A stretch of 64,000 bases of DNA from Mesorhizobium shangrilense (GTDB lineage: Bacteria; Pseudomonadota; Alphaproteobacteria; Rhizobiales; Rhizobiaceae). A model generated the notes under the pieces. The model made no database searches. It saw nothing but the letters and a program-made list of their open reading frames with translations, and was not told the origin of the DNA. The stretch spans positions 5,022,001-5,086,000 of the forward strand of contig NZ_JBEWSZ010000001.1 of assembly GCF_040537815.1 (NCBI RefSeq), written 5' to 3'. Position numbers and translations under genes: made by a program. Positions 1-64,000 of this stretch are shown here, in pieces; the first letter of the stretch is position 1; each line of letters starts with the position of its first letter.

Positions 1-726
1 ATCACGCAGCCGGAGCAGGACGGTGAGAAGGTGCTGTCCTATGACGGCCAGCAACTGGCCAGCAACTACGACGTCTTCTTCGACAAGATCGTCAAGATTG
101 GCGATGTCAACGTCGCGCTGGTGGATGTCGGAGACGGCGGCAACCAGTGTGGTCCAGCCAAGCTGATCGTGTGGAAGCCTGAAGGCGGCACCATCCAGAG
201 CATCAGGGTCGAGCAGGACGAATGCGGTGCGCCGCCGGCCGCGATCTCCGACAGCGCCATCTATTTCGTGCCGTATCTTTTGCCTGGGGATTCGAAGCCG
301 GCGTTGCAATGGTCGCCGCAGGGTGGCCTCTCGACCTCCGGCAACCTCACCTACATGCCCGAACCCGGCACGCAGTGGAAGGATGTCGATCCGTCGAAAT
401 ACGACAACATCATCGACGCCTTCCACAATGAGGCCGTTTACAAGGAAGCCGAAAAGGTGCTCGGCAAGGATATGACCGACATGGCAACCAGCCTGCTGGT
501 TGGCGGCGGCACCGAAAAGACAGCGTCTGGCGCCTTCTACGCTACCGGTTGCGTGCCGCATGACTGCGGCGGCAATGACGGTTTCATGGCGGTCGACCCG
601 GCCAAGCAGAAACTCTATTTCGCCCGGCGTGGCGACAATGGCGAACCCCAGGCCTGGCCCGCGGTGGCGACATGGCCGGCCGATATCAAGGAAGCGCTCG
701 ACAAGGCGACGGGTTCGGCGAACTGA
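1..726 (+). CDS. hypothetical protein, 5' partial
   Basis: The reading frame is open from the first base, so the true start lies left of the window; a GTG at 31 is internal to this frame. The visible 241 residues include an Asp/Gly-rich stretch (ALVDVGDGGNQCG) and a C-terminal part with two close cysteines (GCVPHDCGG), followed by a segment ending in EALDKATGSAN. No membrane segment is visible. I do not recognise the family. It runs in the same direction as the next three genes, 36 bases ahead of the SnoaL-like gene, so it may be the first visible gene of that operon. Confidence 0.7.
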   Translation: MTQPEQDGEKVLSYDGQQLASNYDVFFDKIVKIGDVNVALVDVGDGGNQCGPAKLIVWKPEGGTIQSIRVEQDECGAPPAAISDSAIYFVPYLLPGDSKPALQWSPQGGLSTSGNLTYMPEPGTQWKDVDPSKYDNIIDAFHNEAVYKEAEKVLGKDMTDMATSLLVGGGTEKTASGAFYATGCVPHDCGGNDGFMAVDPAKQKLYFARRGDNGEPQAWPAVATWPADIKEALDKATGSAN

Positions 727-762
727 CAAGCGTTCGTTCGTGATGTACTGACGGAGGTCATG

Positions 763-1254
763 ATGCAGAATCGGCGGCAAGTAACGGCAGCCGGGCTGCT
801 TCTCGGCAGCGGGCTGCTGACTCCGGCCCTCGCCCAGTCGGCTCCCTCGCCTCAATCATTGGCTGAACAATTCGCGGCGACACTGAGCGCGGGCGATATC
901 GACGGCTTCTCCGCGCTGTTCGCCGACAGCTATGTCAATCACCAGCAGAGCGCTGCCGCGCCACCGCCAGCGAATGTCAGCCCGAAACAGGCAACGGTCG
1001 CCTTCTTCAAGGCACGGCTGACGGCGATGCCGGATCTCAAGGTCGCCATCGAAGCCGTGGTCGCCGACAAGGACCATGTGGCGGCGAGCTTCGTCTACAG
1101 CGGCACGCACAAGGGCGTCTATTTCGGCGTCGCGCCGACCGGTCGGGCACTGCGTTTCACCTCATGCGACATTTTTCGGGTGGCGGACGGTCGCATCGTC
1201 GAGCATTGGGGCATGGGCGACATCGCGGGCGTCCTGGCGCAACTGCGCGCCTGA
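763..1254 (+). CDS. secreted SnoaL-like / ester cyclase family protein
   Basis: A 163-aa protein with an N-terminal export signal (NRRQVTAAGLLLGS, ending near ALAQ) that has a twin arginine, so Tat export is possible. The remainder looks like an NTF2-like SnoaL/ester cyclase domain: a helix with FAATLSAGDIDGFSALFADSYVNH, then a strand and the usual ending (CDIFRVADGRIVEHWG) near residues 135-150. The fold is used by cyclases, isomerases and binding proteins, so no substrate can be assigned. Two ATG codons are adjacent at 760 and 763; the GGAGG site sits at better spacing for 763. RidA follows after 35 bases, suggesting one operon. Confidence 0.75.
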   Translation: MQNRRQVTAAGLLLGSGLLTPALAQSAPSPQSLAEQFAATLSAGDIDGFSALFADSYVNHQQSAAAPPPANVSPKQATVAFFKARLTAMPDLKVAIEAVVADKDHVAASFVYSGTHKGVYFGVAPTGRALRFTSCDIFRVADGRIVEHWGMGDIAGVLAQLRA

Positions 1255-1289
1255 CGATCCAAGGCAACTGAAAATTCTGCGAGGACACC

Positions 1290-1673
1290 ATGCGCAAACT
1301 GATCTCCACCGGCTCGCCTTTCGAAAAGACCGCCGGCTATTCGCGCGCCGTGGTGCAGGGGGACTGGTGTTTCGTGTCCGGAACGACCGGCTACGACTAT
1401 GCCACCATGACCATGCCGGATACGGTCGAGGCACAAACGCGCAATTGCCTGGCGACCATCGGCAAGGCGCTGAAGGACGGCGGCTTCGATATGGCCGACG
1501 TGGTGCGGGCACACTACTACATCACCGACCAGGCTTTCGTGGATGTGGTTTTCCCGATCCTGGGCGAGACATTCGGCGACATCAGGCCGGCGGCGACGAT
1601 GATCGTCTGCCAGCTCAACAAGCCGGAAATGAAGATCGAGATCGAGGTGACGGCGTTGCGGCGCACAGTCTGA
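1290..1673 (+). CDS. RidA family protein (YjgF/YER057c/UK114)
   Basis: A 127-aa protein of normal RidA length. Family features include FVSGTTGYDYATMTMPDTVEAQTRNCL in the middle of the chain and the IRPAATMIVCQL segment near residue 105, where the family arginine normally holds the substrate carboxylate. Classical RidA hydrolyses reactive enamines and imines from PLP enzymes, but the family has many subgroups and this one is not resolvable by eye. A GAGGACACC site precedes the ATG. The gene lies between a SnoaL-like and a VOC protein in the same direction, so it may act on a small metabolite in a shared pathway. Confidence 0.85.
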   Translation: MRKLISTGSPFEKTAGYSRAVVQGDWCFVSGTTGYDYATMTMPDTVEAQTRNCLATIGKALKDGGFDMADVVRAHYYITDQAFVDVVFPILGETFGDIRPAATMIVCQLNKPEMKIEIEVTALRRTV

Positions 1674-1682
1674 GGTGCGACC

Positions 1683-2033
1683 ATGAAAGTCCGACGCATC
1701 GTTGCCAACATCGCCACGTCGGATATCGCCGCGGCGAAGCGCTTCTACCAGGATGTGCTTGGCCTTGATCTGCTGATGGACCTTGGCTGGATAGCCACGT
1801 GCGGCTCTGCCGAGACGATGACCGTGCAGGTGAGCTTCATGACCGAAGGCGGATCCGGGACGCCGGTGCCGGATCTCTCGATCGAGGTCGACGACGTCGA
1901 TGCCGCGTTGCAAGGCATGAAGCAGGCCGGCTTCGCCATCGAATATGGACCCGCCGACGAGCCCTGGGGCGTGCGGCGCTTCTACGTGCGCGATCCCCTG
2001 GGCCGGCTGGTCAACATTCTCTCGCATCGGTGA
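1683..2033 (+). CDS. VOC family protein (glyoxalase/bleomycin resistance fold)
   Basis: A 116-aa single-domain vicinal oxygen chelate protein. It opens with VRRIVANIATSDIAAAKRFYQDVLGLDLL, the typical first beta-alpha unit, and closes with GVRRFYVRDPLGRLVNILSH, the typical final strand pair of the family. Such proteins are dioxygenases, isomerases, glutathione transferases or antibiotic-binding proteins; nothing here decides which. The start is ATG behind a GAGG site, nine bases after the RidA stop, so the two genes are very likely cotranscribed. The gene ends just before a stretch of palindromic repeat DNA. Confidence 0.8.
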   Translation: MKVRRIVANIATSDIAAAKRFYQDVLGLDLLMDLGWIATCGSAETMTVQVSFMTEGGSGTPVPDLSIEVDDVDAALQGMKQAGFAIEYGPADEPWGVRRFYVRDPLGRLVNILSHR

Positions 2034-2069
2034 TGGCCACGGGACTCTTCCAACGCTGGCGGGACAGCA

Positions 2070-2225
2070 CCCCCTCTGTCCTGCCGGACATCTCCTCCGC
2101 AGGGGGGAGATTGGCAGCTTCGTAACTCCGCCCTTCCTCCAACGCCCGCGATTGGCGAAGGCCGAAGTAACATTCGATCTCCCCCCTTGCGGGGGAGATG
2201 CTCGATAGGGCTGAGGGGGGTGTGA
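2070..2225. repeat. dispersed palindromic intergenic repeat, two hairpin units
   Basis: Two related hairpins lie between the VOC gene and leuB. The second is perfect: ATCTCCCCC at 2177-2185 pairs with GGGGGAGAT at 2191-2199. The first, around 2090-2112, is a looser copy (ACATCTCC with GGGGGGAGAT). Similar C-rich/G-rich hairpins recur at 8235-8260, 9427-9477, 46592-46650 and inside ftsY at 51757-51808. They look like REP-type elements of rhizobial genomes. No gene is visible in this 276-base gap. Confidence 0.65.
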
Positions 2226-2309
2226 AGGATCTCGGCGCTCGTCCCCTTGCGCGCTGAGCGCTTGGCGTTTAGCAAGGCCGCGGTTCAAATCTTTCTGGGA
2301 CGGTTTTCC

Positions 2310-3413
2310 ATGGCAACGAAGCATCTTTTTCTGCTCCCCGGCGACGGTATCGGTCCGGAGGCCATGGCCGAGGTCAAGAAACTGATCTCCGCCATGAATG
2401 AAAAGCTGGGAAGCGGCTTCGTCACCGACGAGGGCCTGGTCGGCGGCTCAGCCTACGACGCCCATGGCGTGGCGATTTCCGATGCCGATATGGACAAGGC
2501 GATGGCGGCGGACGCGGTGCTGTTCGGCGCCGTCGGCGGTCCGAAATGGGATGCCGTGCCTTATGAAGTGCGCCCCGAGGCCGGCCTGCTGCGCCTGCGC
2601 AAGGACATGGAGCTGTTCGCCAATCTGCGCCCCGCAATCTGCTATCCGGCGCTGGCGGCATCCTCCTCACTCAAGCAGGAAGTGGTCGAGGGCCTCGACA
2701 TCCTCATCGTGCGCGAACTGACCGGCGGCGTCTATTTCGGCGAGCCCAAGCAGATCATCGATCTCGGCAACGGCCAGAAGCGCGGCATCGACACGCAGGT
2801 CTACGACACGTTCGAGATCGAGCGCATCTCGGGCGTTGCCTTCGAGCTGGCACGCACGCGCAAGAACCACGTCACCTCGATGGAAAAGCGCAATGTGATG
2901 AAATCCGGCGTGCTGTGGAACGAGGTGGTCACCCAGACCCACAAGGCCAGATATGCCGACGTCAAGCTCGACCACATGCTGGCCGATGCCGGTGGCATGC
3001 AGCTGGTGCGCTGGCCAAAACAGTTCGACGTCATCGTCACCGACAATCTGTTCGGCGACATGCTGTCCGACATCGCCGCCATGCTGACCGGCTCGATCGG
3101 CATGCTGCCGTCGGCCTCGCTCGGCGCGCCGGACGCCAAGACCAAGAAGCGCAAGGCGCTCTACGAGCCGGTGCACGGCTCGGCGCCCGACATCGCCGGC
3201 AAGGGCATCGCCAACCCGATCGCCATGATCGCCTCCTTCGCCATGTGCCTGCGCTATTCCTTCGGCATGGTCGATGAAGCCGACCGCGTGGAAAGCGCGA
3301 TCGCCGCCGTGCTCGATGAAGGTCTGCGCACGAAGGACATCCTGTCCGAGGGCATGACCGAGGTCGGCACGGTGCAGATGGGCGACGCGATCATCGCCAA
3401 GTTCCTGGCTTAG
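2310..3413 (+). CDS. leuB: 3-isopropylmalate dehydrogenase
   Basis: This 367-aa enzyme oxidatively decarboxylates 3-isopropylmalate with NAD+ in leucine synthesis, in the cytoplasm. The N terminus reads [15 protein letters not shown]. The arginine-rich substrate loop [16 protein letters not shown] is near residue 95. The metal-binding aspartates are in [19 protein letters not shown] near 240-255, and the NAD-adenosine site [15 protein letters not shown] is near 288. All are intact and the length is normal. The frame extends upstream to 2247, but the ATG at 2310 gives the conserved start and follows a GGGACGG site. leuC and leuD are not in the window, so leuB is separate from them here. Confidence 0.97.
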
Positions 3414-3429
3414 CCTGTCGCGGCGCGGC

Positions 3430-3888
3430 TCATCGGATCTCTCCGGCAAGCTGCCGCAGCAGCCCGACCAGTTGCGCTTCGTCGACTGATCCGAAAAAAG
3501 CTGCATCAGCAGCCTCGACGGCAACGATGGCTCGCTGCGCGGCGGCGGCTCCGGCAGGGGTGATGCGGATCACCTTGGCCCTGGAATCATGCGGGTCGGT
3601 CTCCCGCGCGATCAACCCCTTGGCCTCCAGGCGGGCGACAACGTCCGACGTCATTTTCACCTCGGTGCCTGCCTGGGCGGCGAGTTGCACCTGGTTGGGC
3701 GGCTCGCCATTGCGCCCCAGCCACATCGCCGAGGCAAGCAGCACGAACTGGACATGCGTCAGGTCGAGAGGCGCCAATGCTGCCGTCATTACGCGTTGCC
3801 AGCGCATGGTGGTTCGCCAGAGCAACAATCCGGGGCTCTCCGAAGGCCCGCCCTTGAAGCGCGTGTCCAGGTCCTGCTTGTCAACCAA
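3430..3888 (-). CDS. MarR family transcriptional regulator
   Basis: A 152-aa winged-helix regulator. The HTH lies in the middle (NQVQLAAQAGTEVKMTSDVVARLEAKGLIARE), followed by the wing residues DPHDSRAKVIRITPAGAAAA, where the DxRxK pattern is typical of MarR. No ATG fits. The best start is a TTG at 3888 (first residues MVDKQDLDTRFK), 10 bases after an AAGGAG site that lies within the end of the upstream gene. The two genes overlap by eight bases and are translationally coupled. A perfect palindrome at 4336-4372 upstream of the operon is the natural candidate operator. The ligand is unknown. Confidence 0.9.
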   Translation of the reverse strand: MVDKQDLDTRFKGGPSESPGLLLWRTTMRWQRVMTAALAPLDLTHVQFVLLASAMWLGRNGEPPNQVQLAAQAGTEVKMTSDVVARLEAKGLIARETDPHDSRAKVIRITPAGAAAAQRAIVAVEAADAAFFGSVDEAQLVGLLRQLAGEIR

Positions 3889-4309
3889 GGTTTTCAAACT
3901 CCTTTGCCCGTTCGAACAGCTTGGCCATCGAGACATCGAAATCGCCGCTGATCTGCGGTCCGAGTTCGGGTCCAACCTCGGCGGCCGAGGGGCCGGAAAT
4001 TTCAAGCCGGTGGGTGACCCGCGTGCCGCCGTCGACAGGCGTCAGAGTGTGTCGGAACAGCAGCGTCGTATCACCGAACGAAGTCTCGTCGGCATAGGTC
4101 ACGTTATCAACGAGATCGACGATGGTGGATTCGAACGTGTCCTGCCCGACCGGGGTCACCGAGACACGGGTGCCCTTGGCGAACGGCCCGTGCAGCACGA
4201 ATGTGTCGGACCCTTCATAGGTGAGGCGGCCTTCGTGCAACGCCTTGAGCGCGTTCCAGATGGCTCGCGCCGGAAGCGGCGAAATTGCGGTGTACTCATT
4301 GCTCCACAT
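3881..4309 (-). CDS. SRPBCC family protein (START/Bet v1-like fold)
   Basis: A 142-aa protein of the SRPBCC superfamily, whose members form a deep hydrophobic pocket for small molecules. It starts MWSNEYTAISPLPARAIWNAL, resembling the first strand and helix of polyketide cyclase/AHSA1 proteins. The middle reads LLFRHTLTPVDGGTRVTHRLEISG. The start ATG follows an AGGAG site. It is the first gene of a two-gene operon with the MarR regulator, so it may bind or modify the molecule sensed by that regulator; this is inference. A regulator-SRPBCC pair also occurs at 11575-12492. Confidence 0.8.
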   Translation of the reverse strand: MWSNEYTAISPLPARAIWNALKALHEGRLTYEGSDTFVLHGPFAKGTRVSVTPVGQDTFESTIVDLVDNVTYADETSFGDTTLLFRHTLTPVDGGTRVTHRLEISGPSAAEVGPELGPQISGDFDVSMAKLFERAKEFENLG

Positions 4310-4335
4310 TGCCCTGGCTCCTGTTTGGTCGGTGT

Positions 4336-4372
4336 TTTAATCTGTGCACAGACTATCTGTGCACAGATTAAA
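4336..4372. promoter_or_regulatory. perfect 16-bp inverted repeat, candidate MarR operator
   Basis: TTTAATCTGTGCACAG at 4336-4351 and CTGTGCACAGATTAAA at 4357-4372 are exact reverse complements with a 5-base spacer (ACTAT). Each arm also contains the 10-bp palindrome CTGTGCACAG. The element ends 27 bases before the ATG of the SRPBCC-MarR operon, where a repressor would block transcription. It could also act on the glycosyltransferase gene on the other strand. Assignment to this MarR protein is inference from position. Confidence 0.75.
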
Positions 4373-4542
4373 TTGCAAGCGGAATCTTTTGCGACGTCCA
4401 GGAAGCAGTTTGCCCACCTTTGTCGCCTTTGGTACTTGAGGAACCAAGCGGCAGGCAAGGAGCGCGTCGCTCAAGATACCTTTCGTCCTCGCTGCAAATG
4501 AAGCATAAGGCACCCATACATCCTGATCGTCCAAAGCACGCA

Positions 4543-5964
4543 ATGACAGTAGAGAGCTTGAATGCCACCGCCGCGACGGAAGACGAAGGGGGCGCGAGGT
4601 CTCCAATGTTCGCCATCGATGCGACCGGGTTGCTGTCGTGGGGGGGCGGTGCGCTCGCTGGCATCCAGAGGATCGAGGATTTTCTCATCAAGGCGGCGTT
4701 TGCCGACCCCGATCCCAATATCGAGGTGGTCGCGCTGGACCTTTCGAGCCAGCGCTTCCGCAGGCTTTATCCTTTCGAGCAGAAACAGCTGTCGGCTGAC
4801 CACATCGCGCCATTTCGTGTGAGGCGATGGGCAGGATCGGCAACAGCGCTGCGGCAGGCGTTCAAGGCGATCCGGAATTTTCCGATGGCCAAGAGAGAGG
4901 CGGATCGCCAGCTCGCCAGCATGGCGACCGATGGCGAGACAGGGCTGCGTTCCATCGCAGCCAGGCTGCTGTTTCGCGCCTATCGGCTGTACAGGCGGGC
5001 GCGCCTGCAGTTTGGCTGGTCCAAACCCGCCGCGCCGCCGCTCACCGATGTGGAGCTCTCGACTGTGCTGATCAGTCACCAGATACTTGTCGGAGACAAC
5101 AGAGCACCGGTCTCGAACACCACCAACAAGATCGCATTTCTCTGCCATGACCTCATTCCCACGATACGACCCGATCTCGTGTCACAAGGCAAACTTGAGA
5201 GGGCGTTCGGACCCAATCTGGAATCATTGGTGCGGTCCGGAGCGACGGCATTCTGCACGTCGCGCGCCGCTGGCGAGATGCTGACCAGCCATATGGGTCA
5301 GGCCGGAATAAGCCTGGCCGGCCTTCATCGCTTTCCGATGCCCTCCCTCCTCCATGAGGCGGCTTCCAGACGGAACATGACCTCGCGTCTCGAAGCCGGC
5401 GAGCCGTTCGTCCTCTATTGCTCGACCATCGAAGTGCGCAAGAACCACATCATGCTGGCCAGGATCTGGCGGCAGGCGCTGGACGAGGGGGTCAAGTTGC
5501 CGAAGCTGGTCTGCGTCGGGCGATGGGGCTGGATGATCGAAGAGTTGAAAACCTATCTGAAGTCCCATCCGGAGCTCGCCCAGTCGATTGTGTTCACAGG
5601 CCCGATCAGCGACGACGATCTCATCGGCTACTATCGCACGGCGTCTTTTGGCGTCTTTCCCTCGCATATAGAAGGCTGGGGTTATGCCGCCTCGGAATGC
5701 CTCGATTTTGGTGTCCCGGTCATCGTGTCGACGACGCCGTCCTTGATCGAAGCCACCGGTGGGCTTATGCCGGCAATCGATTCCACCGATCAGGCGGGCT
5801 GGTATGCTGCGATCCGCAGGATGGCGGAAGACAAGGCCTGGCATGCCTCACTGACGGACAGCATCGCCCGGCAACACCAGCCGACGTCCGTTGCGGCCAG
5901 CTGGGCGGCGATCAAGGCCGGCCTGCAAGCGACGGCGGCAAGCATGGCGCTTCAGCGAAAATAG
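4543..5964 (+). CDS. glycosyltransferase, GT4-like
   Basis: A protein of about 473 aa. The N-terminal half begins MFAIDATGLLSWGGGALAGIQRIEDF, typical of polysaccharide-associated GT4 enzymes. The C-terminal half has the donor-binding Rossmann domain: FVLYCSTIEVRKNHIMLARIW near residue 290, IVFTGPISDDDLIGYYRTAS near 350, and the E-x7-E-like region PSHIEGWGYAASECLDFGVPVI near 375. It probably transfers a nucleotide-sugar residue to a surface polysaccharide; donor and acceptor are unknown. The start is uncertain: ATG at 4543 was chosen, but ATG at 4606 has a better site (GCGAGG) and begins exactly at the conserved domain. No other polysaccharide gene adjoins it. Confidence 0.8.
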   Translation: MTVESLNATAATEDEGGARSPMFAIDATGLLSWGGGALAGIQRIEDFLIKAAFADPDPNIEVVALDLSSQRFRRLYPFEQKQLSADHIAPFRVRRWAGSATALRQAFKAIRNFPMAKREADRQLASMATDGETGLRSIAARLLFRAYRLYRRARLQFGWSKPAAPPLTDVELSTVLISHQILVGDNRAPVSNTTNKIAFLCHDLIPTIRPDLVSQGKLERAFGPNLESLVRSGATAFCTSRAAGEMLTSHMGQAGISLAGLHRFPMPSLLHEAASRRNMTSRLEAGEPFVLYCSTIEVRKNHIMLARIWRQALDEGVKLPKLVCVGRWGWMIEELKTYLKSHPELAQSIVFTGPISDDDLIGYYRTASFGVFPSHIEGWGYAASECLDFGVPVIVSTTPSLIEATGGLMPAIDSTDQAGWYAAIRRMAEDKAWHASLTDSIARQHQPTSVAASWAAIKAGLQATAASMALQRK

Positions 5965-5992
5965 CGGGAAGCCGCGGCGAAGCGCGGGCTTG

Positions 5993-7864
5993 TCACTCCG
6001 GCCGCTTCTTCGGCTTCTTGTGCTTTGGCGGGCCAGCCTTGTCGAATTTAGGCTTGCCCGGTTTCTTTGCCCAGGGCGTCGCCTCGCTCGCGGCGGCGGG
6101 GCGGTGGTCGGCCGACGGCGCGCGCTTCTCGAATTTAGGCTTCGGGGCATCCTGGTCAAACGGCCGCTTGCCGCGATGCGGCTTCTTGTCCGGCTGCGGC
6201 GGCTGATAGCCTGCCCTCGACAGGTCGGGCGTGCCTTCCAGCCGCTTGACCCTGATGTTGTCCTGCAGCTTGCGGTCGGGACCAATCGCGGCCAGGAACC
6301 GGTCGGTCCAGTCGGCGGCGATCTGCACGAAGGTTTCTTCCTGCTGCATCTTGATGGCGCCGATCTCGCGCTTGCTGATGCCGCCGGTGCGGCACAGCAT
6401 CGGGATCAGCCAGCGCGGTTCGGCATTCTGCCTGCGCCCCACCGATACCGAGAACCAGACGCTGTCGCCGAAATCATCGCGACGGCTTGGCGCTTCATCG
6501 CGGTGCGCGAATTTTTCGCCTGCCAGTTTCTCACGCGAAGGCGTGAAGGGTGCGACGTCCATGAGGTCTTCGGGCGCCGAGCGACTGCCGCGGCACAGCC
6601 GCACGAAGGCCGCCGCCACCTGTTCGGCGCCGTGCCGTTCGAGAAGCTCGCCGACAAAACCGCGCTCGTCGTCCTTCAACGGTTCGCTGAAGGTCGGATC
6701 GGCAAGGATACGCTCGTCGTCGCGGCGCAGCACGTCGTCGGCCGAAGGCGGGGCGGCCCACGTTGCCTTGAGGCCAGCGTTCTGCAGGAGACGTTCGGTG
6801 CGCTTGCGGGCGCTGTTGGGCACGATCAGCGCGCTGACGCCCTTGCGTCCCGCGCGCCCGGTTCGTCCGCTGCGATGCAGCAGTGTTTCCGGGTTGGTCG
6901 GCAGGTCGGCATGGACAACCAGTTCGAGATTGGGCAGGTCGATGCCGCGCGCCGCCACGTCGGTGGCGATGCAGACCTTGGCGCGGCCGTCGCGCATCGC
7001 CTGCAGCGCATGGCTGCGCTCGTTCTGGCTGAGCTCGCCCGAGAGCGCGACCACAGAGAAGTTACGGTTGTTGAAGCGCGCGGTCAGATGGTTGACGGCG
7101 GCGCGGGTGTTGCAGAACACCAGCGCGTTCTTCGCTTCGTAATAGCGCAGCACGTTGATGATGGCGTTCTCGCGATCGGGGTGCGCGACGCTCAGCGCTC
7201 GATACTCGATGTCGAGATGCTGCTTTTCCTCGCCGGCGGCCGAAATGCGCACGGCATTGCGCTGATAGCCCTGGGCCAGCGTTGCGATGGAGCGCGGCAC
7301 GGTGGCCGAGAACATCAGCGTGCGGCGTTCGGCCGGGGCTGCGTCGAGAATGAATTCCAGGTCTTCGCGAAAGCCGAGATCGAGCATCTCGTCGGCCTCA
7401 TCGAGCACCACGGCCTTCAGCGCCGACATGTCCAGCGAGTGCCGGGTGATATGGTCGCGCAGGCGGCCGGGCGTGCCGACGACGATATGGGCGCCGCGCT
7501 CCAGCACGCGCCGCTCGCTGCGCATGTCCATGCCGCCGACGCAGGATGCCACGGTGGCACCGGTCAGTTCGTAGAGCCACTCCAACTCGCGCGTCACCTG
7601 CAGGGCAAGTTCGCGGGTCGGCGCCACGGCCAGCGCCAGGGGTGCGGCGGCCTGGGAGAAGCGCTCAGCGCCATCGAGAAGGGTCGGCGCCAGGGCAAGG
7701 CCGAAGGCCACCGTCTTGCCGGAGCCGGTCTGCGCCGAAACCAGCGCGTCGGCTTGCCCGAGTTCCGGGGCCAGAACAGCCTTCTGAACTGGCGTCAGTT
7801 CGGAATAGCCGCGTTTTTCCAGCGCCTTTGCCAGCGCTGGGACAATGCCATCAACCTTGATCAT
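5993..7864 (-). CDS. DEAD-box ATP-dependent RNA helicase with C-terminal RNA-binding domain
   Basis: A 623-aa helicase. Visible motifs are the Q motif around residues 20-27, Walker A AQTGSGKT at 44-51, PTRELA at 82-87, DEAD at 155-158, SAT near 187 and HRSGRTGRAG near 310. After the helicase core, a segment reading VGRRQNAEPRWLIPMLCRTGGISKREIGAIK resembles the DbpA/CsdA RNA-binding domain. The tail is rich in Lys, Pro and Arg. Such enzymes help ribosome assembly, mRNA decay or cold growth; it resembles DeaD/CsdA more than RhlE. The ATG at 7864 was chosen because the frame upstream has no domain content. The two 3' ends, with the glycosyltransferase, are 28 bases apart. Confidence 0.92.
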   Translation of the reverse strand: MIKVDGIVPALAKALEKRGYSELTPVQKAVLAPELGQADALVSAQTGSGKTVAFGLALAPTLLDGAERFSQAAAPLALAVAPTRELALQVTRELEWLYELTGATVASCVGGMDMRSERRVLERGAHIVVGTPGRLRDHITRHSLDMSALKAVVLDEADEMLDLGFREDLEFILDAAPAERRTLMFSATVPRSIATLAQGYQRNAVRISAAGEEKQHLDIEYRALSVAHPDRENAIINVLRYYEAKNALVFCNTRAAVNHLTARFNNRNFSVVALSGELSQNERSHALQAMRDGRAKVCIATDVAARGIDLPNLELVVHADLPTNPETLLHRSGRTGRAGRKGVSALIVPNSARKRTERLLQNAGLKATWAAPPSADDVLRRDDERILADPTFSEPLKDDERGFVGELLERHGAEQVAAAFVRLCRGSRSAPEDLMDVAPFTPSREKLAGEKFAHRDEAPSRRDDFGDSVWFSVSVGRRQNAEPRWLIPMLCRTGGISKREIGAIKMQQEETFVQIAADWTDRFLAAIGPDRKLQDNIRVKRLEGTPDLSRAGYQPPQPDKKPHRGKRPFDQDAPKPKFEKRAPSADHRPAAASEATPWAKKPGKPKFDKAGPPKHKKPKKRPE

Positions 7865-8319
7865 CTTCGTCTTTCGGATTTCGGGGGCCTGCGCGCCCGG
7901 CGATGGGTCGTCCATCGGAGAGCGCCTGCCGAGGCCAGGCGCGCTGCCAGCCAAAACAATTCCGCCGTTCCTACTTCGCGCGGCCGCCATTGTACAGGGC
8001 ATGCGCGTAAACCTTGCGCGCGGCGCGATTGACTCTTTTGGCAAACCGCGTAAAAGCCGGCTCCGAACAGGACAGCTTCGATGCGCGGCCTCCCAATGGC
8101 GCCTTTTGCATTCGACTTCCCCGGCCATGGCAGCATGGTTTCCGGCGAAGTGAGGGCTGTTTGCCTGCGTTCGACCAAAATCACGGCCAAAACGACCACT
8201 AAAACGGTCTGATCTCCCTTGGCCTGCTCGCCCTCTCCCCGGGTCCGGCCCGGGGGCGAGACCCGCACCGGCCGGCGGGTTTCTCCAAAAACGAGCGGAG
8301 AGGGACAGGAGATTTTTCG
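7865..8319. other. gene-free 455-base region between divergent helicase and asd genes
   Basis: No convincing coding region or RNA gene is seen. It must hold promoters for both neighbours. A weak candidate on the plus strand is TTGACT at 8029-8034 with TAAAAG at 8051-8056. Near the asd end lies a strong GC-rich hairpin, CCCCGGG at 8237-8243 pairing with CCCGGGG at 8249-8255, set in C-rich/G-rich repeat-like DNA similar to the other palindromic elements of this window. Confidence 0.5.
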
Positions 8320-9354
8320 ATGGGTTTCAAGGTTGCAGTCGTAGGCGCCACGGGCAATGTGGGCCGGGAAATGCTCAACATACTGGAAGAGCGCGGCTTT
8401 CCAGTGGACGAAGTGGTGGCGCTCGCCTCGCGGCGCAGCCAGGGTACCGAAGTGTCGTTCGGCGACCGCACGCTGAAGGTCAGGACACTCGACCAGTATG
8501 ATTTCTCCGACACCGACATCTGCATCATGTCGGCCGGCGGCAATGTCTCCAAGGAATGGTCGCCCAAGATCGGCAAGCAGGGTTGCGTCGTCATCGACAA
8601 TTCGTCGGCCTTCCGCTACGACCAGGACGTGCCGCTGATCGTGCCGGAAGTGAACCCGGACGCGATTTCGCTGTTCACGCGCAAGAACATCATCGCCAAC
8701 CCGAACTGCTCGACGGCGCAGCTGGTGGTGGCGCTGAAGCCGCTGCACGACTTCGCCACCATCAAGCGTGTCGTCGTCGCCACCTACCAGTCGGTGTCGG
8801 GCGCCGGCAAGGAAGGCATGGACGAGCTGTTCACGCAGACGCGTGCCGTGTTCGTCGCCGACAGCGTCGAGGTCAAGAAGTTCACCAAGCGCATCGCCTT
8901 CAACGTCATTCCGCATATCGACGTCTTCCTCGACGACGGCTCCACCAAGGAAGAGTGGAAGATGGTGGCCGAGACCAAGAAGATGCTCGACCCCAAGATC
9001 AAGCTGACGGCGACCTGCGTGCGCGTGCCGGTGTTCATCGGCCATTCGGAAGCTGTCAACATCGAGTTCGAGAAGCCGATCACCGCTGACGAGGCGCGCG
9101 ACATCCTGCGCGAAGCGCCGGGCTGCCAGGTCTTGGACAAGCGCGAGGACGGCGGCTACATCACGCCGCTGGAATCGGCCGGCGAGGACGCCACCTTCAT
9201 CTCGCGCATCCGCGAGGATTCGACCATCGACAACGGCCTGTCGATGTGGATCGTCTCCGACAATCTGCGCAAGGGCGCGGCCCTCAACGCGGTGCAGATC
9301 GCCGAGCTGCTGGTCGAGCGCGGCTTGATCCAGCCGAAGAAGAAGGCGGCCTGA
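8320..9354 (+). CDS. asd: aspartate-semialdehyde dehydrogenase
   Basis: This 344-aa enzyme makes aspartate semialdehyde from aspartyl phosphate with NADPH, the branch point to lysine/diaminopimelate, threonine and methionine. The NADP-binding loop VVGATGNVGREML is at residues 7-19. The catalytic cysteine is Cys130 in IIANPNCSTAQL. The catalytic histidine lies in RVPVFIGHSEAVNIEF near 243. The length is normal. The ATG is preceded by a GAGAGGGACAGGAG region giving a good ribosome site. The gene stands alone between a repeat-like hairpin and another palindromic repeat; dapF of the same pathway is at 53726-54610. Confidence 0.97.
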   Translation: MGFKVAVVGATGNVGREMLNILEERGFPVDEVVALASRRSQGTEVSFGDRTLKVRTLDQYDFSDTDICIMSAGGNVSKEWSPKIGKQGCVVIDNSSAFRYDQDVPLIVPEVNPDAISLFTRKNIIANPNCSTAQLVVALKPLHDFATIKRVVVATYQSVSGAGKEGMDELFTQTRAVFVADSVEVKKFTKRIAFNVIPHIDVFLDDGSTKEEWKMVAETKKMLDPKIKLTATCVRVPVFIGHSEAVNIEFEKPITADEARDILREAPGCQVLDKREDGGYITPLESAGEDATFISRIREDSTIDNGLSMWIVSDNLRKGAALNAVQIAELLVERGLIQPKKKAA

Positions 9355-9426
9355 CGGCCTTCTGGTTCTCGCTCACGGGGCCGTATCGCCGCTGCGGTCG
9401 CGGGCTCGGCCTTCGGCCGAAGCATT

Positions 9427-9477
9427 CCTTCTCCCCGTTTACGGGGAGAAGGTGCCGGCAGGCGGATGAGGGGCAGC
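9427..9477. repeat. dispersed palindromic repeat, reference copy
   Basis: CCTTCTCCCCGT at 9427-9438 and ACGGGGAGAAGG at 9441-9452 form a 12-bp perfect inverted repeat with a 2-base loop. It is followed by TGCCGGCAGGCGGATGAGGG. The 34 bases at 9441-9474 match 51775-51808 inside ftsY exactly. The copy lies between asd and a GNAT gene and could fold as an RNA hairpin or terminator for asd. Confidence 0.8.
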
Positions 9478-9500
9478 ACCGCCTCTGATGTGAAACGACC

Positions 9501-9953
9501 ATGAGCGATACCGCCAAAGTCTTGCTACGCCCGGCCATCGGCTCGGACGCCGCTGCTATCGCAAAAATCATGCGGGCAGCACTTGGCTCGTTCGACTGGA
9601 TGCCGGTCATCCACACGCCGGCCGAGGATCTCGCCTTCATCCGTGATATCGTGCTGCCACGGCAGCAGGTGACAGTCGCCCAGACCGGCGAAAAGATTGT
9701 CGGCTTCATCGCCGTCAGCGGCGAGTGGGTGGAGCAGCTCTATCTCGATCCCGCCTGGACCGGGCAAGGCATCGGCAGCCGATTGCTGAAGGATGCAACT
9801 GCTTCCCTGCCGGTCGTGAAACTGCATTGCTTTCAGTCCAACACCGATGCCCAGCGCTTCTACGAGCGCCATGGGTTCCGTGCGGAGTCCTTCGGCGACG
9901 GCACGAAGAATGAGGAAGGCCTGCCCGACATTCTCTATGTTCGCGGGCGCTGA
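9501..9953 (+). CDS. GNAT family N-acetyltransferase
   Basis: A 150-aa single-domain acetyltransferase. The acetyl-CoA region VEQLYLDPAWTGQGIGSRLLKDA near residues 75-97 has the Q/RxxGxG/A pattern (TGQGIG). The C-terminal motif B segment LHCFQSNTDAQRFYERHGFRAE near 110-130 is typical. The N terminus, VLLRPAIGSDAAAIAKIMRAAL, is the usual first strand and helix. The substrate cannot be read from the sequence. It lies directly after a palindromic repeat and converges on the ACT-domain gene, with the two stops one base apart. Confidence 0.88.
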   Translation: MSDTAKVLLRPAIGSDAAAIAKIMRAALGSFDWMPVIHTPAEDLAFIRDIVLPRQQVTVAQTGEKIVGFIAVSGEWVEQLYLDPAWTGQGIGSRLLKDATASLPVVKLHCFQSNTDAQRFYERHGFRAESFGDGTKNEEGLPDILYVRGR

Positions 9954-9954
9954 T

Positions 9955-10362
9955 TCAGCCGGCACTATCCTCGGCCAGCTCCCGCAGCAGCTCCATCGCC
10001 TCCTCCGCCCGGTCGGCGGGGACGAACAGGTGGTCGTGGTAGAAGGCCGAGACTGGGTTGACGCCCATGCCGGCGGTGGCCAATCGCGTGGTGATGGCGG
10101 CGAGGAAGCCGACCGCTTCCAGCGACGAGTGGATGTCCAACGTCACCATGCGGCAGCGGAATGCCACGTTCAGGCCGGCGGCATTCGCGTCTTCCTCGCG
10201 CAATATGAGCGTGATGCCTTCGCGTTCGCGGAACAGCATCATCGGTACGAGGCCTGCTGGTTGAGCAACGCCCGGCGCCAGCGTGGCGAAGACATATACG
10301 TCAGGGAGCAATTCGGGTGTCATCGACCCCAGCAGCTTTTTCAGATCGGTCTCGCCGGTCAT
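9955..10362 (-). CDS. ACT domain-containing protein
   Basis: A 135-aa protein made almost entirely of an ACT-like fold: ITLILREEDANAAGLNVAFRCRMVTLDIHSSLEAVGFLAAITTRLATAGMGVNPVSAFYHDHLFVP. ACT domains bind amino acids or other small ligands and usually regulate enzymes, but here there is no attached enzyme. It resembles the stand-alone ACT proteins of the COG3603 type. The frame opens earlier, but the ATG at 10362 follows an AGGAAAAC site and starts at recognisable sequence (MTGETDLKKLLGSM). The gene is divergent from the bestrophin-like gene, with a 213-base gap holding nothing I can identify. Confidence 0.8.
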   Translation of the reverse strand: MTGETDLKKLLGSMTPELLPDVYVFATLAPGVAQPAGLVPMMLFREREGITLILREEDANAAGLNVAFRCRMVTLDIHSSLEAVGFLAAITTRLATAGMGVNPVSAFYHDHLFVPADRAEEAMELLRELAEDSAG

Positions 10363-10575
10363 TGTTTTCCTCGACGGCCAGTTGTCACGGAGACGGTCGC
10401 AGCCTTCCAAGCGTGGCTGCCATGCCTTCAATATCGGTGCCGGCTGCCCACCGATAGTCCGTCCGGTTCGTTGCGCGCACGACATGGCGGTGTCGTTGAC
10501 GGCTGCGCTTGCGCATCGATCGCATCGCACAATAGATGTGGTTCAGGACCAGCGCCGGTCCGTGAAAGGCTCTCG

Positions 10576-11481
10576 ATGATCGTTCGCCCGCGCCCCACCT
10601 TCCTGCAGCTGTTCTTTGTCATGCGCGGTTCGGTGGTGCCGCGCATCCTGCCGCAGATCCTGGGTTTTGCTGTTTATTCCGCGGTCATTCTCGTCGTTGC
10701 ACGCCAGTTCCATCTCGATTTCAGCGTCTTCAACATCACGCCTTTCGGCTTGGTGGGCGTGACGTTGTCGATCTATCTCTCCTTCCGCAACAACGCCGCC
10801 TACGACCGCTGGTGGGAGGCGCGCAAACTGTGGGGCGCACTGGTCTTCGAGATACGCAATCTGGCGCGCGCCACGACCAGCCTCATCCCCGATCAGGCCG
10901 AACAGCGGGCCCTGCTCATGGAGTCGCTCGCCTTCTGCCATTTCCTGCGCGGGCAATTGCGCAAGATCGACAGCATCAAGGACGCCCGCGCCTTCATCGA
11001 TGCCGAAGCAGAGACGGCCGCGACCTTCGCCAATCCGGCGGACGAGATGGTCAGGCGCATGGGCCGGCGCGCCAACGCGCAGCGCCGGACTGGCGAACTC
11101 GATCCGATCGGCTTTCGCATCCTGGATGAAAGGCTGGCATCGATATCAGCCATCCAGGCCGGCTGCGAGCGCATCGCCGGCACGCCATTGCCCTTTGCCT
11201 ACACGCTGCTGGTGCATCGCACGGCCTACATCGTATGCCTGCTCCTGCCCATCGGCCTCATCTCGACCACCGGCTGGGCGACGCCGCTGTTCACCGCGCT
11301 GATCGCCTACACATTCTTCGGCCTCGACGCGCTTTCGGAGGAGCTCGAGGATCCGTTCGGCACCGAGGCCAACGACCTTGCCCTCGATGGCCTGTGCCGC
11401 GTCTGCGAGATCTCGGTGTTCGAGGCGTTGGGCGAGACGCCGCCGAAAATGATTGCGGCCGAGAAGTTCTATTTCTCCTGA
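10576..11481 (+). CDS. bestrophin-like membrane protein (YneE/UPF0187 family)
   Basis: A 301-aa integral membrane protein. The N terminus reads MIVRPRPTFLQLFFVMRGSVVPRILPQI, followed by two membrane segments near residues 25-65. The family signature FRNNAAYDRWWEARKLWGAL is near residues 75-95. Two more hydrophobic segments lie near 210-250, and the C-terminal region has FFGLDALSEELEDPFGTEANDLAL, as in bacterial bestrophins. Family members are probably pentameric anion or cation channels of the inner membrane. The frame is open far upstream, but the ATG at 10576 follows a GAAAGG site and begins at the conserved start. Confidence 0.9.
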   Translation: MIVRPRPTFLQLFFVMRGSVVPRILPQILGFAVYSAVILVVARQFHLDFSVFNITPFGLVGVTLSIYLSFRNNAAYDRWWEARKLWGALVFEIRNLARATTSLIPDQAEQRALLMESLAFCHFLRGQLRKIDSIKDARAFIDAEAETAATFANPADEMVRRMGRRANAQRRTGELDPIGFRILDERLASISAIQAGCERIAGTPLPFAYTLLVHRTAYIVCLLLPIGLISTTGWATPLFTALIAYTFFGLDALSEELEDPFGTEANDLALDGLCRVCEISVFEALGETPPKMIAAEKFYFS

Positions 11482-11516
11482 TCAATTCGAGGCAAGGGCC
11501 GGCTCCCGCCCGGCAC

Positions 11517-11576
11517 TTGACTCGTTTGTTGTTCTCTCTTATCAAACCAGAAGGTTACATAACCACTTGGTTTGAT
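11517..11576 (+). promoter_or_regulatory. promoter and nested palindromic operator of the ArsR operon
   Basis: A sigma70-type promoter is visible: TTGACT at 11517-11522, a 17-base spacer, and TATCAA at 11540-11545. From 11541 to 11576 the DNA is a nested palindrome: ATCAAACCA (11541-11549) pairs with TGGTTTGAT (11568-11576), and GGTTA (11553-11557) pairs with TAACC (11560-11564), all about one centre. It covers the -10 element, the predicted start of transcription and the first bases of the ATG at 11575. Autorepression by the ArsR protein is the natural inference. Confidence 0.75.
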
Positions 11577-11928
11577 GCGCATGGCAACCGACAGCCTCAG
11601 CCTGACCCTTGCGGCGCTTGCCGACCCCACCCGGCGTGCCATCCTGGCGCGGCTGTCGCTTGGCGAGGCCTCGGTGACGGAGTTGGCCGAACCCTTCGCC
11701 ATGAGTTTTCCGGCGGTGTCGAAGCATCTCAAGGTGCTGGAGCGCGCGGGCCTGGTGGCACGCGGGCGCGACGCGCAGTTCCGGCCACGCCGACTGCAGC
11801 CGGAGCCGTTGCGCGCCATCGATGAATGGCTGGAAACCTACCGCGTGCTGTGGGACGCCCGGTTTGACCGGCTCGAAACCTATCTGCAGGCGCTGCAGAA
11901 GGGAGAACCGGGCGGCAGCCAAAGCTGA
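11575..11928 (+). CDS. ArsR/SmtB family transcriptional regulator
   Basis: A 117-aa winged-helix protein. It starts LTLAALADPTRRAILARLSLGEASVTELAEPFAMSFPAVSKHLKVLERAGLVARGRDAQFRPRRL, the standard ArsR HTH with ADPTRRAIL and VSKHLKVLE. There is no CxC metal motif, so metal sensing is unlikely; this subgroup usually neighbours SRPBCC proteins. ATG codons at 11575 and 11581 are both possible, and neither has a clear ribosome site because the leader is short and palindromic. It heads a four-gene run, ArsR-SRPBCC-DoxX-SRPBCC, and is preceded by a nested palindrome that overlaps its start codon. Confidence 0.92.
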   Translation: MRMATDSLSLTLAALADPTRRAILARLSLGEASVTELAEPFAMSFPAVSKHLKVLERAGLVARGRDAQFRPRRLQPEPLRAIDEWLETYRVLWDARFDRLETYLQALQKGEPGGSQS

Positions 11929-12000
11929 GGCCGGCCGGACCGGCCACCCGTAAGCCTCAAAATCATGCCGACCAACAAAGGCAACACAAAGGGGGAAGTC

Positions 12001-12492
12001 ATGACAGATCAATCGATAGACCTTCCGTCCGACGATCCGGTGATCATCATCACCAGGACGTTCGATGCGCCGCGCACACTGATGTTCAAGCTGTTCACCG
12101 ATCCCTATCACCTGGTGCGTTTCTGGGGACCGGAAGGGTCCACCTATCCGGTTTGCGAGATGGATGTGCGGCCGGGCGGCGAATGGCGCCTGACCATGCG
12201 TTTCGCCGACGGCAGCGAGTATCCGACCAACAGCATCTATCTCGAGATCGCGCCGCCGGAGCGGATCGTCTATCGCGACGCGCCGCTCGACCGCAGCCAA
12301 TGGCAGGATGCATTGCCGCCGGCGGAGATGGTGACGACGATCCTGTTCGAGGACATCGGCGGCAGGACGCGGATTATCGCCAATGTCCGCGCCAATTCGA
12401 TTGGTGCCCGTGACATGGCGGTGAAGATGGGCTTTGGCCAGATGGTCGCCGCAAGCTATGCGCGCCTGGAAGCCTATCTCGGGACGCTTTGA
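12001..12492 (+). CDS. SRPBCC (AHSA1-like) protein
   Basis: A 163-aa single-domain protein. It reads VIIITRTFDAPRTLMFKLFTDPYHLVRFWGPEGSTYPVCEMDVRPGGEWRLTMRF near the N terminus, the typical AHSA1-like sequence with the F-DAPR and W-GP motifs, and MVTTILFEDIGGRTRIIANV later. The ATG is preceded by AAAGGGGGAAGTC, a strong site, so the upstream ATG at 11965 was not used. It follows the ArsR regulator after 72 bases and precedes DoxX. The ligand is unknown; coexpression with the ArsR protein suggests a role in handling the sensed compound. Confidence 0.9.
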   Translation: MTDQSIDLPSDDPVIIITRTFDAPRTLMFKLFTDPYHLVRFWGPEGSTYPVCEMDVRPGGEWRLTMRFADGSEYPTNSIYLEIAPPERIVYRDAPLDRSQWQDALPPAEMVTTILFEDIGGRTRIIANVRANSIGARDMAVKMGFGQMVAASYARLEAYLGTL

Positions 12493-12630
12493 ACCCTGAC
12501 TTGCCCGGCGCGGCGGCATGACGTGCCGGGCTGTCAAAAAGAATCCATGGCGTGTCGGATTGCCGCCGCGTGCCACGTCCTTGGCTCAACCCTGGCGAAA
12601 TGCTCGGCCAGACAACCAGAGGAAACACCC

Positions 12631-13041
12631 ATGACCATTTCCCAGACCGCGCCGGTCTCGTCCGGCGCCTTGTGGACCGGCCGCGTGCTGAGCGGCCTCA
12701 TCGTTCTGTTCATGATCTTCGACGGCGTCATCAAACTGCCGCCGCTCGATGTCGTCACCCAGACCATGACGCAGATCGGCTGGCCCGCTGACGCCAATGT
12801 CGCTCGGCTGCTCGGCGTCATCGGATTGATCTCGACCGCGCTTTACGCGGTGCCGCGCACGTCGGTGCTCGGCGCCATCCTGCTCACTGCCTATATGGGC
12901 GGCGCCATCGCCACCCATATGCGCATCGGCAGTCCGCTGTTTTCGCACACGCTGTTCGGTGTCTATCTCGGCATCATCCTGTGGGGCGGCCTGTTCCTGC
13001 GCGACCCCAGGGTGCGCGCGCTGATCCCGTTCTCCCGTTAA
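12631..13041 (+). CDS. DoxX family membrane protein
   Basis: A 136-aa protein with four predicted membrane segments, about residues 10-30, 48-68, 73-95 and 100-125. DoxX-like features are VLSGLIVLFMIFDGVIKLPPLDVV in the first helix region and a proline-rich loop. The ATG at 12631 follows AGAGGAAACACCC. The family includes subunits of quinol oxidases and proteins linked to sulfur or redox stress, but small stand-alone members are uncharacterised. It is the third gene of the ArsR operon and 17 bases ahead of the second SRPBCC gene. Confidence 0.85.
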   Translation: MTISQTAPVSSGALWTGRVLSGLIVLFMIFDGVIKLPPLDVVTQTMTQIGWPADANVARLLGVIGLISTALYAVPRTSVLGAILLTAYMGGAIATHMRIGSPLFSHTLFGVYLGIILWGGLFLRDPRVRALIPFSR

Positions 13042-13058
13042 GATCGAAGGATAGAAAG

Positions 13059-13586
13059 ATGTTCATCACTCTTGCTGTCGTCCTGCTTGTCCTGATCGCT
13101 GCCTTGCTCATCTACGCCGCGACACGGCCGAACGACTTCGTCACCACCCGCACGGCCAACATCAAGGCACCGCCGGAAGCGATCTTTCCGCTGATCAACG
13201 ATTTCAGCCGTTGGCCGACATGGTCGCCCTACGAAAAGCTCGACCCGGACATGAAGCGCACGCTCTCCGGCGCCGAAAGCGGCAAGGGGGCTGCCTATGC
13301 CTGGGAGAGCAACGGCAAGGCCGGAAAGGGGCGCATGGAGATCATCAATTCGGCGCCGTCCTCGCTGGTATCGCTAAAGCTCGATTTCGAAAAACCGTTC
13401 AGGGCCAACAATATGGTCGACTTCACCCTCACGCCGTCTGGCGACGGCACCGCCGTCACCTGGGCGATGCGCGGCAGCCGGCCTTTCATCGCCAAGCTGA
13501 TGGGTGTGTTCATGAATTTCGATACGCTGATCGGCAGGGATTTCGAGATTGGCCTCGCCAATATGAAGAGCCTGGCCGAAAAGTGA
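13059..13586 (+). CDS. membrane-anchored SRPBCC (polyketide cyclase-like) protein
   Basis: A 175-aa protein with an N-terminal hydrophobic helix (MFITLAVVLLVLIAALLIYA, residues 1-20). An SRPBCC domain follows: FVTTRTANIKAPPEAIFPLINDFSRWPTWSPYEKLDPDMKRTLSG, typical of polyketide_cyc2 proteins, then GDGTAVTWAMRGSRPF. The helix would hold the pocket domain at the inner membrane, probably on the periplasmic side. The ATG follows GAAGGATAGAAAG. It is the last gene of the ArsR-SRPBCC-DoxX run; a membrane partner (DoxX) directly precedes it, so the two may cooperate. Confidence 0.87.
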   Translation: MFITLAVVLLVLIAALLIYAATRPNDFVTTRTANIKAPPEAIFPLINDFSRWPTWSPYEKLDPDMKRTLSGAESGKGAAYAWESNGKAGKGRMEIINSAPSSLVSLKLDFEKPFRANNMVDFTLTPSGDGTAVTWAMRGSRPFIAKLMGVFMNFDTLIGRDFEIGLANMKSLAEK

Positions 13587-13689
13587 AACTTCACGGCGAA
13601 CGATTGCTGCTCCGGGCGGATCAAATTCGCAACTGGTGCGTTGTTGGCGCTGGGCGTGTGGAGCTGTTTCCCGCTGGAGAGGAACGACA

Positions 13690-13953
13690 ATGAAGACAAT
13701 GATGCTTTTGATGGCCTTGCTGGTGCCGCTCGGGGCCTGCTCGCGAACGGAACAGGGCGCGGCCGTTGGTGGCCTGGGTGGCGCGGCGGTCGGTGCGGCA
13801 GTGGCTGGAAATCCGGTTCAAGGCGCTGTGATCGGCGGTGCTGTTGGTGCCGTCGCCGGCGCACTGATCGGCCGGGCAACCGAGCCCGGCGAATGCCGCT
13901 ATCGCGGTCGCGACGGTCGTACCTACATCGCCCACTGCCCGCGCGGCTATTGA
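13690..13953 (+). CDS. small glycine-zipper lipoprotein
   Basis: An 87-aa lipoprotein. The signal peptide MKTMMLLMALLVPLGAC ends at the lipobox cysteine Cys17. The mature part is a long glycine-zipper helix with repeated GxxxG/A (QGAAVGGLGGAAVGAAVAG, then GAVIGGAVGAVAGALIG), as in outer-membrane 17-kDa antigen/YMGG-like proteins. The tail CRYRGRDGRTYIAHCPRGY contains two cysteines. The ATG follows GGAGAGGAACGAC. It lies 103 bases after the SRPBCC gene and is followed by a strong bidirectional hairpin terminator. Confidence 0.85.
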   Translation: MKTMMLLMALLVPLGACSRTEQGAAVGGLGGAAVGAAVAGNPVQGAVIGGAVGAVAGALIGRATEPGECRYRGRDGRTYIAHCPRGY

Positions 13954-13986
13954 TCGGGCAACCATCGGAAATGAACTCGAAATAGC

Positions 13987-14015
13987 AAAACGGCGGGCAC
14001 AGGCCCGCCGTTTTC
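13987..14015. terminator. bidirectional intrinsic terminator (left copy)
   Basis: CGGCGGGC at 13991-13998 pairs with GCCCGCCG at 14003-14010 around ACAG, flanked by AAAA and TTTT that extend the stem. It can end the lipoprotein gene on the plus strand and the alpha/beta hydrolase on the minus strand. The 38 bases at 13978-14015 recur at 14963-15000 with one mismatch. Confidence 0.9.
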
Positions 14016-14023
14016 ATGTGAGG

Positions 14024-14869
14024 CTAAGGCAGGTCTCGGATATATCCCCAAGCTTGCCGGCCCAGGCTTGCATCGGCGGGATCATTGCCACCATGGGCAT
14101 GCGATCCCGACCGCGAGGTGTTTTCACCCGGCAATAGAATTCGGTGGCCCGCGTCGGGCGCCGAAACGAGGCGCGTGGTCTTTCCCGCATCTTTTCGACG
14201 CCGGACAATCGTCTCGGCAAAATCCAGGGACGGCCACAGCGCGTCATCGCCACCTGCAACCAACACGATCTCGGCAACCGCTGTTTCTACGGGAATGGTG
14301 GCCTTGCTCGCCTCATCCTTGAAGATTTTCAGGCAGTGCTGGAAAAGCCCCCTGTAGGAGACGAGACCGTCGACATACTCCTTGCTCCAATCGGGGTCGG
14401 TTGGCACGAACGGGTAGGGAAGTCCCTTGAGCGTCCATGAAGATCGTTCTGGCCAACGGATGCCATCGCGGCCTGGCCCGATATTCCCCCAAACGACCGA
14501 TGTTGGGCTGATCGCAACCACGGCGTCGATGCGAGGGTCATGAGTGGCCGCAAGCAATGATGCCTCGGCACCCTTGGACGTCCCTACGTAGACGATGCGT
14601 CGGCATCCCAGTCCAACAAGAAAGTCGGTTGCGGCCGAAAACGTCTCCAGGGGGATCTCGCATATTCCCGGCACCTGGCCTTCGCCGCCAAACCACTGGA
14701 GGGCCAGGGCAGAGGCACGCTCGCCAGCGAACAACCGTGCACGGGCAATGTCGACACGGCCGCTCGATCCGCTCAACACCACGACGCCTGTCGTGGCATC
14801 CGGGGATCGCAACAGCTTTCCGGCGACGTTGCCGGAAAGGATTTCCTCGGTAACTCCCCGTTCGTCCAT
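14024..14869 (-). CDS. alpha/beta hydrolase, BAAT/acyl-CoA thioesterase C-terminal type
   Basis: A 281-aa protein. The nucleophile elbow is GTSKGAE with Ser98. The acid is in VLVAGGDDALWPS (Asp208/209) and the histidine is His242 in APDAGHRILLPGE. The order and spacing fit the BAAT C-terminal/acyl-CoA thioester hydrolase family; ISPTSVVWGNIG and SSWTLKGLPYPFVP are typical of it. The N-terminal domain of eukaryotic BAAT is absent, as in other bacterial members. The natural ester is unknown. The gene is flanked by two copies of the same terminator and sits just downstream of rpsP in the same direction, where rimM would be expected. Confidence 0.85.
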   Translation of the reverse strand: MDERGVTEEILSGNVAGKLLRSPDATTGVVVLSGSSGRVDIARARLFAGERASALALQWFGGEGQVPGICEIPLETFSAATDFLVGLGCRRIVYVGTSKGAEASLLAATHDPRIDAVVAISPTSVVWGNIGPGRDGIRWPERSSWTLKGLPYPFVPTDPDWSKEYVDGLVSYRGLFQHCLKIFKDEASKATIPVETAVAEIVLVAGGDDALWPSLDFAETIVRRRKDAGKTTRLVSAPDAGHRILLPGENTSRSGSHAHGGNDPADASLGRQAWGYIRDLP

Positions 14870-14971
14870 CTGGCTCCATCCGCTGGAAAATCAGATTCCG
14901 CGATGCTGGACAACAAAAAAGGCCAGATGGATGACAAATGCAAATGCCACCATGGCATTGCCCGAAATAGC

Positions 14972-15000
14972 AAAACGGCGGGCATAGGCCCGCCGTTTTC
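14972..15000. terminator. bidirectional intrinsic terminator (right copy), after rpsP
   Basis: CGGCGGGC at 14976-14983 pairs with GCCCGCCG at 14988-14995 around ATAG, again within AAAA/TTTT. It lies 22 bases after the rpsP stop and ends that operon. It is a near-exact copy (37 of 38 bases) of the hairpin at 13978-14015. Confidence 0.9.
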
Positions 15001-15022
15001 GTAGAAGCATCCAGAAACTGGA

Positions 15023-15415
15023 TTACTCGGCGGTGGCTTCCGCCGGAGCAGCCGATGCGGCGGCGACAGCGGCGGCGGCATCTTCCTGCGCCTTCTTCAG
15101 CAGGGCGGCGCGTTCCTGCGCCTTCTTGCCCGGCTCTGCCTTCTTCGGGTTGGAACGGGCTTCGCGCTTGACGATGCCGGCCTCATCAAGGAAGCGCAGA
15201 ACGCGATCGGTCGGCTGTGCGCCGTGCGAGAGCCAATGCTTGACGCGGTCGGCGTCGACCTTGATGCGTTCGCCGTCCTTGGGCAGCAGCGGGTTCCACG
15301 AGCCGAGCGCCTCGATGAAACGGCCGTCGCGCGGCGAACGCGCGTCGGCGATGACGACGTGGTAGTAAGGACGCTTCTTCGAGCCCGCACGGGCCAGTCT
15401 GATCTTCAGTGCCAT
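15023..15415 (-). CDS. rpsP: 30S ribosomal protein bS16
   Basis: A 130-aa ribosomal protein. The core (about residues 1-80) is typical S16: [44 protein letters not shown], followed by [24 protein letters not shown]. The tail is long and rich in Ala, Lys and Glu (ending [17 protein letters not shown]), as is usual in rhizobia. The ribosome site is AGGAGAAAAG. It is third in the ffh-chorismate mutase-rpsP run. In many relatives rimM, trmD and rplS follow; here a terminator follows instead and none of them is in the window. Confidence 0.97.
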
Positions 15416-15498
15416 TTCTTTTCTCCTAAAAGCTCTGATTTCGTTGATGGGTTTCGGCTTTTGTCTCTATGCAAGTCGTTGGGAGACATGCACCAGCT

Positions 15499-15825
15499 TC
15501 AGCCGGTTTTCGTCACGCCGTTGGCAGCGGCGATCTGTTCGTGGTGACGGATCACTTCGCGGACGACGAAGTTGAGGAATTTTTCCGCGAAATCCGGGTC
15601 GAGATGGGCGTCTTTTGCCAGCTGGCGCAGACGGGTGATCTGTTGCTGCTCGCGCGCCGGGTCGGCCGGTGGCAGGCCATGCTCGGCCTTCAGCACGCCA
15701 ACCGCCTTGGTGCAGCGGAAGCGCTCGGCCAGCATATGGATGAGCGCTGCATCGATATTGTCGATCGAAGCGCGATAGCCGGCCAGGATGGTGCGTGCGT
15801 CGGCCATGTCCTTTTCTTCGTTCAT
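15499..15825 (-). CDS. chorismate mutase, AroQ type
   Basis: A 108-aa all-helical chorismate mutase, which converts chorismate to prephenate for phenylalanine and tyrosine synthesis. Key features are YRASIDNIDAALIHMLAERFRCTKAVGVLKAEHGLPPADPAREQQQITRLRQLAKDAHLDPDFAEKFLNFVVREVIRHHE: the first-helix arginine, the internal Arg/Lys residues and the C-terminal helix of AroQ. ATG at 15825 follows GTGAGG; a second in-frame ATG at 15807 with AAGGAC is also possible. The gene lies between ffh and rpsP, a common arrangement in rhizobia. Confidence 0.92.
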   Translation of the reverse strand: MNEEKDMADARTILAGYRASIDNIDAALIHMLAERFRCTKAVGVLKAEHGLPPADPAREQQQITRLRQLAKDAHLDPDFAEKFLNFVVREVIRHHEQIAAANGVTKTG

Positions 15826-15850
15826 CGCGTCCTCACTTCTTCTTGCCTCA

Positions 15851-17455
15851 TCACTTCTTCTTCCCAAGCCCGGGCAGTCCGCCGCCGGGCAGGCCAGGGA
15901 GCTTCATGCCGCCGGGCAGACCGGGCAGGCCACTGCCGCCGGGCAGGCCACCGGGGCCGGGCAAACCCTTCATGCCGCCGAGGCCGGCCGCCTGCGCCTG
16001 CTTCTGCAGGGCTTCGAGCTGTTTGGGATCCATCTTCGACAGGTCCGGCATGCCGCCGCCCATCATGCCCCCCATGCCGCCCGGCATCATGCCGCCGAGG
16101 CCCATCTTGGAGGCGAGGCCGCCCATCATGCCGCGCATGAGGCCGCCGCCTTTACCCTTGCCGCCCATCGCCTTCATCATGTCGGCCATGCCGCGATGCA
16201 TCTTCAAGAGCTTGTTGATCTCGGCCGCGTCGGTGCCGGAGCCGGCGGCGATGCGCTTCTTGCGCGAATGCTTGAGTATGTCGGGGTTGGCGCGCTCGGC
16301 CTTGGTCATCGACGAGATGATGGCAAGCTGGCGGCCGAACATCTTGTCGTCGAGGCCGGCGGCGGCCATCTGGTCCTTCATCTTGCCCATGCCGGGCATC
16401 ATGCCCATGATACCGCCCATGCCGCCCATCTTCGACATCTGCTGAAGCTGGCCGGCGAGATCGTTCAAGTCGAACTTGCCCGACTGCATCTTCTTGGCCA
16501 TCGCCGCCGCTTGTTCGGCGTCGATGTTTTCGGCGGCCTTTTCGACCAGGCTGACGATGTCGCCCATGCCGAGGATGCGGTCGGCGATGCGCTTGGGATG
16601 GAACTCCTCGAGCCCATCCATCTTTTCACCGGTGCCGATCAGCTTGATCGGCTTGCCGGTGACGGCGCGCATGGACAGAGCGGCGCCGCCACGGCCGTCG
16701 CCATCCATGCGGGTCAGCACAAGGCCGGTGATGCCGACGCGCTCATCGAAGCTCTTCGCCAGATTGACAGCGTCCTGGCCGGTCAGTGAATCGGCAACCA
16801 GCAGGATTTCGTGCGGCGACGACACCTTCTTGATATCGGCCATCTCGACCATCAGCGGCTCGTCGATATGGGTGCGGCCGGCGGTGTCGAGGATGACGAC
16901 GTCGTGGCCGCCAAGTTTTGCCGCCTGAACTGCACGCCGCGCGATGTCGACGGGCGACTGGCCCTCGATGATCGGCAGCGTGGCGACCTTGACCTGCTCG
17001 CCGAGCTGGCGAAGCTGCTCTTGTGCCGCGGGGCGCCGCGTGTCGAGCGAGGCCATCAGAACCTTCTTGTTCTGACGCTCGGAAAGGCGTTTGGCGATCT
17101 TGGCTGAAGTCGTCGTCTTGCCGGAGCCCTGCAGGCCGACCATCATGATGACGACCGGAGCCGGCGCATTGAGGTCGATGGCAACGCCCTCGGCGCCCAG
17201 CATGTCGACCAGCTCGTCATGGACGATCTTGACGACCATCTGGCCGGGCTTGATCGACTTCACCACGGCGGCGCCGACGGCCTTCTCGCGCACCTTGTCG
17301 GTGAAGGAACGCACCACTTCCAGCGCGACGTCGGCTTCGAGCAGCGCACGGCGCACCTCGCGAAGTGCTGCCGAGACATCAGCCTCCGACAACGCGCCGC
17401 GGCCGGTCAGGCCGTTCAGGATGGAGCCAAGGCGCTCCTGAAGCGATTCAAACAT
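15851..17455 (-). CDS. ffh: signal recognition particle GTPase Ffh (SRP54)
   Basis: A 534-aa protein that binds the 4.5S/SRP RNA and signal peptides and docks with FtsY. The N domain is at about residues 1-90. Walker A is GLQGSGKTT at 107-115, and LDTAGRTHIDEPLM and VLTRMDGDGRGGAAL follow in the G domain. The methionine-rich M domain starts near 330 (KKMQSGKFDLNDLAGQLQQM). The C-terminal tail of roughly 100 residues is unusually rich in Gly, Met, Leu and Pro with many GLPG-like repeats. The ATG at 17455 begins the conserved MFESLQERLGSIL. Chorismate mutase follows after 25 bases. Its receptor FtsY is at 50465-52396. Confidence 0.97.
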   Translation of the reverse strand: MFESLQERLGSILNGLTGRGALSEADVSAALREVRRALLEADVALEVVRSFTDKVREKAVGAAVVKSIKPGQMVVKIVHDELVDMLGAEGVAIDLNAPAPVVIMMVGLQGSGKTTTSAKIAKRLSERQNKKVLMASLDTRRPAAQEQLRQLGEQVKVATLPIIEGQSPVDIARRAVQAAKLGGHDVVILDTAGRTHIDEPLMVEMADIKKVSSPHEILLVADSLTGQDAVNLAKSFDERVGITGLVLTRMDGDGRGGAALSMRAVTGKPIKLIGTGEKMDGLEEFHPKRIADRILGMGDIVSLVEKAAENIDAEQAAAMAKKMQSGKFDLNDLAGQLQQMSKMGGMGGIMGMMPGMGKMKDQMAAAGLDDKMFGRQLAIISSMTKAERANPDILKHSRKKRIAAGSGTDAAEINKLLKMHRGMADMMKAMGGKGKGGGLMRGMMGGLASKMGLGGMMPGGMGGMMGGGMPDLSKMDPKQLEALQKQAQAAGLGGMKGLPGPGGLPGGSGLPGLPGGMKLPGLPGGGLPGLGKKK

Positions 17456-17532
17456 CTTGCGTCCTTCGATCTCGGTTCGGTTCGATCCGAGAGGTAATGC
17501 GTTCGCGTCAAGTCGCCAAGCAAAAGCCAAAA

Positions 17533-17569
17533 CCAAAAAGCACCCGGGGGCGCTCAGCGCTGCCGGGTG
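17533..17569 (-). terminator. intrinsic terminator of the CPBP/46-aa operon
   Basis: On the minus strand CACCCGG and CCGGGTG (17569-17563 and 17547-17541) close a stem with inner GCGCT/AGCGC pairing, followed by CTTTTTGG. It lies 18 bases after the stop of the 46-aa gene and 77 bases before the ffh start, so it separates the two operons. Confidence 0.85.
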
Positions 17570-17587
17570 TTGGCCTCCAGGATCTAT

Positions 17588-17728
17588 TTACAGCACCCGC
17601 CTCAAAGAGGCTTCGGCGTCCTGGTCGGCTTGCTCGGAGGTATACTCGTCGCGGAATTCGGGGCGTGTAGACAGGAAATCCGCCGCGGAGTCAAGGTCCG
17701 GGCCAAATGCGGCGCCGGGCAGTGGCAT
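17588..17728 (-). CDS. 46-aa acidic small protein coupled to the CPBP protease
   Basis: A short reading frame starts ATG at 17728, three bases after the CPBP stop codon at 17732, and ends TAA at 17588. It begins MPLPGAAFGPDLDSAADFLS and continues TRPEFRDEYTSEQADQDAEA, ending in SLRRVL. It is acidic, has no membrane segment or signal, and looks like a short soluble helix. An intrinsic terminator follows directly, so it is the last gene of its operon. The reading is supported by the close coupling, the AAGG just ahead of the ATG, and third-position GC typical of the region. I do not recognise a family; a role with the CPBP protease is inference. Confidence 0.65.
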   Translation of the reverse strand: MPLPGAAFGPDLDSAADFLSTRPEFRDEYTSEQADQDAEASLRRVL

Positions 17729-17731
17729 GCC

Positions 17732-18700
17732 TTACGGGCTTTCGCCGGGCCGCGCCCTGTCCGGTTCGACCTTCAGCGGCGAACGCTGATGCAGCAGCAG
17801 CAGGATGGTCAGCAGGCTGCAGACGATGCCGATTCCCGCGATGAGTACCGCATCCAGCGTCGTCCAGCCGGGGCCTTCCAGCGGCTTGGCATTGAACAGG
17901 GCGAAGGAATTGTAGCTCTCCTGATGCGAGATCAGCAGAAATCCGGTCAGATTGTTGCCGAGGTGGGCACCGAGTGCCGCACTGAGATTGCCGGTGGCAT
18001 AGACCAGAAGCGTCAGCAGCAGCGCGAAAGCCGCGATCGAGGCCAGCACGCAGGCGTTGATGGCCGCTGATGAGCTTGAGCTCCAGTGCAGGGAGGTGAA
18101 CAGCAGCCCGGGCACCAGCGCCCAGATGAAGGGGCTGTTGAAGCGGTTGGCCAGGCCTCTCAGCAGATAACCGCGAAACAAGGCCTCTTCTGACGATGTC
18201 TGCAGCAGGGTCAGCGCTACGATCGGGATCAGGAACAGGAGCCAGGTCGACAGGTTGATGGCGCCGCGCGCGATCTCTGGCTGCAGCAGATAGAGCAGGA
18301 TCTCGGACAGCAGCGACGTGATCAGCACCGCCACCAATCCCTTGAGGAATCCAGATCGCGAAACACGGCGGCTGGCGCCGACCAGTGCGGCCAGCGGTTC
18401 GCCATGGACCCAGCGCATGGCAATCCAGAGCCCAAGCCAGATGCCGGAGAAAGTGGCGAGCGCGGTGAGAATGCCCTGCGGTGAAGCGAGGAAATTCTGG
18501 ACCGCTCCGCCGGCCAGCGGCGAGCCACCGATCGAGACCTGCCAGATGACATAGAAATAGGTGCCGCCAAACAGGACGGCAATGGTCATGCCGACCCAGA
18601 GCGCGACGGTGATGGCCGTGCCAAACAACAGGCGGGGCAGGGTCGTCCATTCGTTCGGGGACTGCCGGTAGCGGTCGAAGGCGGTTGGATCGATCGTCAC
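17732..18700 (-). CDS. CPBP family intramembrane glutamic endopeptidase
   Basis: A 322-aa polytopic membrane protein with about eight hydrophobic segments. The CPBP (Abi/Rce1-like) motifs are EEALFR (Glu171, Glu172, Arg176), FTSLH with His205, and HLGNN near 240. These residues form the active site of glutamic intramembrane proteases such as Rce1. Substrates are unknown; relatives act in prenyl-protein or peptide processing. No ATG fits. A GTG at 18700 with an AGGGAAG site begins MTIDPTAFDRYRQSPNEW; a TTG at 18772 is possible but has no good site. It follows a metallopeptidase-like gene and is followed within three bases by a 46-aa gene. Confidence 0.88.
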   Translation of the reverse strand: MTIDPTAFDRYRQSPNEWTTLPRLLFGTAITVALWVGMTIAVLFGGTYFYVIWQVSIGGSPLAGGAVQNFLASPQGILTALATFSGIWLGLWIAMRWVHGEPLAALVGASRRVSRSGFLKGLVAVLITSLLSEILLYLLQPEIARGAINLSTWLLFLIPIVALTLLQTSSEEALFRGYLLRGLANRFNSPFIWALVPGLLFTSLHWSSSSSAAINACVLASIAAFALLLTLLVYATGNLSAALGAHLGNNLTGFLLISHQESYNSFALFNAKPLEGPGWTTLDAVLIAGIGIVCSLLTILLLLHQRSPLKVEPDRARPGESP

Positions 18701-18792
18701 GCGGCTTCCCTGGCGATTACCTTGGATTGGAGTCTCGAGTGTCGGTCTACGGGATCGACGCTTTTCAGGCAATCACTCAGGTCAGCGTCCAT

Positions 18793-19845
18793 TCATTGCG
18801 TCAAAAGCTCGTGAACGAAGGCCAGCTTCCGTGCCGTGATGTCCGAAATGACGAAGGGGTAGAGGTCCGGCAAACCCATGCAGCGATTGATCGAGTTGGA
18901 GGCTTCGGACAGAACCAGCCAGCGTGCGAGGATCTTTTCGAACGGTTCGGGGGTCGCAGCCGGTTCCGAGGGCGCCGCCTGCAGTCCGCCGCCCGTATCG
19001 CCCAGGGGCAAGGCTTGGGCTTCCACCGTCTCCAGTCGGCCGAGCGGAACATTCAGCGCATGCACCATTTCCAGCGTGTCGGTGATGTGCAGGTGGTGCG
19101 CCCAGGTCTCGGCCCAGTCCTCCCAGGGGTGGGATGTGGCATAGGCCGAGATGTGTCTTTGCTGCCAATCTGGCGGCGCGCCATTGGCATAGTGGTTCTT
19201 CAGCGCCTGCTCGTAGTCGGCGCGCTCGTCGCCAAACAGGGCACGGAAGGCTTCGAGCCTTTCCGGCTGGTCGCGGATCAGGCGATCCCAGTAGTAGTGG
19301 CCGAGTTCATGGCGGAGATGGCCGAGCAGCGTGCGGTAATTCTCGCCCATCTCGACGCGCCGCTTTTCACGCTCGGCGGAGTCGGCCTCGGCAACATTGA
19401 GCGTTATCAACCCGTTGTCGTGCCCGGTCAGGATGCGCTCGCCTCCCGGGCCGCCTCCGATCGGATCGGCGAGCAGGTCGAAGGCAAGGCCGATCTCGTC
19501 ACCGGGATTCTGCTTGGGCGCGACCGGCAGGCCGAAGGCGAGCAGCGAATAGATGGCGCGTTTCTTGGCCGCCTCGACGCGGATCCAGCGGCGACGGTTG
19601 CCGTCGACAGAGAGATCCGGGATGAGCTGGTTCAGCACGCAGGCGCGGCAAAAGGCCTGGCCGGGTTCAGCGACCCAGTTGCAGGCGCATTCCTCGGCAT
19701 TGGTGCACTGGAAAATGTCGTCGACGCCCGACAGCACAAAGCGTGCGTCCTCGGGATGATAGAGCACCATGCTGGAGCAACTCAGGCACTGGGCATTTTC
19801 GAAGTAGAGGCGATGGCCGCAATGCGGGCAGTCGAAAAGCTTCAT
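18793..19845 (-). CDS. putative zinc-binding metallopeptidase (DUF2248 type) with N-terminal zinc ribbons
   Basis: A 350-aa protein. The N terminus carries cysteine pairs of zinc ribbons: Cys6/Cys9, Cys20/Cys23, Cys47/Cys53/Cys55 and Cys66/Cys69. The peptidase-like part holds HELGH at 179-183 (His179, Glu180, His183), consistent with a gluzincin-like site. This fits the bacterial family formerly called DUF2248. Substrate and location are not known; there is no signal peptide, so it is probably cytoplasmic. It is transcribed towards the CPBP protease gene, with a gap of 92 bases, so the two may form one operon. Confidence 0.85.
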   Translation of the reverse strand: MKLFDCPHCGHRLYFENAQCLSCSSMVLYHPEDARFVLSGVDDIFQCTNAEECACNWVAEPGQAFCRACVLNQLIPDLSVDGNRRRWIRVEAAKKRAIYSLLAFGLPVAPKQNPGDEIGLAFDLLADPIGGGPGGERILTGHDNGLITLNVAEADSAEREKRRVEMGENYRTLLGHLRHELGHYYWDRLIRDQPERLEAFRALFGDERADYEQALKNHYANGAPPDWQQRHISAYATSHPWEDWAETWAHHLHITDTLEMVHALNVPLGRLETVEAQALPLGDTGGGLQAAPSEPAATPEPFEKILARWLVLSEASNSINRCMGLPDLYPFVISDITARKLAFVHELLTQ

Positions 19846-20128
19846 CGATATCTCACATCACCAGATGCGGCGTAAAGGGCGCAGCACATGTCGCTTCGCC
19901 CCAACGCCGGGCATCGGCCGGCGTTCCACGATCCGCTCACGCCATTTTGTCCCAGGCCGGGACAACGATACATCTTGCCACAATAAGCACTCGATCGTAG
20001 GCGAGGGGTCTCGCATTCGCCAGCGTGGCGCGCCAATGGCGCGTAACGACTTCTTAACCGTGACAAGCGAGCGTTTCGCTGGCAAATTCGATTTCAGGGA
20101 CGTGACTCAGGCAACCAGGAGACTAGGG

Positions 20129-20926
20129 ATGGCATTTCTTGCCAAGGGAAAGATTTTTGCGGCCGCCGCCTTGGCGGTGTTCGCTATGGCGACAGGCGCC
20201 CAGGCGGCGGCCAGTTGTGGCAAGACCGGCGCCGGCTTCGATGCCTGGAAGCCGCAGTTCGCCGCGGAGGCCAAAGCCGAAGGTGTCGGCCCCAAGGGGC
20301 TGGCCGCCCTGGCTGGCGCCACCTACGCGACAAAGACGATCTCCGTCGACCGCGGCATCCACAAGGCCTTCAGCGGCTCGGTCGACGATTTCATGAAGCG
20401 CCGGGGTGGGGCAGCGATCATTTCCAAGGGTCGTTCGCTGAAGAAGTCGAATGCGGCGCTGTTCGATCAGATCGAGAGTACCTACGGTGTGTCGCCAGGT
20501 GTGCTGCTTGCGATCTGGGGCATGGAAACCGGCTTCGGTTCCGCTATGGGCAACCAGAATACGGTGTCCGCCATTCTGACACTTGCCTATGATTGCCGCC
20601 GCCCGGAGTTCTTTCACCCGCATGCCATTGCAGCCCTGAAGCTGGTCGATCGCGGCGCGTTGAGCGCCTCATCGGTCGGCGCCGCGCATGGCGAGATCGG
20701 CCACACGCAGTTCCTGCCCGGGAATGTCTTGAAGTATGGGGTGGGCGGCGGAAACCTGCGCGACAAGGCCACTGCGTTGGCGTCCACCGCCAACTTCCTC
20801 AAGGCTCATGGTTGGCAGAGAGGTGCGAGCGCGCAGGCCAATATCGGCGCAATTGCCGGCTGGAATGACGCAAGCGTTTATCAACAGGCCATCGCCCGCA
20901 TCGCCACCGCGATCGACGCCAACTGA
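20129..20926 (+). CDS. lytic murein transglycosylase, MltB-like
   Basis: A 265-aa exported enzyme. The signal peptide runs MAFLAKGKIFAAAALAVFAM and is cleaved near ATGAQA. The catalytic region is GVSPGVLLAIWGMETGFGSAMG with the predicted catalytic Glu133; HGEIGHTQFLPGNVLKYGVGG is the second conserved block of the SLT_2/MltB family. It cleaves peptidoglycan glycan strands to anhydromuropeptides in the periplasm. There is no C-terminal peptidoglycan-binding domain, so it is a short member. The start was chosen at the ATG behind CAGGAGACTAGGG, although the frame is open further upstream. Confidence 0.92.
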   Translation: MAFLAKGKIFAAAALAVFAMATGAQAAASCGKTGAGFDAWKPQFAAEAKAEGVGPKGLAALAGATYATKTISVDRGIHKAFSGSVDDFMKRRGGAAIISKGRSLKKSNAALFDQIESTYGVSPGVLLAIWGMETGFGSAMGNQNTVSAILTLAYDCRRPEFFHPHAIAALKLVDRGALSASSVGAAHGEIGHTQFLPGNVLKYGVGGGNLRDKATALASTANFLKAHGWQRGASAQANIGAIAGWNDASVYQQAIARIATAIDAN

Positions 20927-20949
20927 TAGAACCGTGCATCATTGAACGG

Positions 20950-20985
20950 AAAACCCGGCCTCAGTTCATCAGCGCCGGGTTTTTT
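20950..20985 (+). terminator. intrinsic terminator of the lytic transglycosylase gene
   Basis: AAACCCGGC at 20951-20959 pairs with GCCGGGTTT at 20973-20981, followed by a T tract. The T tract overlaps the stop codon of the convergent gene at 20984-20986, so the two 3' ends are packed tightly together. Confidence 0.88.
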
Positions 20986-21525
20986 ATTTCACGTCGATTG
21001 CGTAGGGGCAGCCAGCCAGCGTCTTGCCGGGATGGGACTCGACGGTCGAGACGTTGAGCGTGATGTGCGTGGCGAGGCTCACGTCGCCGGTGTCCTCGGT
21101 GCTTTCGACAATGACCTTCTCGCCGAGGAATTTGTCCGGTGTCGAAACCGTGGCGGCGACATCGAGTTCTCTCGCCAGATCCGGCGCGGCAATGCCGTCA
21201 AGCACGGCCATCGGCCCTGTCGCGGTGAAGACGATTGTCCCCGTGCCGCGCCCGAATACATGAACCGCCGCGGGCAGTTGATACTGCCGCAGGAACGGAT
21301 TGCCGGATGGAACCTCTTTCCAGCCAAGCGTGCCCGCCGCGCCGGGCTCGCCGCTCAGCCACAGGGCAAAACCATTATAGGCCGGCACATCCGCCCGGCA
21401 TTCGATCAGCGCGGCAAGGTCGACAGAGGCGGGTTGTAGTCGTTGGCTTTGGCGACAGTCAGGCTCGCCAGGACAGCCAACGCAGGCAGGAAACCGGTTC
21501 TAGGGGTGGCCGAGCGCCCGGGCAC
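20984..21525 (-). pseudogene. secreted hypothetical protein broken by a one-base frameshift
   Basis: Two frames together make one secreted protein. The first starts GTG at 21525 and reads MPGRSATPRTGFLPALAVLA then SLTVAKA, a good signal peptide, and NDYNPPLSTLPR before a TGA at 21406. The second continues DLAALIECRADVPAYNGFAL and runs to 20984, ending CPYAIDVK. The shift lies near 21412-21424 and is corrected by adding one base, giving about 172 residues. The downstream part alone would need to start at a GTG at 21388 without a ribosome site. I do not recognise the family. The break may be genuine decay or a sequencing error. Confidence 0.65.
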
Positions 21526-21532
21526 ATCACTC

Positions 21533-22120
21533 TCAATGATCCGCGTAGCCGCTCAACGGACATTTCTGGGAAATGGGAACCTGGAAGGTGCCGTCAATGC
21601 CGCTGCAGGTCCGGAACTTGAGCGTCCACGCCGCCGGGGCTTGCGTAGCCACCTTTGACTTGCCCTTGGGGAGCACCCAGCTTTCGGAATGCGCGTAGGC
21701 GCTCGCAGGGCAGTTCTGGGAAGCGGGAACCTGGAAGGCGCCGTCAAGAGCGCTGCAGTTACGGAATTTGAGCGACCGCGGCGCCTGGGCTTGCGTGACC
21801 TTAGCGGGCTTTGGCTTGCCCTTGAGGACCATCCAGATTTCGGTCGGCTGGTCGAGCTGCAGCCTGTTTATGTCGGAATAGCTGATGCGCCCGCTGCGTA
21901 TCCCATCAGCAATGCGCTGGCAAAACAGAGCGGGCATGCGCTCCTCCGAAACGCCCATGAACAAAGCCATGTCATGCTTGAACGCAAGGTCACGTGTGCG
22001 GGCGGAGGTGACGCATTCGTTCATATCCGCCTTCGGGTCGCGCTTGGCGCCTGCCTGTGAGGACTGGCACACCGTCAAGACGACGACCATCGCAAGCAGA
22101 AGAGAAACGCTTTTTTTCAC
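21533..22120 (-). CDS. secreted hypothetical protein with an internal duplication
   Basis: A 195-aa protein that starts at GTG 22120, behind GAGGGG, with a clear signal peptide (KKSVSLLLAMVVVLTVCQSS then QAGA). The mature half begins with a short helical region containing conserved cysteines (MNECVTSARTRDLAFKHDMA, then FMGVSEERMPALFCQRIADG). The C-terminal half holds two copies of a roughly 30-residue unit: LKFRNCSALDGAFQVPASQN then CPASAYA, and LKFRTCSGIDGTFQVPISQK then CPLSGYA. Each unit has two cysteines. I do not recognise the family. The frame opens at an ATG at 22201, but that would put a non-signal extension ahead. It lies next to a frameshifted secreted protein. Confidence 0.75.
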   Translation of the reverse strand: MKKSVSLLLAMVVVLTVCQSSQAGAKRDPKADMNECVTSARTRDLAFKHDMALFMGVSEERMPALFCQRIADGIRSGRISYSDINRLQLDQPTEIWMVLKGKPKPAKVTQAQAPRSLKFRNCSALDGAFQVPASQNCPASAYAHSESWVLPKGKSKVATQAPAAWTLKFRTCSGIDGTFQVPISQKCPLSGYADH

Positions 22121-22220
22121 TGCCAAACCCCTCAATCCCGCCAGTAGACTTAAATGAAGCTGCTGAAAGGTCAAACAGGAATTGATCAAAAGAGGCTTCA
22201 TCCGGGTTATATTAGAGGCG

Positions 22221-22252
22221 TCAAATAAAAACCCGACGTCTCCGTCGGGTTC
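22221..22252 (-). terminator. intrinsic terminator of argG
   Basis: AACCCGACG at 22230-22238 pairs with CGTCGGGTT at 22243-22251 around TCTC. On the minus strand the stem is followed by TTTTATTTG. It lies about 45 bases after the argG stop. Confidence 0.85.
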
Positions 22253-22295
22253 CTTAGGTGTGGATTGCAGAACACCCCCGGTCGCCGGCTGAAAA

Positions 22296-23519
22296 TCAAC
22301 CCTTGCGATTGCGCGCCGCCAGCGTCCTCAGCCTCAGCGCGTTCAGGCGAATGAAGCCGGCGGCGTCTTTCTGGTCGTAGGCGCCACGGTCGTCCTCGAA
22401 GGTGACCAGCGCGTCGGAATAGAGCGTCTTCTTCGACTTGCGGCCGGTGACCATGACATTGCCCTTGTAGAGCTTCAGCCGCACAGTGCCTTCGACGTCT
22501 TCCTGGCTCTTGTCGATCATCGCCTGCAGCATGAGACGCTCGGGTGCGAACCAGAAGCCGTTGTAGATTAGCTCGGCATAGCGCGGCATGAACTCGTCCT
22601 TGAGGTGGGCGGCACCCCGGTCGAGCGTGATCGATTCAATGGCACGGTGCGCGGCGATAAGGATGGTGCCGCCGGGCGTCTCGTAGACGCCGCGCGATTT
22701 CATGCCGACGAAGCGGTTCTCGACCAGGTCGAGCCGGCCGATGCCGTTGTCGCGGCCGAGATCGTTGAGCGCGGTCAGCATGGTTGCCGGCGACAGTTTC
22801 TTGCCGTTGAGCGCGATCGGATCGCCCTTCAGGAACTCGATCTCGATTTCGGTGACGGCGTCCGGCGCGTCCATCGGCGAAACGGTGCGCTGGTGGACGA
22901 ACTCCGGCGGTTCGCTCCACGGGTCTTCCAGCACCTTTCCTTCCGAGGATGAATGCAGGAGGTTTGCGTCGACGGAGAACGGCGCGTCGCCCTTCTTGTC
23001 CTTGGGCACGGGAATCTGGTGCTGTTCGGCGAAATTGATCAGGTCGGTTCGCGACTTGAAAGACCAGTCGCGCCATGGTGCGATGACCTTGATGTCGGGG
23101 TTCAGCGCATAGGCGGAAAGCTCGAAACGGACCTGGTCGTTGCCCTTGCCGGTGGCGCCATGGGCAATCGCGTCGGCGCCGGTCTCCTTGGCGATCTCGA
23201 CCAGGTGTTTCGAAATCAGCGGCCGGGCGATCGAGGTGCCGAGCAGATAGGTGCCTTCATAGACGGCGTTGGCTCGGAACATCGGGAAGACGAAATCGGC
23301 GACGAACTCCTCGCGGACATCGACGATGCGGATGTCCTTGATGCCCATCATCTCGGCCTTGAGGCGCGCTGGCTCCAGTTCTCCACCCTGGCCGAGGTCG
23401 GCGGTGAAGGTGACGACTTCGGCGCCGAGTTCAGTCTGCAGCCATTTCAGGATGATGGATGTATCGAGGCCGCCCGAATAGGCGAGCACGACTTTCTTGA
23501 CGTCTTTTCCCTTGGACAT
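22296..23519 (-). CDS. argG: argininosuccinate synthase
   Basis: This 407-aa enzyme joins citrulline and aspartate with ATP in arginine synthesis. The ATP-binding P-loop-like SGGLDTS is at residues 15-21. Other family segments are [19 protein letters not shown] near 50, [20 protein letters not shown] near 92, [16 protein letters not shown] near 118 and [15 protein letters not shown] near 280. The length is normal. ATG at 23519 begins [17 protein letters not shown] and follows GACGGGGTAAAA. A terminator-like hairpin lies in its leader at 23547-23579. Confidence 0.98.
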
Positions 23520-23546
23520 TTTTACCCCGTCGATGAGGGACGCCCC

Positions 23547-23579
23547 AAAAAGGCGTCGCGGATTGTCGCAGCGCCTTTT
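23547..23579 (-). promoter_or_regulatory. terminator-like hairpin in the argG leader
   Basis: Read on the minus strand, AAAAGGCG (23579-23572) pairs with CGCCTTTT (23555-23548) around a 16-base loop and is followed by T then GGGG. It lies 28-60 bases upstream of the argG ATG. It may be an attenuator, or the end of a short upstream transcript. I see no leader peptide or known riboswitch. The rest of the 316-base gap to 23836 has no gene. Confidence 0.4.
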
Positions 23580-23835
23580 AGCAGGAACGGCAAAGCGAGC
23601 AAGCGCGCGCGGCACCTGACTTCTGATCCAGCGCGTGGTTGGGTGGTGACCGCCCGGCGTGGTAGCGACGCGATCCAGGCAAACAACCTGCTACAATCAA
23701 GGGCTGCATTTACCTACAGCATTTAATCAAGTTTTCACGCCCCGTTGCTAACAATGAGGCCAAAGCTGTGCCGGCGGCGTGCCGAAGCTGCTTTGCCCGA
23801 TCTTCGCGGGCGCTCTCAGGCTTGGGCCGTTCTTG

Positions 23836-25911
23836 ATGCGCGTTATATCCTGTATCGTCACGGAGCATAATCTGTGGCTCGTCCTCCTGGCGGCGCTGAT
23901 GTGCGTCACCGGCTCATGGGTGACGATTGGTCTCCTCGACCGCACCAGGAAAACCGCGGGCGTGCAGATGAAGGGCTGGCTGTTCCTGACCGCCGTCGCC
24001 GCGGGCTCCTCGATCTGGTGCACGCATTTCATCGCCATGCTGGCCTACCAGCCCGGTGCGCCGATCACCTTCGATCCCATCCTCACCATGGTGTCGCTGG
24101 TCATCGCCATTGCCGGAACCGGAGTGGGCTTCACCATTGCCTCCGACAAAAGCCGGCGTGTCGCCCCGGAATGGGGCGGATGTGTTGTCGGGTTGGCGAT
24201 CTCGGCCATGCACTATACCGGGATGATGGCCTATCACGTTGCCGGGATCGTCGAGTGGGACGCTGGCTACGTCGCGGCGTCGCTTGTCATTTCAATAGCC
24301 TTTTCAGCTGCCGCACTTGGCCAGGCCATACGCCGGCCATACCGGCGGGCGCAGTATGTCGGCATCGGACTGCTGGTGCTGGCGATCGTCGGCCTCCATT
24401 TCACGGGTATGGCGGCCGTGGCGGTGACGCCGATGTCCTTCATCAGCACGGGCACCAATCCCGAGATCCTCGTGGCGATGGCGGTCGCCGTCGCCGTCGT
24501 TGGCCTCATTGTCGCCGCGACCGGTTTCGCCAGCTATCTGATCGACGAGCGCGGCCGGCTCGAAAGCTTCGAGCGGCTCCAGCATCTGGCGCTCAACGAT
24601 TCGCTCACCGGCCTCGCCAACCGTGTCAGTTTCAACGACCGCCTGGACCATGAGATCGAACGGGCGCGGGAAGACGAGGAGACGATGACCGCGGTCATCG
24701 TCATCGACCTCGACCGCTTCAAGGAGATCAATGATCTCAGAGGCCATGCCGCGGGCGACCAAGCGCTGAAGATCGTTGCGCGAAGATTGGCAAAGCTGAC
24801 CGGAGACGGAGAATTCGTCGCGCGCCTGGGCGGCGACGAATTTGCCGCAATCAAGCGCTTCAAGGACCAGAACGATCTTCTCGGCCTGGTTTCGAGGCTG
24901 GAGAAATCCCTGTTCGAGCCTTTGCAGCTCGAGGATTTCGAAATCGCCACCGGCGCCAGCATCGGTGTCGCCGTCTACCCTCGCGACGGCGCCGACAGGG
25001 AAAGACTGGTCAGCAACGCCGACCTTGCCATGTACCGGGCCAAGAACGACATGTCGCGGGCCGTCTGTTTCTACGAATCCAACATGGATGAGACGGCGCG
25101 CGCGCGGCGTGCGCTGGCCATCGACCTTCGGCAGGCGGTCGAGCGTGGCGAGCTTTCACTCCACTATCAGGTGCAGACTTCGGTTTCGACCGGCGCCGTC
25201 TGTGGCTACGAGGCGCTGCTGCGCTGGACGCATCCCGAACGCGGCATGATTGCGCCAACCGACTTCATCCCGATCGCTGAAGAGAACGGGTCGATCCTTG
25301 CAATCGGCGAATGGGTGCTGCGGACCGCGTGCCGCCAGGCAGCGTCGTGGGACAATGACCATAAGATCGCCGTCAACCTGTCGCCGGTCCAATTCGCCCA
25401 CGCCGATCTTGCCAAGCTGGTTCACCATATCCTGGTTGAAACCGGGCTTTCTCCCAATCGGCTGGAGCTGGAGCTCACCGAATCGACCATCGTCGCAGAC
25501 AAGTTCCGCACGCTGCATGTCCTGCGCCAGATCAAGGCGCTGGGCGTCACGATCGCGATCGACGATTTCGGCACGGGCTATTCGTCGCTCGACACGCTGC
25601 GCTCGTTTCCCTTCGACAAGATCAAGCTCGACCGCTCCTTCATGGCCGATGTCGAGCGCAGCCCGCAAGCCAAGGCGATCATTCGAGCGGTGCTGACGCT
25701 CGGGCGCAGCCTGGAAATCCCGGTACTTGCCGAGGGTGTCGAGACGCATGTCCAGCTCGCCATACTGCAAGTCGAGGGCTGCAACGAAGCGCAGGGTTAT
25801 TTCCTTGGCCGCCCGCAGCCGATCGATCAGATCCTGCTGGCGGGCGTGGCGGATTCTGTCCCGCATGACCTGATCCTTGGCGAGCGGCCCAGGATAAGCG
25901 TGAGCGGATAG
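23836..25911 (+). CDS. MHYT sensor diguanylate cyclase/phosphodiesterase (GGDEF-EAL)
   Basis: A 691-aa inner-membrane signalling protein. The N-terminal third is an MHYT domain with seven predicted membrane segments and three His-containing motifs, TCTHFIAMLAYQ, AMHYTGMMAY and LHFTGMAAV; these are thought to bind copper and sense O2, CO or NO. A GGDEF domain follows, with an intact RLGGDEFA near residue 330, then an EAL domain with CGYEALLRW near 456, ELTESTI, DDFGTGYSSL and AEGVET. Both catalytic motifs look intact, so it may make or degrade cyclic di-GMP. The ATG at 23836 begins MRVISCIVTEHNLWLVLLAALM, after a weaker upstream frame. Confidence 0.93.
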   Translation: MRVISCIVTEHNLWLVLLAALMCVTGSWVTIGLLDRTRKTAGVQMKGWLFLTAVAAGSSIWCTHFIAMLAYQPGAPITFDPILTMVSLVIAIAGTGVGFTIASDKSRRVAPEWGGCVVGLAISAMHYTGMMAYHVAGIVEWDAGYVAASLVISIAFSAAALGQAIRRPYRRAQYVGIGLLVLAIVGLHFTGMAAVAVTPMSFISTGTNPEILVAMAVAVAVVGLIVAATGFASYLIDERGRLESFERLQHLALNDSLTGLANRVSFNDRLDHEIERAREDEETMTAVIVIDLDRFKEINDLRGHAAGDQALKIVARRLAKLTGDGEFVARLGGDEFAAIKRFKDQNDLLGLVSRLEKSLFEPLQLEDFEIATGASIGVAVYPRDGADRERLVSNADLAMYRAKNDMSRAVCFYESNMDETARARRALAIDLRQAVERGELSLHYQVQTSVSTGAVCGYEALLRWTHPERGMIAPTDFIPIAEENGSILAIGEWVLRTACRQAASWDNDHKIAVNLSPVQFAHADLAKLVHHILVETGLSPNRLELELTESTIVADKFRTLHVLRQIKALGVTIAIDDFGTGYSSLDTLRSFPFDKIKLDRSFMADVERSPQAKAIIRAVLTLGRSLEIPVLAEGVETHVQLAILQVEGCNEAQGYFLGRPQPIDQILLAGVADSVPHDLILGERPRISVSG

Positions 25912-26038
25912 ACGCAGGGCACGAATGCTGTCGTCGGCGGTCCTGCGCACCGGATCGTTGGTGCAGTGTTTTCACACGTCTGGCGCAGGCGCGGCGCATC
26001 CTATATGGCTGCGCCGACCTATGCTCCGGGGCTGCCGC

Positions 26039-26680
26039 ATGTCCTTCATTCCCGATACCTCGACGCTGATCCAGTTCGCCATCGCCACCGTGATCCTGGC
26101 GATCACGCCGGGGCCGGACATGACACTGTTCGTCTCGCGCACGCTGAGCCAGGGCCGCGCCACCGGCTTTGCCTCGATGGCCGGCGCGCTGTGCGGCACG
26201 CTGGTCCACACCACGCTGGTGGTGGTCGGCGTCTCGGCGCTGATCGTCGCCTCACCGATGGCCTTCTTCGCGCTGAAGATTTTTGGCGCCGGCTATCTCG
26301 TCTTCCTGGCATGGCAGGCGATCACCAAGGGTTCGGCGTTTTCACCGGAGAAGAAGACGGGACCCCAGATTTCGCTGTTCCGCAGCTGGGCGGCCGGCCT
26401 TGGGGTCAACCTGCTCAACCCGAAGATCATCCTGTTCTTCATGACCTTTCTGCCGCAGTTCGTCTCCGCGCATGATCCGCACGCGCCGGGAAAACTGTTC
26501 TTCCTCGGCGCGATGTTCATCGTGCTGTCGATACCCGTGACGGCGCCGATGGTGTTCGCGGCTGAGAAATTCTCATCGGCGATGAAGGCCAGCCCGCGCG
26601 TGACGCGCGTCGTCGATTATCTGTTCGCCGGCGTGTTCTCGGCCTTTGCCCTCAAGATACTGACAGCGCAGGCGAAATAG
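26039..26680 (+). CDS. LysE family amino-acid exporter
   Basis: A 213-aa membrane protein of the LysE/RhtB superfamily. It has the family signature LAITPGPDMTLFVSRTLSQG at about residues 20-40, six hydrophobic segments, and NLLNPKIILFFMTFLPQF near 128. It would export an amino acid or similar amphipathic compound across the inner membrane; the substrate cannot be read. The ATG at 26039 starts MSFIPDTSTLIQFAIATVIL, and the long upstream frame has no domain content. No regulator of the LysG type lies beside it. Confidence 0.88.
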   Translation: MSFIPDTSTLIQFAIATVILAITPGPDMTLFVSRTLSQGRATGFASMAGALCGTLVHTTLVVVGVSALIVASPMAFFALKIFGAGYLVFLAWQAITKGSAFSPEKKTGPQISLFRSWAAGLGVNLLNPKIILFFMTFLPQFVSAHDPHAPGKLFFLGAMFIVLSIPVTAPMVFAAEKFSSAMKASPRVTRVVDYLFAGVFSAFALKILTAQAK

Positions 26681-26690
26681 ACCTGCCGGG

Positions 26691-27149
26691 CTATGAGCCG
26701 TCGGCTTGACGCCAGCTCCCGGCCCAGCGGCCGGCGCTGAGCCAGTAGAAGATTCCACCGACCATGCCTGAGCCGATCACCACCATGATGGCGTGGGTGT
26801 CGGTGGCCACGAAGTCGCTGTCGCCGCTCTGGTGAGCGAACCCGAGGAAGATCGCCGCGGCCACGGCGCCGCCCAGCGCATAGAACAGCCAGTCGCGCCG
26901 GCCGAGGATTTCGGAAACCAGGATGACGATGCAGGCCGGCATGAAGGCGAAATAGGCGACGAACAGGGAAACGAAGGGGATCGAGAACATCAGCGAGGCG
27001 GTCGTCGCGGGCTGTGCCGCATGCTCCGGCGTAAAACCGAGATAGGCGAGGAAAATGATGTTGAGGAAGGCGCTGGCCGCCAGCGAGGCGACGGCATAGC
27101 CGATCAGGATGACGGCGAAGCGGATGAGGTAGGCGACGAGACGGTTCAT
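26691..27149 (-). CDS. four-helix membrane protein, paralogue B of the rlmN operon
   Basis: A 152-aa protein with four predicted membrane segments (near residues 5-30, 50-75, 85-105 and 120-142). The third reads FYALGGAVAAAIFLGF and the last ends GGIFYWLSAGRWAGSW. The start ATG at 27149 overlaps the stop of the preceding gene (ATGA), so it is translationally coupled. It is paralogous to that gene: both have an RR-W-FY segment before helix 3 and a shared C-terminal pattern G-x3-G-x2-YWL-x-AGR. I do not recognise a named family. Position suggests an inner-membrane pair. Confidence 0.75.
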   Translation of the reverse strand: MNRLVAYLIRFAVILIGYAVASLAASAFLNIIFLAYLGFTPEHAAQPATTASLMFSIPFVSLFVAYFAFMPACIVILVSEILGRRDWLFYALGGAVAAAIFLGFAHQSGDSDFVATDTHAIMVVIGSGMVGGIFYWLSAGRWAGSWRQADGS

Positions 27150-27589
27150 CGCAGATCCCGGCGCCTGAGATGGCCAGACTTGCGCCCCGCCAGAAGCCAG
27201 TAGACCGAACCGGCGGCGGTGCCGGCTGTCGCCAGGAAACCGAGAAAAACCGGATTGAAAGCAATCCATCCGGCCGAGCGCGGGGTTGAGAGGCCGAATG
27301 CGGTGGACGTGATGGCGCCCATGGCCGCGAAATAGAACCATCTTCGAAGCGACCACCGTTCGGCGACAAGGATCGCGGGGACGGCGATCACCAGCGCGCA
27401 GACCATCACGGTCAGCACGGCGAGCGGAAAGGAACCCATCCAGTCGAATTGGAAAACCATGGACCAGTTCCCTTCTTCGATTCCTTCCAGAAGGACGATC
27501 AGCAGCACAGGCACGAGGATAGAGGTCAGCGCAGCGGCGACATAGGCGACTGCAATCGCGGCCAGGCGCTTCACGACGGGACGATTCAC
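27146..27589 (-). CDS. four-helix membrane protein, paralogue A of the rlmN operon
   Basis: A 147-aa protein with four predicted membrane segments (about residues 8-35, 52-75, 85-105 and 110-135). It ends [20 protein letters not shown], matching the same position of its neighbour. The start is a GTG at 27589 whose last two bases lie in the rlmN stop codon (GTGA), and its own stop overlaps the next start (ATGA). rlmN and the two membrane genes are thus coupled in one operon. No function is recognised. A role related to rlmN is not implied by the family and should be treated as open. Confidence 0.78.
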
Positions 27590-28821
27590 GCCTCGCCGTG
27601 CCCTGCTATCATCATCGCCTCGAGCGCCAGCCGGTCGACCTTGCGCATGCGTTCCGATTCGGATTTCAGCTGGCCGCAGGCGGCCAGGATGTCGCGGCCA
27701 CGCGGCGTGCGGATCGGCGAGGCATAGCCGGCATTGTTGATGTAATCTGCGAATTTCTCGATCGTCTCCCAGTCGGAGCACTGGTAGTTGGTGCCCGGCC
27801 AGGGATTGAACGGGATCAGGTTGATCTTGGCGGGAATACCCTTGAGCAGCTTGATCAGGCCCTTGGCGTCCTCGATGGAATCGTTGACGTCCTTCAGCAT
27901 CACATATTCGAAGGTGATGCGCTTGGCGTTCGACAGGCCGGGATAGGCGCGGCAAGCCTCGATCAGTTCCTTCAGCGGATACTTCTTGTTGATCGGCACC
28001 AGCAGGTCGCGCAAATCATCGTTGGTGGCATGCAGCGAGATCGCCAGCATGACGCCGATCTCCTCGCCGGTGCGGAAGATTTCGGGCACGACGCCGGAGG
28101 TCGAGAGCGTAATGCGGCGCTTGGACAAGGACAGGCCGTCGCCATCGGAGGCGATCAGCAGCGCCTTCTTGACCGCCTCGAAATTGTAGAGCGGCTCGCC
28201 CATGCCCATCATGACGATGTTGGACACTTTGCGGCCCTCGGCCGGCACGATGGCGCCGTCGGGCGTATCGCGGTCAGGGAAATCACCGAGCCGGTCGCGC
28301 GCGGTGAGCAGCTGAGCGAGGATTTCCTCGGCGGTCAGATTGCGCACCAGCTTCTGCGTGCCGGTGTGACAGAACGAGCAGGTCAGCGTGCAGCCGACCT
28401 GCGAGGAGATGCAGAGCGTGCCGCGGCCTTCCTCTGGAATGTAGACGGTCTCGATCTCCACGGGCCGGCCGGCGCCGCGCGGCGGAAAGCGGAACAGCCA
28501 TTTGCGGGTGCCGTCCGAAGAAATCTGCTCCTCGACGATCTCGGGCCTGGCGACCGTGAAATGCTTGTCCAGTTCGGCGCGCAAATCCTTGGAGATGTTG
28601 AACATGCCGGCAAAATCGGAAACGCCGCGCACATACATCCAGTGCCAGAGCTGCTGGGCGCGCATCTTGGCCTGGCGCTCGGGCACGATGCCCGATGCAA
28701 CCAGGGCTTCGCCGATTTCAGCGCGAGTCAGGCCGATCAGCGTCGGCTTTTCGGGCTGTGCGGCGCGGGCGCGCAACGCATCACGGGCACCTTCGGCGGT
28801 GAGATCAAGCGACAGGGTCAT
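27586..28821 (-). CDS. rlmN: 23S rRNA/tRNA C2-adenine methyltransferase RlmN
   Basis: This 411-aa radical-SAM enzyme methylates C2 of A2503 in 23S rRNA and A37 of some tRNAs. The cluster cysteines are Cys144, Cys148 and Cys151 (CTLTCSFC). The MGMGEPL SAM-binding loop is near residue 200. The second catalytic cysteine, needed for methyl transfer, is near 382 (ILAACGQL). [23 protein letters not shown] leads into the cluster. ATG at 28821 begins [20 protein letters not shown]. The stop codon overlaps the start of a small membrane gene. Confidence 0.96.
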
Positions 28822-29013
28822 GGCGGTGCTTATATAGGGACGAGGCGAAGCCGATCCACAGAGTGTCGGAAAACAAGCGCGGCGCATAGCACAGCTTGGC
28901 GCCGGAGTCATGGCATATGGCAGCTCACGCTGTTTTGTCCGTCCTTGCCGGCTTCCGGTTTAACGGCCCGCCTGCCTGTGTTAGGGCTCGCCATCCCCCT
29001 CCCGAGGATCGAC

Positions 29014-30366
29014 ATGGCCCGCACATCGCGAAAATATCCCATGCTGCGGCGTTCGCGTGCGATGTGGGGCTCGCGGCGTGTCTGGCAGCCGCGCCTGGTA
29101 TTCTGGGCCGGCGCCATCGCCATTGGCCTGATCAGCGTGCTGTTCGCGGTGCTGGCCGACAAGGCGCAAGGTCTGTTCCATGCGATCACCGGCAATGAGG
29201 GCGGCTGGCGGAGTTTCCTGCCGCTCGCCATCACGCCGCTCGGGTTTGTTCTCTGCGCGTGGCTCGCCCATGCCTTCTTTCCGGGCTCGCAAGGCAGCGG
29301 CATCCCGCAGGCGATCGCCGCCCGGCACCTGCGTGACGACGACGATCGAAGCCACCTTCTTTCGCTGCGGCTGGCGGCGGGCAAGATCGCGCTGACCATT
29401 GTCGGCCTGTTCTGCGGCGCGTCGATCGGCCGCGAAGGTCCGACCGTGCAGGTTGGCGCATCGCTGATGCTGCAGGTGGCGCGCTGGGGCGGCATGGCGC
29501 AGGCGCGCGGCCTGATCCTGGCCGGCTCGGCCGCCGGTATCGCGGCAGCCTTCAACACGCCGCTGGCCGGCATTGTCTTCGCCATCGAGGAGATGGGCCG
29601 CACCTATGAAGCGCGTACCAACGGACTGGTGCTGACGGCGGTGATCCTGGCTGGTCTTGCCTCGCTCGGCCTGCTCGGCAACTACACCTATTTCGGCGTC
29701 GCCAAGGAGACGATCTCCTTTGCCGCCTGGCCGCTGGTGATTGCCTGCGGCGTCATCGGCGGCGGTTTTGGCGCGCTGTTCTCCTTGCTGGCGCTCAAGG
29801 TGACACGGCGGATCCGGCGCTGGCACACACAGCAACCGCTGCGCCGCGCCCTGATCGTGGCGGCTGTCTGCGGATTGCTGGTGGCCGCCATCGGCATCGC
29901 GTCGGGCGGACTGACGTTCGGGACCGGCTATGTGCAAGCGCGCAGCGCGGTCGAGGGGGCTCCACTGCCATGGTTCTTCTTCGCCCAGAAGTTCCTGGCT
30001 GGGCTGTTGTCGATGATCTCTGGCATTCCCGGTGGCATCTTCGCGCCGTCGCTGGCGGTGGGCGCCGGCATCGGCAGTTCGCTCGGCCTTGTCTTCGGCG
30101 CCAGCACCGGCATCGCGGCGCTGCTTGGCATGGCCGGCTATTTCGCCGGCGTGGTGCAGGCGCCGATGACGGCCTTCGTCATCATCCTCGAGATGACTGG
30201 CAACCACGACAATGTCATCGCGCTGATGCTGGCCTCCATGCTGGGCTACGGTACGGCACGGATAATCTCGCACGAGCCGCTCTATCACGCGCTGTCGCGG
30301 GTTTTCATCGCCGATGCCATCAGGCGGCGGCGGGCGGAAGCCGCGCCGGAATCAGCGCCAGGCTGA
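29014..30366 (+). CDS. ClC family chloride channel or H+/Cl- exchanger
   Basis: A 450-aa inner-membrane protein with many hydrophobic segments. Anion-binding signatures are GSQGSGIPQA near residue 93, GASIGREGPTVQVGASL near 140, and SGIPGGIFAPSLAVGAG near 340. The glutamate of GREGP is the gating residue of ClC proteins; a second proton glutamate cannot be assigned safely. There is no CBS domain. The ATG at 29014 follows GAGGATCGAC. The long open frame further upstream is antisense to rlmN and was not used. A strong hairpin terminator follows the stop. Confidence 0.92.
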   Translation: MARTSRKYPMLRRSRAMWGSRRVWQPRLVFWAGAIAIGLISVLFAVLADKAQGLFHAITGNEGGWRSFLPLAITPLGFVLCAWLAHAFFPGSQGSGIPQAIAARHLRDDDDRSHLLSLRLAAGKIALTIVGLFCGASIGREGPTVQVGASLMLQVARWGGMAQARGLILAGSAAGIAAAFNTPLAGIVFAIEEMGRTYEARTNGLVLTAVILAGLASLGLLGNYTYFGVAKETISFAAWPLVIACGVIGGGFGALFSLLALKVTRRIRRWHTQQPLRRALIVAAVCGLLVAAIGIASGGLTFGTGYVQARSAVEGAPLPWFFFAQKFLAGLLSMISGIPGGIFAPSLAVGAGIGSSLGLVFGASTGIAALLGMAGYFAGVVQAPMTAFVIILEMTGNHDNVIALMLASMLGYGTARIISHEPLYHALSRVFIADAIRRRRAEAAPESAPG

Positions 30367-30387
30367 GGAGCAGGTCCTGGAAAGCAA

Positions 30388-30418
30388 AAAGGCCGGGCTG
30401 CGTGGCCCGGCCTTTCAT
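30388..30418. terminator. bidirectional intrinsic terminator
   Basis: AAAGGCCGGGC at 30388-30398 pairs with GCCCGGCCTTT at 30405-30415 around TGCGTG. It lies between the convergent ClC and IalB genes and can serve both strands. Confidence 0.88.
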
Positions 30419-30435
30419 TCAAATCCGGCCTTTGC

Positions 30436-30939
30436 CTATTTGCACTTGGCGATCGACGACAGCGCCGCCGAAATGCCCTTCAGCGAGAAGACATAGGAAG
30501 TGGGGTTGCCGCGACCCGACTTGGCCGTCACCTTCATGTCGGTGCCGGTCTTCATCGCGGCGATCAGCACAGGCTCCTCGGCGGCATTCTCGACCCAGGC
30601 CGACTTGCCGCGCGTGAACATCGAGAACGACTTCTTGTCGATGGTGACGGTGGCCTTGGAGCCTTCCTGGAAGGTGTAGCCGGCGATGAACTGCGGCTCG
30701 TAGGACACCTGCTGCCCCGGACGCTGGCTGACGAAAAAGAACATGTCGCCATGGTCGAGCGTCGGCGGCTGCTTGTCGGTCGGCACCGTCAGCACGTAGC
30801 AGACCTTGCCGCCGGCCGCCTGGTAACTGTAGGTGCCCCAGGCATTGTGCTGGCCGATCTTGGTCGCCGACTGCGCCAGCGCCGGCGCTGTCACGGCCAC
30901 CAGGACCAGGCTTGAAACTATAGCTATCAATCCGCGCAT
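30436..30939 (-). CDS. invasion-associated locus B (IalB) family protein
   Basis: A 167-aa exported protein. The signal peptide MRGLIAIVSSLVLVAVTAPA is followed by LAQS at the cleavage site. The mature part has the IalB-like pattern: AWGTYSYQAAGGKVCYVLTVPTDKQP, then MFFFVSQRPGQQVSYEPQFI, and VTIDKKSFSMFTRGKSAWVE, with a conserved cysteine at each end. The family is named after a Bartonella erythrocyte-invasion protein, but in rhizobia its role is unknown; here it is most likely a periplasmic protein. The gene is followed by a bidirectional terminator. Confidence 0.85.
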   Translation of the reverse strand: MRGLIAIVSSLVLVAVTAPALAQSATKIGQHNAWGTYSYQAAGGKVCYVLTVPTDKQPPTLDHGDMFFFVSQRPGQQVSYEPQFIAGYTFQEGSKATVTIDKKSFSMFTRGKSAWVENAAEEPVLIAAMKTGTDMKVTAKSGRGNPTSYVFSLKGISAALSSIAKCK

Positions 30940-31203
30940 CGTTTTTCCCGTATTCCAAATGGTGCGGAGGCAGGCCGGCTTGGCGTCCTGCCCGTCGCTT
31001 CATTTTGATTTAATCTGGGTTACCAAACGGTGAATTTTCCTCAAGAAAAGGACCCTCACCCCAGTAAACCGCCGCCGTCTCCATGCCGCCGCTTGAGAAG
31101 GCGGCCAACACGATGTCCCTGTTTCGAGTTGGAGGCCACGAAAGCGGCAAGAGTTTGACTGTCCCCGTTGTCGCTGGGTGAGAGGATCAACGATGCCGCG
31201 CGG

Positions 31204-31566
31204 TCAGTTGTTGTCGGCAATCGCCTGCTTGGCGGCGAGCCGGTGCGCGGGCGTGATATGGGCGCTGACAGCGGTGATCGCGGCGGTCAGAACGGCGATG
31301 TCGTCGGTAAAGCCAATGCCGAAGATGAAGTCGGGGATGATATCCACCGGCAGCACGAAATAGCCGAGCGCGGCCAGCAATATGCCCTTGGCGCGCAGCG
31401 GCGTGTTCTTGTCCATGGCGCAGTAGTAGGCGGCGACCACGTCTTCCATGAACGGAATGTGCCGCGCGGCCTTCTTCGCCGTGCGCCAGAATTTCTCGCG
31501 CACTTCGCTCTCATCGCCCAGCCTGTCGCGAAAGCCGAAGAAATCAAAACCGGATTCTTGCGCCAT
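31204..31566 (-). CDS. YkvA family (DUF1232) membrane protein
   Basis: A 120-aa protein. The signature of the family is in the second half: LRAKGILLAALGYFVLPVDIIPDFIFGIGFTDDIAVLTAAITA, with YFVLPVDIIPDF followed by DD. The C-terminal half would span the membrane once or twice; the N-terminal half is soluble. The ATG at 31566 follows AAGGAGAAACTG, and the longer upstream frame is ignored. The function of YkvA-like proteins is unknown. It lies alone between two intergenic regions. Confidence 0.87.
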   Translation of the reverse strand: MAQESGFDFFGFRDRLGDESEVREKFWRTAKKAARHIPFMEDVVAAYYCAMDKNTPLRAKGILLAALGYFVLPVDIIPDFIFGIGFTDDIAVLTAAITAVSAHITPAHRLAAKQAIADNN

Positions 31567-31706
31567 CAGTTTCTCCTTGCTGTGCCCGTGCGTCTCTTTT
31601 CCCGCACGGGTTGCGGGGAAAATGTGGTGAAAGCACAAGTCCGCTACAAGATGCCGCCGCCGATTTGCGATCCGCAGTTCCATCGCAAGCATGCTTGCGA
31701 GGCTTT

Positions 31707-32003
31707 TCAGCCGCCGAAATAGCGGTTCATCTTCTTGGCCAGCTCGAAATCGAGCACGCTGAGGCCGCCGAGATCGTGTGTGTTCAATGTGACATCCACC
31801 GTCTTGTAGACGTTGAACCACTCAGGGTGATGGTCCATCTTCTCTGCCGCCAGCGCCACGCGGGTCATGAAGGCGAAAGCCTCGGAGAAGTTCTTGAAGG
31901 TGAAGGTGCGCTTGATGGCGCCGCCGTCCTTGGCCAACGTCCAGCCCTCAAGGCCGGCCAAGGCCTCGGCAATCGCGTCCTTGCCCAGTTTCTCTCTCGC
32001 CAT
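31707..32003 (-). CDS. 4a-hydroxytetrahydrobiopterin dehydratase
   Basis: A 98-aa protein of the pterin-4a-carbinolamine dehydratase (PhhB/DCoH) family. The active-site motif [23 protein letters not shown] is at residues 54-76, with His58, His59 and a later His76. It regenerates the pterin cofactor of aromatic amino acid hydroxylases; no phenylalanine hydroxylase gene is near it here, so the substrate enzyme is elsewhere or the role differs. The ATG at 32003 begins [20 protein letters not shown]. It is divergent from the phosphatase gene. Confidence 0.92.
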
Positions 32004-32109
32004 GTCCGCTTCCCATGCTATTGCGACCGAAGTCGTCACCATAGTGCAAGTCGCCCAAGAATGCTCAGCGGTTTTGGGACAACGACATGCGCCGGAGCAG
32101 CTGGAATCG

Positions 32110-32628
32110 ATGAGCGCGAAGCCTATAGAGTCCGTTCTTTTTGTCTGCCTCGGCAATATCTGCCGGTCACCGCTGGCCGAGGGCGTGTTTCGCGCGGTTC
32201 TGGCGGAGCGCGGACTGGATCGTCACGTGCTGATCGATTCGGCGGGCACCGGCGGCTGGCATGCCGGCGAGGCGCCGGACCGGCGTTCGATTGCGATTGC
32301 CGCGCAGCACGGCGTCGACATTTCCGGGCAGAAGGCGCGCAAGGTGACGCTGGACGACTTCTCCCGATTCGACCTCATCCTCGGCGTGGACCGGTCAAAT
32401 GTCGCCGATCTCAAGGCGCTGGCGTCTGCCGGAACACGCGACCGGGTTCATCTGTTCCTGGAATTGGCGGAGGATCGGCCACGCGACGTGCCGGATCCCT
32501 ATTACGACGGGCCGGAAGCGTTCGCTTCCGTCTACCGCATGATTCGCACGGCGTCGGAAGCACTGGCGACGCGGCTCGAAGCGCGGCTGTCGACATCCGA
32601 TAATGGCCAGGCCTCTTCGACAATATAG
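32110..32628 (+). CDS. low-molecular-weight protein-tyrosine phosphatase
   Basis: A 172-aa phosphatase. The catalytic P-loop is [17 protein letters not shown] with Cys13 and Arg19 of the CX5R motif. The general acid lies in DVPDPYYDG near residue 128. The remaining sequence matches the family fold. The last 32 codons lie over the 3' end of the convergent thpR gene (97-base overlap), and the tail [20 protein letters not shown] is longer than in Wzb-type enzymes. Its start ATG is preceded by a weak site. It may dephosphorylate a polysaccharide-export tyrosine kinase, but no such kinase is in the window. Confidence 0.92.
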
Positions 32629-33128
32629 GGGCCACCGCCAACCGAATCGCGCGACGACATCAGCACAAAGCGGCCGACACGGAACGGCAATGTCGAGAAG
32701 TTGCCCCGCGCCGACAGATACTGGGCAACGTCGAGCGGGCTCGAATTGCGCAGCCGCGCGAGCGTCACATGCGGCATGAACTTGCGGGGGTCGGCGGGAA
32801 TGCCGAGCCGCTGGCAGATACGGTCGATCTCGCCCTGCAACGCCGCAAGGTCGGGCGATGCGGAAACGCCGGCCCACACGGCGTGCGGCTTCTTCTGGCC
32901 GAAGGCACCGACGCCGGACAGGTTCAGGGAGAAGGACGGGCGGTGGACCCGGTCGAGCGCGTTGGCGATCTCGTCGGCGACATGGCCCTCGACATCGCCG
33001 ATGAAGCGCAGCGTCATGTGGTAGTTTTCGACGTCGATCCAGCGGGCGCCCGGCAGGCCGCCCCGCAGCAGGGACAGCGAAAGGGCGGCGTCACGCGGAA
33101 TTTCGAGGGCGGTGAAAAGACGCGGCAT
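32532..33128 (-). CDS. thpR: RNA 2',3'-cyclic phosphodiesterase (2'-5' RNA ligase family)
   Basis: A 198-aa protein of the 2H phosphoesterase superfamily. The two HxT/Sx motifs are HMTL (His37) and HVTL (His120), in the expected spacing. It opens MPRLFTALEIPRDAALSLSL, typical of ThpR. The enzyme opens 2',3'-cyclic phosphates and was first described as a 2'-5' RNA ligase. ATG at 33128 fits the conserved start; the upstream frame does not. Its 3' end overlaps the convergent phosphatase gene by 97 bases, with both reading frames intact. Confidence 0.9.
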   Translation of the reverse strand: MPRLFTALEIPRDAALSLSLLRGGLPGARWIDVENYHMTLRFIGDVEGHVADEIANALDRVHRPSFSLNLSGVGAFGQKKPHAVWAGVSASPDLAALQGEIDRICQRLGIPADPRKFMPHVTLARLRNSSPLDVAQYLSARGNFSTLPFRVGRFVLMSSRDSVGGGPYIVEEAWPLSDVDSRASSRVASASDAVRIMR

Positions 33129-33267
33129 GAATGAGCCTCCCTTCCTCGAATCGAACTGTGCCCCTAGCGAATCATCGATATTCAAGCGGGGCAAGATGTT
33201 TGTTGGTCACAGGTCCGGCAAAAAAGTTTCCCCTGCGGAAGACGACCCCGGCGCTTGCCACAACGCC

Positions 33268-33912
33268 TCAGGATCCGCCCTGTACGGACGCAATGGCCTT
33301 TTCAACGGTGGGTAGAATACGCTCGACCATCTGGTCGACGCCTTGCGCGTTCGGGTGCATGCCGTCCTCGAGCTGCAGGGCCGGCTGGCCGGCGACGCCA
33401 TCGAGAAAGAACGGATAAAGCGTGACGCCGTATTTTTCGGAGAGGTCCGGAAAGATGGCGTCGAAGGCGTGCTGGTAGTCCGGGCCGAGATTGGGCGCGG
33501 CGCGCATGCCGGCCAGCAGCACGGCGACCTTGCGCTGCTTCAATCTGGTCAGCATCTCATCGAGATTCTTTTGCGTGATATCGGGCGAAATGCCGCGCAG
33601 CATGTCGTTGGCGCCGAGCTCCAGGATGACCAGTTGCGTGCCGTCGGGCACGGACCAGTCGAGCCGCGCCAGGCCGCCGCTCGACGTATCGCCGGAGACG
33701 CCGGCATTGGCGACCGTCACGTCACGGCCCTTGGCACGCAATGCGGCCGCGAGCTTGTCGGTAAAGCCCTGGTCGGGCCCGAGGCCAAAGCCCGCCATCA
33801 GGCTGTCACCGAAGCCGACGATCTTGAACGGTTCGGCGCGCGCCGACGAAATGGCGCCGCAAATGCCGAGGAAAAGGATGAAGGCTGCGGCAACAGTGTG
33901 TTTGAAAGACAT
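33268..33912 (-). CDS. GDSL-type arylesterase/lysophospholipase, TesA-like
   Basis: A 214-aa secreted SGNH hydrolase. The signal peptide MSFKHTVAAAFILFLGICGA continues to SSARA. The nucleophile block is VGFGDSLMAGFGL with Ser37; GDTSSGG and LELGANDMLRG provide the oxyanion residues; DGMHPN (Asp183, His186) closes the triad. In E. coli tesA is divergent from ybbA-ybbP, and the same order occurs here: this gene faces away from an ABC ATPase and its FtsX-like permease. The likely role is hydrolysis of esters or thioesters in the periplasm. Confidence 0.92.
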   Translation of the reverse strand: MSFKHTVAAAFILFLGICGAISSARAEPFKIVGFGDSLMAGFGLGPDQGFTDKLAAALRAKGRDVTVANAGVSGDTSSGGLARLDWSVPDGTQLVILELGANDMLRGISPDITQKNLDEMLTRLKQRKVAVLLAGMRAAPNLGPDYQHAFDAIFPDLSEKYGVTLYPFFLDGVAGQPALQLEDGMHPNAQGVDQMVERILPTVEKAIASVQGGS

Positions 33913-34003
33913 GCGGCAGGCCCCATATGACCAAGGAATTCCTTCGGGGAAGGTCTCTTTCGGCACAGGCGGATTTCGACCTTCCCCTCCCATATAGGAC
34001 GAT

Positions 34004-34705
34004 TTGATTTTGACAGAAGCCGTCATCGCGCTGAAAGACATATCGCTGGCGCTCGGCGAAGGCGCGTCTTCCGTCCACGTGCTGAAAGGCGTCAGCCTCA
34101 ATGTCGCAAGCGGCGAGGCGACTGGCATCGTCGGCCCTTCGGGTTCCGGCAAGTCAACCTTGCTGATGGTTCTGGCCGGCCTGGAGCGGGTCGATTCGGG
34201 AACGATACGAATCGCCGGTGAGTTGCTGAACGGCAAGACCGAGGACCAGATCGCATCGTTTCGTGGCCGAAATATCGGCATCGTCTTCCAGTCCTTCCAT
34301 CTCATTCCAAACATGACGGCGCTTGAAAATGTCGCGGTGCCGCTGGAACTGGCTGGTCATGCCGATCCGTTCGGCGTTGCCGCCCGGGAACTGGCGGCGG
34401 TGGGCCTGAGCGACCGCGTCACCCATTATCCCGGCGAATTGTCGGGTGGCGAGCAGCAGCGCGTGGCGATCGCCAGGGCGCTGGCGCCGTCGCCGCGCAT
34501 CCTGATCGCCGACGAACCGACCGGCAATCTCGACCAGGCGACGGGACGACAGGTCGCCGACCTCTTGTTCGCCAAGGCTGCCGAACGTGGCATGACGCTG
34601 GTGCTGGTCACCCATGATCCCGCACTTGCGGCGCGCTGCAGCCGCCAGGTTTCGATGCGCTCAGGTCGCATCGAGGCGCCAGCGCCCGCCAAGGTGACGG
34701 CCTGA
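34004..34705 (+). CDS. ABC transporter ATP-binding protein (YbbA-like)
   Basis: A 233-aa ATPase. Walker A is GPSGSGKST near residues 44-52, the signature LSGGEQQRVAIARAL is near 147, and Walker B ILIADEPTGNLD is near 167. It has the LolD/YbbA/MacB subfamily pattern, acting on lipoproteins, lipids or peptides with FtsX-like permeases. There is no ATG; TTG codons at 34004 and 34010 are the plausible starts, following AGGACGA. Its stop overlaps the permease start by one base (TGATG), so the two are coupled. It is divergent from the TesA-like gene. Confidence 0.93.
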   Translation: MILTEAVIALKDISLALGEGASSVHVLKGVSLNVASGEATGIVGPSGSGKSTLLMVLAGLERVDSGTIRIAGELLNGKTEDQIASFRGRNIGIVFQSFHLIPNMTALENVAVPLELAGHADPFGVAARELAAVGLSDRVTHYPGELSGGEQQRVAIARALAPSPRILIADEPTGNLDQATGRQVADLLFAKAAERGMTLVLVTHDPALAARCSRQVSMRSGRIEAPAPAKVTA

Positions 34706-37254
34706 TGCCGCTTTCGCAGACGCTGAAGCTTGCCGTCCGGTTCTCGCTGCGCGAGATGCGCGGCGGCCTGTCCGGCTTCCTGATCTTCCTTGCCTGCATC
34801 GCGCTTGGCGTCGCGGCGATCGGTGGCGTCAATTCGGTGGCCCGGGCGATCACCGCCGGCGTCGCCAATCAGGGCCAGACCTTGCTTGGCGGCGACCTGC
34901 GCTTCCAGATCAACCAGCGCGACGCGACTGGGGCCGAACGCACCTTCCTCAATGGGCTGGGCGCTGTGTCGCACAGCGCCAACATGCGTTCGATGGCACG
35001 GCTCGAGGACGGTTCCGACCAGGCGCTGGTCGAGGCCAAGGCGGTCGACGATGCCTATTCGCTCTACGGCGCGCTGGAGACGGAACCGGCGCTGTCGAAG
35101 CAGGACCTGTTCGGCGAAAAATCCGGCGTCTTCGGCGCGGCGGCGCCCGACCTGCTGTTCGAACGGCTGAACCTCAAGCTGGGCGACAGGCTGAAGCTCG
35201 GCAACGCCATTTTCGAACTGCGCGCCAGGCTCGTCACCGAGCCGGACGCGGTGTCGGAGGGTTTCGGTTTCGCGCCGCGGCTGATGATTTCGACGGATGG
35301 GCTTGCCGCCACCGGCCTGATCCAACCGGGCAGCCTGGTCGAGAACGCCTACAAGATCCGGCTGCCCGCCGGCACCACCGAGGCTGGCATCAAGGCGATC
35401 CAGGATCAGGCCGCCAAGGATTTTCCTGAGGCCGGATGGTCGATCCGCACGCGCAGCAATGCAGCACCCGCTTTGTCTTCCAACATAGAGCGCTTCTCGC
35501 AGTTCCTGACGCTGGTCGGGCTAACGGCGCTGTTGGTCGGCGGCGTCGGCGTGGCCAATGCGGTGCGCGCCTATCTCGACGGCAAGCGCGGCGTTATCGC
35601 CACCTTCAAGAGCCTGGGCGCCTCGGGCGGCTTCGTCTTCACCGTCTATCTTGTGCAGATCCTGTTGATCGCGGCACTTGGCATCGTGCTCGGCCTCATT
35701 CTCGGAGCACTGATGCCGTTCGCCGCAAGCGCCGCCCTGCAGTCGGTTATTCCGGTGCCGGCGGAAGGCGGGTTCTATCCCGGCGCGCTCGGCATGGCGG
35801 CGCTGTTCGGGCTGCTGGTGACGCTCGCCTTTGCGCTTCTGCCGCTGGGCCGCGCCCGCGACGTGCCGGCCACCGCGCTGTTTCGCGAAATGGGACTCGA
35901 AGGCCGTGGTTTTCCGCGCGCCCGCTATATCGTGGCGGCCATCGGCATTGCGCTGCTCTTGGCGGCGCTGGCCATCCTGTTTTCCGGCGACCGCCGCATC
36001 GCCTCGATCTTCGTCGGCGCCACCATTGTTGCATTCCTGGTGCTGCGTCTTGTCGGCGCGCTGGTGCAATGGGCGGCAAGGAAGAGCCCGCGTGTGCGCT
36101 TCGTGGCGCTGAGGCTCGCCATCGGCAACATTCACCGTCCTGGCGCCCTGACACCCTCGGTCGTGCTGTCGCTGGGCCTGGGACTGACGCTGCTGGTAAC
36201 GCTGGCGCTGATCGACGGCAATCTCAGGCAGCAGATCTCCGGCAGCCTGCCGGAAAAGGCGCCGAACTTCTTCTTCGTCGACATCCAGAGCAGCGACGTC
36301 GATGCGTTCGCCACGCTGGTTGGCAGGCAAGCGCCGCAAGGTACCTTGGTCAAAGTGCCGATGTTGCGCGGCCGCGTGATGGCGCTGAATGGCATCGCTG
36401 TCGACAAGGTCGAGGTTCCCGCCGAAGGCGCCTGGGTGCTGCGCGGCGATCGCGGCCTGACCTATGACGAGAAGATCCCCGAGAACGCCACGCTGACGGA
36501 GGGAACGTGGTGGCCGGACAATTATACCGGCGAGCCTCTGGTGTCCTTCTCGGCCGAAGAAGGCAAGCAGATCGGGCTGAAGCTGGGTGACACCATCACG
36601 GTCAATGTGCTGGGACGCAACGTCACCGCCAGGATCGCCAATTTCCGGCAGGTGCAATGGGAGACGATGGGGATCAACTTTGTCATGGACTTCTCGCCCA
36701 ACACATTCGCCGGAGCGCCGCATGGCTGGATGGCGACGCTGACCGACAAGAACGCCTCGACGGCGGATGACGCCCGTCTTCTCAATGCCGTCACGCGCGC
36801 CTTCCCGGCGGTGACCACGGTGCGGGTCAAGGACGCGCTCGATGTCGTCAACCGGCTGGTCGGCCAGCTCGGCACGGCGATCCGGGTAGCGGCCGGTGTG
36901 GCTTTGATCGCTTCGGTGCTGGTGCTGGCCGGCGCGCTCGCCGCCGGCAACCGGGCGCGTGTCCATGACGCGGTGGTGCTGAAGACGCTTGGCGCGACCC
37001 GCAGGACGCTGATAGCGGCCTTCTCGCTGGAATACATGCTGATCGGGCTCGCCACCGCGGTTTTCGCCCTGGCGGCGGGTAGCGTCGCCGCGTGGTTCGT
37101 CGTCGCCAGGATCATGATGCTGCCATCGCATTTCATGCCGGAGGTGGCGGTGGCGACCATCGTCTTCTCGCTGGTGATCACGGTCGGCATGGGCCTTGCC
37201 GGAACCTGGCGGGTGCTCGGACACAAGGCCGCTCCGGTGCTGCGCAACCTCTGA
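34705..37254 (+). CDS. FtsX-like ABC transporter permease (YbbP-like)
   Basis: An 849-aa inner-membrane protein. The first membrane helix is near residues 22-40 (GGLSGFLIFLACIALGVAAI). A large periplasmic domain follows, then three helices near 255-400 with VGGVGVANAVRAYLDGKRGV and IATFKSLGASGGFVF, the FtsX core. A second periplasmic domain follows, then a second FtsX core near 725-840 (LVLAGALAAGNRARVHDAVV and LKTLGATRRTLIAAF). This fits the YbbP permeases with two FtsX units. It starts in the stop codon of the ATPase gene. The transported or released substrate is unknown. Confidence 0.93.
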   Translation: MPLSQTLKLAVRFSLREMRGGLSGFLIFLACIALGVAAIGGVNSVARAITAGVANQGQTLLGGDLRFQINQRDATGAERTFLNGLGAVSHSANMRSMARLEDGSDQALVEAKAVDDAYSLYGALETEPALSKQDLFGEKSGVFGAAAPDLLFERLNLKLGDRLKLGNAIFELRARLVTEPDAVSEGFGFAPRLMISTDGLAATGLIQPGSLVENAYKIRLPAGTTEAGIKAIQDQAAKDFPEAGWSIRTRSNAAPALSSNIERFSQFLTLVGLTALLVGGVGVANAVRAYLDGKRGVIATFKSLGASGGFVFTVYLVQILLIAALGIVLGLILGALMPFAASAALQSVIPVPAEGGFYPGALGMAALFGLLVTLAFALLPLGRARDVPATALFREMGLEGRGFPRARYIVAAIGIALLLAALAILFSGDRRIASIFVGATIVAFLVLRLVGALVQWAARKSPRVRFVALRLAIGNIHRPGALTPSVVLSLGLGLTLLVTLALIDGNLRQQISGSLPEKAPNFFFVDIQSSDVDAFATLVGRQAPQGTLVKVPMLRGRVMALNGIAVDKVEVPAEGAWVLRGDRGLTYDEKIPENATLTEGTWWPDNYTGEPLVSFSAEEGKQIGLKLGDTITVNVLGRNVTARIANFRQVQWETMGINFVMDFSPNTFAGAPHGWMATLTDKNASTADDARLLNAVTRAFPAVTTVRVKDALDVVNRLVGQLGTAIRVAAGVALIASVLVLAGALAAGNRARVHDAVVLKTLGATRRTLIAAFSLEYMLIGLATAVFALAAGSVAAWFVVARIMMLPSHFMPEVAVATIVFSLVITVGMGLAGTWRVLGHKAAPVLRNL

Positions 37255-37483
37255 TCCTCGACCGTCGGCGACGCGACTTGATTAAATTTGAGTCATAATC
37301 AGCCTCTACAGGCCGAAAAACAGCATTGCGTGCGTCTCACGAAGCATTACAGTCCGGTTACGGACTTGTTCTTGACACCGAGAACCATCATATTTCGCCA
37401 TAGGCATGCTGGAGCCCTGCCAGCGGCGCCTGGGTCCGATAGGACCTGACACCCGACGGGGCAGAAGCAATATGAGGACTCCA

Positions 37484-38263
37484 ATGGCTGAACCCATTCG
37501 CAACTATCAGACGCGCGCCGTGCCCGGCGCCGGCGTCGATGCAGGCATCGATCAGGGCCTGCGCGCCTATATGATCAAGGTCTACAATCTGATGGGGCTT
37601 GGGCTCCTCATCACGGGTCTTGCCGCGGTCGGCACAATCATGCTGGCCACGACCACCAATCCGGCCGCCGCCGTGGCGACACTGCCAAGCGGCGAGATGC
37701 TGACCTCCTTCGGCTACGCGATCTTCGGCTCGCCGCTGCGCTGGGTGGTGATGCTGGCGCCCCTGGCCGCCGTGCTGTTCCTGTCGTTCCGCGTTCAGTC
37801 GATGAGCGTTTCGGCCGCGCAGACGACATTCTGGGTCTATGCCGGCCTGGTCGGTCTGTCGCTGTCGTCGATCTTCTTGGTCTACACCACGGCCAGCATC
37901 TCGCAGACCTTCTTCGCAACTGCAGCGGCTTTCGGCGCCCTGTCGCTCTACGGTTACACGACCAAGCGCGACCTCACCGCTCTCGGCTCGTTCCTGATCA
38001 TGGGTGTGTTCGGCATCATCATCGCGATGGTGATTAACATCTTCCTGCAGTCGTCGGCTCTATCCTTCGCCGTCTCGGCGCTTGGCGTGCTGATCTTCTC
38101 GGGCCTGACCGCCTATGACACGCAGAAGATCAAGGAGATGTATTTCGACGGCGATACTTCGGATGTCGCAGGCCGCAAGGCGATCATGGGCGCCCTGACG
38201 CTCTATCTCGACTTCATCAACCTGTTCATGTTCCTGCTGCAGTTCATGGGCGATCGCCGCTAG
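37484..38263 (+). CDS. Bax inhibitor-1/YccA family membrane protein
   Basis: A 259-aa protein with seven predicted membrane segments, starting near residue 25 (YMIKVYNLMGLGLLITGLAA). The BI-1 family signature is in the C-terminal half: LSFAVSALGVLIFSGLTAYDTQKIKEMYF, then ALTLYLDFINLFMFLLQFMG. YccA-like proteins interact with FtsH, and eukaryotic BI-1 leaks Ca2+; the role here is not known. Two starts are possible, ATG at 37484 (after GAGGACTCCA) and 37472. The gene ends 38 bases before a strong terminator. Confidence 0.92.
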   Translation: MAEPIRNYQTRAVPGAGVDAGIDQGLRAYMIKVYNLMGLGLLITGLAAVGTIMLATTTNPAAAVATLPSGEMLTSFGYAIFGSPLRWVVMLAPLAAVLFLSFRVQSMSVSAAQTTFWVYAGLVGLSLSSIFLVYTTASISQTFFATAAAFGALSLYGYTTKRDLTALGSFLIMGVFGIIIAMVINIFLQSSALSFAVSALGVLIFSGLTAYDTQKIKEMYFDGDTSDVAGRKAIMGALTLYLDFINLFMFLLQFMGDRR

Positions 38264-38299
38264 AGCGAGCGTCATGGTCTGACTGGACCAGCGAGTTTG

Positions 38300-38331
38300 G
38301 AAAGGGCGGCCCAATGGCCGCCCTTTTCTTT
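38300..38331 (+). terminator. intrinsic terminator of the BI-1 family gene
   Basis: AAAGGGCGGCC at 38301-38311 pairs with GGCCGCCCTTT at 38316-38326 around CAAT, followed by TCTTTT. It is one of the clearest terminators of the window. Confidence 0.92.
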
Positions 38332-38378
38332 TGTGCCGGCTTTTGCTGTTATCGTAGGCAGAAATCAGGTTTGCATAA

Positions 38379-38951
38379 ATGATGAGCAGTATTGCGATAA
38401 GGGCTGCGATATCCGCCGACCTCGACACCATCACCGAAATCTATGCCGACGCTGTGGCCCACGGCACGGCGAGCTACGAACTGGAGCCGCCCAGCCGATC
38501 CGAAATGGGGGCGCGATTCGATGGTTTGATGGCCGGCGGCTTCCCCTACCTGGTGGCGGAAAAGGACGGTGCCGTGCTGGGCTATGCCTATGCCGGCCCC
38601 TTCAGGCCCCGCCCGGCCTATCGCTTCATCGTCGAGGATTCGGTCTATGTCGCACCAGAGGCCAAAGGCCAGGGCGTCGGCCTGTTGTTGATGCGGCATC
38701 TGGTCGAGGCCGCGCGGGCGGCGGGCTTTCGCCAGATCGTCGCGGTGATTGGCGACGGCCGGCCGGACAGCGCATCGGTGCGCCTGCATGAAAAACTTGG
38801 CTTTCGCCATTCGGGGCGCCTCGAAGGCTCCGGCTACAAGCATGGGCGATGGCTGGACACGGTGTTCATGCAACTGGCGATGAATGGCGGGGCGTCGACT
38901 CCGCCTGATCCGGACTCATTGCCGGAACGGAAATTCCAAAAGCAAAAATAA
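38379..38951 (+). CDS. GNAT family N-acetyltransferase, phosphinothricin acetyltransferase-like
   Basis: A 190-aa acetyltransferase. The N terminus IRAAISADLDTITEIYADAV, then HGTASYELEPPSRSEM, resembles the Pat/Bar group. The acetyl-CoA loop is VAPEAKGQGVGLLLMRHLVE near residue 90 with the QGVG pattern, and the late block LHEKLGFRHSGRLEGSGYKHGRWLDTVFM is typical of that group. The natural substrate may be methionine sulfoximine, sulfone or another amino acid; this cannot be read. It follows a terminator and ends 16 bases before a palindromic element. Confidence 0.87.
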   Translation: MMSSIAIRAAISADLDTITEIYADAVAHGTASYELEPPSRSEMGARFDGLMAGGFPYLVAEKDGAVLGYAYAGPFRPRPAYRFIVEDSVYVAPEAKGQGVGLLLMRHLVEAARAAGFRQIVAVIGDGRPDSASVRLHEKLGFRHSGRLEGSGYKHGRWLDTVFMQLAMNGGASTPPDPDSLPERKFQKQK

Positions 38952-38967
38952 GTGCCTGATTTCTTAT

Positions 38968-39011
38968 GCAATTCCGGACGGACAACCGCTGCGCACTTTT
39001 CCTGGAATTGC
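38968..39011. repeat. palindromic element A (GCAATTCC arms)
   Basis: GCAATTCC at 38968-38975 pairs with GGAATTGC at 39004-39011; the loop contains ACCGCTGCGCACTTTT. The element lies between convergent stops and touches the DUF2794 stop codon. Its loop motif recurs in element B at 39878-39922 with different arms. I recall similar elements in Mesorhizobium genomes but cannot confirm that here. Confidence 0.7.
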
Positions 39012-39398
39012 TTAAGCCTGGACCAGCTTCAGCTTGCCGTCGAAGACGCCAAGCACGCGGCCGAGTTCCTGGCCGCGCTTGAGGATGCGGCCGCCGGCGG
39101 CGATGACGGCAAAGGCGCCCTGCTTGCGAGCGAGTTTCGGATCCTTGACGATCTGGAACAGCGGCACTTCGCTGGCGCGGCGAAAGACGGAAAACACAGC
39201 CCTGTCCGTGAGATGGTCGATGGCGTAGTCGCGCCATTCATTGGCGGCGACCATGCGTCCGTAGAGCCTGAGGATCTGGTCCAGTTCGCGCCGTTCGAAG
39301 CGCACCGGCTGGTCGAGGCGCTCGCGTCGCGCCTCGTACAGCGGGATCAATATCGCGGATGCGTCACCATCCCCCGTCCCGCCGCTGTCATCAGTCAT
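39012..39398 (-). CDS. DUF2794 family protein
   Basis: A 128-aa protein. It has the family pattern VRFERRELDQILRLYGRMVAANEWRDYAIDHLTDRAVFSVFRRASEVPLFQIVKDPKLARKQGAFAVIAAGGRILKRGQEL, which fits an alphaproteobacterial DUF2794 protein of unknown function. No membrane segment or signal is seen. ATG at 39398 is chosen because the upstream frame is not conserved in character. It converges on the GNAT gene, and the palindromic element A abuts its stop. Confidence 0.8.
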   Translation of the reverse strand: MTDDSGGTGDGDASAILIPLYEARRERLDQPVRFERRELDQILRLYGRMVAANEWRDYAIDHLTDRAVFSVFRRASEVPLFQIVKDPKLARKQGAFAVIAAGGRILKRGQELGRVLGVFDGKLKLVQA

Positions 39399-39737
39399 GC
39401 CTCGATCCCTCAAAATGAATCTTTGCCAACCAAAGTTGGCCCCTTCGCGCTGCAATTGCAAGACCCGGCGAGGCGAGGCGGCGGCGCGCCATTTCCGGGG
39501 CGTCCAGTCACTTTTGTAACGCGCCCTGTTGGAATTGGTGATGCTTCGCCACATTTCTGCCTTTTTTTATCCGCGCTCATGCCCCAATGTCCGACGAATT
39601 TACTGGCGTTGCCTGAGACGGTTCGGTCCGGCACCGGCTCGTAAACCCCAAGCCCCCCGCCCACGGGTCTGCGTCGGATCGAACCAACCTCGGTTTCTCT
39701 TTGGATTAATCGAGAGCGACGATCCCAAAACTTAAAT

Positions 39738-39773
39738 GACCGGCGTCAGAAGCAAGCTGACGTCGGTCTTTTC
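39738..39773 (+). terminator. orphan intrinsic terminator on the plus strand
   Basis: GACCGGCGTCAG at 39738-39749 pairs with CTGACGTCGGTC at 39757-39768 (one G-U pair) around AAGCAAG, followed by TTTTC. No convincing plus-strand gene precedes it in the 340 bases after the DUF2794 start, so it may end a short RNA. The 609-base gap 39399-40007 otherwise holds only the repeat at 39822-39922. Confidence 0.75.
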
Positions 39774-39821
39774 ATGCCTGCTTCAGTTCAGTTGAAGTGC
39801 AAGGCGCCGGTTTTGCGAGTT

Positions 39822-39922
39822 TAAAGCGCGTCGCGTTTGAACGGATTCATGCAACGCGTTTTAAATATTTGTTTTGTGCATGTCGTTATCCCAAAACCGC
39901 TGCGCAATTTTGGGCGACATGC
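39822..39922. repeat. dispersed rhizobial repeat with palindromic element B
   Basis: The right part folds well: GCATGTCG at 39878-39885 pairs with CGACATGC at 39915-39922, and CCCAAAA at 39890-39896 pairs with TTTTGGG at 39908-39914. The loop CCGCTGCGCAA resembles the loop of element A. The left part (AAAGCGCGTCGCG... ACGCGTTTTAAA) belongs to the repeat as I remember it from Mesorhizobium intergenic DNA. Copy number must be checked by a genome search. Confidence 0.7.
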
Positions 39923-40007
39923 CTTAGACTGCCCAACATTGTCGCACTGCGTGTCGGGGCCGCCGGATGACCTACCGGCCTCTTGCAGGATGTCCGCGTG
40001 CCGCGAT

Positions 40008-40832
40008 CTACGGCTTGTGGATGAAAGCCGCGCCCAGGATGGGGCCGGGCAGGCCATCCTTGCCGACCGATTGCAGCAGCACCGCGCTGCCGCCCTTCTT
40101 GGAAATCTCGGTCATCGGCAATTCGTAGCGCTGCGCCTTGCCGTGCCACATTCCGGCGGTCTGGATGCTTGCGACCGAATTCCAGTAGGTCATCTTGCGG
40201 CCGACGTTCTCGCCCTTGCCGATCTTGATCGTCTGCGGAGGCTCGAAATAGACAATGATGACATGGGCGTCACTGGGGCCTGACCCGGCGTCGCCGGTGT
40301 CGATGATCACGCGGTCGCTTGTTCGGCTGACCTTGACGCTGACCCGCATGCCCTCGCCGGCCTTCTCCAGTCGGGTGAGCGAGCCGTTGACCTCGCCGCG
40401 GCTGGCGCCGTTGACGTGGACGCGGCCGTTGATGACGGCTTGCGGTGTGTAGACGGAGCGGCTGCCGAAGGCGCGCATGTAGTCATACTGCCGCTCGGTG
40501 TTCTCCTTGCGGCTCAACGTGTCCTGCCAGCCGAGATAATCCCAGTATTCGACGTGGTAGGCGAGCGCGACGATGTCTTCCCGGGCGGCCAGTTCGGCGA
40601 AGAACTCGTCGGCTGGCGGACAGGAATTGCAGCCCTGGCTGGTAAACAGCTCAACCACGCCCAGGGGCTTGTCGGTCTGCGGCTTGTCGATCGGGAGCGT
40701 GCTGAACAGAGGTCTGTTGTTCTGCGATCGGTTGAACTGGGGTCGGTCGCCCTGGCCGGCAACCGCCGATCCGGCAAACACCGAGACCGCCAGCGCAAAC
40801 ATCGCTAGCTCCAAGAGTCTTCGAAATGCCAT
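40008..40832 (-). CDS. DUF1223 family secreted thioredoxin-like protein
   Basis: A 274-aa exported protein. A signal peptide runs RLLELAMFALAVSVFAGSAV, ending near AGQG. The thioredoxin-like site is ELFTSQGCNSCPPADEFFAE with Cys68 and Cys71 (CxxC), as in DUF1223 proteins; SVYTPQAVINGRVHVNG follows near residue 130. It is probably a periplasmic thiol-redox protein, but no partner is known. ATG at 40832 is used; the longer frame starts in non-conserved sequence. It faces away from a gene-free region before acnA. Confidence 0.87.
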   Translation of the reverse strand: MAFRRLLELAMFALAVSVFAGSAVAGQGDRPQFNRSQNNRPLFSTLPIDKPQTDKPLGVVELFTSQGCNSCPPADEFFAELAAREDIVALAYHVEYWDYLGWQDTLSRKENTERQYDYMRAFGSRSVYTPQAVINGRVHVNGASRGEVNGSLTRLEKAGEGMRVSVKVSRTSDRVIIDTGDAGSGPSDAHVIIVYFEPPQTIKIGKGENVGRKMTYWNSVASIQTAGMWHGKAQRYELPMTEISKKGGSAVLLQSVGKDGLPGPILGAAFIHKP

Positions 40833-41310
40833 GGCCGTTCCGATTCCCGCCGGTGGCGCCGGCCTTGTTATGGTTGGCGGAATATGTGGCAGAAGCAACA
40901 GTCAACGGGAAGTCACGTTGCGGTGAAATTTCTCTGCCACGGCCAATCCACGAGACACAACGGGAGAGGTGTGCATTCCAGGTCCAAAATCAATTCAGAC
41001 GGCAATCGGCATGCGACAAATGTTTCTGACGCCAATCGATCTCTACTGCGAGGCGGCCTGGCCGCAACTGTAGCCCTGAGCGGTCAATGCGTTGGTGAAG
41101 CTGACTTTTTCTTGTCGCCATCGCCGCGAGCGCGTGGCGTGTGGGAAGACCATGTATCGACATCTCTGCCAGGGCGCCGACGGTGGCGGTTCCACAATTC
41201 GATGATCCTCGGTGGCGCGTCACCGCGGCACGATCTGGCCCGATATCTTGCTCATGCTGGTCTCACGCCGGCCCATGCGCGGGTCACTCTTTGCTGCCCC
41301 GTGACCGGCA
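40833..41310. other. gene-free region between DUF1223 and acnA
   Basis: About 480 bases with no convincing gene. The 163-codon open frame that crosses it on the plus strand also runs through the acnA terminator and lacks any domain content. I see no RNA gene or repeat. It presumably holds the DUF1223 promoter at its left end. Confidence 0.5.
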
Positions 41311-41343
41311 CAAAAAAACCGCCGGAGTTTTGGCTCCGGCGGC
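41311..41343 (-). terminator. intrinsic terminator of acnA
   Basis: CCGCCGGAG at 41319-41327 pairs with CTCCGGCGG at 41334-41342. On the minus strand the stem is followed by TTTTTTTG. It lies about 30 bases after the acnA stop. Confidence 0.92.
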
Positions 41344-41371
41344 TTGTTGGTCGTTTGACGCCTTGCTGCCC

Positions 41372-44062
<2,691 letters not shown>

Positions 44063-44261
44063 GTGCGATCCGTCCTTGTCTGTTCAGCCTGAAAGGGAAC
44101 GGACGCCGATGGCATGCAATCACGCGCAAAGGTGCGGGTACGGCCATTTCCGCTGTCCGTTCCCAAGCAACCCGAGCCGTTCAAGGCGGCGCGTGCGCTG
44201 GTTCGGCGCTAATTCTGTTCCCGCGCCGACCGCTGGCACGGATGCCCCGCATATAGAGAAT

Positions 44262-44281
44262 TTTCTGGAATAGTTCTAGAC
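44262..44281. promoter_or_regulatory. candidate iron control element (Irr box) between acnA and ccmA
   Basis: CTGGAA at 44265-44270 and TTCTAG at 44274-44279 form an inverted repeat with one mismatch about a TAG spacer, within TTCTGGAATAGTTCTAGA. This resembles the Irr-binding element of rhizobia (TTAGAA, three bases, TTCTAA). Comparative studies of alphaproteobacteria predict Irr control of aconitase and cytochrome c maturation genes, which fits the two neighbours. Not proven here. Confidence 0.45.
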
Positions 44282-44346
44282 AGTTGGAAAGCAAATTTGT
44301 GCGATGCGGCAGCTACCGTGCCGCTTCGTTTTGGGGACAGGCAGGG

Positions 44347-44949
44347 ATGCGGCTGATCGCCGAAAATCTGGGCGGCGAGCGCGGCGGCGAGCCCGTTTTT
44401 TCCGCCGTCGGTTTTGCGCTGGAGAGCGGTCAGGCACTGATCGTCACCGGGCCGAACGGTTCTGGAAAATCGACACTGCTGCGAATCATTGCCGGGCTGT
44501 TGCCGGCGGCGGAAGGTCGCGCGGTCATCGAGGACGGTGGCGACGAATTCCCGTCGGTCGCGTCAGCCTGCCACTATCTCGGCCATCAGAATGCGATGAA
44601 GACGGTGTTGAGCGTGACGGAGAATTTGCGCTTTTGGCGCGATTTCAATGGCGAAGGGGTGCTGGGCGTCGAAGAAGCGCTTGAAACCGTTGGGCTCGGC
44701 GGTATCGGCCATCTGCCTTTCGGGTATCTCTCGACAGGGCAACGGCGGCGGGCGGCAATCGCGAAACTGCTGGTCAGTGATCGGCCGCTGTGGCTCCTTG
44801 ATGAGCCGACGGCGGGACTGGACAAGGCCTCGGAGCGGCGGTTTGCGGGACTGATGTCGAGGTACTGCGCAGGCGGTGGGATCATCGTCGCTGCGACGCA
44901 CCTGCCGCTCGGATTGGACGGTGCAAGGGAATTGAGGATGGGCGATTGA
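44347..44949 (+). CDS. ccmA: cytochrome c maturation ATP-binding protein CcmA
   Basis: This 200-aa ATPase of the System I haem handling complex has Walker A GPNGSGKST at residues 35-43, the signature LSTGQRRRAAIAKLL near 129 and Walker B LWLLDEPTAGLD near 150. It works with CcmB, CcmC and CcmD to release haem-loaded CcmE in the inner membrane. ATG at 44347 begins MRLIAENLGGERGGEPVFSA. It heads the ccmA-ccmB-ccmD-ccmG order and is divergent from acnA. ccmC is missing from the locus. Confidence 0.95.
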   Translation: MRLIAENLGGERGGEPVFSAVGFALESGQALIVTGPNGSGKSTLLRIIAGLLPAAEGRAVIEDGGDEFPSVASACHYLGHQNAMKTVLSVTENLRFWRDFNGEGVLGVEEALETVGLGGIGHLPFGYLSTGQRRRAAIAKLLVSDRPLWLLDEPTAGLDKASERRFAGLMSRYCAGGGIIVAATHLPLGLDGARELRMGD

Positions 44950-44986
44950 TGTCGGCATTGCCTCCTCAAAAAGGGACCGCATCATA

Positions 44987-45652
44987 ATGTGGTCGCTCTT
45001 CCTGCGCGACATCCGTCTCAACATCCGTGCCGGCGGCGGCGCTCTGACCGGCGTCATCTTTTTCCTCGCGGTCATCGCCACCATTCCGTTCGGCGTCGGG
45101 CCGGACCTGAAGCTGCTCGCCCGCATTGGCCCGGCGATCCTGTGGATCGGGGCGCTGCTTGCCTGCCTGCTCGGCCTCGACCGCCTGTTCCAGGCCGACC
45201 GCGAGGACGGTTCGCTCGACCTTTTGGTTGTTGGCAACGACCGCCACATGCTGGCGCTGACCGTGCTGGTGAAATGCCTGGCGCATTGGGCGGGGAGCGT
45301 GCTGCCGTTGGTGATCGCCGCGCCGCTGCTTGGCCTGTTCATGAACATGGAGCCGCTTGCCATCGGTGCCACGGCCCTGACACTGCTGGTCGGCACGCCG
45401 GCGATCACTTTCATCGGTGCCGCCGGTGCGGCGGTGGCGGTGGCGCTGCCGCGCGGCGGGTTGCTGATCTCGGTGCTGGTGCTGCCGCTGACCATTCCCG
45501 TGCTGATCTTCGGCGTTTCGGCGAGCTATGGCGCGACGGCCAATCCCGACCCGTTCCTGCAGCCCTTCCTCATTCTTGCCGCGCTGACGCTGTTTCTTGC
45601 CGTGCTGGGGCCCGTCTCCGCGGCGCTGGCATTGCGGCACGGGACGGATTGA
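44987..45652 (+). CDS. ccmB: haem exporter permease CcmB
   Basis: A 221-aa membrane protein with six hydrophobic segments. It starts MWSLFLRDIRLNIRAGGGAL and has the CcmB pattern DREDGSLDLLVVGNDRHMLALTVLVKCLAHW near residue 70 and GGLLISVLVLPLTIPVLIFG near 160. It forms the channel-like part of the ABC complex with CcmA in cytochrome c maturation. It follows ccmA after 37 bases. The next gene in related genomes is ccmC, but only about 150 bases separate it from ccmD here. Confidence 0.96.
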   Translation: MWSLFLRDIRLNIRAGGGALTGVIFFLAVIATIPFGVGPDLKLLARIGPAILWIGALLACLLGLDRLFQADREDGSLDLLVVGNDRHMLALTVLVKCLAHWAGSVLPLVIAAPLLGLFMNMEPLAIGATALTLLVGTPAITFIGAAGAAVAVALPRGGLLISVLVLPLTIPVLIFGVSASYGATANPDPFLQPFLILAALTLFLAVLGPVSAALALRHGTD

Positions 45653-45670
45653 GGCCGTCATGCGCCAAGG

Positions 45671-45805
45671 ATGAAGGTGGCATGGACGATGGTGGCATGC
45701 GGCGCGGCGCCAGATTGCGAAGCCGAGGATGCAAGGCTAAGGGAAGGCATGATCGAACGAAGCGGCATGATCGGGCTGAAAGTCTTGGCGGAGCGGGTCG
45801 CATGA
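45671..45805 (+). CDS. 44-codon open frame in the ccmC slot, uncertain
   Basis: ATG at 45671 to TGA at 45805 reads MKVAWTMVACGAAPDCEAED then ARLREGMIERSGMIGLKVLA and ERVA, ending inside the ccmD start (ATGA). Codon use is unlike the neighbours, with several AGG and CTA codons. It does not resemble the membrane-spanning, tryptophan-rich CcmC. It may be a chance frame left by loss of ccmC. It is listed because it occupies the site where ccmC is expected and because its stop is perfectly coupled to ccmD. Confidence 0.25.
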   Translation: MKVAWTMVACGAAPDCEAEDARLREGMIERSGMIGLKVLAERVA

Positions 45806-45975
45806 GTGCTCACGCCCTTTACGTGACCGCAGCCTACGGCATCACGGCCGTGGTCCTGGCCGGGCTGATCGGCTGGATTCTCATCGACCAGCGGGCACGT
45901 AAGCGCGAACTCGCCGAACTCGAAGCAGCCGGCATCCGGCGGCGTTCCGACAAGGCCGGGACGGTCAAGTCATGA
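45802..45975 (+). CDS. ccmD: haem exporter small subunit CcmD
   Basis: A 57-aa protein with one membrane helix (YVTAAYGITAVVLAGLIGWI) followed by the CcmD pattern DQRARKRELAELEAAGIRRR near the C terminus. It supports release of haem-loaded CcmE by the CcmABCD complex. It ends in the start codon of ccmG (ATGA, four-base overlap), so the two are translationally coupled. Confidence 0.93.
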   Translation: MSAHALYVTAAYGITAVVLAGLIGWILIDQRARKRELAELEAAGIRRRSDKAGTVKS

Positions 45976-46550
45976 GCATGGAAACGGAAACGCCGGCGCG
46001 TGGGCGACGCCTGATCGTGCTTTTGCCGCTGCTGGTTTTCCTGGGATTGGCCGGATTGTTCCTGTCGCAGCTGCTGTCCGGCCGCGACATTTCGGAAGTG
46101 CCGTCGGCCTTGATCGGCCTGCCGGCGCCACAGACAAACCTGCCGCCGCTTGAAGGCAGCAATCTGCCGGGGCTCGATTCCAGCCAGTTCGCGGGGCGGG
46201 TGACGCTGGTCAACGTGTTCGCGTCCTGGTGCGCGCCGTGCCGGGAAGAACATCCCGTGCTGCTCGCTTTGTCGCAGGACAAGCGCTTCGTCATGGCGGC
46301 GCTGAACTACAAGGACCGGCCGGAAAATGCCCGCCGGTTCCTCGGCGATCTCGGCAACCCGTTCCAGGCCATCGGTGTTGACGAGGCGGGCCGCACGGCG
46401 ATCGACTGGGGTGTCTACGGCGTGCCGGAAACCTTCGTCATCGGCAAGGACGGCAAGATCGCCTACAAGCATGTCGGCCCGCTGACGCCGGAGACGGCGC
46501 AGAGCCTGCTGTTGCCGCGGATCGACAAGGCTCTTGCCGCGCCGAACTGA
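45972..46550 (+). CDS. ccmG: thiol:disulfide interchange protein CcmG/DsbE
   Basis: A 192-aa thioredoxin-like protein anchored by one N-terminal helix (residues 15-35). The active site is WCAPCREEHP with Cys87 and Cys90. The C-terminal part YGVPETFVIGKDGKIAYKHVGPLTPE is typical of CcmG. It reduces the haem-binding cysteines of apocytochrome c in the periplasm. It starts inside the ccmD stop and is the last gene of the ccm run; a repeat-rich gap follows. Confidence 0.95.
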   Translation: MSMETETPARGRRLIVLLPLLVFLGLAGLFLSQLLSGRDISEVPSALIGLPAPQTNLPPLEGSNLPGLDSSQFAGRVTLVNVFASWCAPCREEHPVLLALSQDKRFVMAALNYKDRPENARRFLGDLGNPFQAIGVDEAGRTAIDWGVYGVPETFVIGKDGKIAYKHVGPLTPETAQSLLLPRIDKALAAPN

Positions 46551-46564
46551 GCGGCGGCGCCAGG

Positions 46565-46735
46565 CTCCCTCATCCGGCCGCACGCGGCCACCTTCTCCCC
46601 GGCGGGGAGAAGAGAAGCGGAAGCGCCAAACTGCTCCTCTCCCCTTGGGGAGATGCCGGATTGCCCCGAATTGCTCTTGCAATTCGGTTTGGCAATCCGG
46701 GTGAGGGGGCTGCGCCCCGCTGTTGCGAAGGTCGA
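46565..46735. repeat. dispersed palindromic repeat cluster after ccmG
   Basis: Three hairpins stand in series. CTTCTCCCC at 46592-46600 pairs with GGGGAGAAG at 46604-46612. A second C-rich/G-rich hairpin is near 46638-46652. CCGGATTGCC at 46657-46666 pairs with GGCAATCCGG at 46691-46700, with an inner GAATTGC/GCAATTC pair. The first hairpin belongs to the same family as the copies at 9427 and 51757. No gene lies here. Confidence 0.75.
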
Positions 46736-46744
46736 CTGAAAAGA

Positions 46745-46912
46745 TCAGCCGTAAATCTGCTTGTGGACCTGATACAGCATCTCGCTGCGGTCGGCGCGCA
46801 TGTCGGCCAGATCGCGGCTGGAGAAGCTGTCGATTTCCGCGACGAGGCGGTTGTAGTGCTTGCGCTTGGCAATGCTGGTGCGAGCGCGGTTCATGAGGTC
46901 GTTGAAGATCAT
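46745..46912 (-). CDS. DUF1127 domain-containing small protein
   Basis: A 55-aa basic protein: MIFNDLMNRARTSIAKRKHY followed by NRLVAEIDSFSSRDLADMRADRSEM. The DUF1127 pattern (LxxLDDRxLxDIGLxRxDI-like) is recognisable in SFSSRDLADMRADR. In Agrobacterium and Rhodobacter, small DUF1127 proteins influence RNA turnover and phosphate or stress responses. The ATG at 46912 follows AGGGAAC. An inverted repeat at 46991-47026 lies about 80 bases upstream, with a repeat cluster downstream. Confidence 0.82.
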   Translation of the reverse strand: MIFNDLMNRARTSIAKRKHYNRLVAEIDSFSSRDLADMRADRSEMLYQVHKQIYG

Positions 46913-46990
46913 GGGTAAGTTCCCTTTTCTTGAGCCGCATTCTCGCGGCCGTTGTTCCTCCCTTGATCGGTACGAAGCATGACATAGGAA

Positions 46991-47030
46991 TGGTGCGTTG
47001 CAAAAAGAAGATGTTGCAATGCACCATTGC
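46991..47030. promoter_or_regulatory. inverted repeat upstream of the DUF1127 gene, candidate operator
   Basis: TGGTGCGTTGCAA at 46991-47003 pairs with TTGCAATGCACCA at 47014-47026 (one mismatch, 10-base spacer). A second overlapping palindrome, GCAATG/CATTGC, lies at 47016-47030. It is 79 bases from the DUF1127 ATG and could serve either divergent gene. The regulator is unknown. Confidence 0.5.
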
Positions 47031-47184
47031 ACGCAGCGCATAGCCGGTTAATGGCGCCCTAACTACCAGGATCCAGCCGAGCCGCGCCTGCTCCCATTTT
47101 GTCTTACAAATGCGGATGCCCCGTCTTGCCATATCGATCGCGGGCTGGCTTGATCTGACGTCACGTGATGCCGGGAGGAAAAGC

Positions 47185-48105
<921 letters not shown>

Positions 48106-48264
48106 GGTTGCCGGAAACTCTTCTCTGGCGACCTTTGCTGGCGTTTCTGCGCTTACCCGCTGTGCCTGCCGCGCTGCGGTTCCCGGCACCGTCAGGCAAT
48201 TCGCAAGAGCGAATTTCGGATCAGCTTCCCGACGGCAGCCGACAAAATCCAAAGGGAGAAAATC

Positions 48265-48471
48265 ATGCCATTCGTCAACATCCGCATCGTCAAGGAAGTG
48301 ATCGCCGCCGATCCCGCAGGCAAGAAGGCTGACATCGCCAAAAAAGTCACGGCGGCCATCATGGATGCTACCGGGCTGGGCAATGACGATGTCTGGGTGG
48401 TCTTCGAGGAGGTCAATGCGCGGGACTGGTATGTCGGCAAGACCGACGTCGAGACGTTGCGCAAGGGTTAG
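48265..48471 (+). CDS. 4-oxalocrotonate tautomerase family protein
   Basis: A 68-aa protein: MPFVNIRIVKEVIAADPAGK is followed by KADIAKKVTAAIMDATGLGN and the strand DVWVVFEEV. The catalytic N-terminal proline is Pro2, exposed after removal of methionine, as in all 4-OT proteins. NARDWYVGKT resembles the late arginine-containing region. It isomerises unsaturated keto acids in ring-cleavage pathways or may do a related reaction. The ATG follows AAAGGGAGAAAATC. Confidence 0.92.
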   Translation: MPFVNIRIVKEVIAADPAGKKADIAKKVTAAIMDATGLGNDDVWVVFEEVNARDWYVGKTDVETLRKG

Positions 48472-48510
48472 GTCGAGGAGTGGCGAAAGCGAGGTAGCGG
48501 TCGCCGAGCA

Positions 48511-49044
48511 TCAACGCGAGCGGATAAAATCGGCGAACGTGGTGAGCGCTTTCCGCACCGCGAGCACATTTTCCGCCTCAGCCAAAATAGCCGCCACCTC
48601 TGGTGCCTTCTTGCCAAGCAAACCGACTTCGAGTTCCGCGCCGTCATAAAGCGCGAACGACATCGTCCGTATGATCTCGGCCAGCGCAGATCGGGCAAAC
48701 AGCGAGCGCGGCGACGCGTGTACCAGCATGGCGGGCTTGCCGACCGCGGCGTCGCGCGACACCAGCCAGTCGAGCGCGTTCTTCAGTCCACCCGGCACAC
48801 CATGGGCATATTCCGGGCAGGAGACGATGACGCCATCGGCGTTTGTGACGGCGTCGATCAGCAAGGCTGCTTCCGGCGGCGTCCGCTCGCCTTCATCATC
48901 CGGATTGAAGATCGGCAGGTGGCCGAGCCGGTCATAGACCGTGACCTGGCATCCAGGCGGTGCGTTTCGCGCCAGTGCTGCGACCAGGGCCGAATTGGTG
49001 GAGGCCACCCGCAGGCTGCCAGAAATGGCGATGATATTCAGCAC
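48511..49044 (-). CDS. NAD(P)H-dependent FMN reductase
   Basis: A 177-aa flavodoxin-like reductase. The FMN-phosphate loop is ISGSLRVASTNSALV at residues 6-20, and SCPEYAHGVPGGLKNALDWL near residue 75-95 is the family signature (PEY-G-PG-LKNALDW). It reduces flavins, quinones or azo compounds. The start is a GTG at 49044 and lacks an obvious site, so a slightly later start is possible. It lies between convergent and co-directional genes without clear coupling; the next gene in its direction upstream ends only 40 bases away. Confidence 0.9.
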   Translation of the reverse strand: MLNIIAISGSLRVASTNSALVAALARNAPPGCQVTVYDRLGHLPIFNPDDEGERTPPEAALLIDAVTNADGVIVSCPEYAHGVPGGLKNALDWLVSRDAAVGKPAMLVHASPRSLFARSALAEIIRTMSFALYDGAELEVGLLGKKAPEVAAILAEAENVLAVRKALTTFADFIRSR

Positions 49045-49083
49045 TGTGCGGGACCAGTCCGGGACGAATCGTGTCCGGACAGC

Positions 49084-49704
49084 CTACCACATCGTCTGCT
49101 TGTAGCTGTCGTCCAGCCAGCGGTCGGTTGCTTCGGCGGAATCGGCAAGCGCCAGCTGGTCGCGCAGGATCTGGCCGAGCGTCGGCAGCGTCGTGCGGTC
49201 GTACCAGCTCTCCGGCTTCCACAGGTCGGAGCGCATGAAGGCCTTGGCACAATGCATGTAGGTGGCCTTGACGGCGACGACGATGACGCTTTGCGGCTCC
49301 CTGCCGTCGACGGCGAGCCGTTCGCGCAAGGTGGCATCGACGGTGATGCGGGCATCGCCATTGACGCGCAGCGTCTCGTTCATGCCGGGAATGAGGAAGA
49401 GCAGTCCGACCGAAGGGTTGAGGAGGATGTTCTCCAGCGTGTCCAGACGATTGTTGCCGGGCCGGTCGGGAATGGCGATGGTCCTGTCGTCGAGAATGGC
49501 TGCGAAACCCGGCCGGTCGCCCCGCGGCGTCACGTCGGCATTGCCGGCGCCATCGGATGAACCGATCAGCACGAACGGGCTCTTGCCGATGAAGGAGCGG
49601 CAATGGCCATCCAGCGCCTTCAGCTCCTTGCGGATCGAGCCGTCCGTCGGCCGGGGCGTCTTGTAGATCGTCCTCAGCTGTTCGCGCGTGGCGACGAATT
49701 CCAT
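49084..49704 (-). CDS. pyridoxamine 5'-phosphate oxidase family protein (MSMEG_1061-like)
   Basis: A 206-aa flavin- or F420-binding split-barrel protein. Segments include FIGKSPFVLIGSSDGAGNADVTPRGDRPGF near residue 37, typical of the family, and DDRTIAIPDRPGNNRLDTLENILLNPSVGLLFLIPG near 70. A role in detoxification or cofactor chemistry is likely but not defined. The ATG at 49704 starts MEFVATREQLRTIYKTPRPT. It lies 26 bases after ispZ in the same direction and may share its transcript with the upstream ftsY operon. Confidence 0.87.
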   Translation of the reverse strand: MEFVATREQLRTIYKTPRPTDGSIRKELKALDGHCRSFIGKSPFVLIGSSDGAGNADVTPRGDRPGFAAILDDRTIAIPDRPGNNRLDTLENILLNPSVGLLFLIPGMNETLRVNGDARITVDATLRERLAVDGREPQSVIVVAVKATYMHCAKAFMRSDLWKPESWYDRTTLPTLGQILRDQLALADSAEATDRWLDDSYKQTMW

Positions 49705-49730
49705 GGCCCTCTCCCTATTGTTTGCCGGCC

Positions 49731-50402
49731 CTATTGTTTGCCGGCCTTCTCTCCGGTCTTGTCGTCCAGCGAATGACGCAGGATCAGCGGCATCTGGCTG
49801 AACGTGAACAGAAGCGTGATCGGCATGATTCCCCAGACCTTGAAGGTAACCCAGGCGTCGGTGGAAAAATTGCGCCACACCACTTCGTTGACGATGGCCA
49901 GGAACAGAAAGAACAGGCCCCAGCGGAAGGTCAGTTTCCGCCAACCTTCGGCATCGAGGCTGAAGGCAGAATCGAAGACATAGCCGAGCAGCGACTTGCC
50001 GAAGAACAGGCCGCCAAGCAGCACGCCGCCAAACAGCGTGTTGACGATGGTCGGCTTCATCTTGATGAAGATGTCGTCCTGCAGATAGAGCGTCAGCGCA
50101 CCGAAGATCAGCACGACGACGCCCGACACCATCGGCATGATCGGCAGGGTGCGGGTCAGCAGCCAGGAGGCGATCAGGGCGATCGCGGTCGCGGCCATGA
50201 ACAGTCCGGTGGCGACGAAGATCGGGCCGCCGAGTTCGGCCAGCGCGGGAAACTTCTGCAGCAGCCATTCGCCGCGCGCATTGGCGAAGAAGAACACCAT
50301 CAGCGGCCCGAGCTCCAGCACCAGCTTGAGCACGGGATTGAGGCCTTCCTTTTTTCCCTTCTGAGGATCGGACGGATCGCGTTCGAGGATGGGTGGGTTC
50401 AT
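49731..50402 (-). CDS. ispZ: septation protein A (YciB/IspZ family)
   Basis: A 223-aa inner-membrane protein with five or six hydrophobic segments. Family features are [29 protein letters not shown] near residue 20 and [28 protein letters not shown] near 115, with [32 protein letters not shown] near 160. The name comes from Shigella septation mutants; the function remains unclear. ATG at 50402 is chosen; an ATG at 50423 is also possible. A 16-base tandem duplication at 49715-49746 includes the stop codon and just beyond it. Confidence 0.92.
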
Positions 50403-50464
50403 GAAAACTTCTTTCTTACGCATGATCTGATCCAGAAAGTCTGCAACTTTCTGGGATATGCTTG

Positions 50465-52396
50465 TTAGGCCACTCCAGCGATCGCCCGGGCGAATTCGCT
50501 TGCCGAGAAAGGTTCGAGGTCGTCGACCTGTTCGCCGACGCCGATGAAATAAACCGGCAATTTGTGCTTTGCCGCGATCGCCACCAAGATACCGCCGCGC
50601 GCCGTGCCGTCCAGCTTGGTCATCACCAGGCCATTGACGCCGGCGACATTGCGGAAGATCTCGACCTGGTTCAGCGCGTTCTGGCCGGTGGTAGCGTCGA
50701 CCGTCTGCAGCACGGTGTGCGGCGCTTCCGGATCGAGCTTGCCCAGCACGCGGACGATCTTTTCGAGTTCCGCCATCAGTTCGACCTTGTTCTGCAGCCG
50801 GCCGGCGGTGTCGATGATCAGCACGTCGGAGCCCGCCTGTTTGGCCTTCTCGAAGGCGTCGTAGGCAAGGCCGGCCGCATCGGCACCGAGCTTGGAGGAG
50901 ATGACGGGCGATTTCGTCCGCTCGCCCCAGATCTTCAGCTGCTCGATCGCGGCAGCACGGAACGTGTCGCCGGCCGCCAGCATCACCGACAGGCCGCCAT
51001 CGGTGAGCTTCGCCGCCAGCTTGCCGATGGTTGTTGTCTTGCCGGTGCCGTTGACGCCGACGACAAGGATGACATGCGGCTTGTGGTTGAGGTCGAGCTC
51101 CAGCGGCCTGGCGACAGGGGTCAGGACCTTCTCGACCTCGGCGGCCATGATGGCGCGCACTTCCGTATCGGAGACATCCTTGCCGTAGCGGCTGGCGGCC
51201 AGCGCATCGGTGACGCGCAATGCGGTCTCCATGCCGAGGTCGGCGCGGATCAGCACATCCTCCAGATCCTGCAATGTCTCTTCGTCGAGCTTTCGCTTGG
51301 TGAAGACGCCGGCGATGTTGCCGGTGAGCTCGCGCGACGAACGGGCAAGTCCGTCCTTCATGCGCTGGAACCACGAGCGCCTCGGCGCCGGCTCCGGGGC
51401 CTTCTGCACCTCGGCCTTCTGCTCGACCTTCTTGGTGACGGTCACCTTGCCCGGAGCGGGCTTTGGCTCGGGCAGGGGTTGCGGGGCTGGTGGCGTGACC
51501 GGCTGCGGCTCGGGTGCGACCTCGGCAATGATGGGCTGTGCTTCGACGGGCGCCGGCTGGCGAAGGGGGGGCGCGATTTCCGCCGATGGCGCCGGAATCG
51601 TTGGCGCGGCTTCGTCGGTTGGCGCAAGGTCATTCGCAGGCTGGCGCTGCCCCTCACCCTTACCCTCTGCCCGTGAAGTACGGGGCGAGGCGGGCATCAG
51701 CGCCGAGGCTTCTTCTTCAACATTTGCAGGAGGGGCACTGGCGTCACGATCAGCGCCCTTCTCCCCGTCCCTATACGGGGAGAAGGTGCCGGCAGGCGGA
51801 TGAGGGGCGGCGCTGACATCCAAGGGAAGTCTGGCGGACGGGATCGCCGACGGCGTCTCGACTGGCGTCGGCACTTCCACGGGCGCAGGCTCTGGCTGTC
51901 TCCCCGGTACAGGCACGACTTCAGGCTGTTCTGGCGTCGGAATTTCCGGTGGCGCAGGTTCCGGAACGCGTTCCGGAACGACCGGCACCTCGGGCGTTTC
52001 TTGCGGGGCCGGCTGTTCAGCGGGTATTTCGGGAGCCTGTGGCTCCCGGGCGGGCTCGACCGGTCGCGGCTCCTCGGCCGGTACAGGCTCAGGCTGGATC
52101 TCGGGCTCGGACGGAACCGTAGGCTCCGGGGCTGGCGGGACGGTTGGAATGGGCTCGGGAACCGGTTCCTCGACAGGCGCCGGTTCCGGCTGAGGCGGCT
52201 CGGCCGGAACTGTCGGCACAATTTCCGCCTGCGGCTCGTCGCGCTTCAAGAATTCCGGAACGACCTGTTCGGCCGCCGGCTTCAGCGCATCCAGCTGATC
52301 CCATTTGATCGGTGGCAGCGGCGCGGTCTCGTCGATCCGCTCTTCGACAATCTCTTTCTTGCCGAACGAAAATATCTTCTTGAAAAAACCAGCCAT
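50465..52396 (-). CDS. ftsY: signal recognition particle receptor FtsY
   Basis: A 643-aa receptor, long for the family. The N terminus [20 protein letters not shown] is followed by a roughly 330-residue Pro/Glu-rich acidic region with repeated PEP/PVPE units, expected to bind membranes or be flexible. The NG domain begins near residue 345 and carries Walker [10 protein letters not shown] near 449, then [12 protein letters not shown] and [12 protein letters not shown]. Within the acidic region, residues 196-214 ([20 protein letters not shown]) are an in-frame palindromic repeat, and residues about 231-253 carry a second one. It follows mtaB after 13 bases and pairs with Ffh at 15851. Confidence 0.95.
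51640..51708. repeat. second repeat-like element inside ftsY
   Basis: Within codons for about residues 231-253 of FtsY the plus strand has GCCCCTCACCCTTACCCTCT and then a CCCGT/ACGGG hairpin at about 51667-51680. It resembles the same class of C-rich/G-rich intergenic repeat as the unit at 51757-51808, but is a more diverged copy. It is read through in frame ([20 protein letters not shown]). Confidence 0.55.
51757..51808. repeat. dispersed palindromic repeat inserted in the ftsY coding region
   Basis: CCTTCTCCCCGT at 51757-51768 pairs with ACGGGGAGAAGG at 51775-51786, followed by TGCCGGCAGGCGGATGAGGG. The 34 bases at 51775-51808 match the intergenic copy 9441-9474 exactly. In ftsY it is read in frame as [17 protein letters not shown] within the acidic, variable region. 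Confidence 0.85.
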
Positions 52397-52409
52397 ATTT
52401 TTTGCGTTC

Positions 52410-53726
52410 TCAGGCGGCGCGCGCGGCAAGCGGCGCTGCGATCAGTCTGATACCATCGTGGCCGGTGATATCAGCTTCGAGGATATCGCCCGGCGCACCC
52501 GTGCCGAGTGCGGCAAGCGTGAAACCTTGGGTGCGGCCAAGGCCGTCACGCTCGATCAGGATCGACTGACGCGTTCCGACAAGCGACGACAGATGACTGC
52601 CATACGCGGCTTCGCCGGCGGCGCGCAGCCGGGCGGCGCGCTGCTTGACCACCTCGCGGCGGACCTGCGGCATGCGCGCGGCGGGCGTGCCCTCGCGCGG
52701 GCTGAACGGGAAGACGTGGAGGTGCGTCAGTCCGCACTCCTCGACGATTTTTTCCGAATTCTCGAACATCCCGTCCGTTTCGGTCGGAAAGCCGGCGATG
52801 ATGTCGGCGCCGAAGACGATGCCAGGACGCAATTTGCGCACATCCTCGCAGAAGCGGATCGACTGATCGCGCAAATGCCGGCGCTTCATGCGCTTCAGGA
52901 TCATGTCGTCGCCCGATTGAAGCGACAGATGCAGATGCGGCATCAGCCGGGCCTCGGTGGCGATGGCGTCGAGCAGATCGTCGTCAGCCTCGATCGAATC
53001 AATGGAGGAGAGCCGCAGGCGCTTCACATCGGGCACCTGCTTGAGGATTGTCTTCACAAGCTTGCCGAGTTTTGGCGCGCCCGGCAGGTCGGCTCCGAAA
53101 CTGGTCATGTCGACGCCGGTCAAAACGATCTCGGCATAGCCGTTTCCGGCAAGCCGCTTCACCTGCTCTACCACGGCGCCCATCGGCACCGAACGCGAAT
53201 TGCCGCGCCCGTAGGGAATGATGCAGAAGGTGCAACGGTGGTCGCAGCCATTCTGCACCTGGACGAAGGCACGCGCCCGGCCCTCGATGGCGTCGACCAT
53301 GTGCCCGGCCGTCTCGCGCACTGAAAAGATGTCGTTGACGCGCGCCTTCTCGGTGTCGTTGACACCGAAATCCGGCAAGGCGCGATAGGAATGCGCCTTC
53401 AGCTTCTCGTCATTGCCGAGGACGAGGTCGACCTCGTCCATGGCGGTAAAATCCTGCGGCGCGGTCTGCGCGGCGCAGCCGGTGACGATGATGCGCGCCT
53501 GGGGATTTTCGCGGCGTGCCTTGCGGATCGCCTGCTTGGCCTGGCGCACGGCCTCGCCGGTGACGGCGCAGGTGTTGAAGATCACGGCGCCGCCGGCCAG
53601 AGCACCCAGGCCGGCGCTTTCGGCCTCGCGCCGCATCACCTCGGACTCATAGGTGTTCAGGCGGCAGCCGAACGTCACCACGTCGACACCCCCAGCCATA
53701 TCGACGCCCTTGGGAAGAGCCGACAT
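52410..53726 (-). CDS. mtaB: tRNA t6A37 methylthiotransferase MtaB
   Basis: A 438-aa radical-SAM enzyme that adds a methylthio group to t6A37 of tRNA. The N-terminal UPF0004 domain has VDVVTFGCRLNTYESEVM near residue 12 and further cysteines (FNTCAVTGEA, VTGCAAQ). The SAM cluster is CDHRCTFC near 158. A TRAM-like C-terminal domain is partial (ILIERDGLGRTQGFTLAALG). ATG at 53726 begins [20 protein letters not shown] and overlaps the dapF stop by one base (TGATG). ftsY follows after 13 bases, giving a coupled dapF-mtaB-ftsY run. Confidence 0.94.
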   Translation of the reverse strand: MSALPKGVDMAGGVDVVTFGCRLNTYESEVMRREAESAGLGALAGGAVIFNTCAVTGEAVRQAKQAIRKARRENPQARIIVTGCAAQTAPQDFTAMDEVDLVLGNDEKLKAHSYRALPDFGVNDTEKARVNDIFSVRETAGHMVDAIEGRARAFVQVQNGCDHRCTFCIIPYGRGNSRSVPMGAVVEQVKRLAGNGYAEIVLTGVDMTSFGADLPGAPKLGKLVKTILKQVPDVKRLRLSSIDSIEADDDLLDAIATEARLMPHLHLSLQSGDDMILKRMKRRHLRDQSIRFCEDVRKLRPGIVFGADIIAGFPTETDGMFENSEKIVEECGLTHLHVFPFSPREGTPAARMPQVRREVVKQRAARLRAAGEAAYGSHLSSLVGTRQSILIERDGLGRTQGFTLAALGTGAPGDILEADITGHDGIRLIAAPLAARAA

Positions 53727-54610
53727 CAGGCTGCGCTTTCGGTGTCGCGGGCCCAGATTCCGGTCGAGGGATCGAAGCTGCCCGAAAATTCCCATTCGGC
53801 CGCGCCGGTCAGGATGACGTGGTCGTCCTCGCGCCACTCGACATGCAGCGAACCGCCGCCAGGTGTCATCAGGGTAACGCTGCGTCCGGTCCGCTTGGTG
53901 CGGGCGGCGGCGACCACCGATGCGCAAGCGGCGGAGCCGCAGGCCTTGGTCAGGCCGGCGCCGCGTTCCCAGGTACGGATGACCATGGTTTCCGGTGAGG
54001 TCACCTGCGCGATGGTGATGTTGGCCCGCTCGGGGAAGATCGGATGGTTCTCGAGCAGCGGCCCGAAACGGTCGAGCTCGTAGGACCAGACATCGCGATC
54101 GACCCAGAAGATGGCGTGCGGATTGCCCATCGAAACGACCGAGGGCGAATGCAGAACAGGCGCGTCGATAGGCCCGATCTGCAGCTCGATCATGCGGGTG
54201 TCGCGAAATTCCTCGGCCAGCGGAATGTCCTGCCAGCCAAAGCGCGGCGTGCCCATGTCGACGGATATCAGCCCGTCGGCATGCTCCCGGGCATTGAGGA
54301 TGCCGGCGACGGTCTCGAAGGTGAATGTCTTGCGGCCTGTGTCAGCGGCAAGGGCCTGGACGACACAGCGCGTGCCGTTGCCGCAGGCCTGGGCGCGCGA
54401 ACCGTCGGAATTCAGGATGTGGATGAAATAGTCGGTGCCATCGGTCCTTGCGTCATGGATGGCCATGATCTGGTCGAACTTGGTGGCGGCGTCGGCGTTG
54501 AGCGCAATGGCAGCCTCCGGCGTCACGCGATCGGCACGACCGCGCATATCGGCAACGATGATCTCGTTGCCGATGCCGTTCATCTTGGCGAAAGGGGCAG
54601 TGCTTGCCAT
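53726..54610 (-). CDS. dapF: diaminopimelate epimerase
   Basis: This 294-aa enzyme converts LL- to meso-diaminopimelate for lysine and peptidoglycan synthesis. The two catalytic cysteines lie in [10 protein letters not shown] (Cys76) and [14 protein letters not shown] (near residue 222). [15 protein letters not shown] at the N terminus and [14 protein letters not shown] near 165 are typical. The start ATG at 54610 fits the conserved beginning ([20 protein letters not shown]). The stop overlaps the mtaB start. Confidence 0.97.
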
Positions 54611-54682
54611 CGCTCCGAAAATTCCGTGTCCGTTTGGCGCTATATGGCGGAAACGGGCAGGAATTACCAGTGCGCAGCGATT

Positions 54683-54844
54683 TCACGTCACCGCGAAGAT
54701 GCCGAGCACCACGAGCAGGAAGATGATCAGAACGATGCCGATCAGTATGCGCGCGCCGGTGGCGGCGGCTCCGGCAAGCGCCGGCATGCCGAGCAGGCTG
54801 GCGGCAGCCGCGACAATCAGAAGAATGATGATCCACTTGATCAT
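54683..54844 (-). CDS. DUF1328 (UPF0391) small membrane protein
   Basis: A 53-aa protein made of two membrane helices: MIKWIIILLIVAAAASLLGM, then PALAGAAATG, and ARILIGIVLIIFLLVVLGIF. It fits the YtjA/UPF0391 family, which is strongly induced by stress in many bacteria but has no known function. The ATG follows CGAGGCATTTTC. It lies alone between dapF and the MBL-fold gene in the same direction. Confidence 0.85.
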   Translation of the reverse strand: MIKWIIILLIVAAAASLLGMPALAGAAATGARILIGIVLIIFLLVVLGIFAVT

Positions 54845-54927
54845 TGAAAATGCCTCGAACGATATGCCTGGGACACGGACCAAACGTTATCGTGACCCTT
54901 AGGTTCCCGGTGCCCGTGTCCGCTAGG

Positions 54928-55983
54928 TCAAGCAGTCGGCGATTGCGGCACGTCCCAAGCTTCACCGGGGTGCAAGGCGCGGAAATGGTCCTGCGAAAGG
55001 CCCGCGGCATCCAATGCTTCGGCCAGATGTCTTGCCGGCTCGTCGATTGGCTCGTCGGTGAGATGGAACGTGCCCCAGTGACAGCCGGCGGCGTATGCGG
55101 CGTTGCACAGTTTCATGCCTTGCACGGCTTCTTGCGGGTTCTGGTGCTGCGGCTCCATGAACCAGCGCGGCTCGTAGGCGCCGATCGGCAGGATGGCGAA
55201 GCGGAAGCCGCCATGTTTTTGCGCCATCAGCCGGTAGTTGATGCCATCGTGAAAGCCGGTATCACCGGCAAAGTAGATGTTGCCGGCCGGCGTTTCGACG
55301 ACAAAGCCCGCCCACAGCGCCATGCGCCTGTCGCGCGCACCGCGCGCCGACCAGTGATGCGCGGGCTCGATGTGAATCACTGTCCCATTGCCAATGTCGA
55401 TACGATCGCCCCAGTCATGCATCGACAGCCGCATGCCGGGAACGGCGGCCTCGATGATGGCGTCGTTGCCGAGCGGTGTGATCACCAGCGGATCATGTGC
55501 TGTCTTGAGCCGCTTCAGCGTCGCGAGGTCGAGATGATCGTAGTGGTTGTGGCTGAGCAGCACGAGGTCGACCGGCGGCAGGTCGGCGAAGGCTACACCT
55601 GGCGGGTTGACCCGTTTCGGCCCGGCGAAGGAGAGCGGTGAGACGCGCTCGGACCAGACCGGGTCGGTGAGGATGTTGAGGCCCGCCGTCTGGATCAGCA
55701 GCGTCGAATGGCCGACCATCGTCACGCGCAATTCGGAACCTTCGATCCGCGCTCCTGGCTTTGCCGGCGGAAATGGGCTCGGGCTGGCTGTCGGCCATTT
55801 TGAGCGTTCGCCGCTGAGTTGCCATTTCAGCAGGTCAGCGAAACGGCCGGGCGGCTTGCCATCGGGATTGAAAAACAGTGTGCCGTCGAAATGGTCGCTC
55901 GGCGGGCCGCTGTAATAACGGTTAGCGGCTTTCTTTCTCGCGGCCAAATTTTCGGCTCCAGCAGGTTTCTGTTTCTGCAACAT
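54928..55983 (-). CDS. MBL-fold metallo-hydrolase (NAPE-PLD/UlaG-like)
   Basis: A 351-aa metallo-beta-lactamase fold protein. The metal site motif is LLSHNHYDHLD near residue 160 (HxHxDH, here HNHYDH). Further ligands are in IEPAHHWSARG near 220 and YFAGDTGFHDG near 255. The N-terminal region (ANRYYSGPPSDHFDGTLFFN) and WSERVSPLSFAGPKRVNPPG match NAPE-PLD-like phospholipase relatives. A substrate such as an N-acyl-ethanolamine phospholipid is possible but unproven. The start is uncertain; ATG at 55983 was used, with ATG at 56010 also open. Confidence 0.86.
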   Translation of the reverse strand: MLQKQKPAGAENLAARKKAANRYYSGPPSDHFDGTLFFNPDGKPPGRFADLLKWQLSGERSKWPTASPSPFPPAKPGARIEGSELRVTMVGHSTLLIQTAGLNILTDPVWSERVSPLSFAGPKRVNPPGVAFADLPPVDLVLLSHNHYDHLDLATLKRLKTAHDPLVITPLGNDAIIEAAVPGMRLSMHDWGDRIDIGNGTVIHIEPAHHWSARGARDRRMALWAGFVVETPAGNIYFAGDTGFHDGINYRLMAQKHGGFRFAILPIGAYEPRWFMEPQHQNPQEAVQGMKLCNAAYAAGCHWGTFHLTDEPIDEPARHLAEALDAAGLSQDHFRALHPGEAWDVPQSPTA

Positions 55984-56099
55984 AGGGCCGAAGCCCTCTG
56001 GCGCAAACATTTGTCGGGCGGATGCCGGCTCGGCCGAAAGGCCGCGCGCTGGTGGGGCCGATAATTTCCGGTGTACGATCACGCAGCGGAGGAGCCCAC

Positions 56100-57530
56100 A
56101 TGCGTTGGCAGGCAGTTCTTGCAGTCATAGCGGCGATCACGGGAGTTGCGCCGGTATCGCCGGCTGCTACCGCGCAGACAGAGCCCAGCGCCTGCACCTA
56201 CGCGCCAACCATATTGGACGCGGCCGATTTCCTGCTGGCAGAACCCGCAACGTTCCCGAATTTCTGGCGCGACCGTTTTGGCGATGACGCGGCCTATCTG
56301 AGGATACGCTATGGCGGGCTTGCCTACACCGAAGGTTCGGCACTGCTGGCCGACTTAGAAAAACGCAGTCATCCTCCACTGCGCATTGTCGAACTCAGGG
56401 TTGCCTATGCAAAAACGCCGGACAGGGCGGCGATGATTGCCGGCATGCAACCGCTGCCCAACGCCAAGTCGATTGTGCCACAGCTTGGCCAATCTGCCTT
56501 GCGTGCCCTCGTCTCCGAGGACGGCGGCGACTGGCTGCTGGGCGAAGTGGGGCGCTTGCAGACGTCCGACCCTTACCAGGCGTCGGAAGCCGCCAAAGGA
56601 ACTGCGCGGGCGCTATCCGATCTCGATGAGGAAGCAAAGTCACATCTCGCCCAAAAGGCCGAAGATGCAGGCATTTGGCGGCTGGCTCTCGAGATGCGGG
56701 CAGCCAAGGAGGACCTCTCCGACTACGTCGCCTACCTTGATAGGCTTCCATCCGCCGTGCGCCCCGACAAGGCCAGTCGCACGGGCTCTATCCGCCGTAC
56801 CCTTTACTCAGCTGATCTTCGCCCTTCCTTCGATATCTCCAGACAGCCAGCGGAGGTGCAGGCGGTCGACCGTCAAAACGGCATGGGTCCAGCCATCCGG
56901 TCGATCGGGCAGCTGATTGCCCATGCTCCTCAAGCCGCGATCCTGCTCACGCTCATGAACCAGACAGGCGATTTGCGCCTCGGTCCCACGGTGGCAGGGG
57001 CGCTCAATGCCCAGATTGCAGCAAGACAGCTCGACCCGACCAACAATCCCGATGCTGTTACGGCAGCCATGCTCAACGCGATCGATTATGTTCTTGGTCA
57101 CCGCGACCGGCAGGATAATCTGCGTCACGCCTTGATTTCCGAGATGCAGGGCGAAACGGCGGAGTTGTTCATCGACAGGGCGTTGGCGCGGGTGACGCTA
57201 GCCCGGTTCATGCAAGGCAATGGCGACGAACCGCCACCTCGCCCGAAACAGCTCACCACCGCCTTCCCTTGGGAACAGTGGGTCGGATTGGCCGGTAAGC
57301 TGAAGGCCGGCGAAACCATCTCGCCGGAAGATCGCATCGTCGCGGCAGAACTCATGATCGCAGCCGACCGCCCTTCAGAGTCGCTGGCCTTGCTGAAAAC
57401 AGCCGGTGATTGGAAGACGGCAGTGCTGCGGGCTCATGATCTGGCACTTGCACTGGACCGCCGATGCGCCGACCTGCTGCGAGCTCCGGTGCCGCTTTCG
57501 CAATCGCTCTACCGGTTCGAACCGCGCTAG
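56100..57530 (+). CDS. secreted hypothetical protein, 476 aa
   Basis: An exported protein: MRWQAVLAVIAAITGVAPVS, then PAATAQTEPS, is a signal peptide. The mature part is largely helical with Ala/Leu-rich segments (for example LRALVSEDGGDWLLGEVGRL and LAHAPQAAILLTLMNQTGDL) that look like repeated helical hairpins, but no named repeat is evident. There is no clear catalytic motif. The ATG follows GGAGGAGCCCAC. It is divergent from the MBL-fold gene and ends 215 bases before the Omp19-like gene. I do not recognise the family. Confidence 0.75.
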   Translation: MRWQAVLAVIAAITGVAPVSPAATAQTEPSACTYAPTILDAADFLLAEPATFPNFWRDRFGDDAAYLRIRYGGLAYTEGSALLADLEKRSHPPLRIVELRVAYAKTPDRAAMIAGMQPLPNAKSIVPQLGQSALRALVSEDGGDWLLGEVGRLQTSDPYQASEAAKGTARALSDLDEEAKSHLAQKAEDAGIWRLALEMRAAKEDLSDYVAYLDRLPSAVRPDKASRTGSIRRTLYSADLRPSFDISRQPAEVQAVDRQNGMGPAIRSIGQLIAHAPQAAILLTLMNQTGDLRLGPTVAGALNAQIAARQLDPTNNPDAVTAAMLNAIDYVLGHRDRQDNLRHALISEMQGETAELFIDRALARVTLARFMQGNGDEPPPRPKQLTTAFPWEQWVGLAGKLKAGETISPEDRIVAAELMIAADRPSESLALLKTAGDWKTAVLRAHDLALALDRRCADLLRAPVPLSQSLYRFEPR

Positions 57531-57745
57531 GTGAGGCGATGCAGTACGCACGCTTGACGCCGAATGCCATGCCCGGGCGCTCTTTGAAAGCAGGCTGTGG
57601 TCGGGGCCTGTCGTGATAAATTTGCAACAGATGTTGCCGCGAACCGTATTTTAACCATATCGGGTTGAAATTTCGCCACCTTCTCCATCTTGGTGGGGGT
57701 GACATTGCGCGGACGGCAGCCCCGCCGATCCGACGGAGGTTTGGA

Positions 57746-58288
57746 ATGAATTTTTCGAAAACCGGTCTGGTGGCCGTATCACTGGCCGCTCTTTTTGCGA
57801 GCGGCTGCACAACCTCGCGGTTCTCGTCGATGGATGACCAGCAGCCCGCGCCGCTGCAGGCCACGCCCGCCGGCAAGGTGACCGCCAACCAGCTGCCGCC
57901 GCCAGCGGCACCCGGCACCACCGATCCGTCGCAATTTCCGACCGCGCCGCAGAACAACACCCAGGTGGCCTCATTGCCGCCGGATGGATCGGCCCCCACC
58001 GGAGCCGCCGATCTGACCGCGGCCAACGTCGCCGGCGTCTGGAATGCCAGCGTCTCCGGCCAGAGCTGCAAGATCGCGACGCCGCAGACCAAGTTCGGCG
58101 CCGGCTTCCGCGCCGGACCGTTGCATTGCCCGGCTCCGATCGACGGCATCAAGTCCTGGAACGTTTCCGGCAAGCAGTTGACGCTCTATGACGACAATGG
58201 CGGCACGCTGGCGCGGCTCTATTCCTCGGGCGGCTCGAAATTCGACGGCCAGACTTCCAGCGGCCAGCCGATTTCGCTTACAAGGTAA
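57746..58288 (+). CDS. Omp19-like lipoprotein (AprI/Inh protease-inhibitor family)
   Basis: A 180-aa outer-membrane lipoprotein. The lipobox cysteine is Cys21 (MNFSKTGLVAVSLAALFASG then C). A Pro/Ala-rich linker follows. The C-terminal domain VAGVWNASVSGQSCKIATPQTKFGAGFRAGPLHCPAPIDGIKSWNVSGKQLTLYDDNGGTLARLYSSGGSKFDGQTSSGQPISLTR matches Brucella Omp19 as I remember it. Omp19 is a protease inhibitor and immunogenic lipoprotein in Brucella; in rhizobia the role may be envelope protection. The ATG follows GGAGGTTTGGA. Confidence 0.93.
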   Translation: MNFSKTGLVAVSLAALFASGCTTSRFSSMDDQQPAPLQATPAGKVTANQLPPPAAPGTTDPSQFPTAPQNNTQVASLPPDGSAPTGAADLTAANVAGVWNASVSGQSCKIATPQTKFGAGFRAGPLHCPAPIDGIKSWNVSGKQLTLYDDNGGTLARLYSSGGSKFDGQTSSGQPISLTR

Positions 58289-58370
58289 GCTTGGCTTCTC
58301 CCAATGCATGTCGCTCAAAAGTGGCCTGCTTCTGGGGCAGCGACATGTATAAGAAAAAACGACGTGACCG

Positions 58371-59573
58371 ATGCATCTGCGTGACGGCCTCCAGACCCAT
58401 GCGACCGTCAGGCAGCGCTACGACCATCTGGTGGAAACCGGTGCGATCGAACGCGATCCGGCGCAGGAACGAATCACTGCTGCGCTCGACCGGCTGACCG
58501 ACGAGATCTCGGCAAAGCGGCTGGCGCACAAATCGAGCGCGCTGGGCTGGCTGTTTGCCCGCAAGCGCGAGACGCACGAAGCCGTCAAAGGCCTGTACAT
58601 CCATGGCGGCGTCGGCCGCGGCAAGACCATGCTGATGGACATGTTCTTCGACCTGGTGCCGGTGAGGCGCAAGCGCCGCGTCCATTTCAACGACTTCATG
58701 GCCGACGTGCAGGACCGCATCCAGAAGCACCGGCAGGCGCGCAAGAATGGCGAGGTCAAGGAGGACGATCCGATCCCGCCCGTGGCCAAGGCACTTGCCG
58801 AACAGGCCTGGGTGCTGTGCTTCGACGAATTCTCGGTCACCGACATTGCCGACGCGATGATCCTGTCGCGGCTGTTCTCGGCGCTGTTCGCGAGCGGCGT
58901 GGTGCTGGTCGCCACCTCCAACGTCGCCCCGGCCGACCTCTACCGCGACGGCCTGAACCGCCAGCTTTTCCTGCCGTTCATCGCCATATTGGAGCGGCAC
59001 GCGCATGTTCTGTCGCTCGACACCGACAAGGATTACCGGCTGGAAAAGCTCGCCCGCACGGCGGTCTATGTCACGCCGGCCGATGCCGCGGCCGATCGGG
59101 CGCTCGACGAGGCGTGGCGCACCATGACGCGCGGCGAACCGGCGTCGGAGACGTCGCTGACCATCAAGGGACGGCAGGTGGTCGTGCCGCGCGCGGCCGA
59201 CGGCGCGGCGCGGTTTACCTTCGCCGAACTGTGCGAAAAGCCGCTTGGCGCCCGCGATTACCTGGCCATAGCGGGGCGGTTTTCAACCCTCTTCATCGAT
59301 CACGTCCCGGTGCTGGGCGAGGGCAAGCGCAACGAGGCCAAGCGCTTCATCCTGCTGATCGATACGCTCTACGACCATCATGTGCGGCTGGTGGTGAGTG
59401 CCGAGGCCCCACCGCCGCAGCTCTATGTGGCCAAGCGTGGCGTCGAGGTCTTCGAATTCGAGCGCACGGCATCGCGATTGATCGAGATGCAGAGCCGCGA
59501 CTGGCTGGAAGACTGGGCGGAGCGGCAGAAGGCGAAGGCGGCGTCGTCGGACGCGCAACAGGCCCAAGCCTAA
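58371..59573 (+). CDS. zapE: cell division protein ZapE (AFG1-like ATPase)
   Basis: A 400-aa P-loop ATPase. Walker A is GGVGRGKT at residues 79-86 and Walker B VLCFDEFSVTDIADAMIL near 150. LVATSNVAPADLYRDGLNRQLFLPFI near 183 is diagnostic of the AFG1/ZapE family. The C-terminal segment FERTASRLIEMQSRDWL is also conserved. In E. coli ZapE destabilises FtsZ polymers under low oxygen; in mitochondria AFG1 helps cytochrome oxidase quality control. The start ATG fits the family. The stop overlaps that of the convergent GNAT gene by a few bases. Confidence 0.95.
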   Translation: MHLRDGLQTHATVRQRYDHLVETGAIERDPAQERITAALDRLTDEISAKRLAHKSSALGWLFARKRETHEAVKGLYIHGGVGRGKTMLMDMFFDLVPVRRKRRVHFNDFMADVQDRIQKHRQARKNGEVKEDDPIPPVAKALAEQAWVLCFDEFSVTDIADAMILSRLFSALFASGVVLVATSNVAPADLYRDGLNRQLFLPFIAILERHAHVLSLDTDKDYRLEKLARTAVYVTPADAAADRALDEAWRTMTRGEPASETSLTIKGRQVVVPRAADGAARFTFAELCEKPLGARDYLAIAGRFSTLFIDHVPVLGEGKRNEAKRFILLIDTLYDHHVRLVVSAEAPPPQLYVAKRGVEVFEFERTASRLIEMQSRDWLEDWAERQKAKAASSDAQQAQA

Positions 59574-59998
59574 AGCTTGTACACATGCATGACGAAGTCC
59601 TCAGCCGGCCCGTGTGGCTCCTTGCGCGACTCGTAGAGCGCGCGGGCGGCGACATTGTCCGGCTCGGTGCCGACCCAGGCCTCTTCGCAGCCATTCTCCC
59701 TGCCGATTTCGAACATCGCGTCGAGCATTCTGCGCGCGATGCCCTGGCGCTGGAAGGCCGGCGAGACGCCGACCTCGTCGATATAGAGTTCCGTCACCTT
59801 GTCGGGGTGGCGGTGGATGACGGCCGCGCATTGGCCGACGACGACGCCGTCGACGATGGCGACGACCATGAAATGGCCGGATTGCTCGAGATAGGTTGCC
59901 AGCCGATCCGGTCTCACCGGTTCGTCGAACACATTGTCCGCGACTTGCATCACAAGGGCGTCATCACCCGCTTCTAGTCTTCGAATTTCCGGGGTCAT
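59570..59998 (-). CDS. GNAT family N-acetyltransferase
   Basis: A 142-aa acetyltransferase: MTPEIRRLEAGDDALVMQVADNVF at the N terminus, the acetyl-CoA block IDEVGVSPAFQRQGIARRMLDAMFEIGRENGCEEAWVGTEPDN near residue 73-110 with QRQGIA, and a late ALYESRKEPHGPAEDFVMHVY. The domain is complete, but the substrate is unknown. The gene runs towards zapE and overlaps its end by four bases. Divergently, mdh starts 217 bases away, and the promoter of mdh must lie in that gap. Confidence 0.88.
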   Translation of the reverse strand: MTPEIRRLEAGDDALVMQVADNVFDEPVRPDRLATYLEQSGHFMVVAIVDGVVVGQCAAVIHRHPDKVTELYIDEVGVSPAFQRQGIARRMLDAMFEIGRENGCEEAWVGTEPDNVAARALYESRKEPHGPAEDFVMHVYKL

Positions 59999-60030
59999 TG
60001 TGTAAATTCTCCCAAGTCGGCTTACAAACT

Positions 60031-60060
60031 TTGACGTTTACGTAAATCCCAACTCATCTA
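60031..60060 (+). promoter_or_regulatory. weak candidate promoter of mdh with a TTTACGTAAA palindrome
   Basis: TTGACG at 60031-60036 and CATCTA at 60055-60060 are spaced 18 bases apart, about 155 bases upstream of mdh. The spacer holds the 10-bp palindrome TTTACGTAAA at 60037-60046, which might bind a regulator. The match is poor and other promoters in the gap are possible. Confidence 0.3.
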
Positions 60061-60097
60061 ACCGATTGAAAATGCTCACTCCAAAATAATCGTTTGA

Positions 60098-61183
<1,086 letters not shown>

Positions 61184-61214
61184 ACCTCCAGTCAATGATC
61201 CGGAGAAAATCCAC

Positions 61215-62408
<1,194 letters not shown>

Positions 62409-62412
62409 GCGG

Positions 62413-62784
62413 ATGCCTCCGCGCAAGATAAATCTCGTCGAGGCGGCGGACGCGAAGATCGCCAAGGTCTTCGATCCGCATATCGCCGGCGACGTGAACG
62501 ACAGCCAGGCGAAGGTCGCCAAATTCGGCGAGATCTTCGACTGGCACGCGCATGACAATGAGGACGAAGCCTTCCTCGTGCTGCGTGGGCGCATTGCCAT
62601 CGATTTCCGCGACGGTCCGGTCGAGCTCGGCGAGGGCGACTTCATCGTCGTGCCGCGCGGCGTCGAGCATCGGCCGCGCTCGCTCACGACAGAGCCGGTG
62701 GTGCTGATGTTCGAGCCGGCGACGACGCTCAACACCGGCAATGCCAAGAGCGACCTCACCGTCTCCGACCTGAAGCGGCTCTGA
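62413..62784 (+). CDS. cupin domain-containing protein
   Basis: A 123-aa single-domain cupin. The first motif is [26 protein letters not shown] (HxH then Glu) near residue 40-60, and the second [21 protein letters not shown] near 80. The metal-binding histidines and glutamate are therefore present. Function is unknown; such small cupins are often dioxygenases, isomerases or storage-type proteins. The ATG is four bases after the sucC stop and the stop is two bases before the next start, so it is tightly coupled in the TCA operon. Confidence 0.88.
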
Positions 62785-62786
62785 CC

Positions 62787-63284
62787 ATGAACGCGGGGTC
62801 CTTCTCTTCGCTCTCGGCCGATCACCAGCGCCTGCAGGCGCTGGTCGGCGCGTGGCGTGGCGAGGAAGAGGTGGCGGACACACAATGGACCGATGGCGGC
62901 ACGGCAAGTTGCGAAGTGCTGGCAGAGGCACAGTTCGGAGGCCTGTTCGTGGTGCAGCGCTATCGCCAGCGCCGCGACGGCACGGTTTCGTTCGGCGCGC
63001 ACTCTGTGTTCGGCTTCGACCGGCAGAACAGTGTCGTCACCATGCACCAGTTCGACTCGATGGGCTTCGTGCCGGCCTCGCCGGCCACGGGGAGCTGGAA
63101 CGGCAGCGCGTTGGAACTGCTCCGCTCGTCGCACCGCGGTGCGGCACGTTTGACCTATCACTTCACTACAGATGACAGCTACCGCATGCGGCTGGAGTTC
63201 CAGCCGCCCGGCAGCGCCATCTGGCAAGACATGGTGAGCGGCGTCTACCGACGCGTCTCGCCTTCCTCGATCAACGGTTTTTAG
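62787..63284 (+). CDS. DUF1579 family protein
   Basis: A 165-aa protein of lipocalin-like type. It opens with a helix and LQALVGAWRGEEEVADTQWTDGGTASCEVLAEAQFGGLFVVQRYRQRRDGTVSFGAHSVFGFDRQNSVVTMHQFDSMG, the DUF1579 pattern of a ten-stranded barrel with a GxW motif. It is two bases after the cupin and ends 12 bases before sucD. Its presence between sucC and sucD suggests it and the cupin are cotranscribed with succinyl-CoA ligase; a shared function is not known. Confidence 0.82.
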   Translation: MNAGSFSSLSADHQRLQALVGAWRGEEEVADTQWTDGGTASCEVLAEAQFGGLFVVQRYRQRRDGTVSFGAHSVFGFDRQNSVVTMHQFDSMGFVPASPATGSWNGSALELLRSSHRGAARLTYHFTTDDSYRMRLEFQPPGSAIWQDMVSGVYRRVSPSSINGF

Positions 63285-63296
63285 AAAAGGGCTCCG

Positions 63297-64000
63297 ATGT
63301 CCATTCTCGTCGACAAGAACACCAAGGTGTTGGTGCAGGGCCTGACCGGCAAGACCGGCACGTTCCACACCGAACAGGCGCTGGCCTATCACGGCACCAG
63401 GATGGTGGGCGGCATCCACCCCAAGAAGGGCGGCGAGACCTGGACCGGGTCGAAGGGCGAGAGCCTGCCGATCTTCGCCACGGTCGCCGAGGGCAAGGAA
63501 AAGACCGGCGCCAACGCTTCGGTCGTCTACGTGCCGCCGGCGGGTGCCGCCGAAGCGATCCTGGAAGCGATCGAGGCCGAGATCCCGCTGATCATCTGCA
63601 TCACCGAAGGCATCCCGGTGATGGACATGATCAAGGTCAAGGCACGGCTCGACCGCTCGACCTCGCGGCTGATCGGCCCGAACTGCCCGGGCGTGCTCAC
63701 CCCCAACGAATGCAAGATCGGCATCATGCCCGGAAACATCTTCCGCAAGGGCTCGGTCGGCGTTGTTTCGCGCTCGGGAACACTTACCTATGAGGCTGTG
63801 TTCCAGACCACCAATGTCGGCCTCGGCCAGACCACCGCCGTCGGTATTGGCGGCGACCCTGTCAAGGGCACCGAATTCATCGACGTGCTCGAGATGTTCC
63901 TCGCCGACGACGAGACCAAGTCGATCATCATGATCGGCGAGATCGGCGGTTCGGCCGAGGAAGACGCCGCGCAGTTCCTCAAAGACGAAGCCAAGCGTGG
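63297..64000 (+). CDS. sucD: succinate-CoA ligase alpha subunit, 3' partial
   Basis: The first 234 codons of sucD; the gene runs off the window. It starts [20 protein letters not shown], with the CoA-binding Rossmann domain ([20 protein letters not shown], then [14 protein letters not shown]). [20 protein letters not shown] near residue 120 and [20 protein letters not shown] near 150 are typical. The phosphorylated histidine would lie beyond the edge. The ATG at 63297 follows AAAAGGGCTCC. It pairs with sucC, two genes upstream. Confidence 0.96.

Follow-up and report, generated by a model that had tools for sequence, protein, structure and literature searches.

The ftsY gene of a genome whose nearest named relatives are Mesorhizobium (G000; 8.35 Mb in 49 contigs) carries, read in frame within its linker, a composite RIME1-like palindromic repeat. 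The conserved half of this repeat, consisting of the palindromic arms and a tail, is held at the nucleotide level and not at the peptide level. Its distribution among relatives fits one early insertion in ftsY that was inherited vertically and lost repeatedly. A single early insertion, vertical descent, losses and nucleotide-level constraint together form the best explanation, which we consider reasonably probable. The window referred to below is the whole stretch of DNA that was analysed, 64,000 nucleotides. The following features were placed in it:

50465 to 52396, minus strand: ftsY, 643 aa, from its translation; short N-terminus, Pro/Glu-rich linker, SRP54_N and GTPase domain.

51644 to 51813, no strand assigned: composite palindromic repeat (RIME1-like) of two inverted halves, from its inverted ends and alignment with 14 other copies of the genome.

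51644 to 51690, no strand assigned: diverged other half, like halves elsewhere in the genome, encoding about 16 residues on the minus strand.

51757 to 51813, no strand assigned: conserved half-element, a 12-bp hairpin plus the tail TGCCGGCAGGCGGATGAGGGGC, encoding a 17-residue peptide on the minus strand; E 2.4e-19 to a half-element model whose 29 training rows include this half itself.

51757 to 51786, no strand assigned: perfect 12-bp palindrome with a loop of 6.

9427 to 9477, no strand assigned: intergenic half-element copy, the site with which the original prediction compared ftsY.

46567 to 46613, minus strand: weak, degenerate half-element match (E 7.5e-4) that may be due to chance.

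The coding direction of ftsY runs from window position 52396 down to 50465. Pfam places SRP54_N at residues 357–415 and SRP54 at residues 440–639 (E 2.3e-71), and the composite, about 170 bp, is read in frame in the linker as some 57 residues (about 195–251). The protein had been called unusually long, for which the element offers a partial explanation only: among 115 FtsYs with a recognised start the median length is 625 aa with the element and 589 aa without it. No Rfam family matched up to E 1 within window positions 51500–52000.

At the two window sites the identity is complete over 34 of 34 positions (9441–9474 and 51775–51808), as originally reported. Both sites possess perfect 12-bp arms (CCTTCTCCCCGT and ACGGGGAGAAGG) enclosing a loop of 6 nt in ftsY and 2 nt at 9427, which agrees with the claim of a palindromic arm kept with a changed loop. 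Within the window the 31-nt core is present at two places. Coincidence or low complexity is rejected, since the core was found in none of 100 shuffles and a reversed control gave no places in the genome. The segment first described, 51757–51808, encodes 17 residues and reaches one base into the codon that follows (residues 197–214, minus strand). It is real but covers only a piece of one half, as the composite reaches back to 51644. The 16-nt ends of the composite, GCGCTGCCCCTCACCC and GGATGAGGGGCGGCGC, are 88% complementary. The diverged half resembles halves elsewhere in the genome, one example being a 92% match over query positions 45–103 at G000:C2:463259. The site at 9427–9477 is also old: the orthologous spacer of some relatives (L284–L306) contains other palindrome subtypes with differing tail lengths.

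The repeat is dispersed through the genome. The search for the core that had been proposed gave 29 places at no more than 3 mismatches, 18 of them exact. Elsewhere in the genome the half-element is often doubled and inverted. Among the fetched loci, 34 are unique; they span 177–183 bp in 17 cases and 127 bp in three, and at the threshold used eight show one half only, the ftsY locus being one of these eight. The core was matched in 137 of 146 genus genomes (reversed control 0), and the half-element is present on 228 of 72,556 plasmid records, of which 107 are from Rhizobium and 81 from Sinorhizobium. Copies in other coding regions had also been suggested as worth looking for, and here the outcome was negative: none of the other 33 loci has a long spanning ORF with a Pfam match. 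When long spanning ORFs were defined as at least 200 aa with at least 50 residues on each side of the repeat, ftsY is the sole locus of the 34 in G000 where such an ORF has recognisable domains. Pfam gave no match for the seven other spanning ORFs, found at six of the 34 loci.

Relatives were compared using one genome per species, with ftsY rows from 144 of the 146 genus genomes (G078 and G097, without a good ftsY match, were left out). A model of the full element matches 77 of the 144 rows, and 70 of the matches are among the 115 FtsYs with a recognised start. Because the remaining 45 of these 115 are without the element, any function that it has is dispensable. Strand and frame are identical in all 75 matching rows with a readable frame, and the remaining two are on the same strand. 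Within a clade of 128 rows the element is scattered over 75, of which the 73 with a readable frame all share one strand and frame. The 29 halves in the genome, that of ftsY included, are open in four of six frames in 28 cases and in five in one case, so the shared strand and frame tell against independent insertions. The residues preceding the element are also alike among 73 rows (P in 58 at −8, S in 53 at −6, E in 59 at −5). The claim of a dispersed palindromic repeat read in frame within ftsY is thus borne out by the places of the core in the genome and by the strand and frame shared among relatives. The original prediction was to count as refuted if relatives showed the same sequence with no counterpart repeat elsewhere. 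The first part of this is what we find; the second is not, as counterparts occur in 137 of the 146 genomes. A recent insertion is rejected by the shared frame, strand and flanks and by the diverged sequence beside the element. In the basal rows L187 and L261 a related but different version of the palindrome, PHPLPDLLPA, was seen in the same linker frame.

The coding copy allows the conservation of the repeat to be measured against its own surroundings. Mean synonymous diversity inside the core is 0.034 (73 rows, omitting L151, L184, L187 and L261; 15 columns) versus 0.429 for the seven codons that precede the element. For the comparison with the GTPase domain, as for the loop, per-site and motif figures, 66 of the 77 rows were used, the other 11 not fitting the protein pattern. 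In these 66 rows the core has a value of 0.035 versus 0.235 for matched GTPase-domain residues, and none of 20,000 draws was as low. The lowest 16-codon window in the GTPase domain is at 0.088, so that none reaches the core value; the native linker motifs are at 0.253 and 0.383 and the conserved N-terminus at 0.121. Detection by the protein motif alone added no row to those found by the DNA model, and therefore the low synonymous value is not an artefact of detection. The exact 31-base core is found in 48 of the 73 rows.

Conservation differs between the parts of the element. With three further degraded rows (L158, L169, L185) omitted from the per-site and pairing figures, differences per site are 0.014 in the tail, 0.029 in the stem, 0.146 in the loop and 0.316 past the half, on its far side. 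Variation is low to a similar degree at all three codon positions, with 0.012, 0.009 and 0.020 in the tail and 0.038, 0.022 and 0.028 in the stem, which means that the DNA is held rather than the peptide. Of 756 stem cells 714 pair as in the consensus, and the others comprise 30 broken, 10 one-sided and 2 compensatory cells. With 2 compensatory cells to set against 30 broken ones, selection acting solely on hairpin pairing is not a favoured explanation. Within the small hairpin of the tail, L161 and L200 have changes on both sides of a pair, and L219 on one side only.

The main rival to nucleotide-level constraint is ectopic gene conversion, in which dispersed copies repeatedly overwrite the ftsY copy and so keep it at the family consensus. 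We regard this as unlikely. It would account for the coincidence of the conserved stretch with the repeat (0.034 inside, 0.429 before), and two ftsY copies, L161 and L200, bear other dispersed subtypes. Overwriting by dispersed copies predicts that ftsY loops match the genomic pool. The loop of the G000 ftsY copy (CCT) does recur at the fetched loci, where 5 of 43 other copies have it. However, the ftsY loop is found in no other listed copy of G004 (21 places), G014 (40) or G017 (14), genomes that were picked for rare ftsY loops and are the three of ten that were fully listed, with only intact-arm copies visible. The AGG loop is present in 23 of 66 ftsY rows versus 4 of 72 dispersed copies of these three genomes (p 1.2e-5 by Fisher's test, which ignores relatedness). 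Of the two deviating subtypes, that of L161 was found in G047 at no more than one mismatch only at ftsY itself, and that of L200 has one other place in G013, with one mismatch.

The states of the ftsY copies along the tree also argue against conversion. The element's edge codon in ftsY is GCC in 42 and GCT in 23 of 73 rows, and the same two letters vary in the dispersed copies, as conversion would have it. Yet these edge states follow the tree, with 11 changes versus 19.3 after shuffling (lowest 13), and so do the loop states AGG and AGT, with 9 changes versus 14.0 (the lowest of 200 shuffles having 8).

Genomic copy number counts in favour of conversion and of the preferred explanation alike. 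Retention of the element in ftsY follows the number of other copies, being 2/16, 17/31 and 22/33 in the first three of five rising bins that start at 0–6, then 22/25 with 21–35 other copies and 12/15 with 36 or more (120 rows, with 16 basal and 8 short rows omitted). In G132, whose assembly is 93% complete and 8% contaminated, no genomic place exists at 3 mismatches or fewer, and the element in ftsY is degraded (11 mismatches of 48). In independent pairs the association has the same direction (3.4 versus 0.4 of 8) and is not significant (median p 0.25), and the association with copy number is partly phylogenetic. How far the ftsY copy has decayed is hardly predicted by copy number (rho −0.16, p 0.18; −0.18, p 0.14).

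Repeated independent insertion at one spot by site-specific homing is improbable. It would be in line with the patchy presence of the element on a tree of the GTPase domain, where at least 29 changes are needed when 10 short rows (<470 aa) are omitted from the count. With all 144 rows there are 33 changes, 13 of them forced by starred branches; this tree was built quickly, and many of its branches are weak. The single strand and frame in 75 of 75 rows and the similar flanks speak against homing, as do two of the four near-relative pairs that were aligned, in which absence leaves part of the element or takes away more than the element. In L191, sister of L144 (support 99), only the far end of the element is left, and in L215, beside L154 (support 83), more than the element is missing. 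In the other two pairs the region is replaced by a second palindromic family or is too diverged to place the break. L259 (G099), one of the short rows counted as lacking the element, has its FtsY start, together with both repeat families, in a different frame from the GTPase domain; since the element sits upstream of the frame break, its absence from this row is artefactual. Some of the other short rows may conceal the same situation. The break in L259 lies at or just after the second-family repeat and could be a sequencing error or a real change.

Selection on the 19-residue peptide of the element is more improbable still. Where present the peptide is well conserved, but synonymous and non-synonymous sites are frozen to about the same degree, and the comparison of codon positions largely refutes this option. 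Codons seldom used in the GTPase domain are retained as well: CCT accounts for 54 of 689 Pro codons in that domain, and at the first Pro of the core for 63 of 64. Finally, a recent passage of a single ftsY allele from species to species through recombination would explain both low diversity and a patchy tree, but is the least credible of the alternatives, as in the same rows synonymous diversity is 0.429 before the element and 0.18–0.69 in the codons after the conserved half.

In view of the above, the history can be pictured along the lines of an early insertion with constraint on the nucleotide sequence. Early in the history of the core Mesorhizobium lineage, a RIME1-like composite would have entered the ftsY linker a single time, in a stop-free frame. 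It would then have become ordinary coding sequence and been passed on vertically. In-frame deletions would later have shortened or removed it on many occasions. Strand, frame, flanks and scars strongly imply this course of events. As the cause that preserves the conserved half we favour a constraint on the DNA or RNA sequence, for example by a putative factor that recognises the arms and the tail and that would also act on the dispersed copies. The loop drifts freely, as does the sequence outside the element. A more specific proposal, which we put forward tentatively and hold to be less probable than the general account, is that the ftsY copy was domesticated, within the essential gene of the SRP receptor, to serve as a nucleic-acid element. 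Selection would preserve its sequence as DNA or mRNA, recognised by a putative trans-acting factor shared with dozens of dispersed copies, with the peptide as a by-product; where the family dies out, the coding copy would decay and be deleted.

The linker is occupied by more than one kind of palindrome. By DNA search, 56 of the 144 rows have in the FtsY linker a repeat of a second family of palindromes, whose reading is PHPPLDGEGRR...RAALGTSPIEGEV; it is on the same strand in all 56, and 30 of these rows also carry the first element. It is seen in the linkers of, for example, L191, L202, L220 and L249, in the last apparently twice. DNA of this family gave 21 matches in G042 besides ftsY, on both strands and at 71–90% identity with some places counted twice, as well as 1 match in G000 and 3 in G089. 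In a basal relative, L278 (G011), a third and different palindromic stretch was noticed in frame at FtsY residues 226–274. The original prediction likened the repeat to mobile palindromes and suggested that the linker may be a landing site. The label of landing site is fair, because the second family occupies the same linker, but a recent insertion is not supported. Synonymous diversity is low in the second family too (0.073–0.108), and such low values may be general to repeats of this kind.

Rhizobial genomes contain dozens of palindromic repeats of unknown function (PMC2573895). A coding copy is a rare yardstick for them, as synonymous and non-synonymous sites can be compared inside the repeat and just outside it. 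In ftsY this comparison shows that the nucleotide sequence as such is being maintained, and the pattern does not resemble plain copying between repeats. The question whether such repeats are bound or used, or are merely selfish, thereby becomes testable in one well-behaved gene. In-gene palindromes have precedents in Rickettsia and, in the form of REPs, in several other bacteria. The one in ftsY is an addition of unusual age, shared widely within a clade of 128 rows. Searches of an open-access library showed no account of palindromic repeats within rhizobial ftsY.

Comparison with known repeat systems places the element closest to the rhizobial mosaic elements. Osteras, Stanley and Finan are said to have described RIME1 in 1995 as a Rhizobium-specific intergenic mosaic element with two large palindromes. 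Its published length is reportedly 108 bp and its type locus chvI-chvG. The ftsY composite likewise has two large palindromes in one element, and the same layout is found in a copy on pSymB of Sinorhizobium meliloti (L345) and in a copy of Rhizobium etli (L346). A dispersal over the Rhizobiaceae is also shared, with 137 of 146 genus genomes and plasmids chiefly of Rhizobium and Sinorhizobium. There are two differences. RIME1 is known as intergenic whereas the ftsY copy is coding, and the ftsY element is longer, at about 170 bp, with 17 of the 34 loci of the genome at 177–183 bp and 3 at 127 bp. No element was found at 30 examined chvG loci (of 118 matching). By layout and distribution the ftsY repeat is probably a member of the RIME1 family. 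RIMEs are annotated intergenic repeats in the S. meliloti genome (PMC2573895).

Two other groups share properties with the element. REPs are described within ORFs of several species, including about the same recB site in two Xanthomonas species; these in-gene REPs are GTAG- or CGTC-tagged units of 20–40 bp, often near RAYT genes (PMC3733652). The location of a palindrome inside an ORF is common to both, but the ftsY element is a longer composite. Bacterial MITEs are, like this element, small and non-autonomous with inverted ends (PMC2229807), the terminal inverted repeats being represented here by the 88% complementary 16-nt ends. No target duplication was evident in the alignments of copies and relatives, whose flanks are diverged.

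The likeness to Rickettsia that had been suggested at the outset holds as an analogy. Rickettsia palindromic elements (RPE) are about 100–150 bp long and lie in frame within conserved protein genes whose products tolerate them (PMC10969869, PMC2229807). The ftsY repeat is likewise a palindromic repeat in frame inside a conserved protein gene and tolerated by its product. However, the host lineage is another one, Mesorhizobium by nearest relatives. Rickettsia elements occupy many genes (PMC10969869), and where an RPE would be expected in frame in many unrelated genes of one genome, ftsY is alone among 34 loci as a clear coding copy, one that is old and common to many species. Passages on RPE in PMC10969869 and PMC2229807 make no mention of freezing at the nucleotide level. 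The ftsY element thus looks like a repeat that works in the manner of a Rickettsia coding palindrome without being one.
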